From Cycloclasticus sp. (GTDB lineage Bacteria; Pseudomonadota; Gammaproteobacteria; Methylococcales; Cycloclasticaceae), in the NCBI GenBank assembly GCA_002700385.1, contig PADC01000005.1, forward strand, positions 62,001-126,000: 64,000 bases of DNA, given 5' to 3'. The number at the start of each line of letters is the position of its first letter. Within the stretch, counting starts at the first letter, position 1. Positions 1 to 64,000 of the stretch are shown here, one piece after another. The position numbers and the translations under genes were made by a program. The notes below the pieces were generated by a model. The model did not search any database. It saw only the letters and a program-made list of their open reading frames with translations, and was not told the DNA's origin.

Positions 1-100
1 AGCCAAGCGAACCATCCTAATCGACCAAAGCACGATCTTGTCTAATAATTTAAGTATTTTCTTTTAAACCTGTCCAAACAGACACCGTTTAAACATATTT

Positions 101-137
101 AAAATACGGCGGCTGCCTAACTTGGGCAGCCGCTAAT
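101..137 (-). terminator. Rho-independent terminator of the DMT permease gene
   Basis: A perfect 9-bp GC-rich inverted repeat (109-117 with 125-133, 7-nt loop) lies just past the stop of the minus-strand permease gene. On the minus strand the stem is followed by a T-rich stretch. Positions 1-100 upstream hold no ORF or signal that I recognise. Confidence 0.7.
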
Positions 138-157
138 TAAAGCAACAATGCTGCGGC

Positions 158-1045
158 TTATATACCAACAAGAGCAATCGTTAAAGAGCCAAACATCATC
201 AACCCACCTATTAAACGACTCATAAGCTGACGCTGCGTTAGTTTTTCCATTTGGCTAAACCCAAGCCGAGCCATCACATACACCACACCAACCGCAATAA
301 ACCCTCTCGATGCTTGAACAATATTAATCATCGTTGCTTCCTGCGCTTGTTTAAAGGCATACATTAAAATCACCAATCCGATGAAATGAGCAACGGCATA
401 AATCAACAATGTTTTACTGAATGCCTTGCTGACTTTCCAATCATTCTTAAACATAATCGGAGAGAGCGGCATCAACAAGGCAGCCGGTACAACAAAAACA
501 AACACAGCCAGTTCTAACCCCCCCATCCCATTATGCAAAACAAGAACAACAATAATGTCTGCAAAAGCAAAAAAAATGCAGGTTAATATAATAAACAGAA
601 GCGCTAATGGCGAACCGCGCAATTTTCCGTCATTTAAAAAAAACAAACTAACAAAGGCCCCAAAAGCAGCCAGATACACGCTGGAAGAGTAGGTTTGTTC
701 AAAAAAGGCCACCGAAAAAGCAGCGACAGCAAAAATCTTGCAGCCCAACATCGGTACAACGAAAGAGGCATCGCCATGACGCATCGCATTTAAATAACAG
801 GTCTGCCCTAATAAAACGAGTGCGCACATCAAAAGAATCAGCCAAAATTGATCCCAAAGCTGCTGCAACTCAACAAAAGGTAGCAATAATAGCGTTAACA
901 GACCCACTGCGTATTGACTATAAAACGCCAATTTTTGACGATTTAAAGAATGCTCTAAGAACTGTTTGGTATAAGTAAAACTGAAGGCATGAAAAACAGA
1001 GGCCAACAAAGTTAACCAAACATAAGGCGGAATACTATTAGTCAA
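158..1045 (-). CDS. DMT-superfamily (EamA-like) membrane permease
   Basis: A 295-residue, very hydrophobic protein with about ten predicted membrane segments, the size and layout of drug/metabolite transporter permeases made of two EamA repeats. It probably sits in the inner membrane and exports or exchanges a small metabolite; nothing in the sequence fixes the substrate. The start is TTG at 1045, with an AAGG Shine-Dalgarno-like stretch about nine bases upstream and no nearby in-frame ATG. It lies downstream of the aromatic catabolic operon but a strong terminator at about 1231-1262 separates them, so it is probably a separate unit. Family assignment is fairly sure, function is not. Confidence 0.75.
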   Translation of the reverse strand: MTNSIPPYVWLTLLASVFHAFSFTYTKQFLEHSLNRQKLAFYSQYAVGLLTLLLLPFVELQQLWDQFWLILLMCALVLLGQTCYLNAMRHGDASFVVPMLGCKIFAVAAFSVAFFEQTYSSSVYLAAFGAFVSLFFLNDGKLRGSPLALLFIILTCIFFAFADIIVVLVLHNGMGGLELAVFVFVVPAALLMPLSPIMFKNDWKVSKAFSKTLLIYAVAHFIGLVILMYAFKQAQEATMINIVQASRGFIAVGVVYVMARLGFSQMEKLTQRQLMSRLIGGLMMFGSLTIALVGI

Positions 1046-1076
1046 AATAAGGACCTTGATTTAATTACGCCATTTT

Positions 1077-1202
1077 TTATGGCAAGTTGTATTGAAGAAG
1101 CATATGATGTTCTCTCTTACCTTTACTACCACCCCATCTTTGATAGCCTGTAAGATCCATCATTGTCGAAGCGTTTTCCTTTAAAAAACTGGGGGCTTGC
1201 AT
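1077..1202 (-). CDS. Possible 41-residue ORF or gene remnant, unrecognised
   Basis: A short minus-strand ORF starting ATG at 1202 and ending TAA at 1077, in the gap between the aldolase terminator and the permease gene. It encodes a polar, basic peptide containing TGYQRWGG and GKREHH. I do not recognise it. It has no convincing ribosome binding site and lies just downstream of a terminator. It could be the tail of a decayed gene or chance. Confidence 0.2.
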   Translation of the reverse strand: MQAPSFLKENASTMMDLTGYQRWGGSKGKREHHMLLQYNLP

Positions 1203-1224
1203 TAACGCTTTGCTTAACTCCCTA

Positions 1225-1264
1225 TAAAAAAAGCTTATGGTCATAACGATCATAAGCTTTTTAA
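1225..1264. terminator. Bidirectional Rho-independent terminator of the catabolic operon
   Basis: A perfect 9-bp inverted repeat, AAGCTTATG (1231-1239) with CATAAGCTT (1251-1259), is flanked by an A run upstream and a T run downstream. It lies about 20 bases past the stop of the minus-strand aldolase gene and should end the hydrolase-hydratase-aldolase transcript. Confidence 0.8.
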
Positions 1265-1283
1265 TCGCAGTGTATTTTTTTAA

Positions 1284-2048
1284 TTAATCCGATTTGAATT
1301 TCTCTAACAAAGCTGTCGCCGCTCCTTTTAACAGTAATGTATCTGCCGCGATTAAAAAGAAGCTGGCGCCCATTTGTTGATAACAGGCCAACTGTTTTGG
1401 ATCAGCACAATAAACACCCACAGGTTTTCCGTGCTGATGGACTTTCTGAATTGCCTGCTCGACCACACGCCTCACTTCAGGGTGACCTGGTTGCCCTATA
1501 TACCCCATAGCTGCTGCCAAATCAGCGGGGCCAACAAAAACAGCATCCACCCCGTCGGTTTGTGTAATGGCATCTAAATTCGCAATCCCTTCAAGGCTTT
1601 CAAGTTGAAGAATAAGGCAGACATTATCATCCGCTTTTTCAAAATAATCTGGGAATGAACCCCAACGTGTTGCACGCGTTAAACCGCCGCCAAGACCCCG
1701 AATACCTTTTGGTGGAAACCGAACGGCCTGCGCCAGTTCTTTTGCCTGTTCAGCCGTATCAACCATTGGAATGAGCAAACTTTGTGCGCCTATGTCTAAT
1801 ACACGCTTAATATTGGCCACATTATGGTCAGGCAACCGCACAACTGAATTCACCGGATAGGCTGCCAAAGCCTGTAACTGCGCCAAGATAGAAGCAATAT
1901 CATTGGGTCCATGTTCGCCATCTATCAATAACCAATCAAAACCCGTGTTCGCCATTAATTCAGCAGCAGAGTTATCGGCTAATGCCATAAAGGCACCCAG
2001 TTGCCGTGACCCTTTAAGAGCCGCTTGTTTAAACTTATTTTCAATCAT
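1284..2048 (-). CDS. HpcH/HpaI-family class II aldolase (4-hydroxy-2-oxo acid aldolase)
   Basis: A 254-residue metal-dependent pyruvate aldolase of the HpaI family, which cleaves 4-hydroxy-2-oxo acids to pyruvate and an aldehyde. The HpaI catalytic set is intact: His46 (in GEHGPND), Arg71, Glu150 (in QLESLEG) and Asp176 (in GPADLAAAMG), each one residue offset from E. coli HpaI His45/Arg70/Glu149/Asp175. It is the last gene of a minus-strand run behind the hydratase and hydrolase, so it most likely takes the hydratase product. The usual DmpG/DmpF aldolase-dehydrogenase pair of meta pathways is not here. The exact substrate (4-hydroxy-2-oxovalerate or the heptene-dioate analogue) cannot be read from the sequence. 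Confidence 0.88.
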   Translation of the reverse strand: MIENKFKQAALKGSRQLGAFMALADNSAAELMANTGFDWLLIDGEHGPNDIASILAQLQALAAYPVNSVVRLPDHNVANIKRVLDIGAQSLLIPMVDTAEQAKELAQAVRFPPKGIRGLGGGLTRATRWGSFPDYFEKADDNVCLILQLESLEGIANLDAITQTDGVDAVFVGPADLAAAMGYIGQPGHPEVRRVVEQAIQKVHQHGKPVGVYCADPKQLACYQQMGASFFLIAADTLLLKGAATALLEKFKSD

Positions 2049-2071
2049 AAAACTAAACGTAAATTACTTGC

Positions 2072-2875
2072 TTAAACAAATCGGAAACCGATGCTGCCGA
2101 GCTCACCAAAATCTGCATGAAACGTATCTCCTCGCTCCACAGATAATAACCGAGTAAATGAGCCACCGAGAATAATCTGTCCCGGCTCTAAGGCGATACC
2201 ATGCGGCGCAAAACGTCTTGAAAGCCAAACAATGCCATTACCGGGGTGATTAAGCACGCCGGCTGAAACACCCGTTTCTTCGATCAACCCATTACGTGAC
2301 ACGATGGCACCAATCCATCTTAGGTCAACATCCATTGGTTTAACGGGTCGTCCACCCGTAATTAATCCAGCGCAAGCTGCGTTGTCAGCGATGGTATCAA
2401 ACACCTTCCTGCGCTTGCCTGTTTCTGGATCAACACGTATCACCCTTGAATCAACGATTTCCACTGCAGGACAAACGTAATCCGTCGCCTTTAAGACATC
2501 CATCAAGGTAATATCCTCACCTTCAAGACGTTGGCCAAGAACAAACGCCACCTCAACTTCCACCAAAGGCGCAATAAATCGATCAAATGGAATTTCAGAA
2601 TTATCTGAAAATACCATATCATCCATTAACGTGCCGTAATCAGGCTCGGTTATTTGTGATGCTTGTTGCATAGCGCGTGAGGTTAGGCCTATTTTTCTAC
2701 CCACCACCTTGCGACCTTGCGCTAATCTTAATTTAGTCCACTCTGCCTGGATAGCATAACCATCTTCAATGGTCATTTCCGGGTAAAGTTGAGAGAATTG
2801 CGGAATCGTCTCACCGCTGGCTAGCGCTTTATCAAGCGCTAGCGCAGAGGCTTCTAGTATCTTTTGCTCTAACAC
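2072..2875 (-). CDS. 2-keto-4-pentenoate hydratase / 2-oxohepta-3-ene-dioate hydratase (MhpD/HpaH family)
   Basis: A hydratase of the fumarylacetoacetate-hydrolase fold that adds water to 2-hydroxypenta-2,4-dienoate-type products of meta cleavage, giving a 4-hydroxy-2-oxo acid. I chose the GTG at 2875. It overlaps the hydrolase stop, has GGAAAAGAG upstream, gives 267 residues, and places the metal-ligand glutamates at 106, 108 and 139, the same numbering as in MhpD. A longer frame from 2956 would overlap the hydrolase by 88 bp with no signal for it. The gene is translationally coupled to the hydrolase and followed 23 bp later by the aldolase. Whether the substrate is a C5 or a C7 dicarboxylic compound is open. 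Confidence 0.88.
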   Translation of the reverse strand: MLEQKILEASALALDKALASGETIPQFSQLYPEMTIEDGYAIQAEWTKLRLAQGRKVVGRKIGLTSRAMQQASQITEPDYGTLMDDMVFSDNSEIPFDRFIAPLVEVEVAFVLGQRLEGEDITLMDVLKATDYVCPAVEIVDSRVIRVDPETGKRRKVFDTIADNAACAGLITGGRPVKPMDVDLRWIGAIVSRNGLIEETGVSAGVLNHPGNGIVWLSRRFAPHGIALEPGQIILGGSFTRLLSVERGDTFHADFGELGSIGFRFV

Positions 2876-3732
2876 CTGATCTCTTTTCCTAAGAAGTGAG
2901 CCATGATGATAGGGTACATACCATCCCAACGTTGTGTTTGTGCCCAATGCCCACAACGATCCAGGACATGTAATTCAGCGTGTTTTAAATGCTCCAGGAA
3001 GTACATACTGGTTTCTAGCGGCACAACTTTATCCTGACGACCATGAACAATTGCCCATTCATGATCCATAGAAGCCAATATAGGTGGTGGAATAACAAGC
3101 ACCGTGTTCATTTCTGCGTTCATTGCCTTAAACATCACTTCTTGAATTGGACGAATCTTAGGGTCCATTGCTTTATCAAAGCGATCTTGCATCACCGCTT
3201 CTAAATCTTCAAAAATACTTGGGTCATAAACAAAACTTTGAATCAGTTCACGGTAACGTTCTTTTCTAGGATCATCATAAAACGTCATCATACGAGTTAA
3301 TGTTGCAGACTTTTCAAATGGCGCACCAATAGCACCCATTAACATACATTTATCGAAACGATCTGGCATTTCGACCACACACTGCATTGCCAGCGCGCCA
3401 CCCATTGAATTTCCAATGATGTGTGTTTTTTCAATCCCTAATTCATTTAACAGCCCTTTAATCTGTTCAACACGATAACCCATCCAGCGGGCTATTTTTG
3501 TAGGAATGTCTTTAGGCATTTCAGATTTCCCAAAGCCAATGGCGTCAGGCGCTATAACGTAAAAATCTTTTGCCAAAATAGGCGCGCACTTTTCCCAGTT
3601 AGACATAGCACTGGCTCCAGGGCCTGCACCGTGCAATAACAACAAAGGTGGATTCTCTGGATTTCCAGCAATAATACAGTTACTTGCAAGCTCCCCTGAA
3701 GGGATCATTTTTTCAACCATTTCAAAACTCAT
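2869..3732 (-). CDS. Meta-cleavage product hydrolase (alpha/beta hydrolase, BphD/XylF type)
   Basis: A 287-residue alpha/beta hydrolase with the oxyanion signature HGAGPGASAMSNW (34-46) typical of hydrolases that break the C-C bond of aromatic ring meta-cleavage products. The catalytic triad is visible: Ser109 in GNSMGG, Asp234 in GRQDKVVP and His262 in CGHW. The products would be an organic acid plus 2-hydroxypenta-2,4-dienoate, the substrate of the overlapping hydratase gene. No extradiol dioxygenase is in the window, so the upper pathway must be encoded elsewhere. Family assignment is strong; which aromatic compound it serves is unknown. Confidence 0.9.
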   Translation of the reverse strand: MSFEMVEKMIPSGELASNCIIAGNPENPPLLLLHGAGPGASAMSNWEKCAPILAKDFYVIAPDAIGFGKSEMPKDIPTKIARWMGYRVEQIKGLLNELGIEKTHIIGNSMGGALAMQCVVEMPDRFDKCMLMGAIGAPFEKSATLTRMMTFYDDPRKERYRELIQSFVYDPSIFEDLEAVMQDRFDKAMDPKIRPIQEVMFKAMNAEMNTVLVIPPPILASMDHEWAIVHGRQDKVVPLETSMYFLEHLKHAELHVLDRCGHWAQTQRWDGMYPIIMAHFLGKEIRC

Positions 3733-3848
3733 CTCTCTTCCTCTTTTTGTTAAATAAAATCTACCATTTTTAGTGCTGCTTCTAATTAAAGATCCAGCAC
3801 TTGTTCACTATTAAAAATAAAATTGACCTTTATACCGTTTGGTTCTCG

Positions 3849-4238
3849 CTATAACGCTGGCCCACCTCGTTTAACCCAATCTTGTAAATCCCAATATTCA
3901 CGCCAAGAACTGATTTTTTCATTCTCATCAAATTCAAAGATACCTAAAACAGGCAGCTCCTTCATAACAGAACCATCTTTAAAACCAAAGGTATCCACTC
4001 GCTCGGTTACGACACGTTCCTCATCAGCGACCAAGGTTAATATTTCAAATTTTGCCCTGTTTGCCAGCTGAAAAAAACCGTCTACAAAACCTGCTATTTG
4101 CTGTTGCCCTTTGAGGGGTTCTAAGGGCAAATTATGATAAAGCGCGTCTTCACTCATTAAAGATAAGATTTTATCAATATCCAAGTCATCCCAGGCGGCA
4201 CAAAACTCTCTTACCGTTTTTTCTTTACTTTTTAACAT
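3849..4238 (-). CDS. Limonene-1,2-epoxide hydrolase-like / SnoaL-fold protein
   Basis: A 129-residue protein of the cone-shaped NTF2-like fold. The residues that limonene-1,2-epoxide hydrolase uses can be matched: Tyr34 and Asn36 (in ALYHNLP, water positioning), Arg80 and Asp82 (in TERVDT), and Asp117 (in WREYWD). This suggests real hydrolase activity on an epoxide rather than a bare fold. It precedes the meta-cleavage hydrolase by 116 bp on the same strand, so it may open an epoxide in the same aromatic pathway or detoxify one made by a monooxygenase. Substrate is inferred only from context. A ketosteroid-isomerase-like role is the alternative. Confidence 0.75.
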   Translation of the reverse strand: MLKSKEKTVREFCAAWDDLDIDKILSLMSEDALYHNLPLEPLKGQQQIAGFVDGFFQLANRAKFEILTLVADEERVVTERVDTFGFKDGSVMKELPVLGIFEFDENEKISSWREYWDLQDWVKRGGPAL

Positions 4239-4440
4239 TATATTTTTTCCTTTATTAACCCAGATAACAAACTAACACTTGATAGTTTATAGCCTTTAAC
4301 ATTATTAACCACTTATATTGATCTATTCAGTGCTTTTTGTCACGCATATCAAACGAAATCATCACACAAGAAACCCACTGAAACGACGACTAACAGAATT
4401 TTAACTCACATAGGCACTTTACCTTACACGTACTTCAGGA

Positions 4441-6387
4441 TCATGCCATCTTAGATAAGACCAGGTTACCCCATCGATCAACCTCACATTGCCAATTTGG
4501 TGCCAGATAGGTCGTGGCCACTTGTTCAACAATCAGCGCCTCTCCCGTCACACTATCATTACTCTTCAATTGTTTACGCTGATAAATGCGCATACTCTGG
4601 TCTAATTCACAGGCGATCTGTTCACCAATTGGGCGCCTCATCTGTTCCACTAACCCGGGTTTTGGCATCTCTCCGGATAAAGAAACACGTAAATTGACTA
4701 ACTCAACGGCTAAGTCCAGATCATGCCCATATCGACTTTTATGCATGCTGTGAAAGTCTTTCATTGCCGCATCGGCATGGTGCCACGGTATAGCCAATGT
4801 ATATGACTGGCCAACGTATCTTAGATCGACTGAGTAGTTTACTGTGATATCGTTGAGCATCACGCCTTCTGCCATCAGTTCCGCTTGACCTTGTTCAACC
4901 ATTGACAAAAAACCTTGTTCGATTTGCTCAACAGGAATACTTGTTAATACACCCAACAAACTGCGAGATAACTCACGTGAGCGCGGCGCAGCCAACATAC
5001 CAAAAGCGGATAACACACCTGAGTTGACTGGAATAATAGCTGTTTCTATACCTAACGCTTCGGCTAAAGCACAAACATGCAAACCACCTGCTCCACCAAA
5101 TGTCATCAGTGCAAAGGGCCTCGGATCAATCCCTCGCTGAATTGAGATCACGCGTAAAGCACGCGCCATGTGTTCATCGGCCAACTTAATAACACCTTTT
5201 GCTGCTTCTTCAGGAGAGCAGCCAAGTTCTAGCGCCAGTTTCTCCATGGCCTTTTTAGTGGCGGCGATATCTAGAGACATGTTCCCGCCCAGAAAATACC
5301 GAGCACTTATTCTACCTAAAAATACATTCGCATCAGTGACTGTTACTCTTACACCTCCCTGCCCATAACAGGCAGGTCCTGGTGACGCACCCGCAGATTC
5401 CGGCCCTACACACAGTAAGCCGCCGCTATCGACATATGCAATGGAGCCTCCACCGGCACCGATCGTATGCATATCAACCATCGGAACCGCCACGGGATAA
5501 CCTTCAATTTTCCCTTCATTTGTCAAGGAAACAGCTCCATCCAGCAAGGAAACATCCGTGGAAGTCCCCCCCATATCCAGTGTTAATAAACGTTGAAAGC
5601 CCGCTTGTTTCCCCATATGCAAAGCGGCCATCAAGCCGCCCGCAGGGCCAGACAACAACATTCGAACTGCATGCCTACCCGCCTGTTCAGCAGCAATGGT
5701 TCCACCTGAACTTTGCATGACCGACACGGATGAGCTTTTCACTGCCCTCGTTAATCTGTCTAAATAACCCATGACCAAGGGCCCCACATAAGCATTCAAC
5801 CAAGTTGCTATACCGCGTTCGTATTCTTTATATTCGGCTAACACCTCCGATGAACGCGAGACAAAAATATCCGCTGGCATCGCTTTTTCCAATCGTTTTT
5901 CAGCTGCATCATCTAAAAAAGAAAACAGTAAGTTAATGGCGATGGCCTCGGGTGCCCGTTCTTTTATTTTTTCAACCAGCGCCCCTATTTCCTGATCAGT
6001 CAACGGCTCAACCAATTCACCGGCCGCAGATACTCGCCCTCCCGTTTCCAAACAAAGCTCCTTGGGCACAGGAGGTTTTTGAGGTTCAGGGTTTAAGTGA
6101 TACAACTCTTTTCTTGCTTGACGGCCAATCGTCAACATATCAGCCAAACCATGATTGGTTATAAAGCAGCAACGGACACCTTTCTTCTCCAACACGGCAT
6201 TCGTTGCAACCGTAGAACCATGTACAATCAAGAGACTCTCATCATCCACACCCAGCTCTTCTATGCCTTGTATAATGGCTTCTTCAGGCGCCTTGGGTGT
6301 TGAAAGCACCTTATGGATACGCACTCCGTGACGATCAATGTAAACAAAATCGGTAAATGTACCGCCCGTATCAACGCCTAATAACAT
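4441..6387 (-). CDS. hyuA: Hydantoinase/oxoprolinase HyuA-family ATPase
   Basis: A 648-residue HyuA-type protein, related to N-methylhydantoinase subunit A and acetone carboxylase beta subunit. The N-terminal actin-like phosphate loop GVDTGGTFTD (4-13) and the later phosphate motifs LTLDMGGTSTD and TFGGAGG mark an ASKHA-type ATPase that activates amide or keto substrates. HyuA normally pairs with HyuB, but no hyuB lies on either side: upstream is the divergent ABC operon and downstream, after 202 bp, the epoxide-hydrolase-like gene. The partner is either encoded elsewhere or not needed. The start is the ATG at 6387. Family is certain; substrate is unknown. Confidence 0.85.
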   Translation of the reverse strand: MLLGVDTGGTFTDFVYIDRHGVRIHKVLSTPKAPEEAIIQGIEELGVDDESLLIVHGSTVATNAVLEKKGVRCCFITNHGLADMLTIGRQARKELYHLNPEPQKPPVPKELCLETGGRVSAAGELVEPLTDQEIGALVEKIKERAPEAIAINLLFSFLDDAAEKRLEKAMPADIFVSRSSEVLAEYKEYERGIATWLNAYVGPLVMGYLDRLTRAVKSSSVSVMQSSGGTIAAEQAGRHAVRMLLSGPAGGLMAALHMGKQAGFQRLLTLDMGGTSTDVSLLDGAVSLTNEGKIEGYPVAVPMVDMHTIGAGGGSIAYVDSGGLLCVGPESAGASPGPACYGQGGVRVTVTDANVFLGRISARYFLGGNMSLDIAATKKAMEKLALELGCSPEEAAKGVIKLADEHMARALRVISIQRGIDPRPFALMTFGGAGGLHVCALAEALGIETAIIPVNSGVLSAFGMLAAPRSRELSRSLLGVLTSIPVEQIEQGFLSMVEQGQAELMAEGVMLNDITVNYSVDLRYVGQSYTLAIPWHHADAAMKDFHSMHKSRYGHDLDLAVELVNLRVSLSGEMPKPGLVEQMRRPIGEQIACELDQSMRIYQRKQLKSNDSVTGEALIVEQVATTYLAPNWQCEVDRWGNLVLSKMA

Positions 6388-6467
6388 ACAGAGATTTTTA
6401 TTTTTAAAAGTGACATTCTTACACGCCTAGGCGACAGATTCATCCTTAATTACACACTGTCTACTGC

Positions 6468-6496
6468 TTGAAACGAATGGCCTGCCATATTAGACT
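6468..6496 (+). promoter_or_regulatory. Predicted sigma-70 promoter of the Gld-like ABC operon
   Basis: TTGAAA (6468-6473), a 17-bp spacer and TAGACT (6491-6496) lie 24 bp before the ATPase start codon, in the 132-bp gap between the divergent hyuA-like gene and this operon. Confidence 0.45.
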
Positions 6497-6519
6497 CTTT
6501 CGCCTGAGAAACTAACAAC

Positions 6520-7470
6520 ATGGCCTGCACCCATACGATGAGCACACTCATTGAAATAAACAATTTAACCCGTCAATTTGGCGATCATTGTGCTGTCGAT
6601 GATGTCAGTTTTTCGTTAAACAAAGGGGAAGTTCTTGGGTTTTTAGGCCCTAATGGTGCGGGTAAATCCACCACCATGAAAATGATATGCGGCAACCTTA
6701 CCCCCACCGTTGGTGAAATAAAAATTAACGGTTATGACATGCTTGAGCAGCCAAAACTAGCAAAAGCAGAATTAGGCTTTTTACCTGAAATACCGCCCGT
6801 TTATCCCGACCTAACGGTGGACGAATTTTTAGGCTATTGCGCAAAATTACATGGCTTACGTAAAAACTCTGTTAAAAAAGCCGTCACCCGTGGAAAGTTA
6901 AAATGCGGCCTAACCGACATGGGGCAACGTTTGATAGGCAATCTATCCAAAGGTTACCAACAGCGTGTTGGTATCGCTCAAGCGATTTTACACAACCCAT
7001 CTGTTATTATTTTGGACGAACCCACGGTTGGCTTAGACCCTATTCAAATTCTAGAAATTCGCGAGCTTATTCGTGAATTAGGCAATGAACACAGTGTCAT
7101 TTTATCCACGCATATTCTGCCCGAAGTACAACAGTCTTGTAGCCGTGTACAAATCATTCATCATGGAAAGCTGGTGCTAAATGAAAGTATTGAAGGCTTA
7201 TCACAACGTATGAAATCAACCCGTTTGACAGTCCGTTTTCATGAACACCCTGATGAAGATGCGTTGAAGAATTTAGCTGACGTGACTGGCTTGGAAAAGC
7301 TGGGACAGGGAAAATATCGTGTTCACCATCATCAGGACACTCCCGTTTCAGACACCGTGGCAAGGCTTGCTGTAACAAATAATTGGGGATTACTCGAATT
7401 AACCCCCGAAAAGCACGATTTGGAACATATTTTTCTTTCCACCACTCAACAGTCAACAATCAATGAATAG
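6520..7470 (+). CDS. ABC transporter ATP-binding protein (GldA-like)
   Basis: A 316-residue ATPase subunit of an ABC-2 type exporter. Walker A GPNGAGKST (about 43-51), signature LSKGYQQR, and Walker B VIILDEPT are all present, followed by an H-loop (STHIL) and a C-terminal extension of about 90 residues. It opens an operon with an ABC-2 permease, a GldG-like protein and a DUF4340 protein, the arrangement related to the gliding-motility Gld transporter but widespread in non-gliding gammaproteobacteria. An ATG at 6538 fits family N-termini equally well. The stop overlaps the permease start by 8 bp. Substrate unknown. Confidence 0.88.
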   Translation: MACTHTMSTLIEINNLTRQFGDHCAVDDVSFSLNKGEVLGFLGPNGAGKSTTMKMICGNLTPTVGEIKINGYDMLEQPKLAKAELGFLPEIPPVYPDLTVDEFLGYCAKLHGLRKNSVKKAVTRGKLKCGLTDMGQRLIGNLSKGYQQRVGIAQAILHNPSVIILDEPTVGLDPIQILEIRELIRELGNEHSVILSTHILPEVQQSCSRVQIIHHGKLVLNESIEGLSQRMKSTRLTVRFHEHPDEDALKNLADVTGLEKLGQGKYRVHHHQDTPVSDTVARLAVTNNWGLLELTPEKHDLEHIFLSTTQQSTINE

Positions 7471-8218
7471 CCTGATTATTGCAGCGCGCGAGTTACGCAA
7501 CTTATTTTTATCACCGTTAGCTTGGACTATTCTTGGCGTCACTCAGCTTATTCTGGCTTATATGTTCCTAACACAGATTGATTATTATTTAATGCTCCAA
7601 CCCAAGTTGGTTGGCCTTCCGGGCGCGCCGGGTGTTACTGATTTGGTCGTTGCACCGCTATTTGGTAATAGTGCCGTTATTTTATTATTGATCACCCCGC
7701 TACTGACCATGCGAACCATCAGCGATGAACGCCGTAATAAAACCATCAGCCTTCTCTTTTCGGCACCCATCAGTTTAACTGACATCGTACTTGGAAAATT
7801 TTTAGCCATTTTTGTCTTTTTACTGATTATTCTTTTGTCCATCACCCTGATGCCCTTGTCGTTGCTCACTATCGGCGAACTCGATATGGGCAAATTTTTT
7901 GCCTGCTTGCTGGCGATGAGCTTACTGATGGCTGCTTTTAATGCCTTAGGGCTCTATATGTCCGCCATCGCCTCACAGCCAACCGTTGCAGCGGTAGGCA
8001 GCTTCGGCGCATTATTATTGCTCTGGATTATTGATTGGGCGGGTACGAATAGCGGTCATTCAAGCAGCGTGATTGAATATTTATCCATCATGCGGCATTT
8101 TGAAAATTTACTTCGCGGCCTGGTGAACTCTACGGACATCGCCTACTTTATTTTATTCATCGCTGGCTTTTTAATTCTCAGCATTCGTCGATTAGATAAC
8201 GATCGCCTGCAAAAATGA
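7463..8218 (+). CDS. ABC-2 type permease (GldF-like)
   Basis: A 251-residue membrane protein with six predicted transmembrane segments and the conserved stretch SDERRNKTI between segments 2 and 3, typical of the ABC-2 permeases associated with GldG. It forms the membrane channel for the preceding ATPase. It overlaps both neighbours (8 bp with the ATPase and 4 bp with the GldG-like gene), so the three proteins are almost certainly made together. Confidence 0.85.
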   Translation: MNSLIIAARELRNLFLSPLAWTILGVTQLILAYMFLTQIDYYLMLQPKLVGLPGAPGVTDLVVAPLFGNSAVILLLITPLLTMRTISDERRNKTISLLFSAPISLTDIVLGKFLAIFVFLLIILLSITLMPLSLLTIGELDMGKFFACLLAMSLLMAAFNALGLYMSAIASQPTVAAVGSFGALLLLWIIDWAGTNSGHSSSVIEYLSIMRHFENLLRGLVNSTDIAYFILFIAGFLILSIRRLDNDRLQK

Positions 8219-9564
8219 AAATTTCACGTAAAAAACACCGGTATATTCGACTGCAAAATATATTGTTTACCGTCTTATTTGTAGGCTGCCTTGGCCTACT
8301 TGCCTGGCTTAGTACGCAATACACCCACCAATCAGACTGGACAGCTAATAATAGAAATTCCCTTTCTGCTCAAAGCATTCAATTGCTCGGAAAGCTAAAA
8401 CAGCCCATTGAAATCACGGCCTATGCCTCTGAAAACGATATTTTGCGCCAACAAATTACCGAATTAGCAGCAAAATACATTCAACATAAAACAGATATCT
8501 CCTTGGAAATTATCAACCCGGATACACGCCCCGATCGCGCTCGCGAAGAAGGCATTACCACCGACGGCGAGTTAATTCTTCGATACAACGGCAAGCGTGA
8601 ATCTTTACAGCAACTCAACGAGCAAGCCCTGACGAATGCCCTGCAACGACTGACAAATAGCGAGCAGCAATGGGTGGTTTTTCTTTCCGGTCATGGTGAG
8701 CGAAACCCTTCAGGCCATGCTAACTTTGACTATGGCATTTTCGCCAACGAGCTTAAAAAGAAGGGGATTAACAGCCAAACGATTAACTTGGTTGATTCTC
8801 CCTCAATACCAATAAACACATCGTTATTAATAATAGCAGACCCAAAAACAACGCTCTTGAAGGGTGAGGTCAGCCTCATCAAAGACTACTTAGCTAAAGG
8901 TCGGCCTCTGTTATTACTTGGCGAACCCAATCATTCAAACATCATTAAACCTTTAACTGAGTGGCTTGGTATTGAACTACTACCCGGCACCGTGGTTGAC
9001 GCTACTACCCAACTCTTTGGAATAGATGATCCAACGTTTGCGCTTGTTACTGAATACCCACATCACCTGGCTACCCAGCATTTACAAGCAATGAGTTTAT
9101 TCCCGGGGGCAGCTGGCCTGACAATCAACCCTGATGGTCCTTACACAGCCCACCCTCTCCTTTCTACATTGGAACGCTCTTGGACAGAGACAAGCTCTAT
9201 AGAAGGTCATATTCAATTCGACCCTCACACTGATGAAAAGCAAGGCCCCATTTCCATTGGTTATGCCTTAAGCAAAAACGACAGCTCTGGAAAAGAACAA
9301 CGTCTCGCCGTGCTTGGAGATGCAGACTTCATTTCCAATTCATTTCTTGGTAATGGCGCTAATTTAGATTTAGGCCTTAGTCTTATTCAATGGCTTAATC
9401 ATAACGACACCTTAATTGAAATTCCTGCAAAAACAGCACTAGACACCACATTAGATATAAACGAAACGTGGTCACTTATTTTTGGCCTTGGGTTTTTATT
9501 CGTGTTACCGGCCGTCTTCATTCTTTGCGGCCTTGTTATTTGGCTTAAACGTAAAAAACGCTAA
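8215..9564 (+). CDS. GldG-like ABC transporter auxiliary protein
   Basis: A 449-residue protein with one N-terminal transmembrane helix (about 18-36), a large periplasmic domain of the GldG/ABC-transporter-auxiliary type (stretch FLSGHGERNP near 160-170), and a second transmembrane helix near the C-terminus (about 420-442). The architecture anchors a periplasmic sensing or binding domain to the ABC permease encoded just upstream. It overlaps the permease by 4 bp and is followed 3 bp later by the DUF4340 gene. Function beyond membership of the transporter complex is unknown. Confidence 0.82.
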   Translation: MKISRKKHRYIRLQNILFTVLFVGCLGLLAWLSTQYTHQSDWTANNRNSLSAQSIQLLGKLKQPIEITAYASENDILRQQITELAAKYIQHKTDISLEIINPDTRPDRAREEGITTDGELILRYNGKRESLQQLNEQALTNALQRLTNSEQQWVVFLSGHGERNPSGHANFDYGIFANELKKKGINSQTINLVDSPSIPINTSLLIIADPKTTLLKGEVSLIKDYLAKGRPLLLLGEPNHSNIIKPLTEWLGIELLPGTVVDATTQLFGIDDPTFALVTEYPHHLATQHLQAMSLFPGAAGLTINPDGPYTAHPLLSTLERSWTETSSIEGHIQFDPHTDEKQGPISIGYALSKNDSSGKEQRLAVLGDADFISNSFLGNGANLDLGLSLIQWLNHNDTLIEIPAKTALDTTLDINETWSLIFGLGFLFVLPAVFILCGLVIWLKRKKR

Positions 9565-9567
9565 GTA

Positions 9568-10428
9568 ATGAAAAATCGCCTTATTATCAACCTCTTTCTT
9601 GCTGTGTTGCTTATCGCGCTGGGTTTCTTTACTTGGTTCAAGTCCAATCAAAAAAATAATGACAACCCCACTCTATCAGGACTTGATATACAGGCCATCC
9701 ACAGCATTAAAATTCATCGGGCAGAGGACGACATCATTGAATTACAACACACAGCAGGGGAATGGAAACTGTTACACCCAATGAATGCCTCAGCATTACC
9801 TGGAAAAGTGGAGCGTTTACTAAAGATATCTCAAATAAAGCCGCCCGTTGTGTACCCTTTAGAAAAAGCGTCTCTTGATTTATTTGGCTTACAAAACCCT
9901 CTGGTGACACTCAGTTTTAACGACCATGTATTTAAAATCGGTCAGGTTGAGACTATTCAATCACGTCGTTATGTGAGCGATGACGCACAACTGTTTTTGT
10001 TAGAGGATACTTTTTTGCATCACTTAACTGCACCGGCCAATACCTATATCAATACACGGTTATTACCTAATGGTATTCAAATTACAGGCATAGAAACACC
10101 TGAAATGACCCTGCACAGGCAAAAAGATCATACGTGGCGGAATACATTAAATTTTGACCATAATGCACTGTCATCTGATGCGGTTCAAATGCTACTCGAC
10201 GAATGGCGCTTTGCACGTGCTATTCAAGTTAATATTCAGTCAAATCAAATCGGCGAAGATCAGGTCATCATTCACTTCAACGATCACCAAAAAATGGCCT
10301 TTTATTTACTCAAACAAAAAGAACAGGTGATCTTGATTTCTGCCGAGAATAAATTGGCGTACACGTTCAGCGATATCAAATACAAAAAAATGACGACCTT
10401 ACCTGCTCTTGAGGCGCCAGATGCCTGA
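9568..10428 (+). CDS. DUF4340 domain-containing protein
   Basis: A 286-residue protein with an N-terminal membrane anchor (about 5-23) and a periplasmic region of the DUF4340 type, a family repeatedly found behind GldA/F/G-like genes. It probably forms part of the same envelope complex. Its 3' end overlaps the chosen mutM start by 8 bp. No catalytic motif is visible and no specific function can be given. Confidence 0.78.
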   Translation: MKNRLIINLFLAVLLIALGFFTWFKSNQKNNDNPTLSGLDIQAIHSIKIHRAEDDIIELQHTAGEWKLLHPMNASALPGKVERLLKISQIKPPVVYPLEKASLDLFGLQNPLVTLSFNDHVFKIGQVETIQSRRYVSDDAQLFLLEDTFLHHLTAPANTYINTRLLPNGIQITGIETPEMTLHRQKDHTWRNTLNFDHNALSSDAVQMLLDEWRFARAIQVNIQSNQIGEDQVIIHFNDHQKMAFYLLKQKEQVILISAENKLAYTFSDIKYKKMTTLPALEAPDA

Positions 10429-11236
10429 ATTACCCGAAGTCGAAACGACTCGTCGAGGTATCGCCCCTCATGTTGAGGGTCGGCAAGTATCACGGGTGAT
10501 TGTACGGCAAGAAAAACTGAGGTGGCCCGTTAGCCCCGAAATCACAACGCAACTCCCTGGCCTCAGCATTAAACAGGTAAAACGCCGAGCAAAATATTTA
10601 TTGCTTGAAACAGATCAAGGAACGTTGATTATTCATCTCGGCATGTCTGGCAGCCTGCGTATCATAGCGGCTTCTGTTAAACCGGAAAAACATGAACATG
10701 TGGACATTATTTTTGATAATGGGCAGTGTTTACGCTACAAAGACCCCCGACGTTTTGGCTCGCTGTTGTGGTCTTCAACAGCCATTGAAAATCACAAACT
10801 CATTCAGCACTTAGGGCCAGAACCCTTATCGGATTTGTTTCATATTGACGACCTTTATACAAAAACAAAACAAAAAAAAACACCCATTAAAAGCCTGATT
10901 ATGGACGGCCAGATTGTTGTCGGTGTGGGTAATATTTATGCCAGCGAAGCCTTATTCCAATCGGGCATTCACCCTAAACGGGCCGCCCAAAATATTTCTA
11001 AAAAACGTCTAATAAAGTTAGTCAGTGCTATTAAAAACATTTTAAATCAAGCCATACAACAAGGCGGCACAACCTTAAAAGATTTTGTAAATAGCGAAGG
11101 CAATCCCGGCTATTTTCAACAAACGCTCAATGTTTACGGACAAAAAGGCAAACCCTGCCCGATATGTCAAACGCCTATCAAGCAGATAACGATTGCTCAA
11201 CGATCGACTTTTTATTGCCCACAGTGCCAACGCTAG
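10421..11236 (+). CDS. mutM: Formamidopyrimidine-DNA glycosylase (Fpg/MutM)
   Basis: A 271-residue base-excision repair enzyme that removes 8-oxoguanine and other oxidised purines. I set the start at the ATG at 10421 because processing must leave Pro at the N-terminus as the catalytic amine: the protein begins M-PELPEVETTRRG. A TTG frame from 10409 would bury that proline. Other family marks are the Lys in IHLGMSG, the DPRRFG stretch, the helix-two-turn-helix with VGVGNIYASE, and a C-terminal zinc finger with two CxxC pairs (CPIC and CPQC). It overlaps the DUF4340 gene and is likely transcribed with it. Confidence 0.97.
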   Translation: MPELPEVETTRRGIAPHVEGRQVSRVIVRQEKLRWPVSPEITTQLPGLSIKQVKRRAKYLLLETDQGTLIIHLGMSGSLRIIAASVKPEKHEHVDIIFDNGQCLRYKDPRRFGSLLWSSTAIENHKLIQHLGPEPLSDLFHIDDLYTKTKQKKTPIKSLIMDGQIVVGVGNIYASEALFQSGIHPKRAAQNISKKRLIKLVSAIKNILNQAIQQGGTTLKDFVNSEGNPGYFQQTLNVYGQKGKPCPICQTPIKQITIAQRSTFYCPQCQR

Positions 11237-11336
11237 CTTTTTCTCCTTCTTTATATAGCTTCCTGCAAAAAACTTGCATTCTTTATTAGGAATAGTGCGC
11301 TTATTCATATAGAGTTAAAGCCTACGGAGAGGTATT

Positions 11337-12071
11337 TTGCTTCAAGTTAAAAATAAATTTGTTAAACAATTGCTGGGCAGCTTTATGGACTTGCTGCCTA
11401 TTTTTGCTGTCATCTTTATTTTTCAATTATTCATCCTTCGCCAGCCTATTCCCAATATTACTGATATTGCTGTTGGCACTGGTTTTGTTGTTATTGGACT
11501 CACCCTTTTTATCCAAGGTCTGGAAAAAAGCCTCTTTCCCATCGGCGAAACCATGGCTTACGCTTTTGCAAAAAAAGGGAGTTTATTTTGGCTGCTTTTA
11601 TTCGCATTTTCATTAGGTTTTGGAACCACCGCAGCAGAGCCTGCGTTAATTGCCGTTGCTGATGAAGCGGCGCGAATTGCCGCTGAAGGCGGTCTGATCG
11701 ACGCAACCGATAATGCAAAAAATGACTATGCGCTGGGCCTACGATTGACAGTCGCTTTTTCCGTAGGCTTTGCAATTTTATTGGGGGTTCTTAGAATTAT
11801 CCGTGGCTGGCCTCTGCATTACTTAATTATTCCGGGCTATATAGGCGTCGTTACAATGACTTTTTTTGCCCCTGATGCCATTATTGGTATCGCTTACGAC
11901 TCCGGTGGAGTCACTACATCCACAATTACTGTCCCTCTTGTAACGGCCTTAGGGGTTGGGCTCGCTTCTGCCATTCGAGACCGTAACCCAATGACCGATG
12001 GCTTTGGCTTAATTGCCTTTGCTTCACTGACACCGATGATTTTTGTAATGGCCTACGGCATGATTTTGTAA
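11337..12071 (+). CDS. DUF1538 membrane protein, subunit A
   Basis: A 244-residue integral membrane protein with about six or seven hydrophobic segments. Two motifs stand out: [15 protein letters not shown] near residue 102 and [18 protein letters not shown] near 190, both repeated in the next gene. The TTG start at 11337 has a good GGAGAGG ribosome binding site about five bases before it. DUF1538 proteins also occur as a single double-length chain, so this protein and the next likely form one heteromeric unit. The conserved AEPAL and SGGVTTST stretches lie in membrane regions, as expected for a substrate path. Transport is inference; the substrate is unknown. Confidence 0.82.
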
Positions 12072-12865
12072 TGATGTTATTAAACGAAATTTTTGCGACT
12101 TTATTAAGTACATTGCGTGATGTCGCGCCAATTATTTTCGTCATTATTTTTTTTCAATTAGTCGTTATTCGTCGACCTTTTAGTCACTTTAAAAACCTCG
12201 TGATTGGAATGATTTATGTAATACTGGGCATGACTTTCTTTCTGGTTGGATTGGACAAAGCCCTCTTTCCACTGGGCACCTCCATGGCTGAACAGCTAAC
12301 CAGCGACGATTTTATCAAGCCATCAACTGATCAAAGCCTTTCCATTGCTTGGCAAGACTATTATTGGGTCTATATCTTTGGTGCTTGCATTGGCTTTGCT
12401 ACAACATTAGCGGAACCGGCGCTCATTGCTGTTGCCATCAAAGCACAGCAAATTTCCGGCGGAGCGATTAAAGCCTGGTACTTGAGAATAGCCGTTTCTA
12501 TCGGCGTTTCTGTAGGCATCTCGCTAGGCACTTATCGCATAGTCTCTGGTATAGATTTGTATCTGTTCATTATCGCCGGATACATCATCGTTATACTGCA
12601 GACCATTTTTTCACCCAAACTAATCATTGGTCTTGCTTATGATTCCGGTGGTGTTACAACATCAACGGTTACTGTTCCCCTCGTTACTGCTTTAGGCATT
12701 GGGCTGGCTTCTAGCATACCCGGCAGAAACCCTTTAATGGATGGTTTTGGACTGATCGCCTTTGCTAGCCTTTTCCCCATTATGGCTGTACTGGCCTACG
12801 CTCAATTTGCTGATTGGATTAGCCATAGAACACAACTGAAACAATTGGACCGAAAAGGAGAATAA
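12071..12865 (+). CDS. DUF1538 membrane protein, subunit B
   Basis: A 264-residue paralogue of the preceding protein. It keeps the same two landmarks ([15 protein letters not shown] and [18 protein letters not shown], then [10 protein letters not shown]), and the two genes are similar at the DNA level around these motifs, so they arose by tandem duplication. The start overlaps the previous stop (TAATG at 12069-12073); a second ATG follows at 12074. It ends in a short charged cytoplasmic-looking tail. The gene for a PII-like protein follows after 1 bp. Confidence 0.82.
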   Translation: MMLLNEIFATLLSTLRDVAPIIFVIIFFQLVVIRRPFSHFKNLVIGMIYVILGMTFFLVGLDKALFPLGTSMAEQLTSDDFIKPSTDQSLSIAWQDYYWVYIFGACIGFATTLAEPALIAVAIKAQQISGGAIKAWYLRIAVSIGVSVGISLGTYRIVSGIDLYLFIIAGYIIVILQTIFSPKLIIGLAYDSGGVTTSTVTVPLVTALGIGLASSIPGRNPLMDGFGLIAFASLFPIMAVLAYAQFADWISHRTQLKQLDRKGE

Positions 12866-12866
12866 A

Positions 12867-13217
12867 ATGCATTTTAAATTAATTGTCGTCTTTGTGGATG
12901 ACAACAAAACTGACAAGGTGCTGAAAGCCGCAAGAGATGTTGGTGCCACAGGATCAACGATTATTAATAATGCGCGTGGCGAAGGTTTAAAAAAACAAAA
13001 AACATTTTTAGGGCTCAACCTAGAAACACAGCGAGATGTCTTATTATTTTTAGTCGAAAAACATTTATGCCGAAAGATTATTGAAGAAATTTCCCGCGCC
13101 GGTTTATTTGATGAAGAACCCGGTAGCGGTATCGCACTACAAATAGATGTTGAAGATGCCATCGGTGTACTTCATCAAGCAGAAGAAATCACACAATCAA
13201 TAGAGAGCGAACTATGA
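12867..13217 (+). CDS. PII-family signalling protein without the uridylylation tyrosine
   Basis: A 116-residue PII-superfamily protein. The B-loop/C-terminal part (PGSGIALQIDVEDAIGV, about 90-106) aligns with the GDGKIF...VEDAI region of GlnB, which binds ATP or ADP. The T-loop region (about 40-58) contains no tyrosine, so GlnD-type uridylylation as in GlnB is not expected. It sits between two DUF1538 membrane protein genes and a CBS-domain gene, 1 bp after the former and overlapping the latter by 4 bp. PII proteins often control a membrane transporter encoded next to them (AmtB-GlnK, SbtA-SbtB); a similar role here is inference. Confidence 0.8.
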   Translation: MHFKLIVVFVDDNKTDKVLKAARDVGATGSTIINNARGEGLKKQKTFLGLNLETQRDVLLFLVEKHLCRKIIEEISRAGLFDEEPGSGIALQIDVEDAIGVLHQAEEITQSIESEL

Positions 13218-13627
13218 CCGATACAAAATTAATGACCGTACGCGATGTAATGAAAACCGACTTCCACCTGATAGATGGAAAAGCCACCGTTTCTGAAGCT
13301 ATTCAGATGATGAAAAAAAATAAAACATCCGTTTTATTTGTTAATAAATTTCATGAGCATGATGAATACGGCATCATCAATGCTGGCATTATCGCAAGAC
13401 TTGTTCTCGCTAAAGACCGGTCGCCAGATCGTGTTAATGTCTATGAGATAAATGAAAAACCGCTAATCAATGCCCACCCAGAAATGGATATTCGCTACTG
13501 TTCGCGCTTATTTGCACGATACAATTTAATGCGTGCCCCTGTTATGGAGCAAGGTAAAATTATCGGTGTTGTTAGCCCTATTCAGCTCGTTTTAGATGGT
13601 TTATGCGAAATATCGGGGATTAGTTAA
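13214..13627 (+). CDS. Tandem CBS-domain protein
   Basis: A 137-residue protein consisting almost entirely of two CBS motifs: VRDVMKTDFHLIDG at the N-terminus, and a second ending in MRAPVMEQGKIIGVVSP near residues 107-122. CBS pairs bind adenine nucleotides (AMP, ADP, ATP) and gate partner proteins, often transporters. It overlaps the PII-like gene by 4 bp and closes the operon. The two stand-alone nucleotide sensors behind a membrane protein pair suggest energy-status control of the DUF1538 complex. Confidence 0.85.
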   Translation: MTDTKLMTVRDVMKTDFHLIDGKATVSEAIQMMKKNKTSVLFVNKFHEHDEYGIINAGIIARLVLAKDRSPDRVNVYEINEKPLINAHPEMDIRYCSRLFARYNLMRAPVMEQGKIIGVVSPIQLVLDGLCEISGIS

Positions 13628-13660
13628 TTTTAAAAAACGATTAACCAAACCGCCCGCAAG

Positions 13661-13681
13661 CTTCTAGCCAGAAGTTTTTTT
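13661..13681 (+). terminator. Rho-independent terminator of the DUF1538-PII-CBS operon
   Basis: CTTCT (13661-13665) pairs with AGAAG (13670-13674) across a 4-nt loop, followed by seven T residues, about 34 bp after the CBS gene stop. The rest of the gap to 13897 holds only a short inverted repeat (ACGG...CCGT near 13827-13842) and no ORF that I would support. Confidence 0.6.
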
Positions 13682-13897
13682 ACGGAGGATACACTAGGTT
13701 ATATCAATGGCGAACGTCATAGAAAAGTGAATAGCGCAATGCCCTAACAACATTTCATAAAATGCACAGTAAAACCCTTGCTGCCTTTGATTTTTACCAT
13801 TCTAACGCCATTCTGCCAACACGGACGGTTTGAAAGCCGTTAGCGTCAATTAGCGCTCAAGAACTTTTTGACATCTAGTAACTAACAAGACGATTTT

Positions 13898-15580
13898 TTA
13901 TTCGTTAATGCCCACCGTTTCAACAATGGCAAGACCTGAACCTCTTCGGTCACTGGCGGCCATCAATGTATTAGATTTCTTATCCCATAAAATAGCGTGC
14001 ATATTGCCGTACTGTCTGCCAACAGACTTCAACTGATGGCCTTTTTCTTTTAATTTGACTCGCATACCGTCTTTAAATGTGCCCGGTTCATGCTGAATCA
14101 CATCAGGCAAATATTGGTGGTGATAGCGTGGCAAATTTACCCAAGACTCAGGTGTATGGCCTTGTTCAGCATCCAAAATTCCCAGTAGTACCATGCTAAT
14201 AATTCGACTGCCTCCAGGTGTACCCAGTACACCGATATATTCCTTTGTTTCAATAAACGTTGGCGACATACTGGATAACATGCGCTTACCCGCTTCTATT
14301 GCATTGGCTTGTCCACCCACTAGACCATAAACATTCGGCGTACCCGGTTTAATTGAAAAATCGTCCATTTCATCATTCAATAAAACCCCGGTCCCTGCGG
14401 GCACAAAACCCGACCCAAATGGGTAGTTGATTGATAAGGTTGCGGCCACACGATTACCCGCTTTATCCATCACAGAGAAATGTGTCGTATTATTGCCTTC
14501 AATGTCCTTTAAACCGCTGATGTCTTGGCTGCTGGTGGCTGTATCCAGACTTAGGTTTTTCGAAATTGTATGCGCATAAGATTTATGTGTTAGCCGTGCC
14601 GTTGGCACGCTTACAAAATCGCTATCGCCCATATACAATGCACGATCACGATACGCTCTTCTCATCGCTTCAACGACAACATGAATCCGCGTTGCCTCGT
14701 CCAGGCTTTCTAAATCGTATTGTTCAAGAATATTCAGCGCAATAGATAATACTAAGCCACCTGATGAAGGCAATGCTGCGCTCACCACCTTCATGTCTTT
14801 ATAATCAATCACGACAGGTGAGCGCTCTTTTACTCGGTATTTTTTTAAATCTTCTTTTGTCCAAATGCCACCGGCTTGCTGTACGCCTTGGACTAATTTA
14901 TCGGCCACCTCTCCAGCATAAAACCCATCAAACCCTTGTTTTGACAGTTGCTTTAAAGTTTCAGCTAAGTCCTCTTGTTGAATGACAGCCCCTAAATCAG
15001 GCACCTGTCCCTTGCTCAGAAAAATGGCCTCCGCTGATGGATTAGAGGCTAAAGCGATCTGGCGAAACTTCGCCAATCTTCGATAGTGCTCATTGACTAA
15101 AAACCCTTTTTCAGCCAACTCGATTGCAGGCTTCAAGCTATCGCTTAACGGTAACTTCCCGTATTTCTTGGCTAGATGATCCAAGGCTGCAGGCAAGCCA
15201 GGAATTCCGGCTGCTAACGCTCCATTAACAGACGCATTTTTAATGGGTTCACCTTGCTTATCCAGGTACATATCCCGATCGGCTTTTAAAGGCGCCACTT
15301 CACGGCCATCAACCATTACTTGAAAACCATCGCTTTCGCGGTGTAACAGCCAAAACCCTCCACCGCCTATGCCTGAGCCAAAAGGCTCTACGACGGCTAA
15401 CGCGGCACTCACCGCAACAGCCGCATCAAAAGCATTACCGCCTTGATTTAGAACATCAATCCCTGCCTGCGTAGCTGCAGGGTGCGCACTGGCCACTGCT
15501 TGTTCTTGGGGCTTTATTGAAGGATTTGCGTATAACGCTACGGAGAAAAAAACACCAACGGTAAGAACAAAGGCTTTCAT
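13898..15580 (-). CDS. ggt: Gamma-glutamyltransferase (glutathione hydrolase), periplasmic
   Basis: A 560-residue precursor with an N-terminal signal peptide (about 1-18, ending ALYA). It self-cleaves to large and small subunits; the new N-terminal nucleophile is Thr365 in the NNTTHFSV motif. Substrate-pocket signatures GSGIGGGGF (about 68-76) and MLSSMSPT are present. The enzyme cleaves the gamma-glutamyl bond of glutathione or transfers it to amino acids in the periplasm. The start is the ATG at 15580, 3 bp after the ferredoxin gene stop, so it is likely co-transcribed with ferredoxin and coaD. Length is normal for the family. Confidence 0.95.
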   Translation of the reverse strand: MKAFVLTVGVFFSVALYANPSIKPQEQAVASAHPAATQAGIDVLNQGGNAFDAAVAVSAALAVVEPFGSGIGGGGFWLLHRESDGFQVMVDGREVAPLKADRDMYLDKQGEPIKNASVNGALAAGIPGLPAALDHLAKKYGKLPLSDSLKPAIELAEKGFLVNEHYRRLAKFRQIALASNPSAEAIFLSKGQVPDLGAVIQQEDLAETLKQLSKQGFDGFYAGEVADKLVQGVQQAGGIWTKEDLKKYRVKERSPVVIDYKDMKVVSAALPSSGGLVLSIALNILEQYDLESLDEATRIHVVVEAMRRAYRDRALYMGDSDFVSVPTARLTHKSYAHTISKNLSLDTATSSQDISGLKDIEGNNTTHFSVMDKAGNRVAATLSINYPFGSGFVPAGTGVLLNDEMDDFSIKPGTPNVYGLVGGQANAIEAGKRMLSSMSPTFIETKEYIGVLGTPGGSRIISMVLLGILDAEQGHTPESWVNLPRYHHQYLPDVIQHEPGTFKDGMRVKLKEKGHQLKSVGRQYGNMHAILWDKKSNTLMAASDRRGSGLAIVETVGINE

Positions 15581-15583
15581 TAT

Positions 15584-16315
<732 letters not shown>

Positions 16316-16323
<8 letters not shown>

Positions 16324-16897
16324 TTGTTTCTCTTTGATATAAGCAGTAGACAACCTGACCTGCTTTTTTTTGCCGACGTTCAACCCACGTGGCTGGCAAA
16401 AAGTTCAGCTTTAGTTTGCTTTCACATTCTATGTAAATAACAGCATCATCCGACAAGCGACCGCTTTGTTCAAGGTGTTTAACGCATTCTTGTAATTCAC
16501 CCTGCTGAAAGGGCGGGTCGAGAAACACAATATCAAATGACTTTTCTTTTTCTTCAACTTTAGCCTTCAAAACATCCAAAGCGATTCGGTGCATTAATTG
16601 AACATTATCGGCCTGCAATAACGCTTTATTTTCTTGAAGCGTTTTTATCGCCTGGGCCTCTTTCTCAACCATTAAAACATGACGCGCACCCCGTGATGCA
16701 GCTTCAAATCCTAATGCACCACTGCCCGCATATAAATCCAGACAATTTGCCTGCGGCAAATACCTCTGCAGCCAGTTAAACAACGTCTCTCGAATAGGGT
16801 CGGTTGTTGGACGCAAACCTTCAATACTGGGAAAGTCTAATTTACGACCTCGCCATCGCCCTGCAATGATACGAATACGGTTCGCTTTGTTGGCCAT
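16316..16897 (-). CDS. rsmD: 16S rRNA (guanine966-N2)-methyltransferase
   Basis: A 193-residue SAM-dependent methyltransferase that modifies G966 of 16S rRNA. It shows the SAM loop DLYAGSGALGFEAASRGA (about 55-72), the catalytic DPPF motif (in VFLDPPF) and the N-terminal IIAGRWRGRKL. Its start overlaps the stop of the M16 peptidase gene upstream by one base (TAATG), and its end overlaps coaD. Confidence 0.95.
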
Positions 16898-18216
16898 TAT
16901 TTTTCTTGTTCTACCGCTTGGCCTACAGTGACCATCACCATTTTATTCACCAAAACGCGTCGTTGAAAAGCATCCACTATTTGCTGTCGCGTGACTGCCT
17001 CGATGTTAGACATATAGTGATTTAAATAATCCAGTGGTACACCGCCAACAACAATACCAACGATGTTGTTTAACAATTTTTTATTACTGTCTAACTTCAG
17101 TGCAAAACCGCCGATAAGATTTTTCTTAGCGGCAACCAACTCTTCCTCTGTCGGCCCACGTTGAATAAATTCTTGCAAGGTTTTCTTAACGGCTAATGAA
17201 GCCTCTTGTACTTTCTCATTACGTGTTTGAAGCCCTATCAAAAATGGACCCTTTTCCATCATAGGGCGAAAATAACTGTATGCGCTATAAGCCAAGCCTC
17301 TTTTTTCCCGAATTTCTTTAACAATACGTGAACTAAAACCGCTGCCTCCCAAAATATGATTCCCCACATATAAGGGAAAGTAGTCAGGGTCGTTACGTTT
17401 CAATACCGGCAGACTGTACATGAAGTGCGTTTGTTGAGACGGGTACTCTTGATGAATATTTTTACCTTCTGATGGCAAAACGACGGCAGGAACGCGGGTC
17501 ATTTTTTCACCCATTTCCAAATCAGCAACCAAATCTTGCACCATTTTTTCTGCTTGCTGGCGTGAAATTCCACCAACGAGGACAACCCTTAGGTTATTCG
17601 CTACATAATGTTTTTGGTAAAATTGTTTAAGATCCTCTCTTTGAATTTTTTGTACCGATGCCTCATCCCCTTGTATCGCATTTGCATACGGGTGTCCGTG
17701 ATATATTTCTTCATAAAGCGCCAATTGCGCCAGCGTCCCGGGGGATTCTTCACGCTGCTTAATACGTAATAACGTACGTTGTTTTACACGCTCGAAGTCT
17801 ATCAAAGGAAAAGTAGGTTTATTCAAAATGTCCTTTAAAAGCTGCCATGAGGTTTTCAATTCCTTTTCAGAGGTTAAACTTCTATACGAAATCGTCGTAA
17901 AATCCCGTGAGGTTGATGCGCCTAATTGCGCACCCACACTTTCCAGCCGCTCAGCAATTTGTTGCGCATTACTGTTTCCCGCCCCCTGATTTAACAGCGC
18001 ACTGGTCAGCGCTGCTACACCATGTTTCTCCTCATCTCGAGCGCTACCCGCATCAATAATTAATTTAGCGTCTAGAATCGGCAAGCCATCTGTTGCAACA
18101 AAATAAACTTTGACACCTTTATCCGTTTCCCAAGACTCAATGTCAGGAACCGCCATCGATAACGAGCTAACCAATATAAGCACCGCCATCACAATTAATT
18201 GCCCATTAACTTTCAT
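16897..18216 (-). CDS. M16-family peptidase homologue, non-catalytic subunit
   Basis: A 439-residue secreted M16 protein with a signal peptide (about 1-22, ending SMA). The zinc-binding HxxEH motif is missing: the equivalent helix reads KHGVAALTSALLNQG. The C-terminal half keeps the RGLAYSAYSYF stretch used for substrate binding in active partners. This is the pattern of the inactive half of two-subunit M16 proteases. It overlaps the catalytic M16 gene upstream by 11 bp, so the two most likely form a periplasmic heterodimer. Confidence 0.87.
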   Translation of the reverse strand: MKVNGQLIVMAVLILVSSLSMAVPDIESWETDKGVKVYFVATDGLPILDAKLIIDAGSARDEEKHGVAALTSALLNQGAGNSNAQQIAERLESVGAQLGASTSRDFTTISYRSLTSEKELKTSWQLLKDILNKPTFPLIDFERVKQRTLLRIKQREESPGTLAQLALYEEIYHGHPYANAIQGDEASVQKIQREDLKQFYQKHYVANNLRVVLVGGISRQQAEKMVQDLVADLEMGEKMTRVPAVVLPSEGKNIHQEYPSQQTHFMYSLPVLKRNDPDYFPLYVGNHILGGSGFSSRIVKEIREKRGLAYSAYSYFRPMMEKGPFLIGLQTRNEKVQEASLAVKKTLQEFIQRGPTEEELVAAKKNLIGGFALKLDSNKKLLNNIVGIVVGGVPLDYLNHYMSNIEAVTRQQIVDAFQRRVLVNKMVMVTVGQAVEQEK

Positions 18217-19558
18217 CTGAACCCCCCTGAGACATCATATGTACGACCGTCAAATGATCCTCGTTCAAATATTTTTTCGCTGCGTTTCGAACTTGTTCTG
18301 CCGTGACTGCTTTTATTTTTTCAACATACTCATCAGCCTTTTGCCAACCCACACCCACTGTTTCCAGCATACCTAACTGCATGGCTTGATAAAAATTTGA
18401 ATCTTTTTCGTACACCGAAGACGCAATGACTTGTGCCTTAATACGATCCAGTTCTTTTTGCGTCACTAAATCCATTTGCAATAATTTGATTTGTTGAAGC
18501 AAGGCCTCTTCAAGCTGTTGAACACTGTTGCCTTGTGCAGGTGTGCCATCAAATAAAAACAAAGTCGGTAGGCGCGCATTCATGTCATAGCCCGCACTGG
18601 CGCTAGAAGCCACCTGCGAACCTCGAACAATATTCGACGGTAATCTTGCACTGCTGCCACCACTTAAAACTCCGGACAATACCTCCAGTGCATAAACATC
18701 AGTATCATCTTCTACAGAGTTTAATACGGGTACCTTAAATCCCATCAATAGATACGGCACCTTAGCGTTCTGTTTCACAATGCCGCGGCGAACACCCACC
18801 TGTGGCACTTCAATACGTTTTTTTACGGGTTCAAAAGCAACCGCAGGAATAGGCCCAAAATACTTCTCGGCTAAGTTGAAGACTTGCTCAGATTGAACAT
18901 CACCGACGATCACCAGGGTGGCATTATTTGGTGAATACCATTGTTTATACCAAGCCGCTAAATCGTCAACTTTCATGTCTTTTAAGTCCTGCATCCAACC
19001 AATGATGGGGTTTCTGTACGGACTACTGGTATAAGCCAACGCTTTAAAATATTCGTACGTTTGCCCCTGAGGTTTGTCTTCAGTTCGCAAACGTCGTTCT
19101 TCCATGACCACTTGCAACTCTTTCTCGAACTCTTTTTCTTGCAGCTTTAAATTCTGCATTCGTTCAGCTTCGAGTTTCATGCTTACTTCAAGGCGTGAGG
19201 CTTCCATCGTCTGAAAGTAAGCCGTGTAATCAGCACCGGTAAATGCGTTCTCGCGGCCACCATTTTCAGCAATAATTTTAGAAAATTCTCCCGGCTCCAA
19301 ATTGTCAGTGCCTTGAAACATCATATGTTCAAGCACGTGCGATAAACCAGTAATACCATCGTGCTCATAACTGGCGCCCACCTTATACCAAATTTGCGAC
19401 ACAACAACCGGCGCCCGACGATCTTCTTTGACAAGGATTTTTAAGCCATTTTTTAACACTTTTTCGTGTACCATATTAGGTAGAATATGTGGCGAAGCAA
19501 AACTGTTCAGCGAACAAAGACCATTTATAATAAAAAGCACTATTGATAACTTTCCCAT
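18206..19558 (-). CDS. M16-family zinc peptidase, catalytic subunit
   Basis: A 450-residue periplasmic metallopeptidase (pitrilysin/processing-peptidase family). The inverted zinc motif HVLEH is at residues 74-78 in GLSHVLEHMMFQGT, and the third ligand Glu lies downstream in the EKELQVVMEERR helix. A signal peptide ends near residue 22 (SFA). I chose the ATG at 19558, with AAGTGAG six bases upstream, over a TTG at 19576. It pairs with the overlapping inactive M16 gene. Location next to rsmD and ftsY is conserved in gammaproteobacteria. Physiological substrate unknown. Confidence 0.9.
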   Translation of the reverse strand: MGKLSIVLFIINGLCSLNSFASPHILPNMVHEKVLKNGLKILVKEDRRAPVVVSQIWYKVGASYEHDGITGLSHVLEHMMFQGTDNLEPGEFSKIIAENGGRENAFTGADYTAYFQTMEASRLEVSMKLEAERMQNLKLQEKEFEKELQVVMEERRLRTEDKPQGQTYEYFKALAYTSSPYRNPIIGWMQDLKDMKVDDLAAWYKQWYSPNNATLVIVGDVQSEQVFNLAEKYFGPIPAVAFEPVKKRIEVPQVGVRRGIVKQNAKVPYLLMGFKVPVLNSVEDDTDVYALEVLSGVLSGGSSARLPSNIVRGSQVASSASAGYDMNARLPTLFLFDGTPAQGNSVQQLEEALLQQIKLLQMDLVTQKELDRIKAQVIASSVYEKDSNFYQAMQLGMLETVGVGWQKADEYVEKIKAVTAEQVRNAAKKYLNEDHLTVVHMMSQGGSDES

Positions 19559-19634
19559 TGAGTTCTCACTTAACAATTAAACGAATTTAGAATGGGGATT
19601 TTACGATAAAGTTCCCATAGAAAGACACAATATC

Positions 19635-20633
19635 ATGTTTGGATTTGGCAAGAAAAAAGATACCGGTAGTCCTGAGCAAGCTCCAACTGAAGAACCTAAA
19701 GAAGGATTCTTTGGCCGCTTAAAAGGCCAGCTATCAAAAACACGTCACGGTTTAACCGGTGGCTTAGGCCATTTATTCTTGGGCAAAAAACAAATTGACG
19801 ATGATTTGTTTGAAGACCTAGAAATGCTGCTGCTGACAGCAGATGTCGGTATTGAAGCCACCCAGCACATTATTGACAACCTGACCCAACGTGTTGCCCG
19901 TAAGCAATTATCAGATCCTCAAGCGTTAACACAGGCACTGCAAGAAGAAATGCAATCTATTCTTGAGCCTAAACAACAAACACTGGAAATCCCTGACCAA
20001 GAGGGTCCCTTCGTTATTCTAGTCGTTGGTGTGAATGGCATGGGTAAAACCACCACCATTGGTAAACTTGCTAAACGCTTACAAGCCGAGGGTAAAAGTG
20101 TCATGCTTGCTGCCGGTGACACCTTTAGAGCCGCCGCCATTGAGCAACTTCAAGAATGGGGCAAACGTAACGACATTGATGTCGTTGCTCAACATACTGG
20201 CGCAGATTCAGCGTCGGTTATTTACGATGCCTTTGAAAAAGCTAAAGCACGTAACGTCGATGTACTTCTCGCTGATACCGCTGGCCGTTTACACACGCAA
20301 ACAAATTTAATGAACGAGCTCAGCAAAATTAACCGCGTTATCAAAAAAATAGATGAAACAGCCCCACATGAAACCATGCTTGTTTTGGATGCGGGCACTG
20401 GACAAAACGCCTTGGCACAAGCCAAAAATTTCGATAAAGCCACGCCTCTTAGCGGCATCACACTAACAAAGCTGGATGGCACGGCAAAAGGTGGCATTAT
20501 TTTCGCCATCGCGAATCAGTTCAATTTACCGATTCGATTTATTGGTATTGGTGAAGGTATTGATGATTTACGCCCTTTTGATGCCGCTCAATTCACCGCT
20601 GCATTATTTGAAAAACCTCACCACGATAGTTAA
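19635..20633 (+). CDS. ftsY: Signal recognition particle receptor FtsY
   Basis: A 332-residue SRP GTPase that brings ribosome-SRP complexes to the Sec translocon. The short charged N-terminal region (about 1-40) is followed by the NG domain with G1 GVNGMGKTTT, DTAGR (G3) and TKLDGTAKGG (G4/closing loop). The acidic A domain is far shorter than in E. coli, as in many other gammaproteobacteria. It begins a plus-strand operon ftsY-ftsE-ftsX, divergent from the M16 protease pair by about 75 bp. Confidence 0.97.
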   Translation: MFGFGKKKDTGSPEQAPTEEPKEGFFGRLKGQLSKTRHGLTGGLGHLFLGKKQIDDDLFEDLEMLLLTADVGIEATQHIIDNLTQRVARKQLSDPQALTQALQEEMQSILEPKQQTLEIPDQEGPFVILVVGVNGMGKTTTIGKLAKRLQAEGKSVMLAAGDTFRAAAIEQLQEWGKRNDIDVVAQHTGADSASVIYDAFEKAKARNVDVLLADTAGRLHTQTNLMNELSKINRVIKKIDETAPHETMLVLDAGTGQNALAQAKNFDKATPLSGITLTKLDGTAKGGIIFAIANQFNLPIRFIGIGEGIDDLRPFDAAQFTAALFEKPHHDS

Positions 20634-20639
20634 CTTATT

Positions 20640-21302
20640 ATGCTCCAGTTTATTAATGTTAGTAAGCGATACCCCGGCGGTGCCGATGCGCTTAAAAACG
20701 TTAGTTTTGAATTACAAAAAGGTGAAATGGCTTTTCTTACAGGTCATTCGGGCGCAGGCAAAAGTACACTGCTTAAATTAATTGCTATACTTGAACGCAG
20801 CACCCATGGACAAGTGATGCTCGACAATCAAAACATTGGGCGCCTATCTAAACGCAACGTACCTTACGCCCGCCGAAAAATCGGCATGATATTTCAAGAT
20901 CACCGTTTATTACATGACCGAACAGTGTTCGACAATGTCGCCCTCCCTCTTATTATTGCTGGGCTTGATCATCATGAAATTAAACGACGCGTACGTGCCG
21001 CTCTAGATAAAGTAAATTTATTGGGAAAAGAACAACGCTACCCCATAACACTATCTGGCGGTGAGCAACAACGAATTGGCATTGCTCGAGCCGTGGTGAA
21101 TAGGCCGCCCATGATTTTAGCTGATGAACCTACCGGCAATCTGGACCCTGAACTTTCCGAAGAAATCATGCAGTTATTTGAACAGTTTAACCAAGTGGGT
21201 GTTACTGTTCTCATCGCAAGTCATGATATTTCTCTGATTGACCGTATGGGCTACCGCACGTTGCAACTTTCTCAAGGTGAAATGGTGAGTCACCATGGCT
21301 AG
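20640..21302 (+). CDS. ftsE: Cell division ATP-binding protein FtsE
   Basis: A 220-residue ABC ATPase that works with FtsX to control septal peptidoglycan hydrolases during division. Walker [10 protein letters not shown] (about 36-44), signature LSGGEQQR and Walker B MILADEPT are all present, and the protein starts with the typical FtsE N-terminus ([14 protein letters not shown]). It starts 6 bp after ftsY and overlaps ftsX by 8 bp. Confidence 0.97.
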
Positions 21303-22254
21303 ACGACGCAGTCATATCAAAAGGCCAGCGAACCTGTTTAATCTCCGCGCCTATTTACTGATCCACCTGCATACATTTTTTGCCAGCCTTGGCCGTTTTT
21401 CACGGGCACCGTTTAACTTTATGATGACGGTCAGTGTTATTGCGATTACTTTGTCTCTTCCATCAGGGCTACTGGTGTCCATTAATAACCTGCAAACGCT
21501 CAGCGGACAAATTGACCTTAATAACAATATTTCCCTCTTTCTTAATCAATCGGTCAGTCTTGAAAAGGCTCGCGAATTAACAGAGTCTTTAGATGGCCAT
21601 GATAAAATTGCCAAGTCAATTTTAATTGACAAACAATCCGCTCTGGAAGAGTTCCGTCAATACAGTGGATTTGGCTCAGCGATTGGCACCCTTACTAACA
21701 ACCCCTTGCCCCATGTTATTCAAATAACGCCCTTAGCTGCTTTGAAAGATCAAGCCTCTCTTGAATCGTTGATCAGCGAACTTAAGCAAGAACCCAATAT
21801 CCAGCAACTTCAAATGGACATGGGTTGGCTTAATCGTTTAAATGGCATTCTCGATATTGCTCAACGCGGCGTTAGCATTATCACCCTGCTATTAGGCTTT
21901 GCCGTCCTGTTAATCGTCAGTAACACCATTCGTTTAGAACTTCAAAATCGCCGTGATGAAATCGATATCACTCGGTTAGTCGGGGCAACATCAGCCTTCA
22001 TTATGCGTCCGTTTATATACAGTGGCTTTTGGTATGGCTTTCTTGGCGGTGTTTTTGCCTGTCTCCTTGTCAATGTATCAGTCGGATTAATTGACGGCCC
22101 AACAAGCTCGCTAGCCACTTTATACGATAGTTCTTTCAGCCTTGTCTTTATGTCTCTAAAGCACGCCTTATTATGGGTGCTATTTTCTATTCTACTTGGC
22201 ATAGCCGGTTCATGGATTGTCGTCGGTCGTTACCTGTCTGAACTGGAAAATTAA
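21295..22254 (+). CDS. ftsX: Cell division protein FtsX
   Basis: A 319-residue FtsX with four membrane segments: one near the N-terminus (about 40-62), a large periplasmic loop, then three in the C-terminal third (about 185-210, 240-260, 282-305). The RRDEIDITRLVGAT stretch typical of the family is present. With FtsE it forms the ABC-like complex that activates amidases at the septum. rpoH follows about 107 bp later, the usual gammaproteobacterial order. Confidence 0.95.
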   Translation: MARRRSHIKRPANLFNLRAYLLIHLHTFFASLGRFSRAPFNFMMTVSVIAITLSLPSGLLVSINNLQTLSGQIDLNNNISLFLNQSVSLEKARELTESLDGHDKIAKSILIDKQSALEEFRQYSGFGSAIGTLTNNPLPHVIQITPLAALKDQASLESLISELKQEPNIQQLQMDMGWLNRLNGILDIAQRGVSIITLLLGFAVLLIVSNTIRLELQNRRDEIDITRLVGATSAFIMRPFIYSGFWYGFLGGVFACLLVNVSVGLIDGPTSSLATLYDSSFSLVFMSLKHALLWVLFSILLGIAGSWIVVGRYLSELEN

Positions 22255-22275
22255 TCACTCTTTTATCTTGCTCAA

Positions 22276-22305
22276 TTGCTTTATAACCTGAACTTTTGCT
22301 ACAAT
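22276..22305 (+). promoter_or_regulatory. Predicted sigma-70 promoter of rpoH
   Basis: TTGCTT (22276-22281), 18-bp spacer, and an extended -10 box TGC-TACAAT (TACAAT at 22300-22305). It lies 57 bp before the chosen rpoH start in the ftsX-rpoH gap. This would allow heat-shock sigma factor expression apart from the fts operon. Confidence 0.5.
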
Positions 22306-22361
22306 TACCGGTCTTATCTTGTGAGTACCATGTTATTCAAGCACACAAATGGAGGGCTAAC

Positions 22362-23231
22362 ATGACACATGCTTTAGCGTTAAATAATCAATTATCAGCT
22401 GGATCTTTAGATGCCTATATTGCATCTGTTTCGTCTGCGCCTGCACTAACGGCAGAGCAAGAAAGAGATTTAGCCCATCGCTTACGCAACGATAATGATT
22501 TAGAAGCCGCTCGTATGCTCGTTTTATCCCACATGCGTTATGTTATTCATATTGCCAGAAGTTACAGTGGTTACGGCTTAGCACTCCCAGACCTTATTCA
22601 AGAAGGCAGCATTGGCTTGATGAAGGCTGTTAAACGCTTTGACCCCGATATGGGCGTTCGACTCGTTTCATATGCCGTACACTGGATTAAATCTGAAATT
22701 CATGAGTTTGTTATTAAAAATTGGCGAATCGTGAAAATCGCAACGACAAAAGCTCAGCGCAAATTGTTCTTTAACTTAAGAAAACATAAAAAGAACCTTG
22801 CATGGTTAAACGAAAATGAAGCGAATGCCATTGCAAATGATCTTGGCGTAGATAAATCTGCTGTCTACGAGATGGAAAGGCGCCTCAGTAATTTCGACAT
22901 GGCCTTTGATGGCCACCAGGATGACAACAGTGAGTCTGATGAGGTCGCCTACACACCTGCTACCTTCGTCACAAAAGATGAGCACGATCCTGCCAGTGTT
23001 ATCGAAATAGACAGCGAAAAAGCTCATGATTCAGCTCGATTAAATACTGCTCTTAACAACCTTGACGATAGGAGCCGAGCCATTTTATCTGAGCGTTGGT
23101 TAAGTGAAGACAAACCAACGTTGCACGAATTAGCAGATAAGTATCAAGTGTCTGCTGAGCGTATTCGTCAACTAGAAAAAAATGCGATGAATAAGGTTAA
23201 ACAAGAGCTAATTGAACATCAGATCGACTAG
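22362..23231 (+). CDS. rpoH: RNA polymerase sigma-32 factor (heat shock)
   Basis: A 289-residue sigma factor that directs transcription of heat-shock genes. The RpoH-type region 2 ([18 protein letters not shown], then [18 protein letters not shown]) and region 4 helix-turn-helix ([25 protein letters not shown]) are clear. The ATG at 22362 is chosen because GGAGGG lies eight bases upstream and the protein then begins MTHALAL, close to other RpoH proteins. The frame is open 22 codons further up, but that overlaps the predicted promoter. The stop shares a CTAG tetranucleotide with the stop of the convergent protease gene. Confidence 0.97.
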
Positions 23232-23779
23232 TAACGTGTATTAGGATCGATCTCATATCCTGATTTAAGGCGTAAAGTTAGTTGTTTATTTTTCTGAACC
23301 ATTTCAACGTGCTTTAAAAAACTCATTCCCAATAAAACAGCCTCACCATCCATGTGAGGATTAACATGTGCAGCAACATTTTTTAGTTCTATAGCTCCTA
23401 GCTTTACCGAATCCAGTAAAACCCGATAAACGACAATATCACCATTTGCAGTACGTGTTCTTTCTGGTCGCCCTTGCGTCAAATTCATCTTCTCAGCAAC
23501 CCGACCGGGTATACTGATGTTCGTAGCCCCCGTATCTAGGACAAACGTTACCCAGAGGTCATTTAATTTACCATCAGCTATATAATGACCTTGCCGGTTT
23601 TGCATTAACAAAACTTCAGCGCTTCCATCAGAGGCATACCTCACATCTGGACGATCATTCGGGTTCGATTGTTTTTCGAAATATCGATCAAACCCAAACG
23701 CCAACATCATGAGAAAGCCGATCCATGCAAGCGTTACGATTGTTTTTGATATTTTATTACCTGATTCTACACTGCTCAT
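23228..23779 (-). CDS. Membrane-anchored retropepsin-like aspartic protease (TIGR02281 type)
   Basis: A 183-residue protein with one N-terminal membrane segment (about 14-28) and a single retropepsin-like domain. The active-site motif [13 protein letters not shown] holds one catalytic aspartate, so an active enzyme would be a homodimer, as in other clan AA proteases. It is the last gene of the surf1-ctaA-ctaB unit, 9 bp after ctaB. Whether it has anything to do with oxidase assembly is not shown. Its stop overlaps the rpoH stop by 4 bp. Confidence 0.85.
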
Positions 23780-23788
23780 CCGGAAGCG

Positions 23789-24679
23789 TTAGAGATAATG
23801 ATCGATTAGTAACGCTGCAAATAAAACCATCAAATATATAATAGAATATTTAAACGCTTTCATCGCAATAACATCATCCGCTGTTTTCTTTAATAGGATG
23901 GCGTAATACAAAAAGCCCAACCCTAATGCAATGGCCACAAACAAATAAAGCAGGCCACTCATTCCTGTCAAATAGGGCAATATACTGACTAAAATAAGTA
24001 AAACAGTGTAAAAAACGATGTGTAGCCTCGTAAATTCAGCGCCATGCGTCACCGGTAACATTGGAATGTCAGCTTTCGCATACTCCTCTCTTCGGGCAAC
24101 TGCTAAGGCCCAAAAGTGTGGCGGTGTCCAAATAAAAATAATCAAAAATAATAAAAGCGCATGGGGGTCGATTGTTGCTGTTACGGCGCTCCAACCTAAT
24201 ACCGGTGGCGCAGCTCCTGCAGCACCACCAATGACAATATTCTGCGGCGTAGCATGTTTTAAATACACCGTATAAATCACCGCATAGCCAATTAAAGAAA
24301 GAAAGGTTAAAAACGCGGTTAATTCATTCACCAAAAACACCAGCAAAAGCATTGCAATAACCCCAATGGCGAAGGCAAAACTAAGCACTTGAACTCCATT
24401 CAAGTCTCCATGCGGCAAGGGTCTTCCCCTTGTACGAGCCATTTTTGCATCAAATTTTTGATCTAAATAATGATTGATGGCAGCCGCTGACGACGCTGCC
24501 AAGCCAATACCGAGCGTTCCAAAAACCAATGGTTGCCACGGAACCATCCCTGGGACAGCTAAGAACATGCCAACAATCGCTGTAAAAACAATCAACATCA
24601 CAACTTTAGGTTTGCACAACTCGTAATAGCTTTTCCAGCTAAGCGTATTCGTTGAATTTTTAAGTGTTTGCTCAGTCAA
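23789..24679 (-). CDS. ctaB: Protoheme IX farnesyltransferase (heme O synthase)
   Basis: A 296-residue UbiA-superfamily prenyltransferase with about nine membrane segments. The first Asp-rich region reads [21 protein letters not shown], and [13 protein letters not shown] and TPPHFWAL are family hallmarks of CyoE/CtaB. It adds a farnesyl group to heme b, giving heme O, which CtaA (next gene upstream, 13 bp away) turns into heme A for the aa3 oxidase. Confidence 0.96.
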
Positions 24680-24692
24680 GATATAACCTTAC

Positions 24693-25667
24693 TTATGCTA
24701 TTACTTTATTTAATCTGAAATTAACGTATACCACACTTAACAGAAGCAGCGCAGCCACGGCATTATGCGCCACAGCAACGTGCAGAGGCAAATTTAGTAA
24801 GACATTAAATATACCGAGTAACACTTGCATGGTTAACAAGCCACCTAACATGAGTGATTCTTTGATGGCACCTAACCTGAAAAGTATCAAGCTCAAACTG
24901 CCCAAAATTATAGTGGTCACTAGTGCGCCAATTCGATGCACCCAATGAATCGCTGCGCGGGCTTCATTATTAAGAACACCAAACTCATAATCAACGCCTA
25001 AACCACGCCATAAAACAAACCCTTCTTTATAATCTAAGGCTGGGTTCCATGAATCACCAAAACAGGTAGGGAAATCTGGGCATGCTAGTGCTGCATAGTT
25101 GGTGCTGGTCCATCCACCCAGTGCAATCTGTATCAACAAAACAACTAAACCCATTGCCGCAAGGTGTTTAGTTTTATTTCCCCTTTTATCAGCCGATAGG
25201 CGCTTATTATTGATACGCAATAAAAGCCATAAAAGTAAACTCAACGTTGCTAAACCGCCCATTAAATGGGCCATTACTATCACCGGCTTAACCAGCAAGG
25301 TCACCGTCCACATTCCAAGTGCCCCTTGAAACATGACGAGTAATGACAAACAAACCGTCAATCTCCGTTGACCAAGCTCCGGTTTTTTCCACGCTATTAC
25401 CGTTAAAATTAAAATGACAAGACCCAAAAGACTCGCGAAGTAACGGTGTATCATTTCTTTCCAGGCTTTATCTGCCTCTAAAGGGCGCTCAGGATAGTTA
25501 TCAGCTGCGCTCTTAATTCCTTCATGGGACTCATCAACAATTAAATTCCCATAACAACCCGGCCAATCAGGGCAACCAAGTCCAGCATCTGAAAGTCGAA
25601 CATAAGCGCCTAAAACGACAACAAATAACGCCAATAGAATGGCAAAAATGGTTAAATTTCTAAACAT
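24693..25667 (-). CDS. ctaA: Heme A synthase (Cox15/CtaA)
   Basis: A 324-residue membrane protein with eight predicted helices. Conserved marks are GAYVRLSDAGLGCPDWPGCYG near the N-terminus, the EMIHRYFASLLG heme-ligand histidine, TNYAALACPDFPTCFG, and a second histidine pair in AIHWVHRIGA and AHNAVAALL. It oxidises the C8 methyl of heme O to the formyl group of heme A. It lies between the SCO-like gene (3 bp away) and ctaB. Confidence 0.95.
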   Translation of the reverse strand: MFRNLTIFAILLALFVVVLGAYVRLSDAGLGCPDWPGCYGNLIVDESHEGIKSAADNYPERPLEADKAWKEMIHRYFASLLGLVILILTVIAWKKPELGQRRLTVCLSLLVMFQGALGMWTVTLLVKPVIVMAHLMGGLATLSLLLWLLLRINNKRLSADKRGNKTKHLAAMGLVVLLIQIALGGWTSTNYAALACPDFPTCFGDSWNPALDYKEGFVLWRGLGVDYEFGVLNNEARAAIHWVHRIGALVTTIILGSLSLILFRLGAIKESLMLGGLLTMQVLLGIFNVLLNLPLHVAVAHNAVAALLLLSVVYVNFRLNKVIA

Positions 25668-25670
25668 TCT

Positions 25671-26252
25671 TTACCCTATTTGTGACGCTTTAAATAAATG
25701 TTTGAGATCTTTTTGGATACCATAAGGATCTGCATCCTTTGAATATTTCATCATGATATTACCTAATGGATCCATCAATAACACATCATCATCTGCTAAG
25801 TCTCCGACCTTAGACTTTAACTCCTCAAGCAGTTGATCATTCCAATGAAACATATATAAATCAGGCGCTTGAGAAAGAAATGGCGTAATATCTGCCAGTG
25901 ATTTATTTAAATAGACCCGTTTTAAACGTTTTGCATCTTTATTTAAAAGCACATGCAATTGATGAATAAGATGCACTGTCTTTTCACACAATTCCAAGCA
26001 TTGAGCATCCGTGTCGATATGCAATAAGACCCACCGTCCCTTTAAAGCACTCAGAGCCTTTTCATCACCATCAAGAACATACTCAGTTAGATCAGAAGTG
26101 ATTACGGGTTTAATAAGCTCACCATAATTCTTTGTTTCCCCGCCTTCTAACCACTGTGGGTTATTAAATATCAGCCATGCTGATATGACCGGTAATGCAA
26201 ACATCCCTGCAATAAATATCAATTTCAATCTATTTTTTGTTACTTGATCCAT
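25671..26252 (-). CDS. SCO-like thioredoxin-fold protein of the oxidase assembly cluster, lacking the copper-ligand His
   Basis: A 193-residue protein with one N-terminal membrane helix (about 11-28) and a thioredoxin-like periplasmic domain. It keeps a CxxxC pair (Cys85-LEL-Cys89), the spacing of SCO copper chaperones, but the downstream region where SCO proteins carry the copper-binding His reads LADDDVLLMDPLG (about 152-164) with no His. It overlaps surf1 by one base and precedes ctaA by 3 bp. Proteins of this type sit at the same place in oxidase clusters of other gammaproteobacteria without an assigned function. A thiol-redox role in CuA maturation is an inference. Confidence 0.7.
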   Translation of the reverse strand: MDQVTKNRLKLIFIAGMFALPVISAWLIFNNPQWLEGGETKNYGELIKPVITSDLTEYVLDGDEKALSALKGRWVLLHIDTDAQCLELCEKTVHLIHQLHVLLNKDAKRLKRVYLNKSLADITPFLSQAPDLYMFHWNDQLLEELKSKVGDLADDDVLLMDPLGNIMMKYSKDADPYGIQKDLKHLFKASQIG

Positions 26253-26962
26253 TATTTTTCTCTATCTATTTTTATAGTTAATACGATGTAAATGACGACC
26301 CAAGCTGCTGCCAATGCAAACCATTGAAAGGCATAGCCATAATGTTTTTCTGGCCCCATTTTCATGGGTAACCAATGCCGATCATAGCCGTTAGGCTCTT
26401 GTTGGTCTAATAATATTTGATAGGGCAAGATGTCGTAACCTAATCGTTTTGACACCTTATCTAGATCAATAAGCTGAGTCATTGCCGGCCAGCCTTCAGA
26501 AAGTTGATCTGCACCATCCAGTTTAAGGCCAACGCTAGGAAAATGATCGAATTTACCTGTTATCGAAATATCTCCAGCATCTAACTGTACATCGGGTAAG
26601 TCTTTTATGTCGTCTGCAGCCGGTAGCCAGCCCCTGTTTAGCAGTATTGAATGCGTTTCACTCAATTTGAGAGGGGTCAATACAAAAAAGCCTACTTGCC
26701 CATTTTTTACTTGGTTATCAATAAGTATTTGTTTATCTGTATCGAGAAAACCTTCTGCTTTAATAGGCAAATACCGCAAGTTATTATCATCAAAACGAAT
26801 CGTAGAGATATCAACAGCGGGTAAGTTTATTCTTGCAGATTGCAGATCTAAAATGTCCTGCTTTTGCTGTGCTCTATCAAGCTGCCAAAACCCAAGCCTT
26901 AGTAAAAATATCAACACCAACAGCGCCAGTATGGTTAAAAATAAATTTGCTTTAAACTGCAT
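26252..26962 (-). CDS. SURF1-family cytochrome oxidase assembly protein
   Basis: A 236-residue protein with a membrane helix at each end (about 7-23 and 210-230) and a periplasmic domain between, the classic SURF1 layout. The stretches LGFWQLDRAQQK near the N-terminus, LLNRGWLP and HYGYAFQWFALA near the C-terminus are SURF1 signatures. SURF1 helps deliver heme A to oxidase subunit I. It is the first gene of the minus-strand assembly unit and is divergent from the DUF2909 gene by 68 bp. Confidence 0.94.
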   Translation of the reverse strand: MQFKANLFLTILALLVLIFLLRLGFWQLDRAQQKQDILDLQSARINLPAVDISTIRFDDNNLRYLPIKAEGFLDTDKQILIDNQVKNGQVGFFVLTPLKLSETHSILLNRGWLPAADDIKDLPDVQLDAGDISITGKFDHFPSVGLKLDGADQLSEGWPAMTQLIDLDKVSKRLGYDILPYQILLDQQEPNGYDRHWLPMKMGPEKHYGYAFQWFALAAAWVVIYIVLTIKIDREK

Positions 26963-27030
26963 ATTTCAACTATCGTTGCTCATTAATGTAAGGTTAAATA
27001 CTCAACCCCCACATAAAGTGAAGCTAACGA

Positions 27031-27267
27031 ATGCACCCTTTAATTAAATACCTCATTGTTTTTAGTTTATGTCTTATCATCTACAACCTTTTCAAAGCTT
27101 TTTATCATTTGACCAAAAGACAATCTTCCCCTAAAGACGTTGTTCGTTCCCTTGCACTTCGTATTGGCTTATCGATCACGTTATTTATCTCATTACTGCT
27201 GGCCTCATATCTAGGTTTCCTCAAACCACATGCTATTATGCCCACTCAACAAACCGTTAATAAATAA
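27031..27267 (+). CDS. DUF2909 twin-transmembrane protein
   Basis: A 78-residue protein with two membrane helices (about 6-24 and 45-63) joined by a charged loop. Small proteins of the DUF2909 family stand between coxIII and surf1 in many gammaproteobacterial oxidase clusters, as here. It runs opposite to both neighbours. Role unknown; involvement in oxidase assembly rests on position only. Confidence 0.8.
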   Translation: MHPLIKYLIVFSLCLIIYNLFKAFYHLTKRQSSPKDVVRSLALRIGLSITLFISLLLASYLGFLKPHAIMPTQQTVNK

Positions 27268-27271
27268 CAAT

Positions 27272-27302
27272 AAAAAAGGCGCTACATTGTAGCGCCTTTT
27301 TT
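27272..27302. terminator. Bidirectional terminator between the DUF2909 gene and ctaE
   Basis: GGCGCTAC (27278-27285) and GTAGCGCC (27289-27296) form a perfect 8-bp stem with a 3-nt loop, flanked by six A and six T residues. It should end both the plus-strand DUF2909 transcript and the minus-strand ctaC-ctaD-ctaE transcript. Confidence 0.9.
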
Positions 27303-27315
27303 AAGAAAACACTGC

Positions 27316-28179
27316 TTATAGCCAATAGACAAATACAAACAAACCTAGCCACACAACATCAACAAAGTGCCAGTACCAAGCTGTCGCTTCAAATGCAAAA
27401 TGATTTTCTGGCGTAAAATGACCCTTCATACTACGAACAAGCATCACCGCCAGCATAATGGCACCCACTGTTACATGAAATCCGTGGAAACCCGTTAACA
27501 TATAGAACGTGGAACCATAAACTCCTGAAGCCATTGTTAGATTTAAATCATTATACCCATGACTGTATTCCAAGGCCTGTAGTGCAACAAAGATAAAGCC
27601 TAAAATAACTGTTAAAGCCAACCCAAAAATTAATTGTTTGCGTTTGTTAGCAATTAAGCCCCAATGCGCCCAGGTCACGGTTACACCACTCGTTAATAAG
27701 ATCAGTGTGTTAATAGCCGGCAGTCCCCAAGGACCCATTTTTTGGTAATCACCGCCTATATTATCCGGACCATTTGTTGGCCACATCGCCTCAAAACTGC
27801 TCCACAGGTATTCATTGGTAACCGAACCAGCGCCTATACCGCCTATCCAAGGTACCGAGAAGGTACGAATATAATATAAAGCGCCAAAGAATGCTGCAAA
27901 GAACATGACCTCAGAGAAAATAAACCAGATCATCCCTACCCGAAATGAAGCATCTTCGTTGCTTTTATACGAGCCTGATTCGCTTTCATTAATGACCTCT
28001 CCAAACCAGCCAAACATCATGTATACCAAGACTAAAAAACCGATCGTCATAACAATCGATGATGAAGGCATGTTATTAAGTTGAGCTGCAAAGCCGCCGA
28101 AAAACAGCATTAAACCAATTGAACCGATAATGGGCCACTTAGCATCATGGGGCACGAAGTAAGCATTTTCTGAAGACAT
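27316..28179 (-). CDS. ctaE: Cytochrome c oxidase subunit III
   Basis: A 287-residue membrane subunit with seven predicted helices. Typical stretches include FSEVMFFAAFFGALYY, TGFHGFHVTVGA and FEATAWYWHFVDVVWLGLF. Subunit III stabilises the aa3 oxidase core and its proton uptake. It follows ctaD with only a 35-codon ORF between them; the ctaG (cox11) gene that often stands here is absent. Confidence 0.97.
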   Translation of the reverse strand: MSSENAYFVPHDAKWPIIGSIGLMLFFGGFAAQLNNMPSSSIVMTIGFLVLVYMMFGWFGEVINESESGSYKSNEDASFRVGMIWFIFSEVMFFAAFFGALYYIRTFSVPWIGGIGAGSVTNEYLWSSFEAMWPTNGPDNIGGDYQKMGPWGLPAINTLILLTSGVTVTWAHWGLIANKRKQLIFGLALTVILGFIFVALQALEYSHGYNDLNLTMASGVYGSTFYMLTGFHGFHVTVGAIMLAVMLVRSMKGHFTPENHFAFEATAWYWHFVDVVWLGLFVFVYWL

Positions 28180-28200
28180 AAATTTACCTATTCTGTTTCT

Positions 28201-28308
28201 TTATTCTGTTAGGAATATGAAAGAACCCAGATAAAAACCTAAAGCGACAGCAACCAACACCGCTACCGTTATTAAGTTTTTTTTTCGTTGTTCTTTCATA
28301 CTCATCAT
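28201..28308 (-). CDS. 35-residue single-helix cytochrome oxidase small assembly-type protein
   Basis: A very short ORF between ctaD and ctaE, starting ATG at 28308 with AGGAA five bases upstream (further ATGs at 28305 and 28299). It encodes a basic N-terminus (KEQRKKN) followed by one hydrophobic helix of about 20 residues. The pattern, a lysine/arginine-rich start and a small Val/Ala/Leu/Gly helix, resembles the tiny proteins annotated as cytochrome oxidase small assembly protein that precede ctaG in betaproteobacterial clusters. It also resembles the N-terminal anchor of Cox11 without its copper domain. Reality is supported by position, ribosome binding site and composition, not by any search. 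Confidence 0.65.
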   Translation of the reverse strand: MMSMKEQRKKNLITVAVLVAVALGFYLGSFIFLTE

Positions 28309-28337
28309 TATTCCTGATTTAAATAACCCGTTAGAAG

Positions 28338-29918
28338 TTACTTAATTTCAGGTGCCTTTGAAAAACTGTGGTATGGCGGAGGAGATGACAAGGTCCACTC
28401 AAGCCCTTCAGCCCCTTCCCAAACTTGATCAGTCGCTTTCTCGCCCCCTTTAATTGTTTTATAAACGATGTAGCAGAAAAAGACCTGAGATAATCCAAAA
28501 GCAAAGCCACCAATACTTGACCACATATTGAATTCGGCAAACTGAACTGAGTAATCAGGAATACGGCGTGGCATTCCAGCGAGCCCTAAGAAATGCTGAG
28601 GGAAGAAAAGGATGTTAACGGAAATAGTCGATAACCAAAAGTGCCATTGGCCCATTTTTTCGCTGTACATGTTCCCTGTCCATTTTGGTATCCAGTAATA
28701 AACTGATGCCATGATGGAGTAAACAGCCCCCGTTACGAGCACATAATGGAAATGCGCAACAACGAAATAAGTATCGTGATATTGGAAATCAGCCGGAGCA
28801 ATCGCCAACATCAACCCTGAAAAACCACCAATGGTAAACATAATCACAAAACCAATCGCAAATAACATCGGTGTTTCAAAAGTTAACGAACCTTTCCACA
28901 TCGTAGAAATCCAGTTGAACACCTTAACCCCGGTTGGCACCGCAATCAACATTGTGGCATACATAAAAAATAATTCAGCTTGAAGCGGCAAACCTACCGT
29001 AAACATATGGTGGGCCCATACAATGAATGAAAGAAATGCAATAGATGAAGTTGCATAAACCATAGAGCTGTATCCAAACAGCGGCTTTCGGGCAAACGTT
29101 GGAATAATGGCCGAAATAACGCCGAAGGCCGGTAAAATTAAAATATATACCTCGGGATGCCCAAAGAACCAGAAAATGTGTTGGAACAAGACAGGATCAC
29201 CACCCCCAGCCGCACTAAAAAACGTTGTGTCGTAGAAACGATCAGTCAATAACATCGTGACTGCACCTGCTAGAACCGGCATCACAGCAATCAATAAATA
29301 AGCCGTTATAAACCAGGTCCATACGAATAAAGGCATTTTCATTAACGTCATGCCTGGTGCACGCATATTAAGGATTGTCACAATTACATTAATGGCGCCC
29401 ATAACAGATGAAATACCCATCATATGTATAGCAAAGATCATGAATGAAAAACCATCGCCACCCTGTAGAACTAAAGGAGGGTATAACGTCCAGCCACCTG
29501 CAGGTGCACCACCATCCATAAAAAAGGTGCCTAATAACATGGCGAATGCAAACGGAAGTATCCAAAAACTCCAGTTATTCATTCTAGGTAAGGCCATATC
29601 AGGGCCACCGATCATGATGGGTAACATCCAGTTTGCCAACCCTACAAAAGCGGGCATTACGCCGCCAAAAATCATAACCAGTGCATGAACGGTTGTCATT
29701 TGATTAAAAAAGCCAGGGTCAACAAATTGTAAACCGGGCTGAAATAACTCTAAACGTATCACCATGGCCATCGCTCCACCCACCATAAACATCACGAGAG
29801 CAAATATTAAGTAAAGCGTGCCAATGTCTTTATGGTTAGTCGTGGTTACCCAACGCATTAAGCCTTTTGCTGGACCATGATCGTGATGATCGTCATGTAA
29901 ATCTGTAACAGTCGCCAT
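28338..29918 (-). CDS. ctaD: Cytochrome c oxidase subunit I (aa3 type)
   Basis: A 526-residue heme-copper oxidase catalytic subunit with twelve predicted helices. The low-spin heme ligand lies in TTVHALVMIFGG, the CuB/active-site stretch is WFFGHPEVYILILP (with the His-Tyr pair), then WAHHMFTVGL for the other CuB histidines, and HFHYVLVTGAVY for the heme a/a3 ligands. The GHPEVY glutamate of the D-channel is present (type A). It reduces oxygen to water and pumps protons. It is part of ctaC-ctaD-small ORF-ctaE. Confidence 0.98.
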   Translation of the reverse strand: MATVTDLHDDHHDHGPAKGLMRWVTTTNHKDIGTLYLIFALVMFMVGGAMAMVIRLELFQPGLQFVDPGFFNQMTTVHALVMIFGGVMPAFVGLANWMLPIMIGGPDMALPRMNNWSFWILPFAFAMLLGTFFMDGGAPAGGWTLYPPLVLQGGDGFSFMIFAIHMMGISSVMGAINVIVTILNMRAPGMTLMKMPLFVWTWFITAYLLIAVMPVLAGAVTMLLTDRFYDTTFFSAAGGGDPVLFQHIFWFFGHPEVYILILPAFGVISAIIPTFARKPLFGYSSMVYATSSIAFLSFIVWAHHMFTVGLPLQAELFFMYATMLIAVPTGVKVFNWISTMWKGSLTFETPMLFAIGFVIMFTIGGFSGLMLAIAPADFQYHDTYFVVAHFHYVLVTGAVYSIMASVYYWIPKWTGNMYSEKMGQWHFWLSTISVNILFFPQHFLGLAGMPRRIPDYSVQFAEFNMWSSIGGFAFGLSQVFFCYIVYKTIKGGEKATDQVWEGAEGLEWTLSSPPPYHSFSKAPEIK

Positions 29919-29934
29919 TATCCGAATCTCCTAG

Positions 29935-31065
29935 TTATCTTAATGCTGCAATAGCGGTGGGTTGAACAACATCGCCAACATTATTGCCTAATGAATTGCG
30001 TTGGTAGGTCACTACAGCTGCTAATTCAACATCATTTAATTGCTCTTTAAATGCGGCCATGGCTGTACCCGCTTTGCCATTCATAATCATATCGATATGT
30101 TGATTAATATCGCCTGTTGCAATAGTGCTACCGGTAATTGCAGGGAATACACCGGGGACGCCTTGTCCATTTTGTTGATGACAGGCGACACAATTAGCAT
30201 TGTAGATGTCTTTTCCCTTGCTGTTTAACTCCGCAGAATCAAGCTCCTTAATCACCTCAACCTGAGCAACAGCCGCACCTGTTTTTTGTTCAGCCAGCCA
30301 TGTTTCATAATCAGCCTGAGACTTCACCTCAACAACAATAGGCATGAAGCCATGATCACGACCACAGAGTTCAGCACACTGACCACGGTAAACACCCGGC
30401 TCATCAACCTTGACCCAGGCTTCATTTACAAAACCAGGAATGGCGTCTTTTTTCCAGCCAAAATCCGGAACCCACCAAGAGTGAATAACATCACTCGCTG
30501 TAAGTAAAAAGCCCACTTTTTTCCCTGCGGGTATAACCAAGGGGTTATCAACATTAAGCAAATAATTTTCGACCGTTGATGGATCGATATCAGAACCTAG
30601 CTTTCTCGCCTCGTTACTTGCTGCATCTAACGTACTGAAAAAATCAACGCCTTCTCCAATATATTCATATCGCCATTTCCACTGATACCCTGTTACTTTA
30701 ATCTTCATATCCGCTTCAGACGTATCATGCATCTCCACGAGTACCTTAGTGGCAGGAACAGCCATAACAATTAAGATAACAAAGGGAATGACTGTCCATA
30801 TAATTTCGGCGGCCATACTTTCATGAAACTGGGAGGCCACTGCACCTCGTGATTTGCGGTGATAAATCATTGAGTAAATCATCGCACCAAAGACAATGAC
30901 ACCAATCACAACACAAATCCATAGGATCAGCATGTGCAAGTCATAGACTTGTTTGCTCGTTTCAGTTACTCCAAGTGGTAAATTCAACCCATACTCCGCT
31001 TGTGCAACGCTTGACATAAACGTCAAGACAAGACCACCAGCAAAAAGTTGCTTTAGTTTAATCAC
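29935..31065 (-). CDS. ctaC: Cytochrome c oxidase subunit II with C-terminal cytochrome c domain
   Basis: A 376-residue subunit: signal peptide (about 1-23), two membrane helices, the periplasmic CuA cupredoxin domain (CAELCGRDHGFMP holding Cys, Cys, His, Met ligands), then a fused class I cytochrome c domain with CVACH near residue 292 and a later methionine ligand. This is a caa3-type layout. The start is a GTG at 31065 with GGGAGG upstream. It is the first gene of the oxidase unit; the 260-bp gap before it should hold the promoter. Confidence 0.96.
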   Translation of the reverse strand: MIKLKQLFAGGLVLTFMSSVAQAEYGLNLPLGVTETSKQVYDLHMLILWICVVIGVIVFGAMIYSMIYHRKSRGAVASQFHESMAAEIIWTVIPFVILIVMAVPATKVLVEMHDTSEADMKIKVTGYQWKWRYEYIGEGVDFFSTLDAASNEARKLGSDIDPSTVENYLLNVDNPLVIPAGKKVGFLLTASDVIHSWWVPDFGWKKDAIPGFVNEAWVKVDEPGVYRGQCAELCGRDHGFMPIVVEVKSQADYETWLAEQKTGAAVAQVEVIKELDSAELNSKGKDIYNANCVACHQQNGQGVPGVFPAITGSTIATGDINQHIDMIMNGKAGTAMAAFKEQLNDVELAAVVTYQRNSLGNNVGDVVQPTAIAALR

Positions 31066-31153
31066 GGAAACCGCCTCCCTTATTTACTTTCAATGCTAAC
31101 TTTACCTCAGCCAAACCAGTTAAATACGTTACTGGAGAGCCGAATCTTCGTCC

Positions 31154-31171
31154 AACTTTGTCTTACAAAGT
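31154..31171. promoter_or_regulatory. Inverted repeat in the ctaC upstream region
   Basis: ACTTTGT (31155-31161) and ACAAAGT (31165-31171) form a perfect 7-bp inverted repeat with a 3-nt centre, about 90 bp upstream of the ctaC start. It could be an operator for the oxidase operon or a short RNA hairpin in its leader. No convincing -35/-10 pair was found; the remainder of the gap 31066-31325 holds no ORF. Confidence 0.3.
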
Positions 31172-31325
31172 GACCGATCTCAAATTCTTTATTAAAAACC
31201 TTAATCCCAAAAAAAACAGCCCGCCCTTTATTATTTGATTTTTTCAATCATTTTATGCTAGCTACAGGCCTGTTTTCACCTATTCTTTTTCATGACGAAA
31301 CCTTAAGGCATCGTGGGCGTAGAAG

Positions 31326-32024
31326 TTAACGAAAATTCACCAAATAATCAAGTACACTCTCTATCTTTCTTTGCTCCAAGAGGCTCTTTTCTTTCGTATC
31401 GGGCCGATATTCAAAGGCACCCAAAAATTTTGACTTCATTCGGCCTTTCAAAGCCTCTAAATTTTCGTTGACTTCATCAAAATCACCACTTAAATCATTA
31501 CCAATCCAACCGGCGACCTGACACCCTTTATTTAAAACAGCTTCCTCTGTTAAAAGCGCGTGATTGATACAGCCTAACTTTAGCCCGACAACTATTATAA
31601 CCGCCGCATCAAGTGATAATGCCAAATCATCAAAGCCCATTTTGCTATTCAAGGGTACTTTCCAGCCACCAGCCCCTTCGATAATAACAACATCAGAGAC
31701 CAGTTGATGCTTTGCATAACAAGACTTAATAACCGATATATCAATCACCACACCCGCCTGATCCGCTGCGATATGAGGTGCGATCGGTGGCTCAAAACAA
31801 TAAGGGTTAATGTCTTTATAAGAAAATTCTTGTGAGGATTCACACATTAACTCAAGCGCATCGTCATTTTTGAATTGCCCATCCACACGTTTTGCCCCCG
31901 CAGCAACCGGTTTAAAACCGGAGGCTTTAATTTGGCCTGCTTGAAAAGCTTTGACCAACTCAGCAGCAACATATGTCTTCCCAACGTCAGTGTCGGTACC
32001 GGTGATAAAAAAATTTTTAGGCAT
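31326..32024 (-). CDS. bioD: Dethiobiotin synthetase
   Basis: A 232-residue enzyme that closes the ureido ring of dethiobiotin from diaminopelargonic acid, CO2 and ATP. The P-loop FITGTDTDVGKT is at the N-terminus (about 5-16) and the IEGAGGWKVPL motif follows near 108. I start it at the ATG at 32024 (MPKNFFITG), which fits the family; an in-frame start at 32048 overlaps bioC. It is the last gene of bioB-F-H-C-D. No bioA is in the window. Confidence 0.95.
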   Translation of the reverse strand: MPKNFFITGTDTDVGKTYVAAELVKAFQAGQIKASGFKPVAAGAKRVDGQFKNDDALELMCESSQEFSYKDINPYCFEPPIAPHIAADQAGVVIDISVIKSCYAKHQLVSDVVIIEGAGGWKVPLNSKMGFDDLALSLDAAVIIVVGLKLGCINHALLTEEAVLNKGCQVAGWIGNDLSGDFDEVNENLEALKGRMKSKFLGAFEYRPDTKEKSLLEQRKIESVLDYLVNFR

Positions 32025-32038
32025 TATGCTTACGTCCT

Positions 32039-32857
32039 CTAACCACAATTTTTATTTGCAACGACATAAACCGCTTCAAAAGTGGCCGGAACCCCTTGTT
32101 TTGTACGCAACTTTTCATAGGCCTGTAACATGGCTTTAAAGGCATGCACACCGGTCAATCCAACTCTTCGCCCTCGATTCATATTGTGAGCGCCCATCCC
32201 CTTTAAATCTAACATCAGTTGTTTTGGAGAGTCGTAATAGACCACCTTATTTTCCGCCTCTATCGAAATGTTTTTGAACCCCGCGGCCTCTAAATTTCGT
32301 TGAATAATATTTTTTGCTACAAACGAATTAACATGCACTGCCTCATCCACTTTCCCCCAAGATTCTTTTAATTCAATAAGCGTTTTAGGGCCAAACGTAC
32401 TAAACACAAAAGAACCATCCGGACATAATGCCCGGTATGCTTGGGAAAACACGCCCTCCAAATTTTCGCACCATTGGAAGACTAAATTAGAATAAATCGC
32501 ATCAAACATATTGTCTGTTAATGGCAGTTTTTCGGCATCCGCACAAATAAACCCTGTTGCTTGACCCGCACCGAGGTGATAACGCGCCTGATTCAACATG
32601 CTCTGAGCAATATCCAACGCGTACACATCATTCACATTGCCACGCTGACTTAATTTTTTAGTTACATAGCCTGTTCCAGCACCAATATCCAGAACTCGCT
32701 GAAATGATTGACGCTGCATAGTTTCTTGAAGCAAAAGGTGATCACCAATCAACCTTTGCAACGATGTATATTGATTGTAATCTTGAGCAGCAACATCAAA
32801 TGACTGCCGAACCATGTCTTTGCTGTATGTTTCTTTTTGAAACTTCTCGGTACTCAC
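32039..32857 (-). CDS. bioC: Malonyl-ACP O-methyltransferase BioC
   Basis: A 272-residue SAM methyltransferase that methylates malonyl-ACP so that fatty acid synthase can build the pimeloyl chain. The SAM loop VLDIGAGTGYVT (about 55-66) and the acidic loop ALDIAQSM are present, with FQWCENLEG near residue 122. Its GTG start overlaps the bioH stop (GTGA), so translation is coupled. Confidence 0.94.
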   Translation of the reverse strand: MSTEKFQKETYSKDMVRQSFDVAAQDYNQYTSLQRLIGDHLLLQETMQRQSFQRVLDIGAGTGYVTKKLSQRGNVNDVYALDIAQSMLNQARYHLGAGQATGFICADAEKLPLTDNMFDAIYSNLVFQWCENLEGVFSQAYRALCPDGSFVFSTFGPKTLIELKESWGKVDEAVHVNSFVAKNIIQRNLEAAGFKNISIEAENKVVYYDSPKQLMLDLKGMGAHNMNRGRRVGLTGVHAFKAMLQAYEKLRTKQGVPATFEAVYVVANKNCG

Positions 32858-33633
32858 GCCACACAGCCCTCTTTGATAAATTGCCCTAATCCCTGCAGCA
32901 CCTCACGCGGGTGCGACAAAAAGGGAACATGCGCGGCCCCGTCGATCACACTCAAGTAAATATCAGGATTAATTTGGGCAGATTCAGCACCTGCTTCCAG
33001 AGGCACTAATGAATCCTTCTCACCTAACACCATCATCATCGGGCACTTGAGCCGACACAATAAGTCCCGAAGATCGTCTTGGCGTAAAATACTCAAGCCT
33101 GCCAGCATGCCTTCTATAGACCCCTCTCCATTTTTTTTCACAACGCTCTTTAGAAACTCATTAATTTCCCTTGAGGGCTCAGCGCCGTGGGTCTGTAGCC
33201 TAATAAACCGCTTGAATGTAGCTGTTGGGTTCTTTATTAATCCTTTTGAAAAAAAATCAACGGTTTCCTCTGGTTGGGCACACGGCCAATCTTCAGACCG
33301 AACAAACTTAGCAGAACTCGCCAGCATCACCAATCGGCTCACCCTGTTGGGGTAATGACTTGCATAAGCCAAACCAACCATGCCGCCCAATGACCAGCCT
33401 AATACAGCACTACAGCTTGGTAAACGTAAAGCCATTGATGACAACAACTCCTCAAGGTTCCACTGTTTTGTATATTGACTATTACCATGACCAGGCAACT
33501 CCACTCGGATCACGCGATACGACTTCTCCAACTCCGCCAACCAAGGCTGCCAAACTAAATTATTCATTGCCCACCCATGGAGCAAGACGAGATTTGGGCC
33601 TTTACCCGATTCTTGTATTTTTAATGGAATCAA
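32854..33633 (-). CDS. bioH: Pimeloyl-ACP methyl ester carboxylesterase BioH
   Basis: A 259-residue alpha/beta hydrolase that removes the methyl ester once the pimeloyl chain is complete. It shows LLHGWAMNNLVW (oxyanion region, about 18-29), the nucleophile in GWSLGGMVG and the catalytic His in GAAHVPFLSHP. The start is a TTG at 33633 overlapping the bioF stop (TTGA). Position between bioF and bioC supports the name. Confidence 0.93.
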   Translation of the reverse strand: MIPLKIQESGKGPNLVLLHGWAMNNLVWQPWLAELEKSYRVIRVELPGHGNSQYTKQWNLEELLSSMALRLPSCSAVLGWSLGGMVGLAYASHYPNRVSRLVMLASSAKFVRSEDWPCAQPEETVDFFSKGLIKNPTATFKRFIRLQTHGAEPSREINEFLKSVVKKNGEGSIEGMLAGLSILRQDDLRDLLCRLKCPMMMVLGEKDSLVPLEAGAESAQINPDIYLSVIDGAAHVPFLSHPREVLQGLGQFIKEGCVA

Positions 33634-34787
33634 CAGAGTGACGCCTCTAAACTCGACAATAATTTATCGACTTGCCGCTCGGTATGATTTGCTGAAAAGG
33701 TAATCCGCAAACGCTCACTGGACTTTTTCACCGTTGGATGGCGTATCGCTCCAACCAGAATACTCCTTTTTTTCAAAAAATTGCTCGCCGACATCACCGC
33801 CTCGTTACTCCCTAAAATCACTGGCTGGATAGGTGAATCCGATGGCAGTATATGAAGCCCTAATTGTTTTGCCCCATGGCGGAATCGGCTCACCAAAGAA
33901 ACCAGTTTTTCTCTGCGCCAAGTGTCTTCTTGACACCGCCTTAAGCTTTGCCTCGTAGCCGCCATGATGGCGGGCGGCATGGCCGTTGTAAAAATGTAGG
34001 TGCGCGCTTTTTGTATCAGCATCTCAATCAATTCATCACTGCCGGCAATAAAAGCACCTGAGGTCCCTAAGGCCTTACCGAATGTTGCCATGAGAACAGG
34101 CACTTGCTGCTGAGTTAAACCATACTTCTCTAATAGCCCGCCACCCTTGTCGCCAAAAACTCCAATGCCGTGCGCATCATCTATCATCAACAGAGCGTTT
34201 GAATTTTTTGCCACGGTGATCAAATCATTCAACGGTGCCTCATCGCCATCCATGCTGAATACACCATCACTCGCAATGAGTTTTCTATCACTCGATGATT
34301 TTTCGAGTAACTGTGCCAAACGCTTCATATCACCGTGCGAATAGCGCCTTAAGTCCGCCTCAGAAAGCCGACCACCATCTATCAAAGAAGCATGGTTCAA
34401 TTTGTCTTGAAAAATCTCATCGCCCTTTCGTGTCAGTGCCGATATCGCGCCTAAATTTGCCATATACCCCGTGGAAATAACTAACGCACGCTCTCGACCA
34501 GTAAAAGCCGCCAACTCTTCTTCAAGCGCCTGGTGCTCCAGACTATGACCACAGATTAAATGCGCCGAGCCGCTACCGACTCCATACTGCTGTGCCGCTT
34601 GCTGAAATGCGTTGATAACCTCAGGGTGATGGGCTAAACCAAGGTAATCATTACTTGAAAAATTATCATACAGCTCGCCCTCAATTTGGACTTGTGCACC
34701 CTGAGGCCCACTCAGGGTTAGGCGTGAACGATACAGCTGTTGACGCTTTAAGGCATCAAGCTCTCTTGAGAACTCCCAATGACTCAT
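33630..34787 (-). CDS. bioF: 8-amino-7-oxononanoate synthase
   Basis: A 385-residue PLP enzyme of the alpha-oxoamine synthase family, joining pimeloyl-ACP and L-alanine. Family marks are SNDYLGLAHHP, the DDAHGIG motif and the PLP-lysine region ATFGKALGTSGAF. It starts 8 bp after bioB and ends inside the bioH start. Confidence 0.96.
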   Translation of the reverse strand: MSHWEFSRELDALKRQQLYRSRLTLSGPQGAQVQIEGELYDNFSSNDYLGLAHHPEVINAFQQAAQQYGVGSGSAHLICGHSLEHQALEEELAAFTGRERALVISTGYMANLGAISALTRKGDEIFQDKLNHASLIDGGRLSEADLRRYSHGDMKRLAQLLEKSSSDRKLIASDGVFSMDGDEAPLNDLITVAKNSNALLMIDDAHGIGVFGDKGGGLLEKYGLTQQQVPVLMATFGKALGTSGAFIAGSDELIEMLIQKARTYIFTTAMPPAIMAATRQSLRRCQEDTWRREKLVSLVSRFRHGAKQLGLHILPSDSPIQPVILGSNEAVMSASNFLKKRSILVGAIRHPTVKKSSERLRITFSANHTERQVDKLLSSLEASLC

Positions 34788-34795
34788 ACAATAGA

Positions 34796-35791
34796 CTAAG
34801 CTGTTGCAGGGTGAATCCCTAATCGTTTAAATAATTGGTGGTCTGCACTTTCTTCAGGGTTTTCAGTTGTTAAGAGTTGATCGCCATAAAAAATCGAGTT
34901 TGCCCCCGCAAAAAAACACATGGCCTGCATTTCATCCGTCATATCAGATCGACCCGCTGACAACCTGACTTGAGAAGTTGGCATGACAATTCGCGCCACG
35001 GCTATCGTTTTTATAAATTCAATTGAATCTATGGATTTTGTGTCTTCAAGTGGTGTGCCTTTGACTTGAACCAGCTTATTTATCGGCACACTTTCAGGTG
35101 GGTGCTCCATATTCGCTAATGTGTGCAACATCTTTGCCCGATCGTCGCTTGCCTCACCCATACCCACAATACCGCCACTGCAGACATTAATGCCCGCATT
35201 TCGAACCGTATCAATGGTATCCAATCGATCCTGATAAGTTCGCGTTGTAATAACTTCTTGATAGAACTCTTCTGATGTATCGATATTGTGATTGTAATAG
35301 TCTAACCCTGCTTCTTTAAGTCGCTTCGCCTGACTATCTTCTAGCATCCCCAGCGTGACACACGTTTCCATCCCTAACGCTTTTACTTCCTCCACCATCC
35401 GGGTCACTTTATTTAAATCGCGGTCTTTGGGACTTCGCCATGCAGCCCCCATGCAAAAACGACTCGCTCCATTGGCTTTGGCTTCTTTGGCCGCCTCAAC
35501 AACAGCTCTAATTTCCATAAGCGCCTCTTTTTCCAAACCCGTGTCGTAACGAACACTTTGCGGACAATACGAGCAATCTTCAGGGCAAGCGCCGGTTTTA
35601 ATACTCAACAAGGTACTTATTTGAACGGCATTCGGGTCAAAATTTTCTCGATGAACGGTCTGCGCCTTAAAAAGAAGATCATTGAACGGCAAATCAAACA
35701 GTGCCTGAATCTTCTTCAACGGCCAGGTATTCTTTACGATATTAACCGCCGCTCTTTTTTGCTCGCTCATGGCTTCTGATGATATGCTCAT
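34796..35791 (-). CDS. bioB: Biotin synthase (radical SAM)
   Basis: A radical-SAM enzyme that inserts sulfur into dethiobiotin. The cluster motif CPEDCSYC (CxxxCxxC) sits about residue 60, preceded by [10 protein letters not shown], and later GGIVGMGE and [12 protein letters not shown] are conserved. The start is uncertain: ATGs at 35812, 35791 and 35770 are all in frame. The first lies only about 10 bases beyond the predicted transcription start, so I use 35791 (331 residues). First gene of the coupled bio operon, divergent from comF. Confidence 0.95.
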
Positions 35792-35827
35792 TCGACAACA
35801 CCCACTTCTCATGTAAATAAAATGCTA

Positions 35828-35855
35828 ATGGTACCTTAGGCAAACATGTTGTCAA
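35828..35855 (-). promoter_or_regulatory. Predicted sigma-70 promoter of the bio operon
   Basis: On the minus strand: consensus TTGACA (35855-35850), a 16-bp spacer and TACCAT (35833-35828). It overlaps the comF start codon at 35846 on the other strand, so the bio and comF signals are interleaved. No clear BirA-type operator could be assigned by eye. Confidence 0.55.
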
Positions 35856-36562
35856 AATCATTTTTTAAAAAAATAGACAACTGGTCAACTATTGCACAAT
35901 CTGTCTTGTACCCGCCCACTTGCTTTATCTGTGAACAACAAGGCCACAACGGATTGGATTTGTGCCTCCAATGTTTTAAAGAGTTAAACCCTGCTAGATA
36001 CTCGTGCCTTATCTGTGACATAAAACTCCCAGCCGAGTCCTCCCTATGTGGGCGATGCCTGAAAAATCCCCCGTCATTTGATCAAGTAATTACGCTGTAT
36101 CGTTACAAGGGTCTTGCTCAGCATTTAATCCAGTCGCTTAAATTTCAATCTAAACACAGTTGCGCGAGAACCCTGGGTCAATTGATGGCTCACCATTTTA
36201 AATCACTGAATAAAAACCCAGATGCCCTCATTGCTGTCCCGTTACATCCCAAACGATTACGGGAGCGAGGCTTCAATCAATGTGATCTCATCGCGCAGCA
36301 CATTCATCATGAGCTCGGTATTCCCCTTATTCACAATCAACTTAAAAGAATCATTAACACCCAGAGTCAAGTCTCGTTAACAGCAAAAGAGCGGCAAAAA
36401 AATTTAAAAAATGCCTTCCGTTACCTTCCCACACACGACATCAAAACCATCGCCCTCATTGATGACGTAGTAACAACCGGCTCAACCGCGAACGAAATAG
36501 CAAAGACTCTAAAAAAACAAGGGGTACAACGAGTAGAAATTTGGGCCTTCGCTCGTGCTTAA
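35846..36562 (+). CDS. comF: ComF-family phosphoribosyltransferase-like protein
   Basis: A 238-residue ComF/GntX-type protein. The N-terminal zinc-finger-like region has several CxxC pairs ([22 protein letters not shown]), followed by a phosphoribosyltransferase domain with the PRPP loop [13 protein letters not shown] near 207-219 and [14 protein letters not shown]. In transformable bacteria ComF takes part in DNA uptake; outside them the function is unclear. It is divergent from bioB, a conserved gammaproteobacterial order, and its stop shares TTAA with the stop of ubiA. Confidence 0.92.
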
Positions 36563-37443
36563 TGGACCAAGCTTTTTGCTGCATAATCAGCCGCAATACC
36601 AATAAAAACAACTAAACCCAGCCAATTATTATTCAAAAAAGCCGCCATACACTTCGAAGGTTCGCGATCTTTAATTAAAAATTGATGATACAGGGCAAAT
36701 AAAAAAGCGATAAAAACAGCAATGTAATAAACCATCCCTAACTCTACTTTTTGCCCAATTAAAATCAACGCGGCAAAAAACAAAAGCTGGAATAAACCAA
36801 TGAATACTTTATCAAGCTCACCAAACAAAACTGCGGTAGATTTCACGCCAATTTTCAAATCGTCCTCTCGATCAACCATGGCATACATGGTGTCATAGAT
36901 GACTGCCCATATGACTGTCGCAATAAAAACCAGCCACGCTATGATCGGCACATTGCCTAATTGAGCGGCAAAAACCATCGGCACAGCCCAACCAAAGGCC
37001 ATACCGAGGAACACTTGCGGTAAATGTGTATGGCGCTTCATATAAGGGTATAAAGAAGCCAATAAAACAGCCCCCCATGATAACCAGATGGTTAGAGTAT
37101 TCATGAGCAGCACCAACATCGCAGACACTGTAATCAACACAAAAAACAATTGCAAAGCCTCACTTGGCTTCACTTGCCCCGATGCAATCGGCCTGTCTTT
37201 TGTACGCGATACATGTGGGTCAACCTGCCTATCTGCATAATCATTTATCACACAACCTGCCGATCGCATCAACACCACACCCAGCGTAAATACTATAAAA
37301 ACAAGGCCATCAGGCTGCCCCTCACTGGCTATCCAAAGCGCCCAATACATTGGCCAAAGCAACAACAAGCTACCGATCGGCTTATGCATACGCGTTAAAA
37401 TCCAATACGCTTTAATATTTTCTTTTTTTAATTGAAATGTCAT
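36559..37443 (-). CDS. ubiA: 4-hydroxybenzoate octaprenyltransferase
   Basis: A 294-residue membrane prenyltransferase that attaches the polyprenyl tail to 4-hydroxybenzoate in ubiquinone synthesis. The first Asp motif [22 protein letters not shown] and the second motif [13 protein letters not shown] are clear. I use the ATG at 37443, which has AAAGAGA upstream; a GTG at 37476 extends the frame further into ubiC. It is translationally coupled to ubiC, which makes its substrate. Confidence 0.96.
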
Positions 37444-37999
37444 TCTCTTTAAATAACGCCGGCAAAAAAAACTCACTGACTAAAAGTTCATGTTGATTGA
37501 TTTGATAGGTATTTCGTCGCGCCCAAAGGTGCGAGTGCCCTTTTAATAAGGGTTGTGTCTGTGGATTAAGCTGTCCATACCCAATTTTAGCCAAATCCAA
37601 CCTCAATCGTTTTAACTCAGGGTAATTAAAAATGACTTCGCCTAATGGTTTAGTCCCTAAATGCGTTAATTCCTGCAACCCTTGCGCCACGGACCTGGGT
37701 AAAGTGGTGCGTGCAAACACAAACGGCCGACCCGCAATACTCAACTGCACTTCGCGAATAAGCGCGATATGCTGTGGGCGTTGTTTCAAGCATTGAGCAT
37801 CCGCCAACGTGGGTTTGGCTAAACCTTGCTCTATTAACTGAACACCAAAAGGTGCCTGAAAGCTCTCTTTCATCCGCCGAGTGAGCGAGCCGGGTTCTAA
37901 TAACCAATCTGACACCTGGCTTGGCAGCGAATGCAAAGGCCACTGCTTTAACTCTCGCCAAACCGGCTCTTTTATAAAAAAGTTATTAATATGTTTCAA
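37412..37999 (-). CDS. ubiC: Chorismate lyase
   Basis: A 195-residue enzyme that converts chorismate to 4-hydroxybenzoate and pyruvate, the first step of ubiquinone ring synthesis. Family features are [11 protein letters not shown] near residue 35, [20 protein letters not shown], and the C-terminal [21 protein letters not shown]. The start is TTG at 37999; no better start lies close. It overlaps ubiA, the usual pair. Confidence 0.93.
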
Positions 38000-38014
38000 C
38001 GCTATGCGACTCAG

Positions 38015-40102
38015 TCAAACTTGCGCGTATTCTACTGAATTAGAGACCCAACGGTGAACTAATGGTTCCACTAACTCCGGTTGCTTTTGTAAAATAGCCT
38101 CTGCGCAATGCGCAACGTCTTCCAAAATTTCAGCATCTCGTTCTATATCAGCCACCTTAAACTGCATAAAACCAGCCTGTCGCTGGCCTAACAATTCACC
38201 CGGGCCACGTAACTGCATGTCTTTTTCTGCAATTTTAAACCCATCTGTTGTCTCACGCATAATGGATAATCGTTCATTCGCATTTTTTGATAGCGGCGGT
38301 TTATACATCAGCACACAATGACTCTCTCGCTGCCCTCTACCGACTCGCCCACGTAATTGGTGCAATTGCGCCAAACCCAAACGCTCAGCATTTTCAATCA
38401 CCATCAAACTCGCATTAGGAACATCAACACCAACTTCTATCACGGTTGTTGCCACTAAAATATCCAGCCTTTGTTGCTTAAATTGCTCCATTTCTTTCTG
38501 TTTTTCATCCGCTTGCATGCGCCCATGTACCAACCCTATTTTTAACATTGGCAAAGCGTCACGCAGCAGTTCAACAGCTACTTCAGCTGCTTGACATTGC
38601 AATGCTTCAGACTCTTCAACCAGTGTGCAAACCCAGTACACTTGCCGCCCATCCTCCACACCTTTTTTAATGCGTGCAATAATCTGGTCTTTCTTAGAAA
38701 TTGGCAATACCGCCGTGCTCACCGGTGTTCGCCCTGGCGGTAATTCGTCAATAATCGACAAATCTAAATCGGCATACCCTAACATCGCCAAGGTTCTGGG
38801 AATGGGCGTTGCCGTCATTATCAATTGATGCGGATAGATACCCTTGCTGGCGCCTTTATCACGTAAGGCTAAACGCTGATGAACACCAAACCGATGTTGC
38901 TCATCAATAATAACCAACCCTAATTTCGCAAAGCTGACTTTTTCCTGAAACAGGGCGTGTGTACCAATCACTATATTAGACCGCCCTTCAGCAATATCAT
39001 CAGCAATTGCGCTGTACACCTTGCCTTTATGTTGTCCTACAAGCCAGTCCACTTGAACATTTGTATCTTTTAACCAGGTTCGAAAATTTTTATAATGTTG
39101 CTCAGCTAATAACTCTGTCGGCACCATCATCGCTACTTGGTAGCCGGCTTCTGTTGCCATCAAGGCTGCACATGCTGCAACAACTGTTTTACCTGATCCC
39201 ACATCTCCCTGTAACAAACGTTGCATGGGTTGTGCTTGGACTAAATCTGATGAAATATCACTCATCACTCGGTTCTGTGCCGCGGTTAATTTAAACCCCA
39301 ATGAATTTAAAAATTGCTTCTTTCTGTTTTCTTCCGACCTGAATGGGGGCGCTTTATGGTATCGAACACCTTGTTTTAAGCGGCTTAAACTAACATGGTG
39401 CGCGAGCAATTCTTCAAATATAAAACGTTTTAATGCCGGTGTTTTTCGAGCCTCATGCGCTGGCATGGTTTGAGGAAAATGCAACCTGCGCAAACTGTCT
39501 TGCAGTGTGGGCAAGCCCTTTTCGTCCAATACGGATTGGGGCAAGCAATCGCGCACCGTCAACCCTTGCTCCATTAAGGAAAAAGCTTGTTTAATCAATT
39601 TTCTAAACGATAATTGATGCAGTCCCTCAGTGACTGGATATACAGCCAACATGCCCTCTTCAGCTTGCCCGCGTTTTGATTCAGCTATTAGCTGATACTC
39701 TGGGTGCACCACCTCAATTGAGTGTGATTTACTGTATGACTTAATATCACCAAAGCAGCGCAACCATTGGCCTCGCTGCATCGCCAACTGCTGATTTTTC
39801 GAAAAATGGAAAAAACGCAACGTGATAAAACCGGTCCCATCACTCAATCGAACAAGCAGGGACCGTCGGCCTCTATAAACCACCTCTGCCAGCTCAACCT
39901 GGCCTTCAAACAAACAAGCCTCTCCGACCTTTAAAGCGCCGATAGCCACTACCTTGCTGCGGTCTTCATAACGGAAAGGCAAATGAAATAAAATATCCGC
40001 TATACTGACGATGCCCAAACGTTTCAGCTTCAAGGCGATCTTTTCACCAACACCTTTCAGCTGAGTGACGGGCAAATCATCCAGACAATCATCCACCGCC
40101 AT
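38015..40102 (-). CDS. recG: ATP-dependent DNA helicase RecG
   Basis: A 695-residue branch-migration helicase that remodels stalled replication forks. It has the N-terminal wedge/OB domain, then the superfamily 2 motifs: Walker A LLQGDVGSGKTVVA, DEQH (as IIDEQHRFG), TATPIPRTLA, and the C-terminal QLRGRVGRG. I start at the ATG at 40102; a TTG lies one codon before. It stands between ubiC and a RidA gene. Confidence 0.97.
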   Translation of the reverse strand: MAVDDCLDDLPVTQLKGVGEKIALKLKRLGIVSIADILFHLPFRYEDRSKVVAIGALKVGEACLFEGQVELAEVVYRGRRSLLVRLSDGTGFITLRFFHFSKNQQLAMQRGQWLRCFGDIKSYSKSHSIEVVHPEYQLIAESKRGQAEEGMLAVYPVTEGLHQLSFRKLIKQAFSLMEQGLTVRDCLPQSVLDEKGLPTLQDSLRRLHFPQTMPAHEARKTPALKRFIFEELLAHHVSLSRLKQGVRYHKAPPFRSEENRKKQFLNSLGFKLTAAQNRVMSDISSDLVQAQPMQRLLQGDVGSGKTVVAACAALMATEAGYQVAMMVPTELLAEQHYKNFRTWLKDTNVQVDWLVGQHKGKVYSAIADDIAEGRSNIVIGTHALFQEKVSFAKLGLVIIDEQHRFGVHQRLALRDKGASKGIYPHQLIMTATPIPRTLAMLGYADLDLSIIDELPPGRTPVSTAVLPISKKDQIIARIKKGVEDGRQVYWVCTLVEESEALQCQAAEVAVELLRDALPMLKIGLVHGRMQADEKQKEMEQFKQQRLDILVATTVIEVGVDVPNASLMVIENAERLGLAQLHQLRGRVGRGQRESHCVLMYKPPLSKNANERLSIMRETTDGFKIAEKDMQLRGPGELLGQRQAGFMQFKVADIERDAEILEDVAHCAEAILQKQPELVEPLVHRWVSNSVEYAQV

Positions 40103-40128
40103 CAATGCCTTCTATACAAATGCTCGGT

Positions 40129-40518
40129 TCAGTGATTGCCTAAAACCATCACCGCATCCATCTCGACACGGCTATCTTTAGGCAAAGCGGCTACACCGAT
40201 TGCTGCACGAGCCGGATAGGGTTGCGAAAAATAGGCCGCCATTTTCTCATTGACGACCGGGAAATCGTTCATATCGGTTAGATAAATATTGAGTTTTACA
40301 ATATCAGACAGTTCTCCTCCAGCCGCTTGTGCCACCGATTTTAAATTTTTCAATACTTGTTCTATTTGCTCTCCAATGTCCTCACCCACCCGCTTCATTG
40401 TCTCTGGGACTAAGGGAATCTGACCAGACAAATAAACCGTTTGGTCAACCTTAACGGCTTGCGAATAAGTCCCGATCGCTTCTGGCGCTAAACTCGTGTG
40501 AATCACTGTTTTATCCAT
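40129..40518 (-). CDS. ridA: RidA-family enamine/imine deaminase
   Basis: A 129-residue RidA (YjgF/YER057c) protein that hydrolyses reactive enamines and imines such as 2-aminoacrylate. The C-terminal signature PARAAIGVAALPKDSRVEMDA contains the conserved Arg (about 105) and Glu, and SGQIPLVP is present near residue 31. It stands 11 bp after spoT, as in other gammaproteobacteria. Confidence 0.95.
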   Translation of the reverse strand: MDKTVIHTSLAPEAIGTYSQAVKVDQTVYLSGQIPLVPETMKRVGEDIGEQIEQVLKNLKSVAQAAGGELSDIVKLNIYLTDMNDFPVVNEKMAAYFSQPYPARAAIGVAALPKDSRVEMDAVMVLGNH

Positions 40519-40529
40519 TTTTCAGCCTC

Positions 40530-42695
40530 TTAGTTTCTGATACGTATTATTTTTGATACGGATGAAAGTGCCCGTAACCGGCGCATAACACGCGCCAAAT
40601 GTTTTCGATCCCGAACCGTAATAGTGAACACATCACTCGAAGCATCATCAGATCGCGAGGCTATTTTAATGTTTTCAATATTACAATCGTACGATGACAA
40701 GGTGGATGCAATCTCCGCCAAGACGCCACGCTCATTTTTTAGCTCTAACCCTATATCTGAACTGAACTCACCCTCCACCGTATCAGCCCACTGCACACTC
40801 AACCAGTTTTTATGCTTACGCCTGTAATCTCTCGTATTTTTACAATGTACTCGATGCACAACAATGCCCCGCCCCGGATTAAAGAAACCAATAATTTTAT
40901 CTCCCGGAATAGGTCTGCAGCATGTCCCCAAATTTATTAACATTCCGCCTGCACCATGAATGTTCAGTGTTGCCGTCGATTGCTTTCCTTTTGCAATATC
41001 AATTGACGAATCCTCAGTCCCCGCCACTTTGATTAATTGCTGCGCGACTAATAGAGGCATTCGATTCCCAAAACCAACGTCCATCAATAGCGCATCTAGC
41101 GAGCCTATTTGTTGTTCAATTAAAAAATCTTCTAATTGTTTAGGGTCTACTTCGTCGAAATTTAAACCAACACTTTTAAACTCAGCATTCAATAACTGCC
41201 CGCCTAAAGCAATGGCATCACGTTCTTTAAATTCTTTTAAATAGTTTCGAATAGCATGCCGTGCTTTATTGGTCACAACAAAATTTAACCAATTCGGATT
41301 ACACACAGCAAAATCACTGGTCATAATCTCTACCGTTTGCCCATTTCTTAACAACGTATGCAAAGGCTCCATAACCCTATTAATTTTCGCCCCGGCACAA
41401 GCCATACCAACATCTGTATGAATGGCAAAAGCAAAGTCAACCACTGTGGCGCCTTTCGGCAATTTAATAATTTTTCCTTTTGGTGAAAAAACGAAAATTT
41501 CTGTTGGAAACAAATCCACTTTTAACGTATCGATAAATTCAAACGAATCATCAGCATTTTTTTGTGTTTCCAATAAGTTTCTCAACCATTCATGCGCCCT
41601 CACCTGCGCATCATGCGCAACATCTGTTGTCTTATACAACCAGTGTGCCGCAATACCCGATTCGGCTACCCTATCCATCTCCAGCGTTCTTATTTGCAAC
41701 TCTATCGGCACCCCAAATGGCCCGACTAAGACTGTGTGCAATGATTGATAACCATTACTTTTTGGCAACGCAATGTAATCCTTAAACCGACCCGGGATCG
41801 GTTTAAACAAATTGTGCAATAAACCCAACGCTTGATAACATTGTTCAACAGTGTCAACGATGACTCTAAACGCGTAGACATCAAAGACTTCATTAAACGG
41901 TATGCTTTGCCTTTTCATTTTCCGGTAAATGCTATACAGATTTTTTTCACGCCCATATATAACACCTGGAAAATGGGTTTCTTTAAACTTGTCTACCAAC
42001 AGTTTTTCTACTTTATCGACCACCTCTTTTCTATTACCACTCGCTTTTTTTATACTTTTTCTAATGATCGATTTACGGTAAGGAAAAATGGCTTCAAAAC
42101 TTAAATCTTCCAATTCCAATCTAAACTCATGCATGCCAAGCCGGTTTGCAATGGGTGCATAAATGTCTAACGTTTCCTTAGCGATACGTCGTCTACTGGC
42201 CGGCTTCATCACATGAATAGTGCGCATATTATGCAAACGGTCAGCCAACTTAATAATAATCACGCGTAAATCTTTTGCCATGGCCAAAAACATCTTTCGC
42301 ATATTTTCAGCTTGTGCTTGCTCACGGGTTTTAAAATTAATTTTTGTTAATTTACTGACCGCATCCACCAAACCAGCAACGTCTTCATTAAATAATGTGG
42401 CTAATTCTTCGAAAGTTGTTTCGGTATCTTCCAGAACATCATGCATCAGAGCCGCCATGATGCAGTCAACATCCATTTTCATGTGGCTCAAAATTATTGC
42501 GACAGATACTGGGTGACAAATATAATCTTCACCACTTAAACGATACTGCCCATGATGGGCTTCACTGGCGACTTGATAAGCTTGCTCAACTTGCTGAAGC
42601 TGGTCGTTTGGCAAATACTCTGCCAAAATCGACTTAAGTTCAGCCAACAAAATAACCTGTGGTAATTCGTTTTCTTTTTCTGTCTCTACTTCCAT
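40530..42695 (-). CDS. spoT: Bifunctional (p)ppGpp synthetase/hydrolase
   Basis: A 721-residue Rel/SpoT enzyme. Domain order: HD hydrolase (HHGQYRLSGEDYICHP, ALMHDVLEDTE, KLADRLHNMRT), synthetase (YGREKNLYSIYRKM, KSNGYQSLHT), TGS (FVFSPKGKIIKLPKGAT), then a helical/CRIS region (GTCCRPIPGDKI) and a C-terminal ACT domain. The HD residues for hydrolysis are intact, so it can degrade the alarmone. It follows rpoZ and gmk, the usual neighbours, but a terminator-like hairpin precedes it. Confidence 0.97.
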   Translation of the reverse strand: MEVETEKENELPQVILLAELKSILAEYLPNDQLQQVEQAYQVASEAHHGQYRLSGEDYICHPVSVAIILSHMKMDVDCIMAALMHDVLEDTETTFEELATLFNEDVAGLVDAVSKLTKINFKTREQAQAENMRKMFLAMAKDLRVIIIKLADRLHNMRTIHVMKPASRRRIAKETLDIYAPIANRLGMHEFRLELEDLSFEAIFPYRKSIIRKSIKKASGNRKEVVDKVEKLLVDKFKETHFPGVIYGREKNLYSIYRKMKRQSIPFNEVFDVYAFRVIVDTVEQCYQALGLLHNLFKPIPGRFKDYIALPKSNGYQSLHTVLVGPFGVPIELQIRTLEMDRVAESGIAAHWLYKTTDVAHDAQVRAHEWLRNLLETQKNADDSFEFIDTLKVDLFPTEIFVFSPKGKIIKLPKGATVVDFAFAIHTDVGMACAGAKINRVMEPLHTLLRNGQTVEIMTSDFAVCNPNWLNFVVTNKARHAIRNYLKEFKERDAIALGGQLLNAEFKSVGLNFDEVDPKQLEDFLIEQQIGSLDALLMDVGFGNRMPLLVAQQLIKVAGTEDSSIDIAKGKQSTATLNIHGAGGMLINLGTCCRPIPGDKIIGFFNPGRGIVVHRVHCKNTRDYRRKHKNWLSVQWADTVEGEFSSDIGLELKNERGVLAEIASTLSSYDCNIENIKIASRSDDASSDVFTITVRDRKHLARVMRRLRALSSVSKIIRIRN

Positions 42696-42718
42696 CTAAT
42701 TGCTTTTCTACCTCACAT

Positions 42719-42750
42719 AAAAAATGCCCATGACAACGCCATGAGCATTT
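42719..42750 (-). terminator. Terminator-like hairpin between rpoZ and spoT
   Basis: On the minus strand an 11-bp stem with one G-T pair (42750-42740 with 42732-42722, 7-nt loop) is followed by six T residues. It lies after the rpoZ stop and about 25 bp before the spoT start, so it may end or attenuate the gmk-rpoZ message ahead of spoT. Confidence 0.65.
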
Positions 42751-42813
42751 GAGTCTATCACCAAAGTTCTATTGGCGAATAGACAGACTGTCTAAATTTA
42801 TTGTGCCCTCTTG

Positions 42814-43086
42814 CTAATCTTCCTCTATTTCTGATGAAACGGTAGTCTCAGCTTCATCGATAAACAATTCTTCAACCGGTGGGTTATCAACTAAATCCAA
42901 GGTTTCTTCAGTGATATTTCCTGCCGCGATTTCTCTTAATGCAATCACCGTTGGTTTATCATTTTCAAGCTCAACACTTGCATCAGCACCATCCATTATT
43001 TGGCGTGCACGTCTCGATGCTAATAAAACCAACTCGAAACGATTGTCTAATTTCTCAAGACAGTCAGAAACTGTTACACGTGCCAT
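42814..43086 (-). CDS. rpoZ: RNA polymerase omega subunit
   Basis: A 90-residue omega subunit that helps assemble RNA polymerase. The N-terminus [20 protein letters not shown] and ASRRARQI are diagnostic, followed by [13 protein letters not shown] and an acidic tail. It lies between gmk and spoT. A palindromic -10 region is found about 45 bp upstream. Confidence 0.97.
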
Positions 43087-43124
43087 TTGAACCCCTTATT
43101 TTTAAAGTAAACATTTAATATAGC

Positions 43125-43139
43125 GGAGTATTATACTCC
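43125..43139 (-). promoter_or_regulatory. Palindrome centred on a consensus -10 box upstream of rpoZ
   Basis: GGAGTA-TTA-TACTCC is a perfect 6-bp inverted repeat. Read on the minus strand it contains TATAAT (43135-43130), about 43 bp before the rpoZ start. The -35 region is poor. A regulator binding this dyad would block the promoter; it may equally be a short hairpin after gmk. Confidence 0.45.
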
Positions 43140-43150
43140 ATTTATTAACA

Positions 43151-43768
43151 TTAATTAAGTAACTGACCAATCAGTTTGGCGTGCGTTATTTTTCCTCGCT
43201 CTAAGGTCAACCGTTTGGATTTAACTATCGCACTCAATTCATTTAAAGCGCCTTCAAAATCATCATTCACCACTAAAAAATCGTATTCATGATAATGCTG
43301 CATTTCATCAACTGCCGTGCGCATCCGTTTATTGATCACCTCTTCGCTATCTTGACCCCGACCTCGTAATCGATCTTCCAAAATTTGTTTGGAAGGCGGC
43401 AACACAAATATCGAACAGCAGCCCTGCATAACCCGCCTAACTTGCTGCGCACCTTGCCAATCTATTTCAAGAATGACATCAATCCCTTGCGCTAATTTTT
43501 CGTCCACCAAGGATTTAGACGTTCCATATGAATTACCAAAAACTCGCGCATATTCTAAAAATCCGCCGTCGGCAACAATCTGCTCGAACGCTGCTTCACC
43601 GATAAAATGATAATCAATAGCCGATGTCTCACCCGAACGGGGTGCTCTTGTTGTATGTGAAACAGAGACTTCTATACCTGACAGTACGTCTAATAACGCT
43701 TTCACTAAACTAGTTTTTCCGGCCCCTGAAGGAGCCGATACGATAAATAATTGTCCTGTTGCCGTCAC
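43151..43768 (-). CDS. gmk: Guanylate kinase
   Basis: A 205-residue GMP kinase. The P-loop APSGAGKTSL is at residues 12-21, followed by SVSHTTRAPRSGE (GMP-binding), GNSYGTS and DVILEIDWQGAQQVR. It supplies GDP for GTP, dGTP and (p)ppGpp, fitting its place upstream of rpoZ-spoT. The start is a GTG at 43768. yicC lies 9 bp upstream. Confidence 0.96.
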   Translation of the reverse strand: MTATGQLFIVSAPSGAGKTSLVKALLDVLSGIEVSVSHTTRAPRSGETSAIDYHFIGEAAFEQIVADGGFLEYARVFGNSYGTSKSLVDEKLAQGIDVILEIDWQGAQQVRRVMQGCCSIFVLPPSKQILEDRLRGRGQDSEEVINKRMRTAVDEMQHYHEYDFLVVNDDFEGALNELSAIVKSKRLTLERGKITHAKLIGQLLN

Positions 43769-43777
43769 GTTTTTCCT

Positions 43778-44644
43778 TTATTCTATGTTTTGGATCTGTT
43801 CTCGCATTTGCTCTATGAGAACTTTTAGCTCTACTGAAACGTTTGTTGTTTGTATATCAGCCGATTTTGACCCCAGCGTATTCGCCTCTCGATTCAGCTC
43901 CTGCATGAGAAAATCCAATCGCCGCCCAATGGGTTCATCTTGATGCAAAATTCTCCGCACTTCTTTAACATGTGATTCAAGCCTATCTAATTCTTCTTCA
44001 ACATCCATTTTTTGCAAGAAATAGACTAGTTCCTGCTCAAGTCGAGCTTGCTCAGGCTCTTCCATCAACTCATTTATTTTCTTCTCTAATTTTTCGCGCA
44101 GACTCTGTTGCACTTCCGGCAAACGGGTTTTGGCAACAATCATTTGTGCTTCAATGAGTTTACAACGAGAATCGATCATTTCTAGGATATTACTTCCTTC
44201 TCGTTCACGCGACTCAACCAATTGCTGCAACACGTTATTTAATAAAGACATAGCGGCGTCATGCACTGGCTCTAAATCTTCCACCACTTCGGCCTGAATC
44301 CCTGGCCAACGCAGAACATCTAACGCTGACAAGGATTGACATTGACTCATTGATGTTTCAATTTTAGACGTCGCTTTTAATAACTGATTTAACCGCGCCT
44401 CATTGATCTCAATCGCCTCCTCACCCTGTTTTTGTTTTCTGTAAAAGAGGTTGCAATCCACTTTTCCGCGTTTGAGAAACTGGCCAACTGCCTCTCTTAC
44501 TAATGGCTCAATTGATCGAAAAATCTCTGGCAACCTTGGAGACACATCTAAATAACGGTGATTAACTGACCTGACTTCCCAAATTAATGTATATCCTTCG
44601 ATCTCACATTCACTACTTGCGAAAGCCGTCATACTTCTTATCAT
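43778..44644 (-). CDS. yicC: YicC-family endoribonuclease
   Basis: A 288-residue YicC/YloC protein. The N-terminal MIRSMTAFA and the C-terminal GRRLDFLMQELNREANTLGSKS are family signatures. Members have been shown to be endoribonucleases acting on RNA ends. It is first in yicC-gmk-rpoZ and divergent from the kinase gene by 65 bp. Confidence 0.93.
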   Translation of the reverse strand: MIRSMTAFASSECEIEGYTLIWEVRSVNHRYLDVSPRLPEIFRSIEPLVREAVGQFLKRGKVDCNLFYRKQKQGEEAIEINEARLNQLLKATSKIETSMSQCQSLSALDVLRWPGIQAEVVEDLEPVHDAAMSLLNNVLQQLVESREREGSNILEMIDSRCKLIEAQMIVAKTRLPEVQQSLREKLEKKINELMEEPEQARLEQELVYFLQKMDVEEELDRLESHVKEVRRILHQDEPIGRRLDFLMQELNREANTLGSKSADIQTTNVSVELKVLIEQMREQIQNIE

Positions 44645-44709
44645 TTTGTCGCCTATACTAATCGTTAAACGATAAATGGTAGGCTGTTTTTAAACAAATT
44701 AATACCCTG

Positions 44710-45612
44710 ATGACAAAAATCTCTCCATCACCCCCATCGCACTTAGTGGCAGGTAATATCAATGCGTTATCGTCAGGCTCAGTCATTGACGAATATATTA
44801 TTGAGCGCGTTCTAGCAAAAGGCGGCTTTAGTACGGTTTACCTTGCTCGTCAGCTTAAAGATCAACAACAAGTCGCGATCAAAGAATATAACCCTAAACA
44901 CCTGGTTGCACGCGAAGGCAACACCATAATCCCCATCGATCCGGCTTCTGCAAAATTATTCCAGCGTGGCCGGGAATTATTCTTAAAAGAAGCCACTCTA
45001 CTAACGACTTTAAAGCACCCCAATATTGTTCGTGTGATTAATTTTTTTCTCTGCAATAACACAGCTTATTTGGTCATGAATTATGACTATGGAATCACCT
45101 TGGGTAACTGGCTAAAAAACCCTGACAATCTCGTCAACACCGAATTTTTATTAGATGTTTTTCAACCTGTGATGCGATGCATTAAAAATATGCACCATAG
45201 GGGCTTATTGCACCTCGACATAAAGCCAGACAATATTTTATTACGGCCTTTAAATAACCCGCTTATTCTCGATTTCGGCTCGGCATTGCCTTACAAAGAC
45301 CAACAAAATAGAAATGCCCACAGCATGACAAAAGGCTATGCAGCACCAGAACAATATAACGCCAGCAAACAACTTGGGCCGTGGAGTGATTGTTACTCAA
45401 TAGGCTGCAGTATGCGCGTGTGTTTAGATAGAACAGAACCTCTCCTGTCTACTGATCATCGGGCGATTGAAAAAAGACCATCTGCCCACCAGCGATATAA
45501 GCCTCATATTGATGAAAAAGTACTCTATGCCATTGACTGGGCGATGCAATACTCACCCTCAAAAAGACCACAGAGCATTGATGATTTATTGAACGCCACA
45601 AACTATCGATAG
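44710..45612 (+). CDS. Hanks-type Ser/Thr protein kinase (non-RD)
   Basis: A 300-residue soluble kinase with no membrane segment. The domain is complete: Gly loop AKGGFSTVYLA (36-46), Lys58 in VAIKEY, Glu94, catalytic loop HLDIKPDN (168-175), DFG (188-190) and a TKGYAAPEQY activation/P+1 segment. The residue before the catalytic Asp is Leu, so it is a non-RD kinase, which are often not controlled by activation-loop phosphorylation. It stands alone between yicC and rph; no PP2C-type phosphatase gene is adjacent. Substrates are unknown. Confidence 0.9.
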   Translation: MTKISPSPPSHLVAGNINALSSGSVIDEYIIERVLAKGGFSTVYLARQLKDQQQVAIKEYNPKHLVAREGNTIIPIDPASAKLFQRGRELFLKEATLLTTLKHPNIVRVINFFLCNNTAYLVMNYDYGITLGNWLKNPDNLVNTEFLLDVFQPVMRCIKNMHHRGLLHLDIKPDNILLRPLNNPLILDFGSALPYKDQQNRNAHSMTKGYAAPEQYNASKQLGPWSDCYSIGCSMRVCLDRTEPLLSTDHRAIEKRPSAHQRYKPHIDEKVLYAIDWAMQYSPSKRPQSIDDLLNATNYR

Positions 45613-45650
45613 AATTGCATATTTCGATCATAAATAAATCTGTCATACCC

Positions 45651-45656
45651 TATAAT
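45651..45656 (+). promoter_or_regulatory. Consensus -10 box upstream of rph
   Basis: TATAAT at 45651-45656, about 69 bp before the rph start and within the kinase-rph gap. No good -35 element at 16-18 bp is visible, so the promoter call rests on the -10 box alone. Confidence 0.35.
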
Positions 45657-45724
45657 GCGCGTATGATCAAAGTGAATCACTGATCTTCAATTTCATTCAA
45701 CATTGACTGCTTTAGGACACAATC

Positions 45725-46441
45725 ATGAGACCCAGTGGACGTAATCCCGACGAACTTCGCGACATTAAAATAACAACTCATTTCACCATGCATGCTGAAG
45801 GCTCGGTATTAATCGCCTGCGGAAACACTCAAGTTCTGTGTACTGCCTCAGTTGAAAACAGGGTTCCCAGATTCTTAAAAGATAAAGAACAAGGTTGGGT
45901 CACCGCCGAATACGGCATGCTACCTCGATCAACACACAGCCGCATGAGTCGCGAAGCCGCCCGAGGCAAACAAAGCGGTCGCACACAAGAAATTCAACGT
46001 CTGATAGGCCGTTCTTTACGTGCAGCTGTTGATTTAAACGCCCTTGATGGCTACACCATCACCATTGATTGTGATGTCATCCAAGCCGATGGCGGCACCC
46101 GTACCGCGTCTATTACCGGCAGCTTTATTGCCTTGTCTTTAGCTATTGAAAAACTAATCGCCGATCAAAAAATCAAAAACAACCCAATCCATGGCCAAAT
46201 TGCTGCCGTCTCTGTCGGCATCTACAACGGCGTACCGGTTTTAGACTTAGATTACCCTGAAGATTCCGAAGCGGAAACTGACATGAATGTCATTATGAAT
46301 GAAGCGGGAGCCTTCATTGAGGTCCAAGGCACTGCGGAGGGGCATGCCTTCCGTCGTGAAGAATTGGATGACCTGTTAAACCTTGCTGCCTCTGGCATTG
46401 GTGAATTAATGCAACACCAGCGAAACGCGCTCGCAAAATGA
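45725..46441 (+). CDS. rph: Ribonuclease PH
   Basis: A 238-residue phosphorolytic 3'-5' exoribonuclease that trims tRNA 3' ends. Family features: [12 protein letters not shown] at the start, [25 protein letters not shown], and [18 protein letters not shown] with the conserved Asp. Full length. Its stop overlaps the rdgB start by 4 bp (ATGA). Confidence 0.97.
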
Positions 46442-47049
46442 GCCAACAAATTGTCCTTGCCAGCGGTAACCAAGGAAAGATTGCTGAAATTCAGGCGATG
46501 CTTCAACACCACGATATTGAGGTGATCTCTCAATCCTTCTTTGACGTTCCTGATATCGAAGAAACGGGGACAACCTTTATTGAAAATGCCATTATCAAGG
46601 CACGGCATGCGGCAAAAATAACAGGGTTGCCTGCTATAGCTGATGATTCAGGACTCGAGGTTGATGCCATCAACGGACAGCCTGGGGTTTACTCAGCACG
46701 TTATGCGGGATTACCCTCTAACGACATACTGAATACCAAAAAGCTGCTTAACGCCTTAGATGGCATCCCTGAAAAAAAACGCTCAGCCCGTTTCCACTGT
46801 TTAATGATTTTTATGGCTCACGCCACTGACCCATCCCCTTTAATCGGCCAAGGTACTTGGGAAGGGCGCATCGCGTTTCAAGAAGCTGGCGATAATGGTT
46901 TTGGTTATGACCCCGTCTTCTATAGTCCAGAACACCAATGTGTCTCTGCCGAATTAACAGCCACCATCAAAAACCGTGTCAGTCACCGTGCCCATGCTTT
47001 AAATCAGCTCATGCCTCAAATTACCGATTATTTTTCCAAACAGACATGA
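46438..47049 (+). CDS. rdgB: dITP/XTP pyrophosphatase (non-canonical purine NTPase)
   Basis: A 203-residue house-cleaning enzyme that hydrolyses dITP and XTP. Signatures are [12 protein letters not shown] (about 5-16), [21 protein letters not shown] and [10 protein letters not shown]. It sits between rph and hemW with 4-bp overlaps on both sides, a standard gammaproteobacterial order. Confidence 0.96.
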
Positions 47050-48197
47050 GGACAAAGCCAGCAGAGTATAGCCTCTATATTCATATCCCCTGGTGTATAA
47101 AAAAATGCCCCTATTGTGATTTTAACTCACATGAAAAAAATGCCGAATATGATGAAAATGCCTATGTTGACGCCTTAATAAAAAACTTATCCGTCGACGC
47201 TGAAAAAGTAAAGAACAGGCCACTAAAAAGTATTTTCATTGGTGGCGGAACACCCAGCTTATTTTCCGCTAAAAGCGTGGAACGTATATTGGACGCTGCA
47301 CATCAATTGCTGACCTTAGGTGATGAGGTCGAAATAACCTTAGAAGCAAACCCCGGCACGACTGAAGCTAAAAAGTTTTCTGATTATTATAAAATAGGCG
47401 TGAATCGCCTTTCTATTGGCATACAAAGTTTTAATGATTCTCATCTTAAAAAACTTGGGCGCGTTCACGATGCTAAACAGGCACACCTTGCCATTGAAAC
47501 AGCTCAAAACGCTGGCTTTGAAAGAATCAATCTCGACCTCATGTTTGGTTTGCCTGAACAAAGCATCGACCAGGCAATTCATGATATTGAACTGGCCCTT
47601 AGCTACCAAACGGGACACTTATCTCATTACCAATTAACCCTTGAAAAGAACACCTTATTTCACAGGTACCCTCCTGCGTTACCTCATGACGAGCTGATCT
47701 GGGAAATGCAAAACGCCTGTCAACTTTTAATACAACAGCAACTTCAACAGTACGAGGTATCTGCTTATGCTGCCGATCAGCACCAGTCTCAACATAACCT
47801 AAATTATTGGCAGTTTGGTGACTATATTGGTATTGGCGCCGGAGCACATGGAAAGCTCACAAACGCGAAAGGCACGATTACTCGCTATTGGAAAAAGAAA
47901 CACCCACGAGACTATATACAACTTGCCGGCACTTTATCAGTGATCGGGGGACAACACACCGTCAACCCTTCTGAAATACCCTTTGAGTTCATGATGAATG
48001 CCCTGAGATTAAAATCTGGTTTCACCATGGAACAATATCAGCGGCGCACACATCAAGATTCATCCACCATACAAAAAATTCTTGATTCACTGCTGGCTAA
48101 AAACTTACTGCACATGGAATCCACAGCTTATCGCTGCACAGAACAAGGTTGGAATTTCTTAAATGATACGATTGAACACTTTCTACCCAGCGAATGA
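47046..48197 (+). CDS. hemW: Radical SAM heme chaperone HemW
   Basis: A 383-residue radical-SAM protein of the HemN-like family. The cluster motif is CIKKCPYCDFNSH, lacking the extra cysteine of true coproporphyrinogen dehydrogenase (HemN), which marks HemW, a heme chaperone rather than an oxidase. FIGGGTPSLF, GVNRLSIGIQSF and GLPEQ are conserved. The ATG at 47046 overlaps the rdgB stop (ATGA); the open frame extends upstream through rdgB but that is not the start. Confidence 0.95.
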   Translation: MRTKPAEYSLYIHIPWCIKKCPYCDFNSHEKNAEYDENAYVDALIKNLSVDAEKVKNRPLKSIFIGGGTPSLFSAKSVERILDAAHQLLTLGDEVEITLEANPGTTEAKKFSDYYKIGVNRLSIGIQSFNDSHLKKLGRVHDAKQAHLAIETAQNAGFERINLDLMFGLPEQSIDQAIHDIELALSYQTGHLSHYQLTLEKNTLFHRYPPALPHDELIWEMQNACQLLIQQQLQQYEVSAYAADQHQSQHNLNYWQFGDYIGIGAGAHGKLTNAKGTITRYWKKKHPRDYIQLAGTLSVIGGQHTVNPSEIPFEFMMNALRLKSGFTMEQYQRRTHQDSSTIQKILDSLLAKNLLHMESTAYRCTEQGWNFLNDTIEHFLPSE

Positions 48198-48396
48198 ACA
48201 CACCGCACACGACTTCAGACTATTAAAGAGGTTCGCCTCATCACTCGTACTATTGAGCTGACCAACGTCGTAAACTGAACATCTTAAAGCGCGCCCTCAC
48301 TCAAAAGAGAATAAGACTAAATTAAGCGCATTTATAAAAAAACTGCCGTTCTTTGCGTATAAAATATAACAAACAATCATCCACACAACAGGATCC

Positions 48397-49038
48397 ATGA
48401 AAAATTACAAACACAAGTTTATTGAATTTGCCTTACAATGCGATGCGTTAAGGTTTGGGGAGTTTACATTAAAGTCTGGCCGAATAAGCCCTTATTTCTT
48501 TAACACCGGACTCTTTAATACTGGCTATCGTTTACGAAAACTCGGGCATTTCTACGCCCATGCACTGACCGACGCGAACATGCCTTGCGATACTTTATAC
48601 GGCCCTGCTTATAAAGGTATTCCCCTGGTTTGTGCGGTTTCAATGGGCTTATCCGAAGTATTCAATCAAGATATCCCCTATGTTTTTAACCGCAAAGAAG
48701 TAAAAGACCACGGTGAGGGAGGCTTATTAGTGGGCGCCGAACTTAAAGGTCATACCCTTATAGTTGACGATGTCATTAGTGCCGGCACCTCGGTTAGAGA
48801 ATCTGTTGATATTATTCGAGAAGCTAACGCAACCCCATCCGGCGTTCTCATAGCACTGAATCGACAAGAAAAGGGGCGCGGTGAAACATCAGCCATTGAT
48901 GATGTGGAAGACAGCTATGGCTTTAAAGTCGCCTCCATTATTTGCTTAACAGATATTATTAATTACCTTAAAAAGACAGACCAAACAGCTCATTTAAATA
49001 GCATTCTTAAATACCAAGAAACTTATGGAACCAGTTAG
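48397..49038 (+). CDS. pyrE: Orotate phosphoribosyltransferase
   Basis: A 213-residue enzyme joining orotate and PRPP to give OMP in pyrimidine synthesis. Features include FTLKSGRISPYFFNTG (about 24-39), NRKEVKDHGEGG, and the PRPP loop LIVDDVISAGTS (about 124-135). AGGATCC precedes the start. The 199-bp gap before it (48198-48396) has no ORF; I saw no clear pyrE leader attenuator. Its stop overlaps that of the next gene by 4 bp. Confidence 0.97.
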   Translation: MKNYKHKFIEFALQCDALRFGEFTLKSGRISPYFFNTGLFNTGYRLRKLGHFYAHALTDANMPCDTLYGPAYKGIPLVCAVSMGLSEVFNQDIPYVFNRKEVKDHGEGGLLVGAELKGHTLIVDDVISAGTSVRESVDIIREANATPSGVLIALNRQEKGRGETSAIDDVEDSYGFKVASIICLTDIINYLKKTDQTAHLNSILKYQETYGTS

Positions 49039-49334
49039 CCACCGCCACGTTGGAATTTAAGTAAAAACAGCTTCATAAAACTGGCTTGCCGCTGATCACC
49101 CATCTCAGAAAAATCAAAACTCAATAATATAGTCGGCAAATCAGCAAAGGTTAGTTTTCTCGTACCTTCTGGCCCTAAAAAAAGTAATGCTTTTTGACCC
49201 GCAAAGGTAAATTTTATGTCATTGCCTTCAAACTCGTAGACCAGTTTACTTTGGCTATCGAGCAACGAGATAAACTCTTTACGTGACAACCCCATTTCTA
49301 AGGTAAACTTTTTCTTTTGAAACAGTGACATCAA
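49035..49334 (-). CDS. Hypothetical protein, 99 residues
   Basis: A small soluble protein, basic at the N-terminus (MMSLFQKKKF) and ending in a glycine-rich tail (RGGG). No signal peptide or membrane segment is visible, and I do not recognise its family. It is convergent with pyrE and shares the TTAG tetranucleotide with its stop. It reads as a real gene from its even codon composition and tight packing, but function is unknown. Confidence 0.6.
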   Translation of the reverse strand: MMSLFQKKKFTLEMGLSRKEFISLLDSQSKLVYEFEGNDIKFTFAGQKALLFLGPEGTRKLTFADLPTILLSFDFSEMGDQRQASFMKLFLLKFQRGGG

Positions 49335-49425
49335 TGAAATAAACCCTGATAAGGAAGACTTAACATACGGTGCGAATTATGCCTTTGTCACTTCATCTAA
49401 TACACACTTTATCAGCTATTTCATT

Positions 49426-49457
49426 AAAAAAAGGGTGATGGCTTGCACCTCACCCTT
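49426..49457 (-). terminator. Terminator of the polyferredoxin gene
   Basis: AAGGGTGA (49431-49438) and TCACCCTT (49450-49457) form a perfect 8-bp stem. On the minus strand the stem is followed by a T run. It lies about 65 bp past the polyferredoxin stop. Confidence 0.75.
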
Positions 49458-49522
49458 AATCTAAAAAACTGTTTGCATGACTGGTAGAAGGCTCTAACAG
49501 TCACACTTATTGCTTTAAAAGG

Positions 49523-49990
49523 TTACTTGGCAGGCATGGCCTTTGCTGCATAATCCTTCATTCTATCGTAGCCAGTCCAGTTTGCATCTTGGTAAGTAAT
49601 GGCATCAGTTGGGCAAGCTTTTGCACATTCTGGATCACCCCCACAAAGGTCACATTTGATCACTTTACCACTATCGGCATTATAGTTAACTGTTCCAAAC
49701 GGACAGGCAATCGTACAAACCTTACAACCCACGCATAAATCGTTGACTATTTCTTTAGCTCCTGTTTCATTATTTAACTGGATCGCTTCAACAGGGCAAG
49801 CATGCATACACCAAGCTTCATCGCATTGTGTACAGGTATAAGGCACAAAAATACCTTCCTCATGAAAAGGAAAGATTTTGATTCTTGACTTAGCTGGGTT
49901 AAAAACACCTTCACCTTCATAAGAACAAGCCATCTCACATTGCAAACAACCCGTACATTTATTTGCATCAATAACTAATGACATCTGCAT
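49523..49990 (-). CDS. Four-cluster [4Fe-4S] ferredoxin (HycB/DmsB-like electron-transfer subunit)
   Basis: A 155-residue protein with four cysteine clusters: CTGCLQCEMAC, CTQCDEAWCMHACP, CVGCKVCTIACP and CDLCGGDPECAKACP, the 16-Cys pattern of electron-transfer subunits of molybdenum/tungsten oxidoreductases and of aldehyde:ferredoxin oxidoreductase partners. I use the ATG at 49990, five bases after AGGAGG; a GTG one codon earlier is possible. No catalytic subunit is adjacent. moaA lies 108 bp upstream on the same strand, which fits a molybdopterin-linked role; that is inference. Confidence 0.88.
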   Translation of the reverse strand: MQMSLVIDANKCTGCLQCEMACSYEGEGVFNPAKSRIKIFPFHEEGIFVPYTCTQCDEAWCMHACPVEAIQLNNETGAKEIVNDLCVGCKVCTIACPFGTVNYNADSGKVIKCDLCGGDPECAKACPTDAITYQDANWTGYDRMKDYAAKAMPAK

Positions 49991-50097
49991 CACACCCTCC
50001 TGTGGGTTTTATCTATTTTTAATAACTTTAACAAAAAAACTGTACTTTATAAAAATACCTTTTTTTAAACATAATCACTCATCAACCTAATACTACT

Positions 50098-51135
50098 TTA
50101 TCCGCCTGTTACACTCATATGCCGAAAAATAACAGGTTGTTCGGTCAAATCGAAGTCATGCCCTTTTGGTTTTATATCCATCGAGTCGACAAGGGCTTGC
50201 TTCACTTTATTCAAATCGGTCGGATTAGCTCTTAGAACGCGCTTTAAGTCCATCGAATGCTCCTGACCTAAACACAGCAGTAACGAACCCGAAGCCGTTA
50301 CGCGAACTCTATTACACGTGTCACAAAAATTATGGCTATGCGGCGAAATAAAGCCTACCAAATTGTCATAACCACCAACATTATAATATCGAGCCGGCCC
50401 ACCTGTATTTTTTGTACTGGGTACTAACTCAAATTGCTGTTCAATATCTCGCTTAATCTCATCACTAGAGTAATAAGCCTCTTCTCTTGAGTGACTTTCT
50501 ATTGTTCCCAGCGGCATTTCTTCAATAAAACTAATATCCAACCCTTCCTTCATGGCGTACTGGACTAAATCAAGCACTTCGTCATGATTTCTGTTTTTAA
50601 GAATGACTGCATTTAATTTTATTCTCTCAAAGCCGGCCTTTTTTGCTGCTTGGATACCTTGCAACACGTTCTCAAGCTCGCCGACCCGCGTCACTTTTCT
50701 AAATTTTTCAGCATCAAGGCTGTCTAAACTGATATTGATTCGCTTGACCCCTGCTTTTTTCAACGGTTGGGCCAATTTGACCAACTGTGAACCATTTGTT
50801 GTGATAACCAGTTCATCCAAGCCATCTAGCTTAGCCACATCGGCTAACATGTTAACAATATCTTTTCGTACCAGGGGCTCCCCACCTGTAATGCGAATTT
50901 TACTGACCCCCATTTCAACAAACGCTTTTGATAACCGGGTAATTTCTTCTAATGTCAACACTTGCTCACGTGGCAAAAACGCCATCTCTTCGCTCATGCA
51001 ATAAACACAGCGAAAATCACAACGATCTGTGACCGATATTCTTACATACGTCACTTGGCGACCAAATTTATCAATGAGCTTATCGGTCTGCGTTGTTGGC
51101 AAAATGGCATCCATAAAGTATTCAGCGTTAACCAC
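50098..51135 (-). CDS. moaA: GTP 3',8-cyclase MoaA (molybdenum cofactor synthesis)
   Basis: A radical-SAM enzyme for the first step of molybdopterin synthesis. The N-terminal cluster CDFRCVYC (CxxxCxxC), the ITGGEPLVR motif, and the second cluster FCDTCNRVR...CLG identify MoaA. The C-terminus ends in two glycines, as needed for activity. The start may be the GTG at 51135 (345 residues) or the ATG at 51114 (338 residues). A perfect Fur box lies 42 bp upstream of the GTG, so iron control is likely. Confidence 0.95.
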   Translation of the reverse strand: MVNAEYFMDAILPTTQTDKLIDKFGRQVTYVRISVTDRCDFRCVYCMSEEMAFLPREQVLTLEEITRLSKAFVEMGVSKIRITGGEPLVRKDIVNMLADVAKLDGLDELVITTNGSQLVKLAQPLKKAGVKRINISLDSLDAEKFRKVTRVGELENVLQGIQAAKKAGFERIKLNAVILKNRNHDEVLDLVQYAMKEGLDISFIEEMPLGTIESHSREEAYYSSDEIKRDIEQQFELVPSTKNTGGPARYYNVGGYDNLVGFISPHSHNFCDTCNRVRVTASGSLLLCLGQEHSMDLKRVLRANPTDLNKVKQALVDSMDIKPKGHDFDLTEQPVIFRHMSVTGG

Positions 51136-51176
51136 GCTTTTGAAATGTTTTATTTTTCAGTCAGTTAGCTTGCAAT

Positions 51177-51191
51177 TGATAATTATTATCA
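51177..51191. promoter_or_regulatory. Perfect 7-1-7 Fur box
   Basis: TGATAAT-T-ATTATCA is an exact match to the 7-1-7 Fur consensus (TGATAATnATTATCA). It lies 42 bp upstream of moaA (minus strand) and about 205 bp upstream of the divergent substrate-binding protein gene. Position favours control of moaA. The rest of the gap 51192-51396 contains no ORF. Confidence 0.65.
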
Positions 51192-51396
51192 ATAATATTA
51201 ACCACTTGCAGTTACTTTCACTATTCTACACACCTTACCGCAATTTAAATTTATAGGTCAACGATTAGTTCGTCAGGCGTCTATTTCTTTAAAATCTTAC
51301 CCTTCTGCAATGTTTAGTTTTTTTCACTTCTCAATATTCCATTTAATTTAGGGTAGACTAATCAGTACTCTAATCGAACCTAACGCCTTTTCCTAA

Positions 51397-52386
51397 ATGC
51401 TGCTTTCATTAAAGATAAATTTCATCACCTCTTTGCTCATCGTTCTCTCTATTTTCTCAACGGCCAGCTTGAGTGAAGCCAAGGCACCTATCAAAATCTC
51501 TGTGCTGAAATTTGGTACTGTCAATTGGACGCTAGAGACCATCAAAAAAGAAAAGCTCGATACACAAAATGGTTTTGAGCTCATCATTCAACCTTTGGCC
51601 AGTACTCAGGCCGGCAAAATTGCCCTACAGGCAAACGCAGCTGACATTATTGTCTCGGACTGGATTTGGGTTGCACGCCAACGAGGCTTTTTTAAGGATT
51701 ATTTATTTTTTCCTTATTCAAGTTCAGCTGGTTCAATCGTAGTCCCTAAACAATCACCTATTCACTCTATCGAAGACCTGATTGGTAAAAAGGTTGGCAT
51801 TGCTGGTGGTGGGCTAGATAAGAACTGGTTATTACTGCGTGCTTTAGCCTTACGAAAGAATATCAACCTTGAAGCGGGTATCGATAAAGTTTTCGGCGCG
51901 CCGCCCTTGTTAAATGGATTGATGAAGCAAGGCGAACTCGATGCTCTTATTAACTTTTGGCATTATAGCGCTCGGTTAAAAGCAGAAGGCTATCGAGAAA
52001 TTATCAATACTCACGGAATCATCGAGCAACTTGGCATTCGTCGGACCCTACCAATTTTAGGCTATGTCTTTAGTGAAAAATGGGCACTTGAAAACGCTAC
52101 CGTTCTCAATAAATTTCTTATCGCCAGCCAAGAAGCGGCTAACCTTTTATGTACATCTGACGAACATTGGACGGCCATATTACCGCTTACTAGAACGCAG
52201 GATACAGCAAAACAACAACTTTTAAGGCACCACTATTGTGACGGACGTATAAACCATTTTTCTGATGCAGAAAAGCAAGCCATTGCTCATATTTATTCCA
52301 TCTTGGCAGATATCGGCGGCAAACAATTGGTCGGCTCTACTACACAATTTGACACGGCATTATTTTGGACCGCCCATCAACCGTAA
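51397..52386 (+). CDS. ABC transporter periplasmic substrate-binding protein (nitrate/sulfonate/taurine-like family)
   Basis: A 329-residue binding protein with a signal peptide (about 1-27). The stretches ADIIVSDWIWVARQRG, IGKKVGIAGGGLDKN and FGAPPLLNGLMKQGELDALINFWHY resemble NMT1/SsuA-type binding proteins, which bind sulfonates, nitrate, thiamine precursors and similar small compounds. It heads a three-gene importer with permease and ATPase downstream. The ligand cannot be told from sequence. No desulfonation or nitrogen genes are next to it. Confidence 0.85.
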   Translation: MLLSLKINFITSLLIVLSIFSTASLSEAKAPIKISVLKFGTVNWTLETIKKEKLDTQNGFELIIQPLASTQAGKIALQANAADIIVSDWIWVARQRGFFKDYLFFPYSSSAGSIVVPKQSPIHSIEDLIGKKVGIAGGGLDKNWLLLRALALRKNINLEAGIDKVFGAPPLLNGLMKQGELDALINFWHYSARLKAEGYREIINTHGIIEQLGIRRTLPILGYVFSEKWALENATVLNKFLIASQEAANLLCTSDEHWTAILPLTRTQDTAKQQLLRHHYCDGRINHFSDAEKQAIAHIYSILADIGGKQLVGSTTQFDTALFWTAHQP

Positions 52387-52394
52387 ACCGCTCT

Positions 52395-53141
52395 ATGATG
52401 TTACGCTCTTCACTGTTCAACTCGACACTGTCATTAGGGCTTTTGCTGGTCATTTGGCAACTAGCCTCTCTTTCAATTAACAGCCCAGCCCTGCCTTCAC
52501 CCATCCTCGTCCTCAGCACACTAAATCAAGCTATTCAAAGCGCAGAATTGCTTCACCACCTTGGCATTACGTTATTACGCTTAGCGACCAGCTTTTTTCT
52601 TGCCATGATTTTAGGAACGGCCATTGGACTCATTCTTGGACGACACCATAAATTGAATACATTTTTTGATAGTTGGCTAATTATTTTGCTAAACATTCCG
52701 GCCTTGGTGACTATCATTCTTTGCTATATTTGGTTCGGTTTGATCGAAACCGCTGCTATTCTTGCTGTCGTCATCAATAAACTCCCAAATGTCATTGTGA
52801 CCATCAGGGAAGGCGCCAGAAACCTCGACGACCCGCTGATTGAAATGGCTAAAGCCTATCATTTCGGACGTTACAAGACATTAGTTCACGTTATCCTGCC
52901 TCAACTTTATCCCTACATTATGGCTTCTGCCAGAACAGGGCTTGCCTTAATCTGGAAAATTATTTTAGTGGTAGAAATGCTCGGTAGAAGCGATGGCATG
53001 GGCTATCAAATTCACTTATTTTTCCAATTATTTGATATTGCCAGCATCATGGCTTATACCGTTTCTTTTATTGTTATTATTCAACTAATCGAAACGGCTT
53101 TATTAAAGCCTTTGGACAAAAAAACTCAACGCTGGAAATAG
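52395..53141 (+). CDS. ABC transporter permease (SsuC/TauC-like)
   Basis: A 248-residue permease with six predicted helices and the cytoplasmic EAA-type loop (EMAKAYHFGRYKTLVHVILPQLYPYI, around residues 152-177) that contacts the ATPase. I use the ATG at 52395, just after the upstream stop; a TTG frame from 52365 overlaps the binding protein. The ATPase gene follows 6 bp later. Confidence 0.87.
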   Translation: MMLRSSLFNSTLSLGLLLVIWQLASLSINSPALPSPILVLSTLNQAIQSAELLHHLGITLLRLATSFFLAMILGTAIGLILGRHHKLNTFFDSWLIILLNIPALVTIILCYIWFGLIETAAILAVVINKLPNVIVTIREGARNLDDPLIEMAKAYHFGRYKTLVHVILPQLYPYIMASARTGLALIWKIILVVEMLGRSDGMGYQIHLFFQLFDIASIMAYTVSFIVIIQLIETALLKPLDKKTQRWK

Positions 53142-53147
53142 CGCTTT

Positions 53148-53888
53148 ATGCACCCAATTGTTGTCGATATTAAAAAGAAAAACTTCACTTCAAACAGCAG
53201 TGATCGTATCTTTACTGCGATTGAAAACCTTAAATTTGAATTACTAGAAAATGAATTTACCTGCATTATTGGGCCATCAGGTTGCGGCAAAACGACCCTG
53301 CTGAATGCCATAGCTGGCCTTGATAATGATTTTGACGGTTCAATAAATATAAAAAAGACGAACCCTTCCGAACTTCACAGCAGTTATGTGTTTCAAACGC
53401 CAAGATTACTCCCTTGGCGAACAGTTATGGAAAACATTCAGCTGGCCGCCGGAGATAACCATTCAGTTCCTTTCATAATCAACACGCTTCAACACTTAGG
53501 ACTTGGCAACAACATGAACAGCTACCCCCATCATTTATCCTTAGGCATGCAACGGCGCGTTGCTATCGCCAGAGCCTTTAGTGTTCAAAGCCGCCTTTTG
53601 TTAATGGATGAACCCTTTGTATCACTGGATCCATCTACCGCAAAAAAAGCCAGAGAATTATTACTTAATTTATGGCGTGAACAACCAAGAAATATTTTAT
53701 TTGTCACGCATGATTTAAACGAAGCTTTTGAATTAGCTGACCGAATATTATTTTTATCTGACTCACCAAGCCATGTCATTGCTGATGTACAAATAACTTC
53801 TCCGAGACCTGAGCGCACACCTCAATTTTTGGACAACTTCAAAAACCAGTTAAGTATAAAGCAGCCCCATATTCATCAATTCCTTTAA
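53148..53888 (+). CDS. ABC transporter ATP-binding protein (SsuB/TauB-like)
   Basis: A 246-residue ATPase with Walker A GPSGCGKTT (about 42-50), signature LSLGMQRR (Leu instead of Gly at the third position, a small variation on LSGGM), Walker B LLMDEPF and the H-loop VTHDLNEA. It energises the importer of the two preceding genes. Confidence 0.9.
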   Translation: MHPIVVDIKKKNFTSNSSDRIFTAIENLKFELLENEFTCIIGPSGCGKTTLLNAIAGLDNDFDGSINIKKTNPSELHSSYVFQTPRLLPWRTVMENIQLAAGDNHSVPFIINTLQHLGLGNNMNSYPHHLSLGMQRRVAIARAFSVQSRLLLMDEPFVSLDPSTAKKARELLLNLWREQPRNILFVTHDLNEAFELADRILFLSDSPSHVIADVQITSPRPERTPQFLDNFKNQLSIKQPHIHQFL

Positions 53889-53934
53889 CAAAACATCTCG
53901 GTAGCAAACTGTACATATTAAAAACATCACGCAT

Positions 53935-53970
53935 AAAAAAACCGCTACCTCTTCGAGGTAGCGGCTTTTT
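53935..53970. terminator. Bidirectional terminator between the ABC importer and phasin genes
   Basis: A perfect 10-bp stem, CCGCTACCTC (53942-53951) with GAGGTAGCGG (53955-53964), is flanked by an A run and a T run. It should stop both the plus-strand importer transcript and the minus-strand phasin transcript. Confidence 0.92.
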
Positions 53971-53986
53971 AATCTCTTCAGCTAAA

Positions 53987-54349
53987 TTAGGCAGCTTTTT
54001 TAGCGGCTTTTTTAACCGTTGATTTCACTTCTTCAGTCACCACAGCATTTCCTTCTTGAATCAACTTAATGACTTCTTCGTTATAAGCCTTAGCCTCTTC
54101 CATCAAAGCTTTGCTTTCGGCTTGAACCTTCTCAAAGCTGCTTTGAGCTAGCTCGACTTGATCTTTAACAAAAGCACTCAAGCTTTCCATGTCCTTAATC
54201 GCGGCAGCGGCTTTAATACGTGATTCGGTTAACGCAACATACTCTTTAGCGGCTGCTTGTTGTGCGGCCATTGCTTTTTCAAACTGTGATTTATTTAATT
54301 CTGCTAATTTTTTAGCGGGAGCAAATAAAGTTTCTAGATTATTTAACAT
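53987..54349 (-). CDS. Phasin-family granule-associated protein
   Basis: A 120-residue, alanine- and lysine-rich, all-helical protein of the phasin family (LFAPAKKLAELNKSQFEKAM near the start), ending in a KKAAKKAA tail like those of DNA-binding phasins. Phasins coat polyhydroxyalkanoate granules. The ATG at 54349, with AAGGAT upstream, is the start; the open frame runs 55 codons further but crosses the promoter. No PHA synthase is in the window. Two TGC-N3-GCA sites flank the -10 box, suggesting a PhaR-type repressor. Confidence 0.88.
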   Translation of the reverse strand: MLNNLETLFAPAKKLAELNKSQFEKAMAAQQAAAKEYVALTESRIKAAAAIKDMESLSAFVKDQVELAQSSFEKVQAESKALMEEAKAYNEEVIKLIQEGNAVVTEEVKSTVKKAAKKAA

Positions 54350-54390
54350 GTCATATCCTTTTTGGTTAATTGCAAGTAAAAACCTCTCTT

Positions 54391-54429
54391 GTTGCAGTGC
54401 ATTATACTGATCAAATATTGCAATGCAAC
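54391..54429 (-). promoter_or_regulatory. Phasin promoter with overlapping PhaR-like double operator
   Basis: On the minus strand TTGCAT (54428-54423), a 16-bp spacer and consensus TATAAT (54406-54401). Two TGC-N3-GCA palindromes, at 54393-54401 and 54419-54427 (centres 26 bp apart), overlap the edge of the -10 and the -35, and the whole segment is an imperfect inverted repeat (GTTGCA...TGCAAC). The motif matches the core of the CTGC-N3-GCAG site bound by PhaR in Paracoccus and Rhodobacter. Confidence 0.6.
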
Positions 54430-54556
54430 ATATTTTTTCATAAATATTTAATTTTTTTAGAATAAGAAGGGATAAATAAAAAGAAAAAATGAAAAACTCA
54501 ATGCAAAAGGTCAACCACTCTTTACTGATTTACGACTCATGCACTTATTGTTCTCA

Positions 54557-54571
54557 CGATAAGCATTAAAA
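54557..54571. promoter_or_regulatory. Weak Fur-like site upstream of the IsdG-like gene
   Basis: CGATAAGCATTAAAA matches 10 of 14 informative positions of the 7-1-7 Fur consensus, 109 bp before the gene for the heme-degrading-type monooxygenase. Weak on its own. The rest of the 330-bp gap 54350-54679 holds the phasin promoter and no ORF that I would support. Confidence 0.25.
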
Positions 54572-54679
54572 AATATTTCAAGAGTATGTTATGGTCAGGT
54601 CTGCTACCGAGAACTTGGGTTAAAAAACTGCTTCAATTTAACCTTATCGCACACCCCTGTAATCAGTTAGAGACATATT

Positions 54680-54982
54680 ATGTACATTGCAATGAACCGT
54701 TTTAAAGTCATTCTTGGTAAAGAAAATGCGTTTGAAGAAGTGTGGCGTCAACGAGAATCACGATTGAATAAGGTGCCAGGTTTCAACTCATTCCACCTCT
54801 TACGTGGACCACAATTAGAAGATTACACTCTCTTCGCATCGCACACCACATGGCAAGATAAAAAAGCATTTGATGCCTGGACACACTCTGACGCCTTTAA
54901 AAAAGCTCATGCTCAAGCAGGGCAAACCAAAGCCCTTTATCGAGAACACCCTCATTTTGAAGGCTTCGATGTCGTTCTTTAG
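54680..54982 (+). CDS. IsdG-type heme-degrading monooxygenase
   Basis: A 100-residue antibiotic-biosynthesis-monooxygenase-fold protein. The IsdG/IsdI catalytic set is present at matching positions: Asn6, Trp67 and His77 (IsdI Asn6/Trp66/His76). Such enzymes open heme in the cytoplasm to release iron. The protein is soluble, without a signal peptide. It stands alone between the divergent phasin gene and fxsA. The family contains members with other roles, so heme degradation rests on the triad. Confidence 0.82.
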   Translation: MYIAMNRFKVILGKENAFEEVWRQRESRLNKVPGFNSFHLLRGPQLEDYTLFASHTTWQDKKAFDAWTHSDAFKKAHAQAGQTKALYREHPHFEGFDVVL

Positions 54983-54992
54983 TGAGTTTAAC

Positions 54993-55481
54993 TTAATGAT
55001 CTTTTTTATCTGTTACCGGCTCATCTTCTCGCTTAAACTCACCCTCAATAACGTTGTCGTCTAAGGTATCCTCACGATGTGCTTGCTGATACGACTCATT
55101 GCCTTGAAAAGGTGCTTGGGCAATAAATTGGCTTTCAAGAATAAAACGCGCAACATGATTGCGCAAACTGGGTATTAAACACAAAAATCCGATAAGGTCC
55201 GTTACAAACCCGGGGGTCAGTAACAAAGCGCCACTCACCAATAACAGGGCACCTTCAATTAATTCTACCGCCGGTATTTCACCTCGAGACAAACTGGCTT
55301 GGACACGTTGCACGGTTGTTAACCCCTGAACACGAAATAGGTAGGCGCCCAATACTGCTGTCAACAAAATTAAAACAATCGTAGAAAAGGCACCAATCAC
55401 TGTTCCAACCTGTATAAGAAAATAAATTTCTATGACTGGCACAATAATTAAAAGTAACAAAAAAATGGAAAATGGATTCAT
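54993..55481 (-). CDS. fxsA: FxsA family membrane protein
   Basis: A 162-residue inner-membrane protein with three to four hydrophobic segments in the first 105 residues (LLIIVPVIEIYFLIQVGT at the start, LLVSGALLLTPGFVTDLIGF in the middle) and a charged cytoplasmic tail. FxsA in E. coli suppresses exclusion of phage T7 by the F plasmid. Normal length for the family; role here unknown. Confidence 0.93.
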   Translation of the reverse strand: MNPFSIFLLLLIIVPVIEIYFLIQVGTVIGAFSTIVLILLTAVLGAYLFRVQGLTTVQRVQASLSRGEIPAVELIEGALLLVSGALLLTPGFVTDLIGFLCLIPSLRNHVARFILESQFIAQAPFQGNESYQQAHREDTLDDNVIEGEFKREDEPVTDKKDH

Positions 55482-55636
55482 AGCATAAACAGCTTACACA
55501 GGAATCGCCTCTTTGTAAAAATGGCAGCCAATTTATCTGTTTCCCATGCAATCATTGCAAGAAAGATTTAGGCGGCCAAACAGGTCTAGGTATTGAGCCA
55601 ATATTAAATTGGCGTTTTTTGTTTTAGCTGTATCGT

Positions 55637-55642
55637 TATAAT
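55637..55642 (+). promoter_or_regulatory. Consensus -10 box upstream of dsbD
   Basis: TATAAT at 55637-55642, about 76 bp before the dsbD start, with only a weak T-rich -35 region. Confidence 0.35.
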
Positions 55643-55717
55643 GTCAATATTCATAGTAAACGACAAATACCCGTACTTTCTTATATCTGGTTTGTCTTAT
55701 TATTTAGCATCCTATTC

Positions 55718-57577
55718 ATGAAAAAATTTTTAGTCTTATTTTTTATTAGCCTTGGCACCCTGCTTTTCACGTTAAGCAACTCGGCTATCGCTGAAACCGA
55801 ACTGATCAAAAACAAGCCAATAAGTACCCTAAGTGACTTATTCGGCCAGTTAACCACCTCAGCTTCAAATCAACTGCTTGAACCCGACGAAGCCTTTCGC
55901 CTTTTTGCAGAGGTTAATAATGAACAACAAATCGTTTTAAGTTGGCGTATTGCTGAAGGCTATTATTTATATCAGGACAAGATTAAGGTTACTGTTTTAC
56001 AACCCAAAGAACTGCAGTTAAACAACATTAAACTCCCCAAAGGTCAACCTAAGGTGGATGAAATTTTTGGCGACACAACCGTTTACTACGATGACTTGAT
56101 CGTGCTTCAAAGCCTATCAAACCCAATTAATAAGCCAACAGACCTAACCCTTGATGTGGCTTTTCAAGGTTGCGCGGACATTGGCGTTTGTTATCCACCC
56201 ATGAACAAAGTGGTCAATTTGTCGCTTCAGCCTATTCAGGCCAATAAAGCCTCAAAACCAGTTGCACCCCAACTATCCGAGCAAAACCAAATAGCTGAAT
56301 CCCTTATTAGCAATACCCTATGGCTCACTTGCTTAACGTTCCTGGGCTTTGGGCTTTTACTGTCATTCACTCCCTGCGTTTTCCCAATGATTCCCATTTT
56401 GTCTGGCATTATTGTTGGGCATGGCGATAAGCTCACAACGCGTAAAGCATTCTATTTATCATTTGCTTACGTGTTTGCTTCTGCTTTAACCTATGCTTTA
56501 TTCGGCGTACTGGCAGGGCTGTTCGGCAGTAATCTACAAGCCACATTTCAAAACCCTTGGATTCTTGGCCTCTTTAGTGGTTTATTCGTTCTGCTCGCTT
56601 TGTCTATGTTTGGTCTTTATCAGATCCAACTCCCGACTTCTCTTCAAAGCAAACTCTCTCAAATTTCGCAGCACCAAAAACATGGCTCTTTATGGGGCAG
56701 TGCCATTATGGGTGTTTTATCAACATTAATTGTAGGCCCTTGTGTTGCCGCTCCTTTAGCCGGCGTACTGATTTATATCGGCCAAACAGGAGACGCCTTT
56801 CTAGGTGGTTTTGCTTTATTTTCTCTCGGTATCGGCATGGGTATTCCATTGCTTATTATCGGTGTTTCTGCCGGTAAGTTATTACCTAACGCAGGGCACT
56901 GGATGGAGCCTATAAAATATTTCTTTGGCGTCTTATTGCTGGCTGTTGCCATTTGGCTTATTGAACGTATCTTACCTGCAAGCATCACCCTGCTTTTATG
57001 GGCCGGCTTGTTCGTCATATGCGCCATTTATCTTAGGGCTATCGACCGCCTTCCAGAAACTGCAACAGGCTGGCAAAAACTATCTAAAGGGATGGGCGTT
57101 CTTTGCCTAATATACGGCACCCTTTTGATGGTTGGTGCAGCCTCGGGTGGAAGCCATCTGTTAAAGCCTTTAGCTAACTTTAATATCCATCAAAAACCTG
57201 CTTTTCAACAACACGCTCTGCCCTTTAAAACAATAAAAAATATTGACGAGTTAACGGTCTCTTTGGATAGAGCAGCAAAAAATAAGCAACGGGTTATGTT
57301 GGATTTTTATGCCGATTGGTGTGTGACATGCAAACAAATGGAGGCTTATACTTTTAGCGACCCGTCTGTTCAAGCTGCTTTAAAAAACACCGTTTTAATC
57401 CAAGCGGATGTGACTAAAAACGATGATGAAGACCAGGCATTACTTAAAACATTTTCGCTTATTGGCCCGCCTGCCATTATATTTTTTGATCTCGACTCTT
57501 CTGAGATCAAACAAAGCCGGGTTATCGGCTATATGGAACCGACCCATTTTCTAGAGCACTTAGAAACACTGCCTTAA
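55718..57577 (+). CDS. dsbD: Thiol:disulfide interchange protein DsbD
   Basis: A 619-residue membrane protein that passes electrons from cytoplasmic thioredoxin to periplasmic thiol proteins. Three parts are seen: signal peptide (1-25) and N-terminal periplasmic domain with the CADIGVC cysteine pair (about 151-157), eight membrane helices with the conserved SFTPCVFPM and VGPCVAAPLAG cysteines, and a C-terminal thioredoxin domain with CVTC. All redox cysteines are intact. The TlpA-like gene follows with no gap, a likely recipient. It may also help cytochrome c maturation needed by the caa3 oxidase. Confidence 0.96.
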   Translation: MKKFLVLFFISLGTLLFTLSNSAIAETELIKNKPISTLSDLFGQLTTSASNQLLEPDEAFRLFAEVNNEQQIVLSWRIAEGYYLYQDKIKVTVLQPKELQLNNIKLPKGQPKVDEIFGDTTVYYDDLIVLQSLSNPINKPTDLTLDVAFQGCADIGVCYPPMNKVVNLSLQPIQANKASKPVAPQLSEQNQIAESLISNTLWLTCLTFLGFGLLLSFTPCVFPMIPILSGIIVGHGDKLTTRKAFYLSFAYVFASALTYALFGVLAGLFGSNLQATFQNPWILGLFSGLFVLLALSMFGLYQIQLPTSLQSKLSQISQHQKHGSLWGSAIMGVLSTLIVGPCVAAPLAGVLIYIGQTGDAFLGGFALFSLGIGMGIPLLIIGVSAGKLLPNAGHWMEPIKYFFGVLLLAVAIWLIERILPASITLLLWAGLFVICAIYLRAIDRLPETATGWQKLSKGMGVLCLIYGTLLMVGAASGGSHLLKPLANFNIHQKPAFQQHALPFKTIKNIDELTVSLDRAAKNKQRVMLDFYADWCVTCKQMEAYTFSDPSVQAALKNTVLIQADVTKNDDEDQALLKTFSLIGPPAIIFFDLDSSEIKQSRVIGYMEPTHFLEHLETLP

Positions 57578-58120
57578 ATGAATAAGAAAACTCTATTTTT
57601 CATTAGCTTGGTCATCGTGCTTGCTCTATCGGCAATGCTTTATCTCCCTCAGGATAATTCCACCCTGAAGCCTCGACAAGACAAACCAGCGCAACCCAGC
57701 TCTTTAATCCGGCCAGAATTTTCTCTCCCCGATCTTCAGGGCAACTTGCGAAACATCAACGAATGGGATGGTCAGTATATCGTGCTGAACTTTTGGGCCA
57801 CTTGGTGCCCTCCATGCCGTAAAGAAATTCCTGAATTTATTGCTTTACAGGAAGAATACGCTGAAGCAAACCTGCAATTCATTGGTATCGCTATCGATAA
57901 TGAGGCATCTGTTAAACAATTCGCTTTGGACATGGGAATCAACTACCCAAACCTCATTGCTGAAATGGACGGTATTGAGTTAGCCAGACAATATGGCAAT
58001 ATCATGGGAGCTCTACCCTTTTCTGTCATTATCAGCCCTAAAGGTCAAATCTTAACCCACCAATTTGGTCTCTTGGAGCGCTCAACCATTCTTAAAGTTA
58101 CGCAACTATCTAAAAGCTAA
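57578..58120 (+). CDS. TlpA/ResA-family periplasmic thioredoxin
   Basis: A 180-residue protein with an N-terminal membrane anchor or signal (about 5-23) and a thioredoxin fold with active site CPPC in FWATWCPPCRKEIPEF. Such proteins reduce disulfides in periplasmic substrates such as apocytochrome c. It starts immediately after the dsbD stop, so DsbD probably keeps it reduced. Confidence 0.92.
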   Translation: MNKKTLFFISLVIVLALSAMLYLPQDNSTLKPRQDKPAQPSSLIRPEFSLPDLQGNLRNINEWDGQYIVLNFWATWCPPCRKEIPEFIALQEEYAEANLQFIGIAIDNEASVKQFALDMGINYPNLIAEMDGIELARQYGNIMGALPFSVIISPKGQILTHQFGLLERSTILKVTQLSKS

Positions 58121-58266
58121 CTCCTGCTAACTTGCTAAGAACTGTCTTTATCTTTCACGAAATGACAATTTATATGGACTTTAATGCGAAGCTTTGGCAA
58201 AATCACCACATTGCAAACTGACATTGCATACTGGCTTACCTTTTCATCATTTTGAGTTAACACATT

Positions 58267-58719
58267 ATGGCAATTATTTCAGTGATTAACGGTCCAAACT
58301 TGAATATGCTTGGCACTCGGGAACCTGGAATTTATGGTTCTCAAACTTTGAAAGACATTGAAAACTCATTATTACAACTGGCTCATCAACATGGGCACGA
58401 TTTACTTTTTTATCAAAGTAATGCTGAACATGATCTCGTCAACAACGTTCAACAAAGCCGGCAAAATGAGGTTGCTGTCATTTTGTTAAACCCTGCTGCC
58501 TTTACTCATACCAGTGTCGCTTTGAGAGATGCCTTACTCGCTTGTGACACCCCTTTTATTGAACTTCATTTGTCAAATGTCCACGCGCGGGAGTCGTTTC
58601 GCCAACATTCGTACTTCTCAGACATTGCCAAAGGCGTTATTTGTGGTTTCGGCCCAAAGAGTTATGAATTAGCCTTGCTTGCAGCGCTACCCCTAATAGA
58701 AAAAACACCAAGAGATTAA
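58267..58719 (+). CDS. aroQ: 3-dehydroquinate dehydratase, type II
   Basis: A 150-residue enzyme of the shikimate pathway. Signatures are [18 protein letters not shown] (about 7-24, holding the catalytic Tyr), a [16 protein letters not shown] stretch and the catalytic His in [14 protein letters not shown]. It stands 2 bp before accB, the order seen in most gammaproteobacteria. The gap 58121-58266 has no ORF. Confidence 0.97.
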
Positions 58720-58721
58720 TT

Positions 58722-59168
58722 ATGGATATTAGAAAAATTAAAAAACTGATCGAACTGATTGAAGAGTCCGATATTGCTGAAATTGAAATTCACGAGGGTG
58801 AAGAATCTGTGCGCATTAATCGTTATTCTTCAACGCAACCTGTTGCTGTAGCGCCATCACCGGCTGTCGCTGCGCCTGCCTCTGCAAGCACAGTCCCTGA
58901 ACCGGCTGCAGCCACTGAAAAAAATGAACCGTCAGGACACGTCATCACATCACCCATGGTCGGTACTTTTTACGATGCCCCAGAGCCTGGAGCAACCCCC
59001 TTCGTTAAAATTGGCCAATCTGTTCAAAAAGGCGATACCTTATGCATTATTGAAGCGATGAAGATTCTTAATCAAATTGAAGCCGACAAATCCGGTGTCA
59101 TTGCATCAATCATGGCCGACAATGGCCACCCAGTCGAATTTGATCAACCTTTATTCATCATCGAATAA
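58722..59168 (+). CDS. accB: Acetyl-CoA carboxylase biotin carboxyl carrier protein
   Basis: A 148-residue carrier with an N-terminal domain, an Ala/Pro-rich linker (about 45-72) and the biotinyl domain. The biotin is attached to the Lys of [12 protein letters not shown] near residue 113. The thumb region ([15 protein letters not shown]) is present. It works with AccC, encoded 35 bp downstream. Confidence 0.97.
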
Positions 59169-59203
59169 TTAGTTTTTACTTTTAACACATCGACGAGAAA
59201 AAT

Positions 59204-60544
59204 ATGTTCGATAAAATTCTTATAGCAAACCGTGGTGAAATTGCTTTGCGTATCTTGCGTGCTTGCCGCGAAATGGGCATCCAAACGGTTGCCGTTCATT
59301 CTTCCGCTGACCGCGATTTAAAACATGTTCGATTAGCAGATGAGTCTGTTTGTATAGGCGGGCCTTCTTCCACTGAAAGCTATCTCAACGTACCCGCCAT
59401 TATCAGTGCTGCTGAAATTACTGATGCTGAAGCCATCCATCCCGGTTACGGCTTTTTATCTGAAAATGCCGACTTTGCCGAGCGTGTAGAACAAAGTGGT
59501 TTTACCTTCATCGGCCCTCGTTCAGAAACCATTCGCTTAATGGGCGATAAAGTCTCTGCGATTGAAGCCATGATTAAAGCGGGGGTTCCCTGTGTACCCG
59601 GCTCTGATGGACCACTAAACGACGACAAGGAACGCAACATTAAGCTTGCCCGTGATATTGGCTACCCAATCATCATTAAAGCTGCCGGTGGTGGAGGTGG
59701 GCGCGGAATGCGTGTTGTGCATACAGAAGCCGCTCTTTTGAATGCCATTTCACTGACCAAAACAGAAGCTAAAAACTTTTTTGGTAATGACATGGTTTAC
59801 ATGGAAAAATTCCTTGAAACACCACGCCATATCGAATTTCAAGTTCTCGCCGACCAACACGGCAATGCCATCCATTTAGGTGAACGTGACTGCTCCACCC
59901 AACGTAAACACCAAAAAGTTATTGAAGAAGCACCTGCTATTGGCATTACGGAGGAAGTCCGTCAGGAAATTGGTACACGTTGTGCGAAGGCTTGTGAAAA
60001 AATAGGCTATTTTGGTGCCGGCACTTTTGAATTTTTATACGAAAAAGGGGAGTTTTACTTCATTGAAATGAATACCCGCGTTCAAGTTGAGCACCCCATT
60101 ACAGAAATTATCACCGGTGTTGACATCGTGGCCGAGCAGCTCAAAATTGCCTCGGGCGAACCGTTAAGCTACACACAAGATGACATCAAAATTTCCGGGC
60201 ATGCCATTGAGTGCCGTTTAAATGCAGAGCATTCCGAAACCTTTATGCCCTCTCCAGGAAAAATTAGCCAATTACATATTCCAGGTGGCCCCGGCATTCG
60301 TTTTGACAGCCATATCTACAATGGCTACACCGTCCCTCAGTTCTATGACTCAATGATCGGTAAACTCATTGCTTCTGGCACATCACGCGAATCCGCTTTA
60401 GCCCGCACTAAGACAGCGCTAGATGAATGCGTTATCGACGGCATTAATACCAATATCCCGCTCCTGCGAGATATTGTGCTTGATAAAGATTTTGCATCCG
60501 GCGTATACAACATTCACTACCTTGAAAAGAAACTGGGAATGTAA
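59204..60544 (+). CDS. accC: Biotin carboxylase subunit of acetyl-CoA carboxylase
   Basis: A 446-residue ATP-grasp enzyme that carboxylates biotin on AccB. Signatures: [19 protein letters not shown] at the start, GGGGRGMRV glycine loop, [34 protein letters not shown]. Full length. It forms an operon with accB and is followed 5 bp later by prmA. Confidence 0.97.
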
Positions 60545-60549
60545 TCTCA

Positions 60550-61431
60550 ATGGCATGGCAACAATTGACCATTGCAACCCATCGAGAATTTGCCGAAACC
60601 GTTGAAGTTTTACTAGAAGACCTTGGCGCGCTGTCTGTTACTTTAATGGACAGCGCCGATCAACCCATCTACGAACCGCCTTTAAACAGCACCCCTTTAT
60701 GGCAGCATATCTCTGTTACAGGGTTATTTGAAGAAAACAAGGACCTTAGCCAGGCTAAAGAGTATTTCAACCAGCATCTTGGTAAGCAAGATCCGTGGCA
60801 ATTAACACTGGAAAAACTAGCCGATCAAGTCTGGGAGCGTGTTTGGCTCGAGAACTTTCAACCCATAAAATTTGGTGATAACTTCTGGGTTTGCTCAACT
60901 GAACACGAGCCGCCAAATTCGGCAGCGACCCTCTTAAGGCTCGACCCCGGCTTAGCCTTTGGCACCGGCACACACCCTACCACTGCGCTTTGCCTTGATT
61001 GGCTGGCAAATCACTCGCTTAACAACAGCAAGATCATCGATTTTGGCTGTGGTTCGGGTATTTTAGCCATCGCTGGTCTCCTGCTTGGCGCAAGTGGGGC
61101 TATCGGTATCGACATTGACCCTCAAGCACTTATCGCAACACACCATAATGCTGAGCAAAACAACGTTTCCGATAAACTCCAGGTCTATGATGCAGAAAAT
61201 TACCCTAAAACACCTCAATCTCTCGTTATTGCGAATATTCTTGCTGAACCGCTCATCAACCTGTCCAACGACATTTCAGCTTTAGTTAAGCCTAGTGGAC
61301 ACCTGCTCTTGTCTGGCATTCTCAGCGAACAGATAGAACCCGTTAAGCTGGCTTACAACAATGCGTTCATCTTCTCCCCCGCTGTTATTCGGGACAACTG
61401 GGCCTGCTTACAGGCTGTTAAAAAACCTTAA
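60550..61431 (+). CDS. prmA: Ribosomal protein L11 methyltransferase
   Basis: A 293-residue SAM methyltransferase that trimethylates L11. The SAM loop is IIDFGCGSGILAIAG, with LDPGLAFGTGTHPTTALCL before it and the NILAEPL catalytic stretch after it. Normal length for the family. It is in the accC-prmA-DUF3426-dusB-fis run. Confidence 0.96.
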   Translation: MAWQQLTIATHREFAETVEVLLEDLGALSVTLMDSADQPIYEPPLNSTPLWQHISVTGLFEENKDLSQAKEYFNQHLGKQDPWQLTLEKLADQVWERVWLENFQPIKFGDNFWVCSTEHEPPNSAATLLRLDPGLAFGTGTHPTTALCLDWLANHSLNNSKIIDFGCGSGILAIAGLLLGASGAIGIDIDPQALIATHHNAEQNNVSDKLQVYDAENYPKTPQSLVIANILAEPLINLSNDISALVKPSGHLLLSGILSEQIEPVKLAYNNAFIFSPAVIRDNWACLQAVKKP

Positions 61432-61434
61432 ACG

Positions 61435-62175
61435 ATGCATTACGTACGCTGCCCCTTTTGCCTAAGCACATTACAAGTTAGCGAAGAACAACTATCTCAA
61501 AAATCCGGCATGATTCGCTGTGGCCGTTGCAATGAAATCTTCGATGCCAACAAAAACGAACTCACGCCTGCAGCTAAAAAAATATTACTCAATAAGGCCG
61601 AAGAAACAACTAACCCACCTGATTATTCAACCGATAATGTAATACCTGTAACGGATGAAAATGAACCACCCGTCATTGCAGCTTGGGAAAACGTAAAGAA
61701 AAAGCCTGTCTATAAATTACCTTACGGCTTTCTTTCCTTTTTACTCGTCATAACCCTCATGATTCAAGTGACCTACATTGAATCGGCCGTCTTAACTCAA
61801 AGCATTCATTTGCAGCCCGTTATTAAAAAATTGAATAACGCGTATAATTTACAGATCCCCAGTTATAAAAACCTCGAAGAAATTCACATTGTTCAACGAC
61901 AATTAAGCCCTCACCCCAACCAGAGCGATCTCCTTTTGTTTCAACTCACCCTTAAAAATAATGCCCTAGTAGAACAACCTTACCCAACCATTAAACTACT
62001 CTTGACTGCCCATTCAGGAGAACCTATCGCAGAAGGCATTTTTAACCGTCATGACTATCTCGCCGATAAGGAAACAAACGACTTTTTTCCGCCCCAAGCG
62101 CTAAAAGACATAAAAATTTTATTCGAAAAACCCAACACCCACGCAGCCGGGTTTGAAATATCTTTCATACCTTAA
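61435..62175 (+). CDS. Zinc-ribbon DUF3426 membrane protein
   Basis: A 246-residue protein starting with a MJ0042-type zinc ribbon (CPFC at about 5-8, CGRC at about 29-32), a linker, a single membrane helix (about 97-117) and a DUF3426 domain on the far side. This position between prmA and dusB is conserved in gammaproteobacteria. No function is established that I can state. Confidence 0.85.
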   Translation: MHYVRCPFCLSTLQVSEEQLSQKSGMIRCGRCNEIFDANKNELTPAAKKILLNKAEETTNPPDYSTDNVIPVTDENEPPVIAAWENVKKKPVYKLPYGFLSFLLVITLMIQVTYIESAVLTQSIHLQPVIKKLNNAYNLQIPSYKNLEEIHIVQRQLSPHPNQSDLLLFQLTLKNNALVEQPYPTIKLLLTAHSGEPIAEGIFNRHDYLADKETNDFFPPQALKDIKILFEKPNTHAAGFEISFIP

Positions 62176-62244
62176 CGCTAAATCCTCATATTTCTCACCT
62201 TGACCGAAACCGTCACGACACTGACCCCATCATCACCAAACGCT

Positions 62245-63240
62245 ATGAAAATCGGCCCCTACACACTCACTAATAACTTAGTCCTCTCGCCAATGGCAGG
62301 GATTACTGATCGACCCTTCCGTCAAATTTGTCGTGAATTAGGGGCCGGTCTCGCCGTATCGGAAATGACCGCTTCAAACCCAGCTTTACGAAACCATCGC
62401 CGCACGCTATTAAAGCTCGATCATTCAGGTGAAGACGAACCTCGCGTTGTACAGATTGTCGGAACAAATCCCGAGCAACTGGCCGAAGCCGCTGTGTTTA
62501 ATCAAAAAAATGGCGCTCAAATTATCGATATTAATATGGGCTGCCCAGCAAAAAAAGTATGCAATGTTGCCGCAGGATCTGCTTTACTAAGGGACGAACC
62601 ACTGGTGAATAACATTCTAAAAGCGGTTGTTTCTGCTGTTGATATTCCTGTCACGCTAAAAATCAGAACTGGCTGGGATCCCTTGAACAAAAATGCGCCC
62701 ACTATTGCCAAAATTGCAGAACAGGCCGGCATTCAATCACTCGCCATCCACGGCCGAACCCGTGCCTGCAAATACAACGGAAATGCTGAATTTGATACGA
62801 TTAAATCAGTCAAAAAATCTATCAAAATCCCTGTGTTTGCCAATGGAGATATCACCACACCTCAACGCGCACTAGAAGTGTTAGACTACACAAACGCTGA
62901 TGGCTTGTTAATTGGCCGCGGGGCTCAAGGGAACCCGTGGATTTTTAGAGAAATTGCACATTACCTAAAAACCGGTGAAAAGCTGGCACCTCCCAACCTT
63001 GATGAAATAAGAGAAACTATCTCTCGCCATCTTGCTCATCTCCATCAATTTTATGGCGATACGATGGGGGTTAGAATTGCCAGAAAGCATATTGCTTGGT
63101 ATTTTAAGCAAATAGATCAATCATTATTGCCTCTCGTGAAAGAGAGTTTTTCTATTCAAGAACCTCAACTACAATTAGACTTTATGAATAAAATTTTCCA
63201 CACACTATCAAAAAAAAACAATACGCAGCATGAATTTTAA
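62245..63240 (+). CDS. dusB: tRNA-dihydrouridine synthase DusB
   Basis: A 331-residue FMN enzyme that reduces specific uridines in tRNA. Signatures are LSPMAGITDRPFRQICRELGAG, VVQIVGTNPEQLAEAA, NMGCPAKKV with the catalytic Cys, and IHGRTR. The ATG at 62245 gives the usual N-terminus (MKIGPYTLTNNLVLSPMAG); a TTG at 62200 would add 15 residues not typical of the family. The 3' end overlaps fis by 11 bp. Confidence 0.95.
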   Translation: MKIGPYTLTNNLVLSPMAGITDRPFRQICRELGAGLAVSEMTASNPALRNHRRTLLKLDHSGEDEPRVVQIVGTNPEQLAEAAVFNQKNGAQIIDINMGCPAKKVCNVAAGSALLRDEPLVNNILKAVVSAVDIPVTLKIRTGWDPLNKNAPTIAKIAEQAGIQSLAIHGRTRACKYNGNAEFDTIKSVKKSIKIPVFANGDITTPQRALEVLDYTNADGLLIGRGAQGNPWIFREIAHYLKTGEKLAPPNLDEIRETISRHLAHLHQFYGDTMGVRIARKHIAWYFKQIDQSLLPLVKESFSIQEPQLQLDFMNKIFHTLSKKNNTQHEF

Positions 63241-63478
63241 TCATTCAAAAAAGCCTTTATGTGAGCAAGTCACCCAGGCACTGGAACACTATTTTGCCCA
63301 ATTGGATGGACAAGAAGTCATTGACCTTCATAGCCTGGTGATCCGTGAAGTTGAAAAACCTTTACTGGAGGCCGTGCTAAACCACACCAAATCAAATCAA
63401 TCAAAAGCGGCCAAGATGCTTGGATTAAGCCGTGGCACTTTGAGAAAAAAACTAGCCACTTATGGGCTGGATATTTAG
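63230..63478 (+). CDS. fis: DNA-binding protein Fis
   Basis: An 82-residue Fis. It aligns with the core and helix-turn-helix of E. coli Fis (KPLCEQVTQAL, HYFAQLDGQ, and SKAAKMLGLSRGTLRKKL), but is about 16 residues shorter at the N-terminus, where E. coli Fis has the mobile beta-hairpin used to activate DNA invertases. It starts inside the end of dusB, the conserved dusB-fis pair, so Fis synthesis depends on dusB transcription. Confidence 0.94.
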   Translation: MNFNHSKKPLCEQVTQALEHYFAQLDGQEVIDLHSLVIREVEKPLLEAVLNHTKSNQSKAAKMLGLSRGTLRKKLATYGLDI

Positions 63479-63544
63479 CACCTTCGCCCTCTACAGCACC
63501 TCACCAAAAAGCTCAGCAAAATAACGCAAATTTCTATAAAATAG

Positions 63545-63591
63545 CCTGTTTCCAAGTTGGCCAAAATGGCCTTCCATTCTTTCAAAACAGG
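63545..63591 (+). promoter_or_regulatory. Stem-loop in the fis-purH gap
   Basis: CCTGTTT (63545-63551) pairs with AAACAGG (63585-63591), and within it GGCC (63559-63562) pairs with GGCC (63568-63571). The structure ends 10 bp before the purH start codon, so it could hide the ribosome binding site or be a weak fis terminator. No T run follows. Confidence 0.35.
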
Positions 63592-63601
63592 TCCTAGTAG
63601 C

Positions 63602-64000
63602 ATGAGCAATAAAATCACCCGCGCTTTGATTAGCGTTTCAGACAAAACAGGCATTATCGAATTTTGCCAACAACTCAATGAATTAAATATTGAGATTATT
63701 TCAACCGGCGGCACGGCTAAATTGCTTCAAGAAAACAACCTACCTGTTATCGAAATGAGTGATTACACAGGTTTTCCTGAAATAATGGATGGACGTGTAA
63801 AAACTTTGCACCCTAAAGTTCATGGCGGTATTTTAGCTCGCCGAGATATTGATCAACACACGATGAAAGAGAACGACATTCAACCCATTGATCTGGTTGT
63901 TGTTAATCTTTACCCGTTCCAACAAACGGTAGCCAACCCCGACTGCCATCTTGCCACCGCCATAGAAAACATTGATATTGGCGGCCCCACCATGATTCGT
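63602..64000 (+). CDS. purH: Bifunctional AICAR transformylase/IMP cyclohydrolase PurH (5' part)
   Basis: The ATG at 63602 opens a frame that runs to the window edge (133 codons visible of an expected 520 or so). The N-terminal IMP cyclohydrolase domain is recognisable: [55 protein letters not shown], and [10 protein letters not shown] at the cut end. PurH makes the last two steps of IMP synthesis. Confidence 0.96.

Follow-up and report, generated by a model that had tools for sequence, protein, structure and literature searches.

Four genes lie packed on the forward strand at positions 11337 to 13627 of the window (the whole 64,000-nucleotide stretch of DNA that was analysed), and a candidate terminator follows them:

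11337-12071, + strand: umpA-like gene for a DUF1538 membrane protein of 244 aa, with a TTG start (Pfam, NCBIfam)
12071-12865, + strand: umpB-like gene for a DUF1538 membrane protein of 264 aa with a basic, hydrophilic C-terminus (Pfam, NCBIfam)
12867-13217, + strand: gene for an ump-type PII-like protein of 116 aa with a low-confidence T-loop and a non-canonical ligand site (Pfam, model, alignment)
13214-13627, + strand: gene for a stand-alone two-CBS protein of 137 aa, the usual Asp absent from both repeats (Pfam, alignment)
13658-13681, + strand: candidate intrinsic terminator, weak, an 8-pair hairpin overlapping a T run (sequence, fold)

The genes followed one another with a 1-bp overlap, a 1-bp gap and a 4-bp overlap, and their coordinates agreed with the packing described in the first-pass annotation. 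A terminator of their own, which that annotation had also claimed, was weakly indicated: the hairpin at 13658-13677 (8 pairs by folding) ran into seven T, but the consensus terminator scan listed no terminator after the CBS gene, and the fold of the 96-nt stretch was only 1.48 sd better than that of shuffled sequences, with 16 of 200 shuffles equal to it. The upstream neighbour of the umpA-like gene was an ORF that we take to be mutM-like; the downstream neighbour of the CBS gene, on the opposite strand, was presumably a gamma-glutamyltranspeptidase-like ORF. The closest named UmpA among the matches listed was that of an uncultured Cycloclasticus, with 89 percent identity, which makes a Cycloclasticus-like gammaproteobacterium the probable source of the window.

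Both membrane proteins matched the Pfam family DUF1538 (PF07556), scoring 235.2 and 234.8 bits against a gathering cut-off of 22.6. They were 49 percent identical to each other and shared the motif AEPALIAVA and a second motif of ten residues, as the earlier description of two paralogous proteins with common motifs had stated. With two adjacent homologous subunits encoded by overlapping genes, the layout was that of an UmpAB-type pair. The best NCBIfam models were UmpA (367.3 bits) and UmpB (326.5 bits); the equivalog cut-offs of 490 bits for UmpA (NF041627) and 500 bits for UmpB (NF041628) were not reached, and a search of 369 genomes from the class found no protein above the UmpA cut-off of 490. 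Because the scores remained below these cut-offs, the proteins were filed as a DUF1538 pair rather than as equivalogs, and the transported ion was assigned by family analogy.

The analogy is to UmpAB of Halomonas zhaodongensis, a DUF1538 pair that acts as a Na+(Li+,K+)/H+ antiporter and gives antiporter-less E. coli tolerance to salt and alkali (PMC5484666). The transporter family is therefore already known, and the claim of an undescribed transport system did not stand; the accompanying idea that two DUF1538 halves make up an ion transporter was supported by the UmpAB work and by natural fusions of the halves. UmpA and UmpB of H. zhaodongensis co-immunoprecipitate and are reported to form a heterodimer. 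Like the genes at the locus, theirs are paired homologous DUF1538 genes of similar lengths with a one-base overlap, and they are the last two of four described ORFs on a cloned fragment of 4.2 kb (PMC5484666). A difference is that the pair at the locus scored under the equivalog cut-offs. Its operon also goes on to a PII-like and a CBS gene, whereas the terms PII, P-II and CBS are absent from the main text of the Halomonas paper. Antiport was seen when umpAB alone were co-expressed in E. coli (PMC5484666), so the PII and CBS proteins are unneeded for transport as such. UmpAB homologues in cable bacteria have been discussed, without assay, as salinity adaptations, with no mention of PII in the relevant passages, and a pH study counts DUF1538 among its key genes. 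By analogy, the locus most likely encodes a sodium(potassium)-proton exchanger made of two parts and belonging to a known, little-studied family.

It appears unlikely that, in this branch, the DUF1538 pair carries a different solute instead of exchanging Na+/K+ for H+, and that UmpAB activity is special to Halomonas. The sub-threshold equivalog scores would fit such a reading, and the Halomonas pair was the only DUF1538 pair with an assay found in the literature search. However, the E of AEP and the D of YDSGG were invariant in 33 UmpA and UmpB sequences, and the window UmpA was 58-73 percent identical to 18 of 19 other UmpAs (41 percent to the other, L090); the salinity role discussed for the cable-bacteria homologues, though unassayed, also speaks for cation exchange. 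The invariant E and D are likely the ion or proton sites of the pair.

The two subunits differed in the distribution of positive charge. Averaged over 20 UmpA sequences, K+R amounted to 2.96 at the N-terminus (basic) and 0.05 at the C-terminus (neutral); over 13 UmpB sequences it was 0.17 at the N-terminus (neutral), 3.77 in loop 1 and 4.24 at the C-terminus (both basic). Seven helices are predicted for each subunit of Halomonas UmpAB (PMC5484666), and with this number the positive-inside rule would place the subunits in opposite orientations, UmpA being predicted N-in/C-out and UmpB N-out/C-in. Our hydrophobicity scan counted seven segments for UmpA but six for UmpB, which leaves the published seven-helix count and the charge pattern as the grounds for the predicted opposite orientation. 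The words topology, antiparallel and inverted are absent from the main text of the Halomonas paper.

A natural fusion of the two halves (L036) was predicted with a pLDDT of 86.8 and a pTM of 0.86 from 21 sequences; in each half of the predicted model, helices were broken at or near AEP and YDSGGVTT. Foldseek against the PDB returned nothing for this model at E ≤ 0.001, VIA comparison returned nothing over Z 5.6, and the DUF1538 sequence profile matched no PDB chain at E ≤ 1; this lack of a structural match does not prove a new fold. CaCA exchangers (PF01699), whose fold has inverted alpha-repeats, were considered because NCX_Mj made up 11 of the 50 listed VIA matches (Z 3.7-4.9, tied with unrelated rows) and because GTTxAE of DUF1538 resembles GTSLPE of CaCA sequences. 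The relationship is not claimed, since the comparison of the DUF1538 profile with a CaCA profile (built from 15 of 27 stretches, the other 12 being on the wrong strand) gave only 1 percent probability; two AmtB-like profiles, one KefB-like profile and a reversed CaCA alignment gave 0.1-0.3 percent. An alignment of fused with single DUF1538 proteins was discarded: its invariant columns all lay in one half, on which the singles had apparently been placed.

The first-pass annotation had proposed that the PII-like and CBS proteins are dedicated partners of the transporter, and a neighbourhood survey supported this: linkage recurred in other genomes, and the lack of it that was to refute the proposal did not come about. 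DUF1538 was present in 58 of 185 genomes sampled from the class, and 60 loci were obtained from 56 of these 58 (all but the fragmentary G038 and the genome of the window itself). With phmmer, 57 of the 60 showed a PII relative and 50 a CBS relative. Among 80 named loci, which were the best-scoring 80 of at least 593 matches and are hence biased to close relatives, PII was present at 76 and CBS at 74. When the two sets were combined into 140 loci (still including the best 80 of at least 593 named), a PII gene stood beside DUF1538 at 133, always on the transporter strand (133/133), and a CBS gene at 124, likewise always on the same strand; a dedicated, linked PII gene is one feature of PII-controlled transporters of the GlnK-AmtB and SbtB-SbtA kind. 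Three pairs were duplicates (L050/L114, L063/L138 and L048/L146), and without them the counts were 130 of 137 for PII and 121 of 137 for CBS. In the same combined set, best 80 of at least 593 included, the PII gene lay within -60 to +120 bases of the transporter stop at 125 of 133 loci (an estimate from stop positions; gaps at single loci are approximate, as some ORF starts are those of the longest frame), and the 4-bp PII-CBS overlap recurred at 103 of 135 PII matches.

Eight loci lay outside this range. About 1.4 kb separated DUF1538 from PII at L066, PII and CBS stood in front of the transporter at L082, the gaps before PII were wider at L046 and L071, L109 was cut by a contig end, and at L065 a second transporter followed PII; L084 and L085, which carry a long triple-PII protein, also fell outside the -60 to +120 range. 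Six of the seven PII-less loci had at most 173 bases of contig left after DUF1538; at the seventh (L075) umpA stood apart, with umpB, PII and CBS together on another contig (L076).

The association also held in the reverse direction, for which the search used an ump-type PII profile built from 31 sequences. At E ≤ 1e-8, 57 of the 185 class genomes had both DUF1538 and PII, one had DUF1538 only and one had PII only; at E ≤ 0.001, 60 genomes matched, with 57 having both, one DUF1538 only and three PII only. Two of the PII-only genomes were borderline (G001, E 4e-4; G068, E 1e-3). In the strong one, G098, the contig extends 120 bases beyond the upstream end of the PII gene and then stops; its umpAB may therefore have been lost to assembly. 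The DUF1538 genome without a profile match, G144, carried the triple-PII protein at that place. Across 299 genomes of the phylum, some of them shared with the class sample and counted for presence in the genome rather than adjacency, 116 had DUF1538, 119 had PII (E ≤ 1e-5) and 111 had both. Five had DUF1538 without a PII match (G347, G392, G410, G419 and G455), with only partial DUF1538 matches in G392 and G410; eight had PII without DUF1538 (G203, G292, G304, G320, G356, G430, G433 and G458), with weak PII matches in G430 and G433. Families f196 and f209 held extra ump-type PII copies away from DUF1538, next to genes that we take to be argB-like, glutamate-cysteine-ligase-like or mutS-like. 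Owing to these extra copies and to the loci or genomes lacking CBS, PII or DUF1538, PII is not strictly tied to DUF1538. Nevertheless, the linkage of DUF1538, PII and CBS was far beyond chance (by Fisher values that ignore shared descent), and PII-CBS with UmpAB is real as a conserved gene module.

No other flanking gene was general, and the unit was therefore taken to consist of four genes. Downstream on the same strand, the cluster seen most often (25 of 140 loci) is presumably ampD-like and another (11 of 140) presumably ampE-like, both judged from the first residues of the proteins. In 6 of 140 loci the flank contained a KefB-like cluster, named by resemblance, and the KefB-like gene on the G098 contig had Na_H_Exchanger and TrkA_N domains when checked with Pfam. 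One cluster lay upstream on the opposite strand at 28 of 140 loci.

The most frequent gene order was umpA-umpB-PII-CBS. At L036, L059, L070 and L077 the DUF1538 halves formed a single fused chain of about 500-540 aa, with PII and CBS behind it; variants of the fused chain had PII and CBS in front (L082) or PII and then the contig end (L065). A divergent fused class (L084-L089, 586-635 aa) had PII, and phmmer found no CBS gene beside it. At L084 and L085 one long protein, of 396 or 384 aa, stood next to the transporter and contained three PII-like stretches. Its three parts matched a six-sequence PII profile at 96.5, 98.9 and 78.7 percent, the third being the weakest, in a comparison that had no negative control; Pfam by itself marked two of the stretches in L084, and in L085 one that scored below the cut-off. 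A PII trimer fused into one chain, next to a transporter pair that is fused as well, would point to a trimeric PII as the working form of the regulator.

The PII-like protein of the window scored 39.5 bits against Pfam P-II (PF00543; cut-off 25), and its model had the PII fold (pLDDT 79.6; 55-58 in the T-loop region). Its best VIA match was M. tuberculosis PII (3lf0; 87 residues aligned with Z 10.8 and an rmsd of 3.9, rows within Z 1 being tied), and all 50 listed matches were, by title, PII-family entries or their complexes. By score and fold, the protein thus belongs to the PII superfamily. The B-loop GxG was retained and Thr stood in the column of GlnK Tyr51, within an alignment that was gappy across the T-loop, which matches the earlier report of a PII B-loop region without the T-loop tyrosine.

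The first-pass annotation had further read the PII-like and CBS proteins as two adenine-nucleotide sensors for ATP, ADP or AMP that gate the transporter, which would make antiport follow energy charge. We consider this improbable. There are precedents in SbtB, which inhibits SbtA when AMP-bound, and in the many transporters that are under nucleotide control through CBS domains (PMC10710835). In addition, the glycines corresponding to GlnK G35, G37, G87 and G89 were retained in 119, 119, 117 and 120 of 120 ump-type PIIs (the 120 of 135 PII matches that scored over 90 bits, divergent ones being left out). In the same 120 sequences, however, the K90 column (GlnK numbering) held I in 119, the R101 column held G in all 120, the R38 column held L, I, V or M in 115, and the Y51 column held T or S in 110; R103 was not reliably aligned. 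We take Lys90, Arg101 and R38 to be the usual nucleotide-phosphate contacts of GlnK and Tyr51 to be its T-loop residue. The ump-type PIIs examined consequently differ from a canonical GlnB or GlnK at Tyr51, Lys90 and Arg101, and the claim of an adenine-nucleotide sensor was not supported for PII. They have an invariant set of their own, including G38, G40, F47, G49, E64, H66, R69, G88, D97, G100 and Q104 in 31 sequences, which indicates a conserved ligand pocket. As far as sequence can tell, this pocket differs from the GlnB/GlnK nucleotide site. It speaks against a sensor of ATP, ADP or AMP, though nucleotide may still be bound in some other manner.

For the CBS protein the result was divided. 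It was a tandem CBS protein, with two stretches in Pfam (52.4 bits; cut-off 24), as had been described. The Asp after the core strand of a CBS repeat, presumably the usual nucleotide-site residue, was kept by 115 of 124 relatives in CBS1 and by 79 of 124 in CBS2, in favour of nucleotide sensing; the window copy had I59 and Q124 at the two positions and so lacks the residue in both repeats. Nucleotide binding by CBS may be a family trait that is weakened in this lineage.

PII-family genes were found five times in the window's genome. Two of the others are, as we take it, canonical-looking GlnK genes adjoining amtB-like genes, and the remaining two presumably adjoin or lie near P-type-ATPase-like genes; with each neighbour so named, all five stand by transporter-like genes. 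At the two copies L214 and L215, as at the locus, a PII-family gene lies near a transporter-like gene, there a metal-transport-like one, but the PII is of another branch (no match to the ump-type profile) and the partner is presumably P-type-ATPase-like. The locus shares with GlnK-AmtB the PII fold and the linkage of a PII-family gene to a transporter gene. It differs in that its PII lacks the T-loop tyrosine and the canonical phosphate contacts, the transporter is of a different family and a CBS partner is added. With SbtB-SbtA it has in common a PII-like protein outside nitrogen control and a Na+-linked transporter, on which SbtB acts (PMC10710835, PMC8352866); the differences are that SbtB binds many adenyl nucleotides (PMC10991534) and that SbtA is a trimer whereas UmpAB is a reported heterodimeric antiporter.

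Taken together, we think it rather probable that the four-gene operon encodes an UmpAB-type antiporter, an inverted-topology heterodimer, and that a docked PII-like trimer of changed ligand specificity sets its activity, with CBS as co-regulator. UmpA and UmpB would insert in opposite orientations and, as an inverted-repeat heterodimer, would exchange Na+(Li+,K+) for protons. The PII-like protein would assemble as a trimer, dock through its T-loop on the cytoplasmic face of UmpAB and set antiport there, most likely as a restraint. Its ligand is probably something other than ATP or ADP, because the conserved pocket is not the GlnB/GlnK site for these nucleotides. The CBS protein would provide a second cytoplasmic input. 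Antiport spends the proton gradient and so needs control, and we infer that UmpAB is controlled by both proteins. It is quite unlikely that PII and CBS are merely co-transcribed and act elsewhere, on how UmpAB is assembled, turned over or expressed, or on another target: UmpAB antiports in E. coli with PII and CBS dispensable (PMC5484666), and extra ump-type PII copies lie near genes of other kinds (presumably argB-like, glutamate-cysteine-ligase-like or mutS-like), but the two-way co-occurrence at genome scale, the conserved order and the 4-bp overlap (103 of 135, including the best 80 of at least 593 named) fit a shared task, and the products of transporter-adjacent PII genes are known to act on that transporter (PMC10710835).

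A more specific form of the docked-PII reading is put forward tentatively. A separate PII branch that has lost the ATP/ADP/2-oxoglutarate site would have become a brake, switched by its ligand, on a Na+(K+)/H+ antiporter of two antiparallel gene products; what it senses would be an ion, pH or some metabolite so far unrecognised. Where lineages have fused the trimer, a triple-PII chain would face a fused DUF1538 pair, and PII control would then be exerted on a reported dimer instead of a trimer.

Searches of the open-licence literature, which give no proof of absence, found no work joining DUF1538 or UmpAB with PII or CBS and no regulator of UmpAB. This suggests that the new part is the dedicated PII-CBS regulatory half, with its proposed mechanism. 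The system is directly testable, since a read-out of UmpAB activity already exists in antiporter-deficient E. coli. If PII gates UmpAB, PII control would reach beyond the uptake of nitrogen and carbon to the homeostasis of pH and monovalent cations, and would extend to a transporter that is not known as a trimer, making the reported UmpAB heterodimer an interesting test case. The conserved non-canonical pocket, in turn, points to a new PII ligand that can be searched for.

PII-family genes were also observed at a distance from DUF1538 transporters. Additional genes of the ump type, the kind encoded beside DUF1538, were located away from it in genomes of families f196 and f209 (loci L233, L234, L235, L237, L238, L241 and L243); their neighbours were presumably argB-like, glutamate-cysteine-ligase-like or other housekeeping-like genes. 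The window's genome carried two PII-family genes with close mutual similarity on contigs C3 and C5 (loci L214 and L215):

L214:2968-3306, PII-family gene
L215:3421-3759, PII-family gene

The genes adjoining or near them are ones that we take to be P-type-ATPase-like and MerR-like. The two loci would be a metal cluster in duplicate, having its own PII branch.

Single-chain PII-like proteins adjoined a fused DUF1538 transporter at two loci:

L084:335-1525, PII-like protein, 396 aa
L085:6782-7936, PII-like protein, 384 aa

Both look like three PII-like domains in tandem, the third being weak. Two ump systems in tandem were seen at L242 (genome G313), where one cluster holds a DUF1538 pair in separate genes, a DUF1538 protein of the fused form and two PII genes.

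One exchanger gene was found immediately after a CBS gene:

L205:2527-4500, Na_H_Exchanger/TrkA_N (KefB-like) gene

A cluster resembling it flanked 6 of the 140 DUF1538 loci surveyed.

In genome G097, umpA was separated from umpB (loci L075 and L076). The PII and CBS genes stayed beside umpB, a possible hint that regulation acts on the UmpB side of the transporter.
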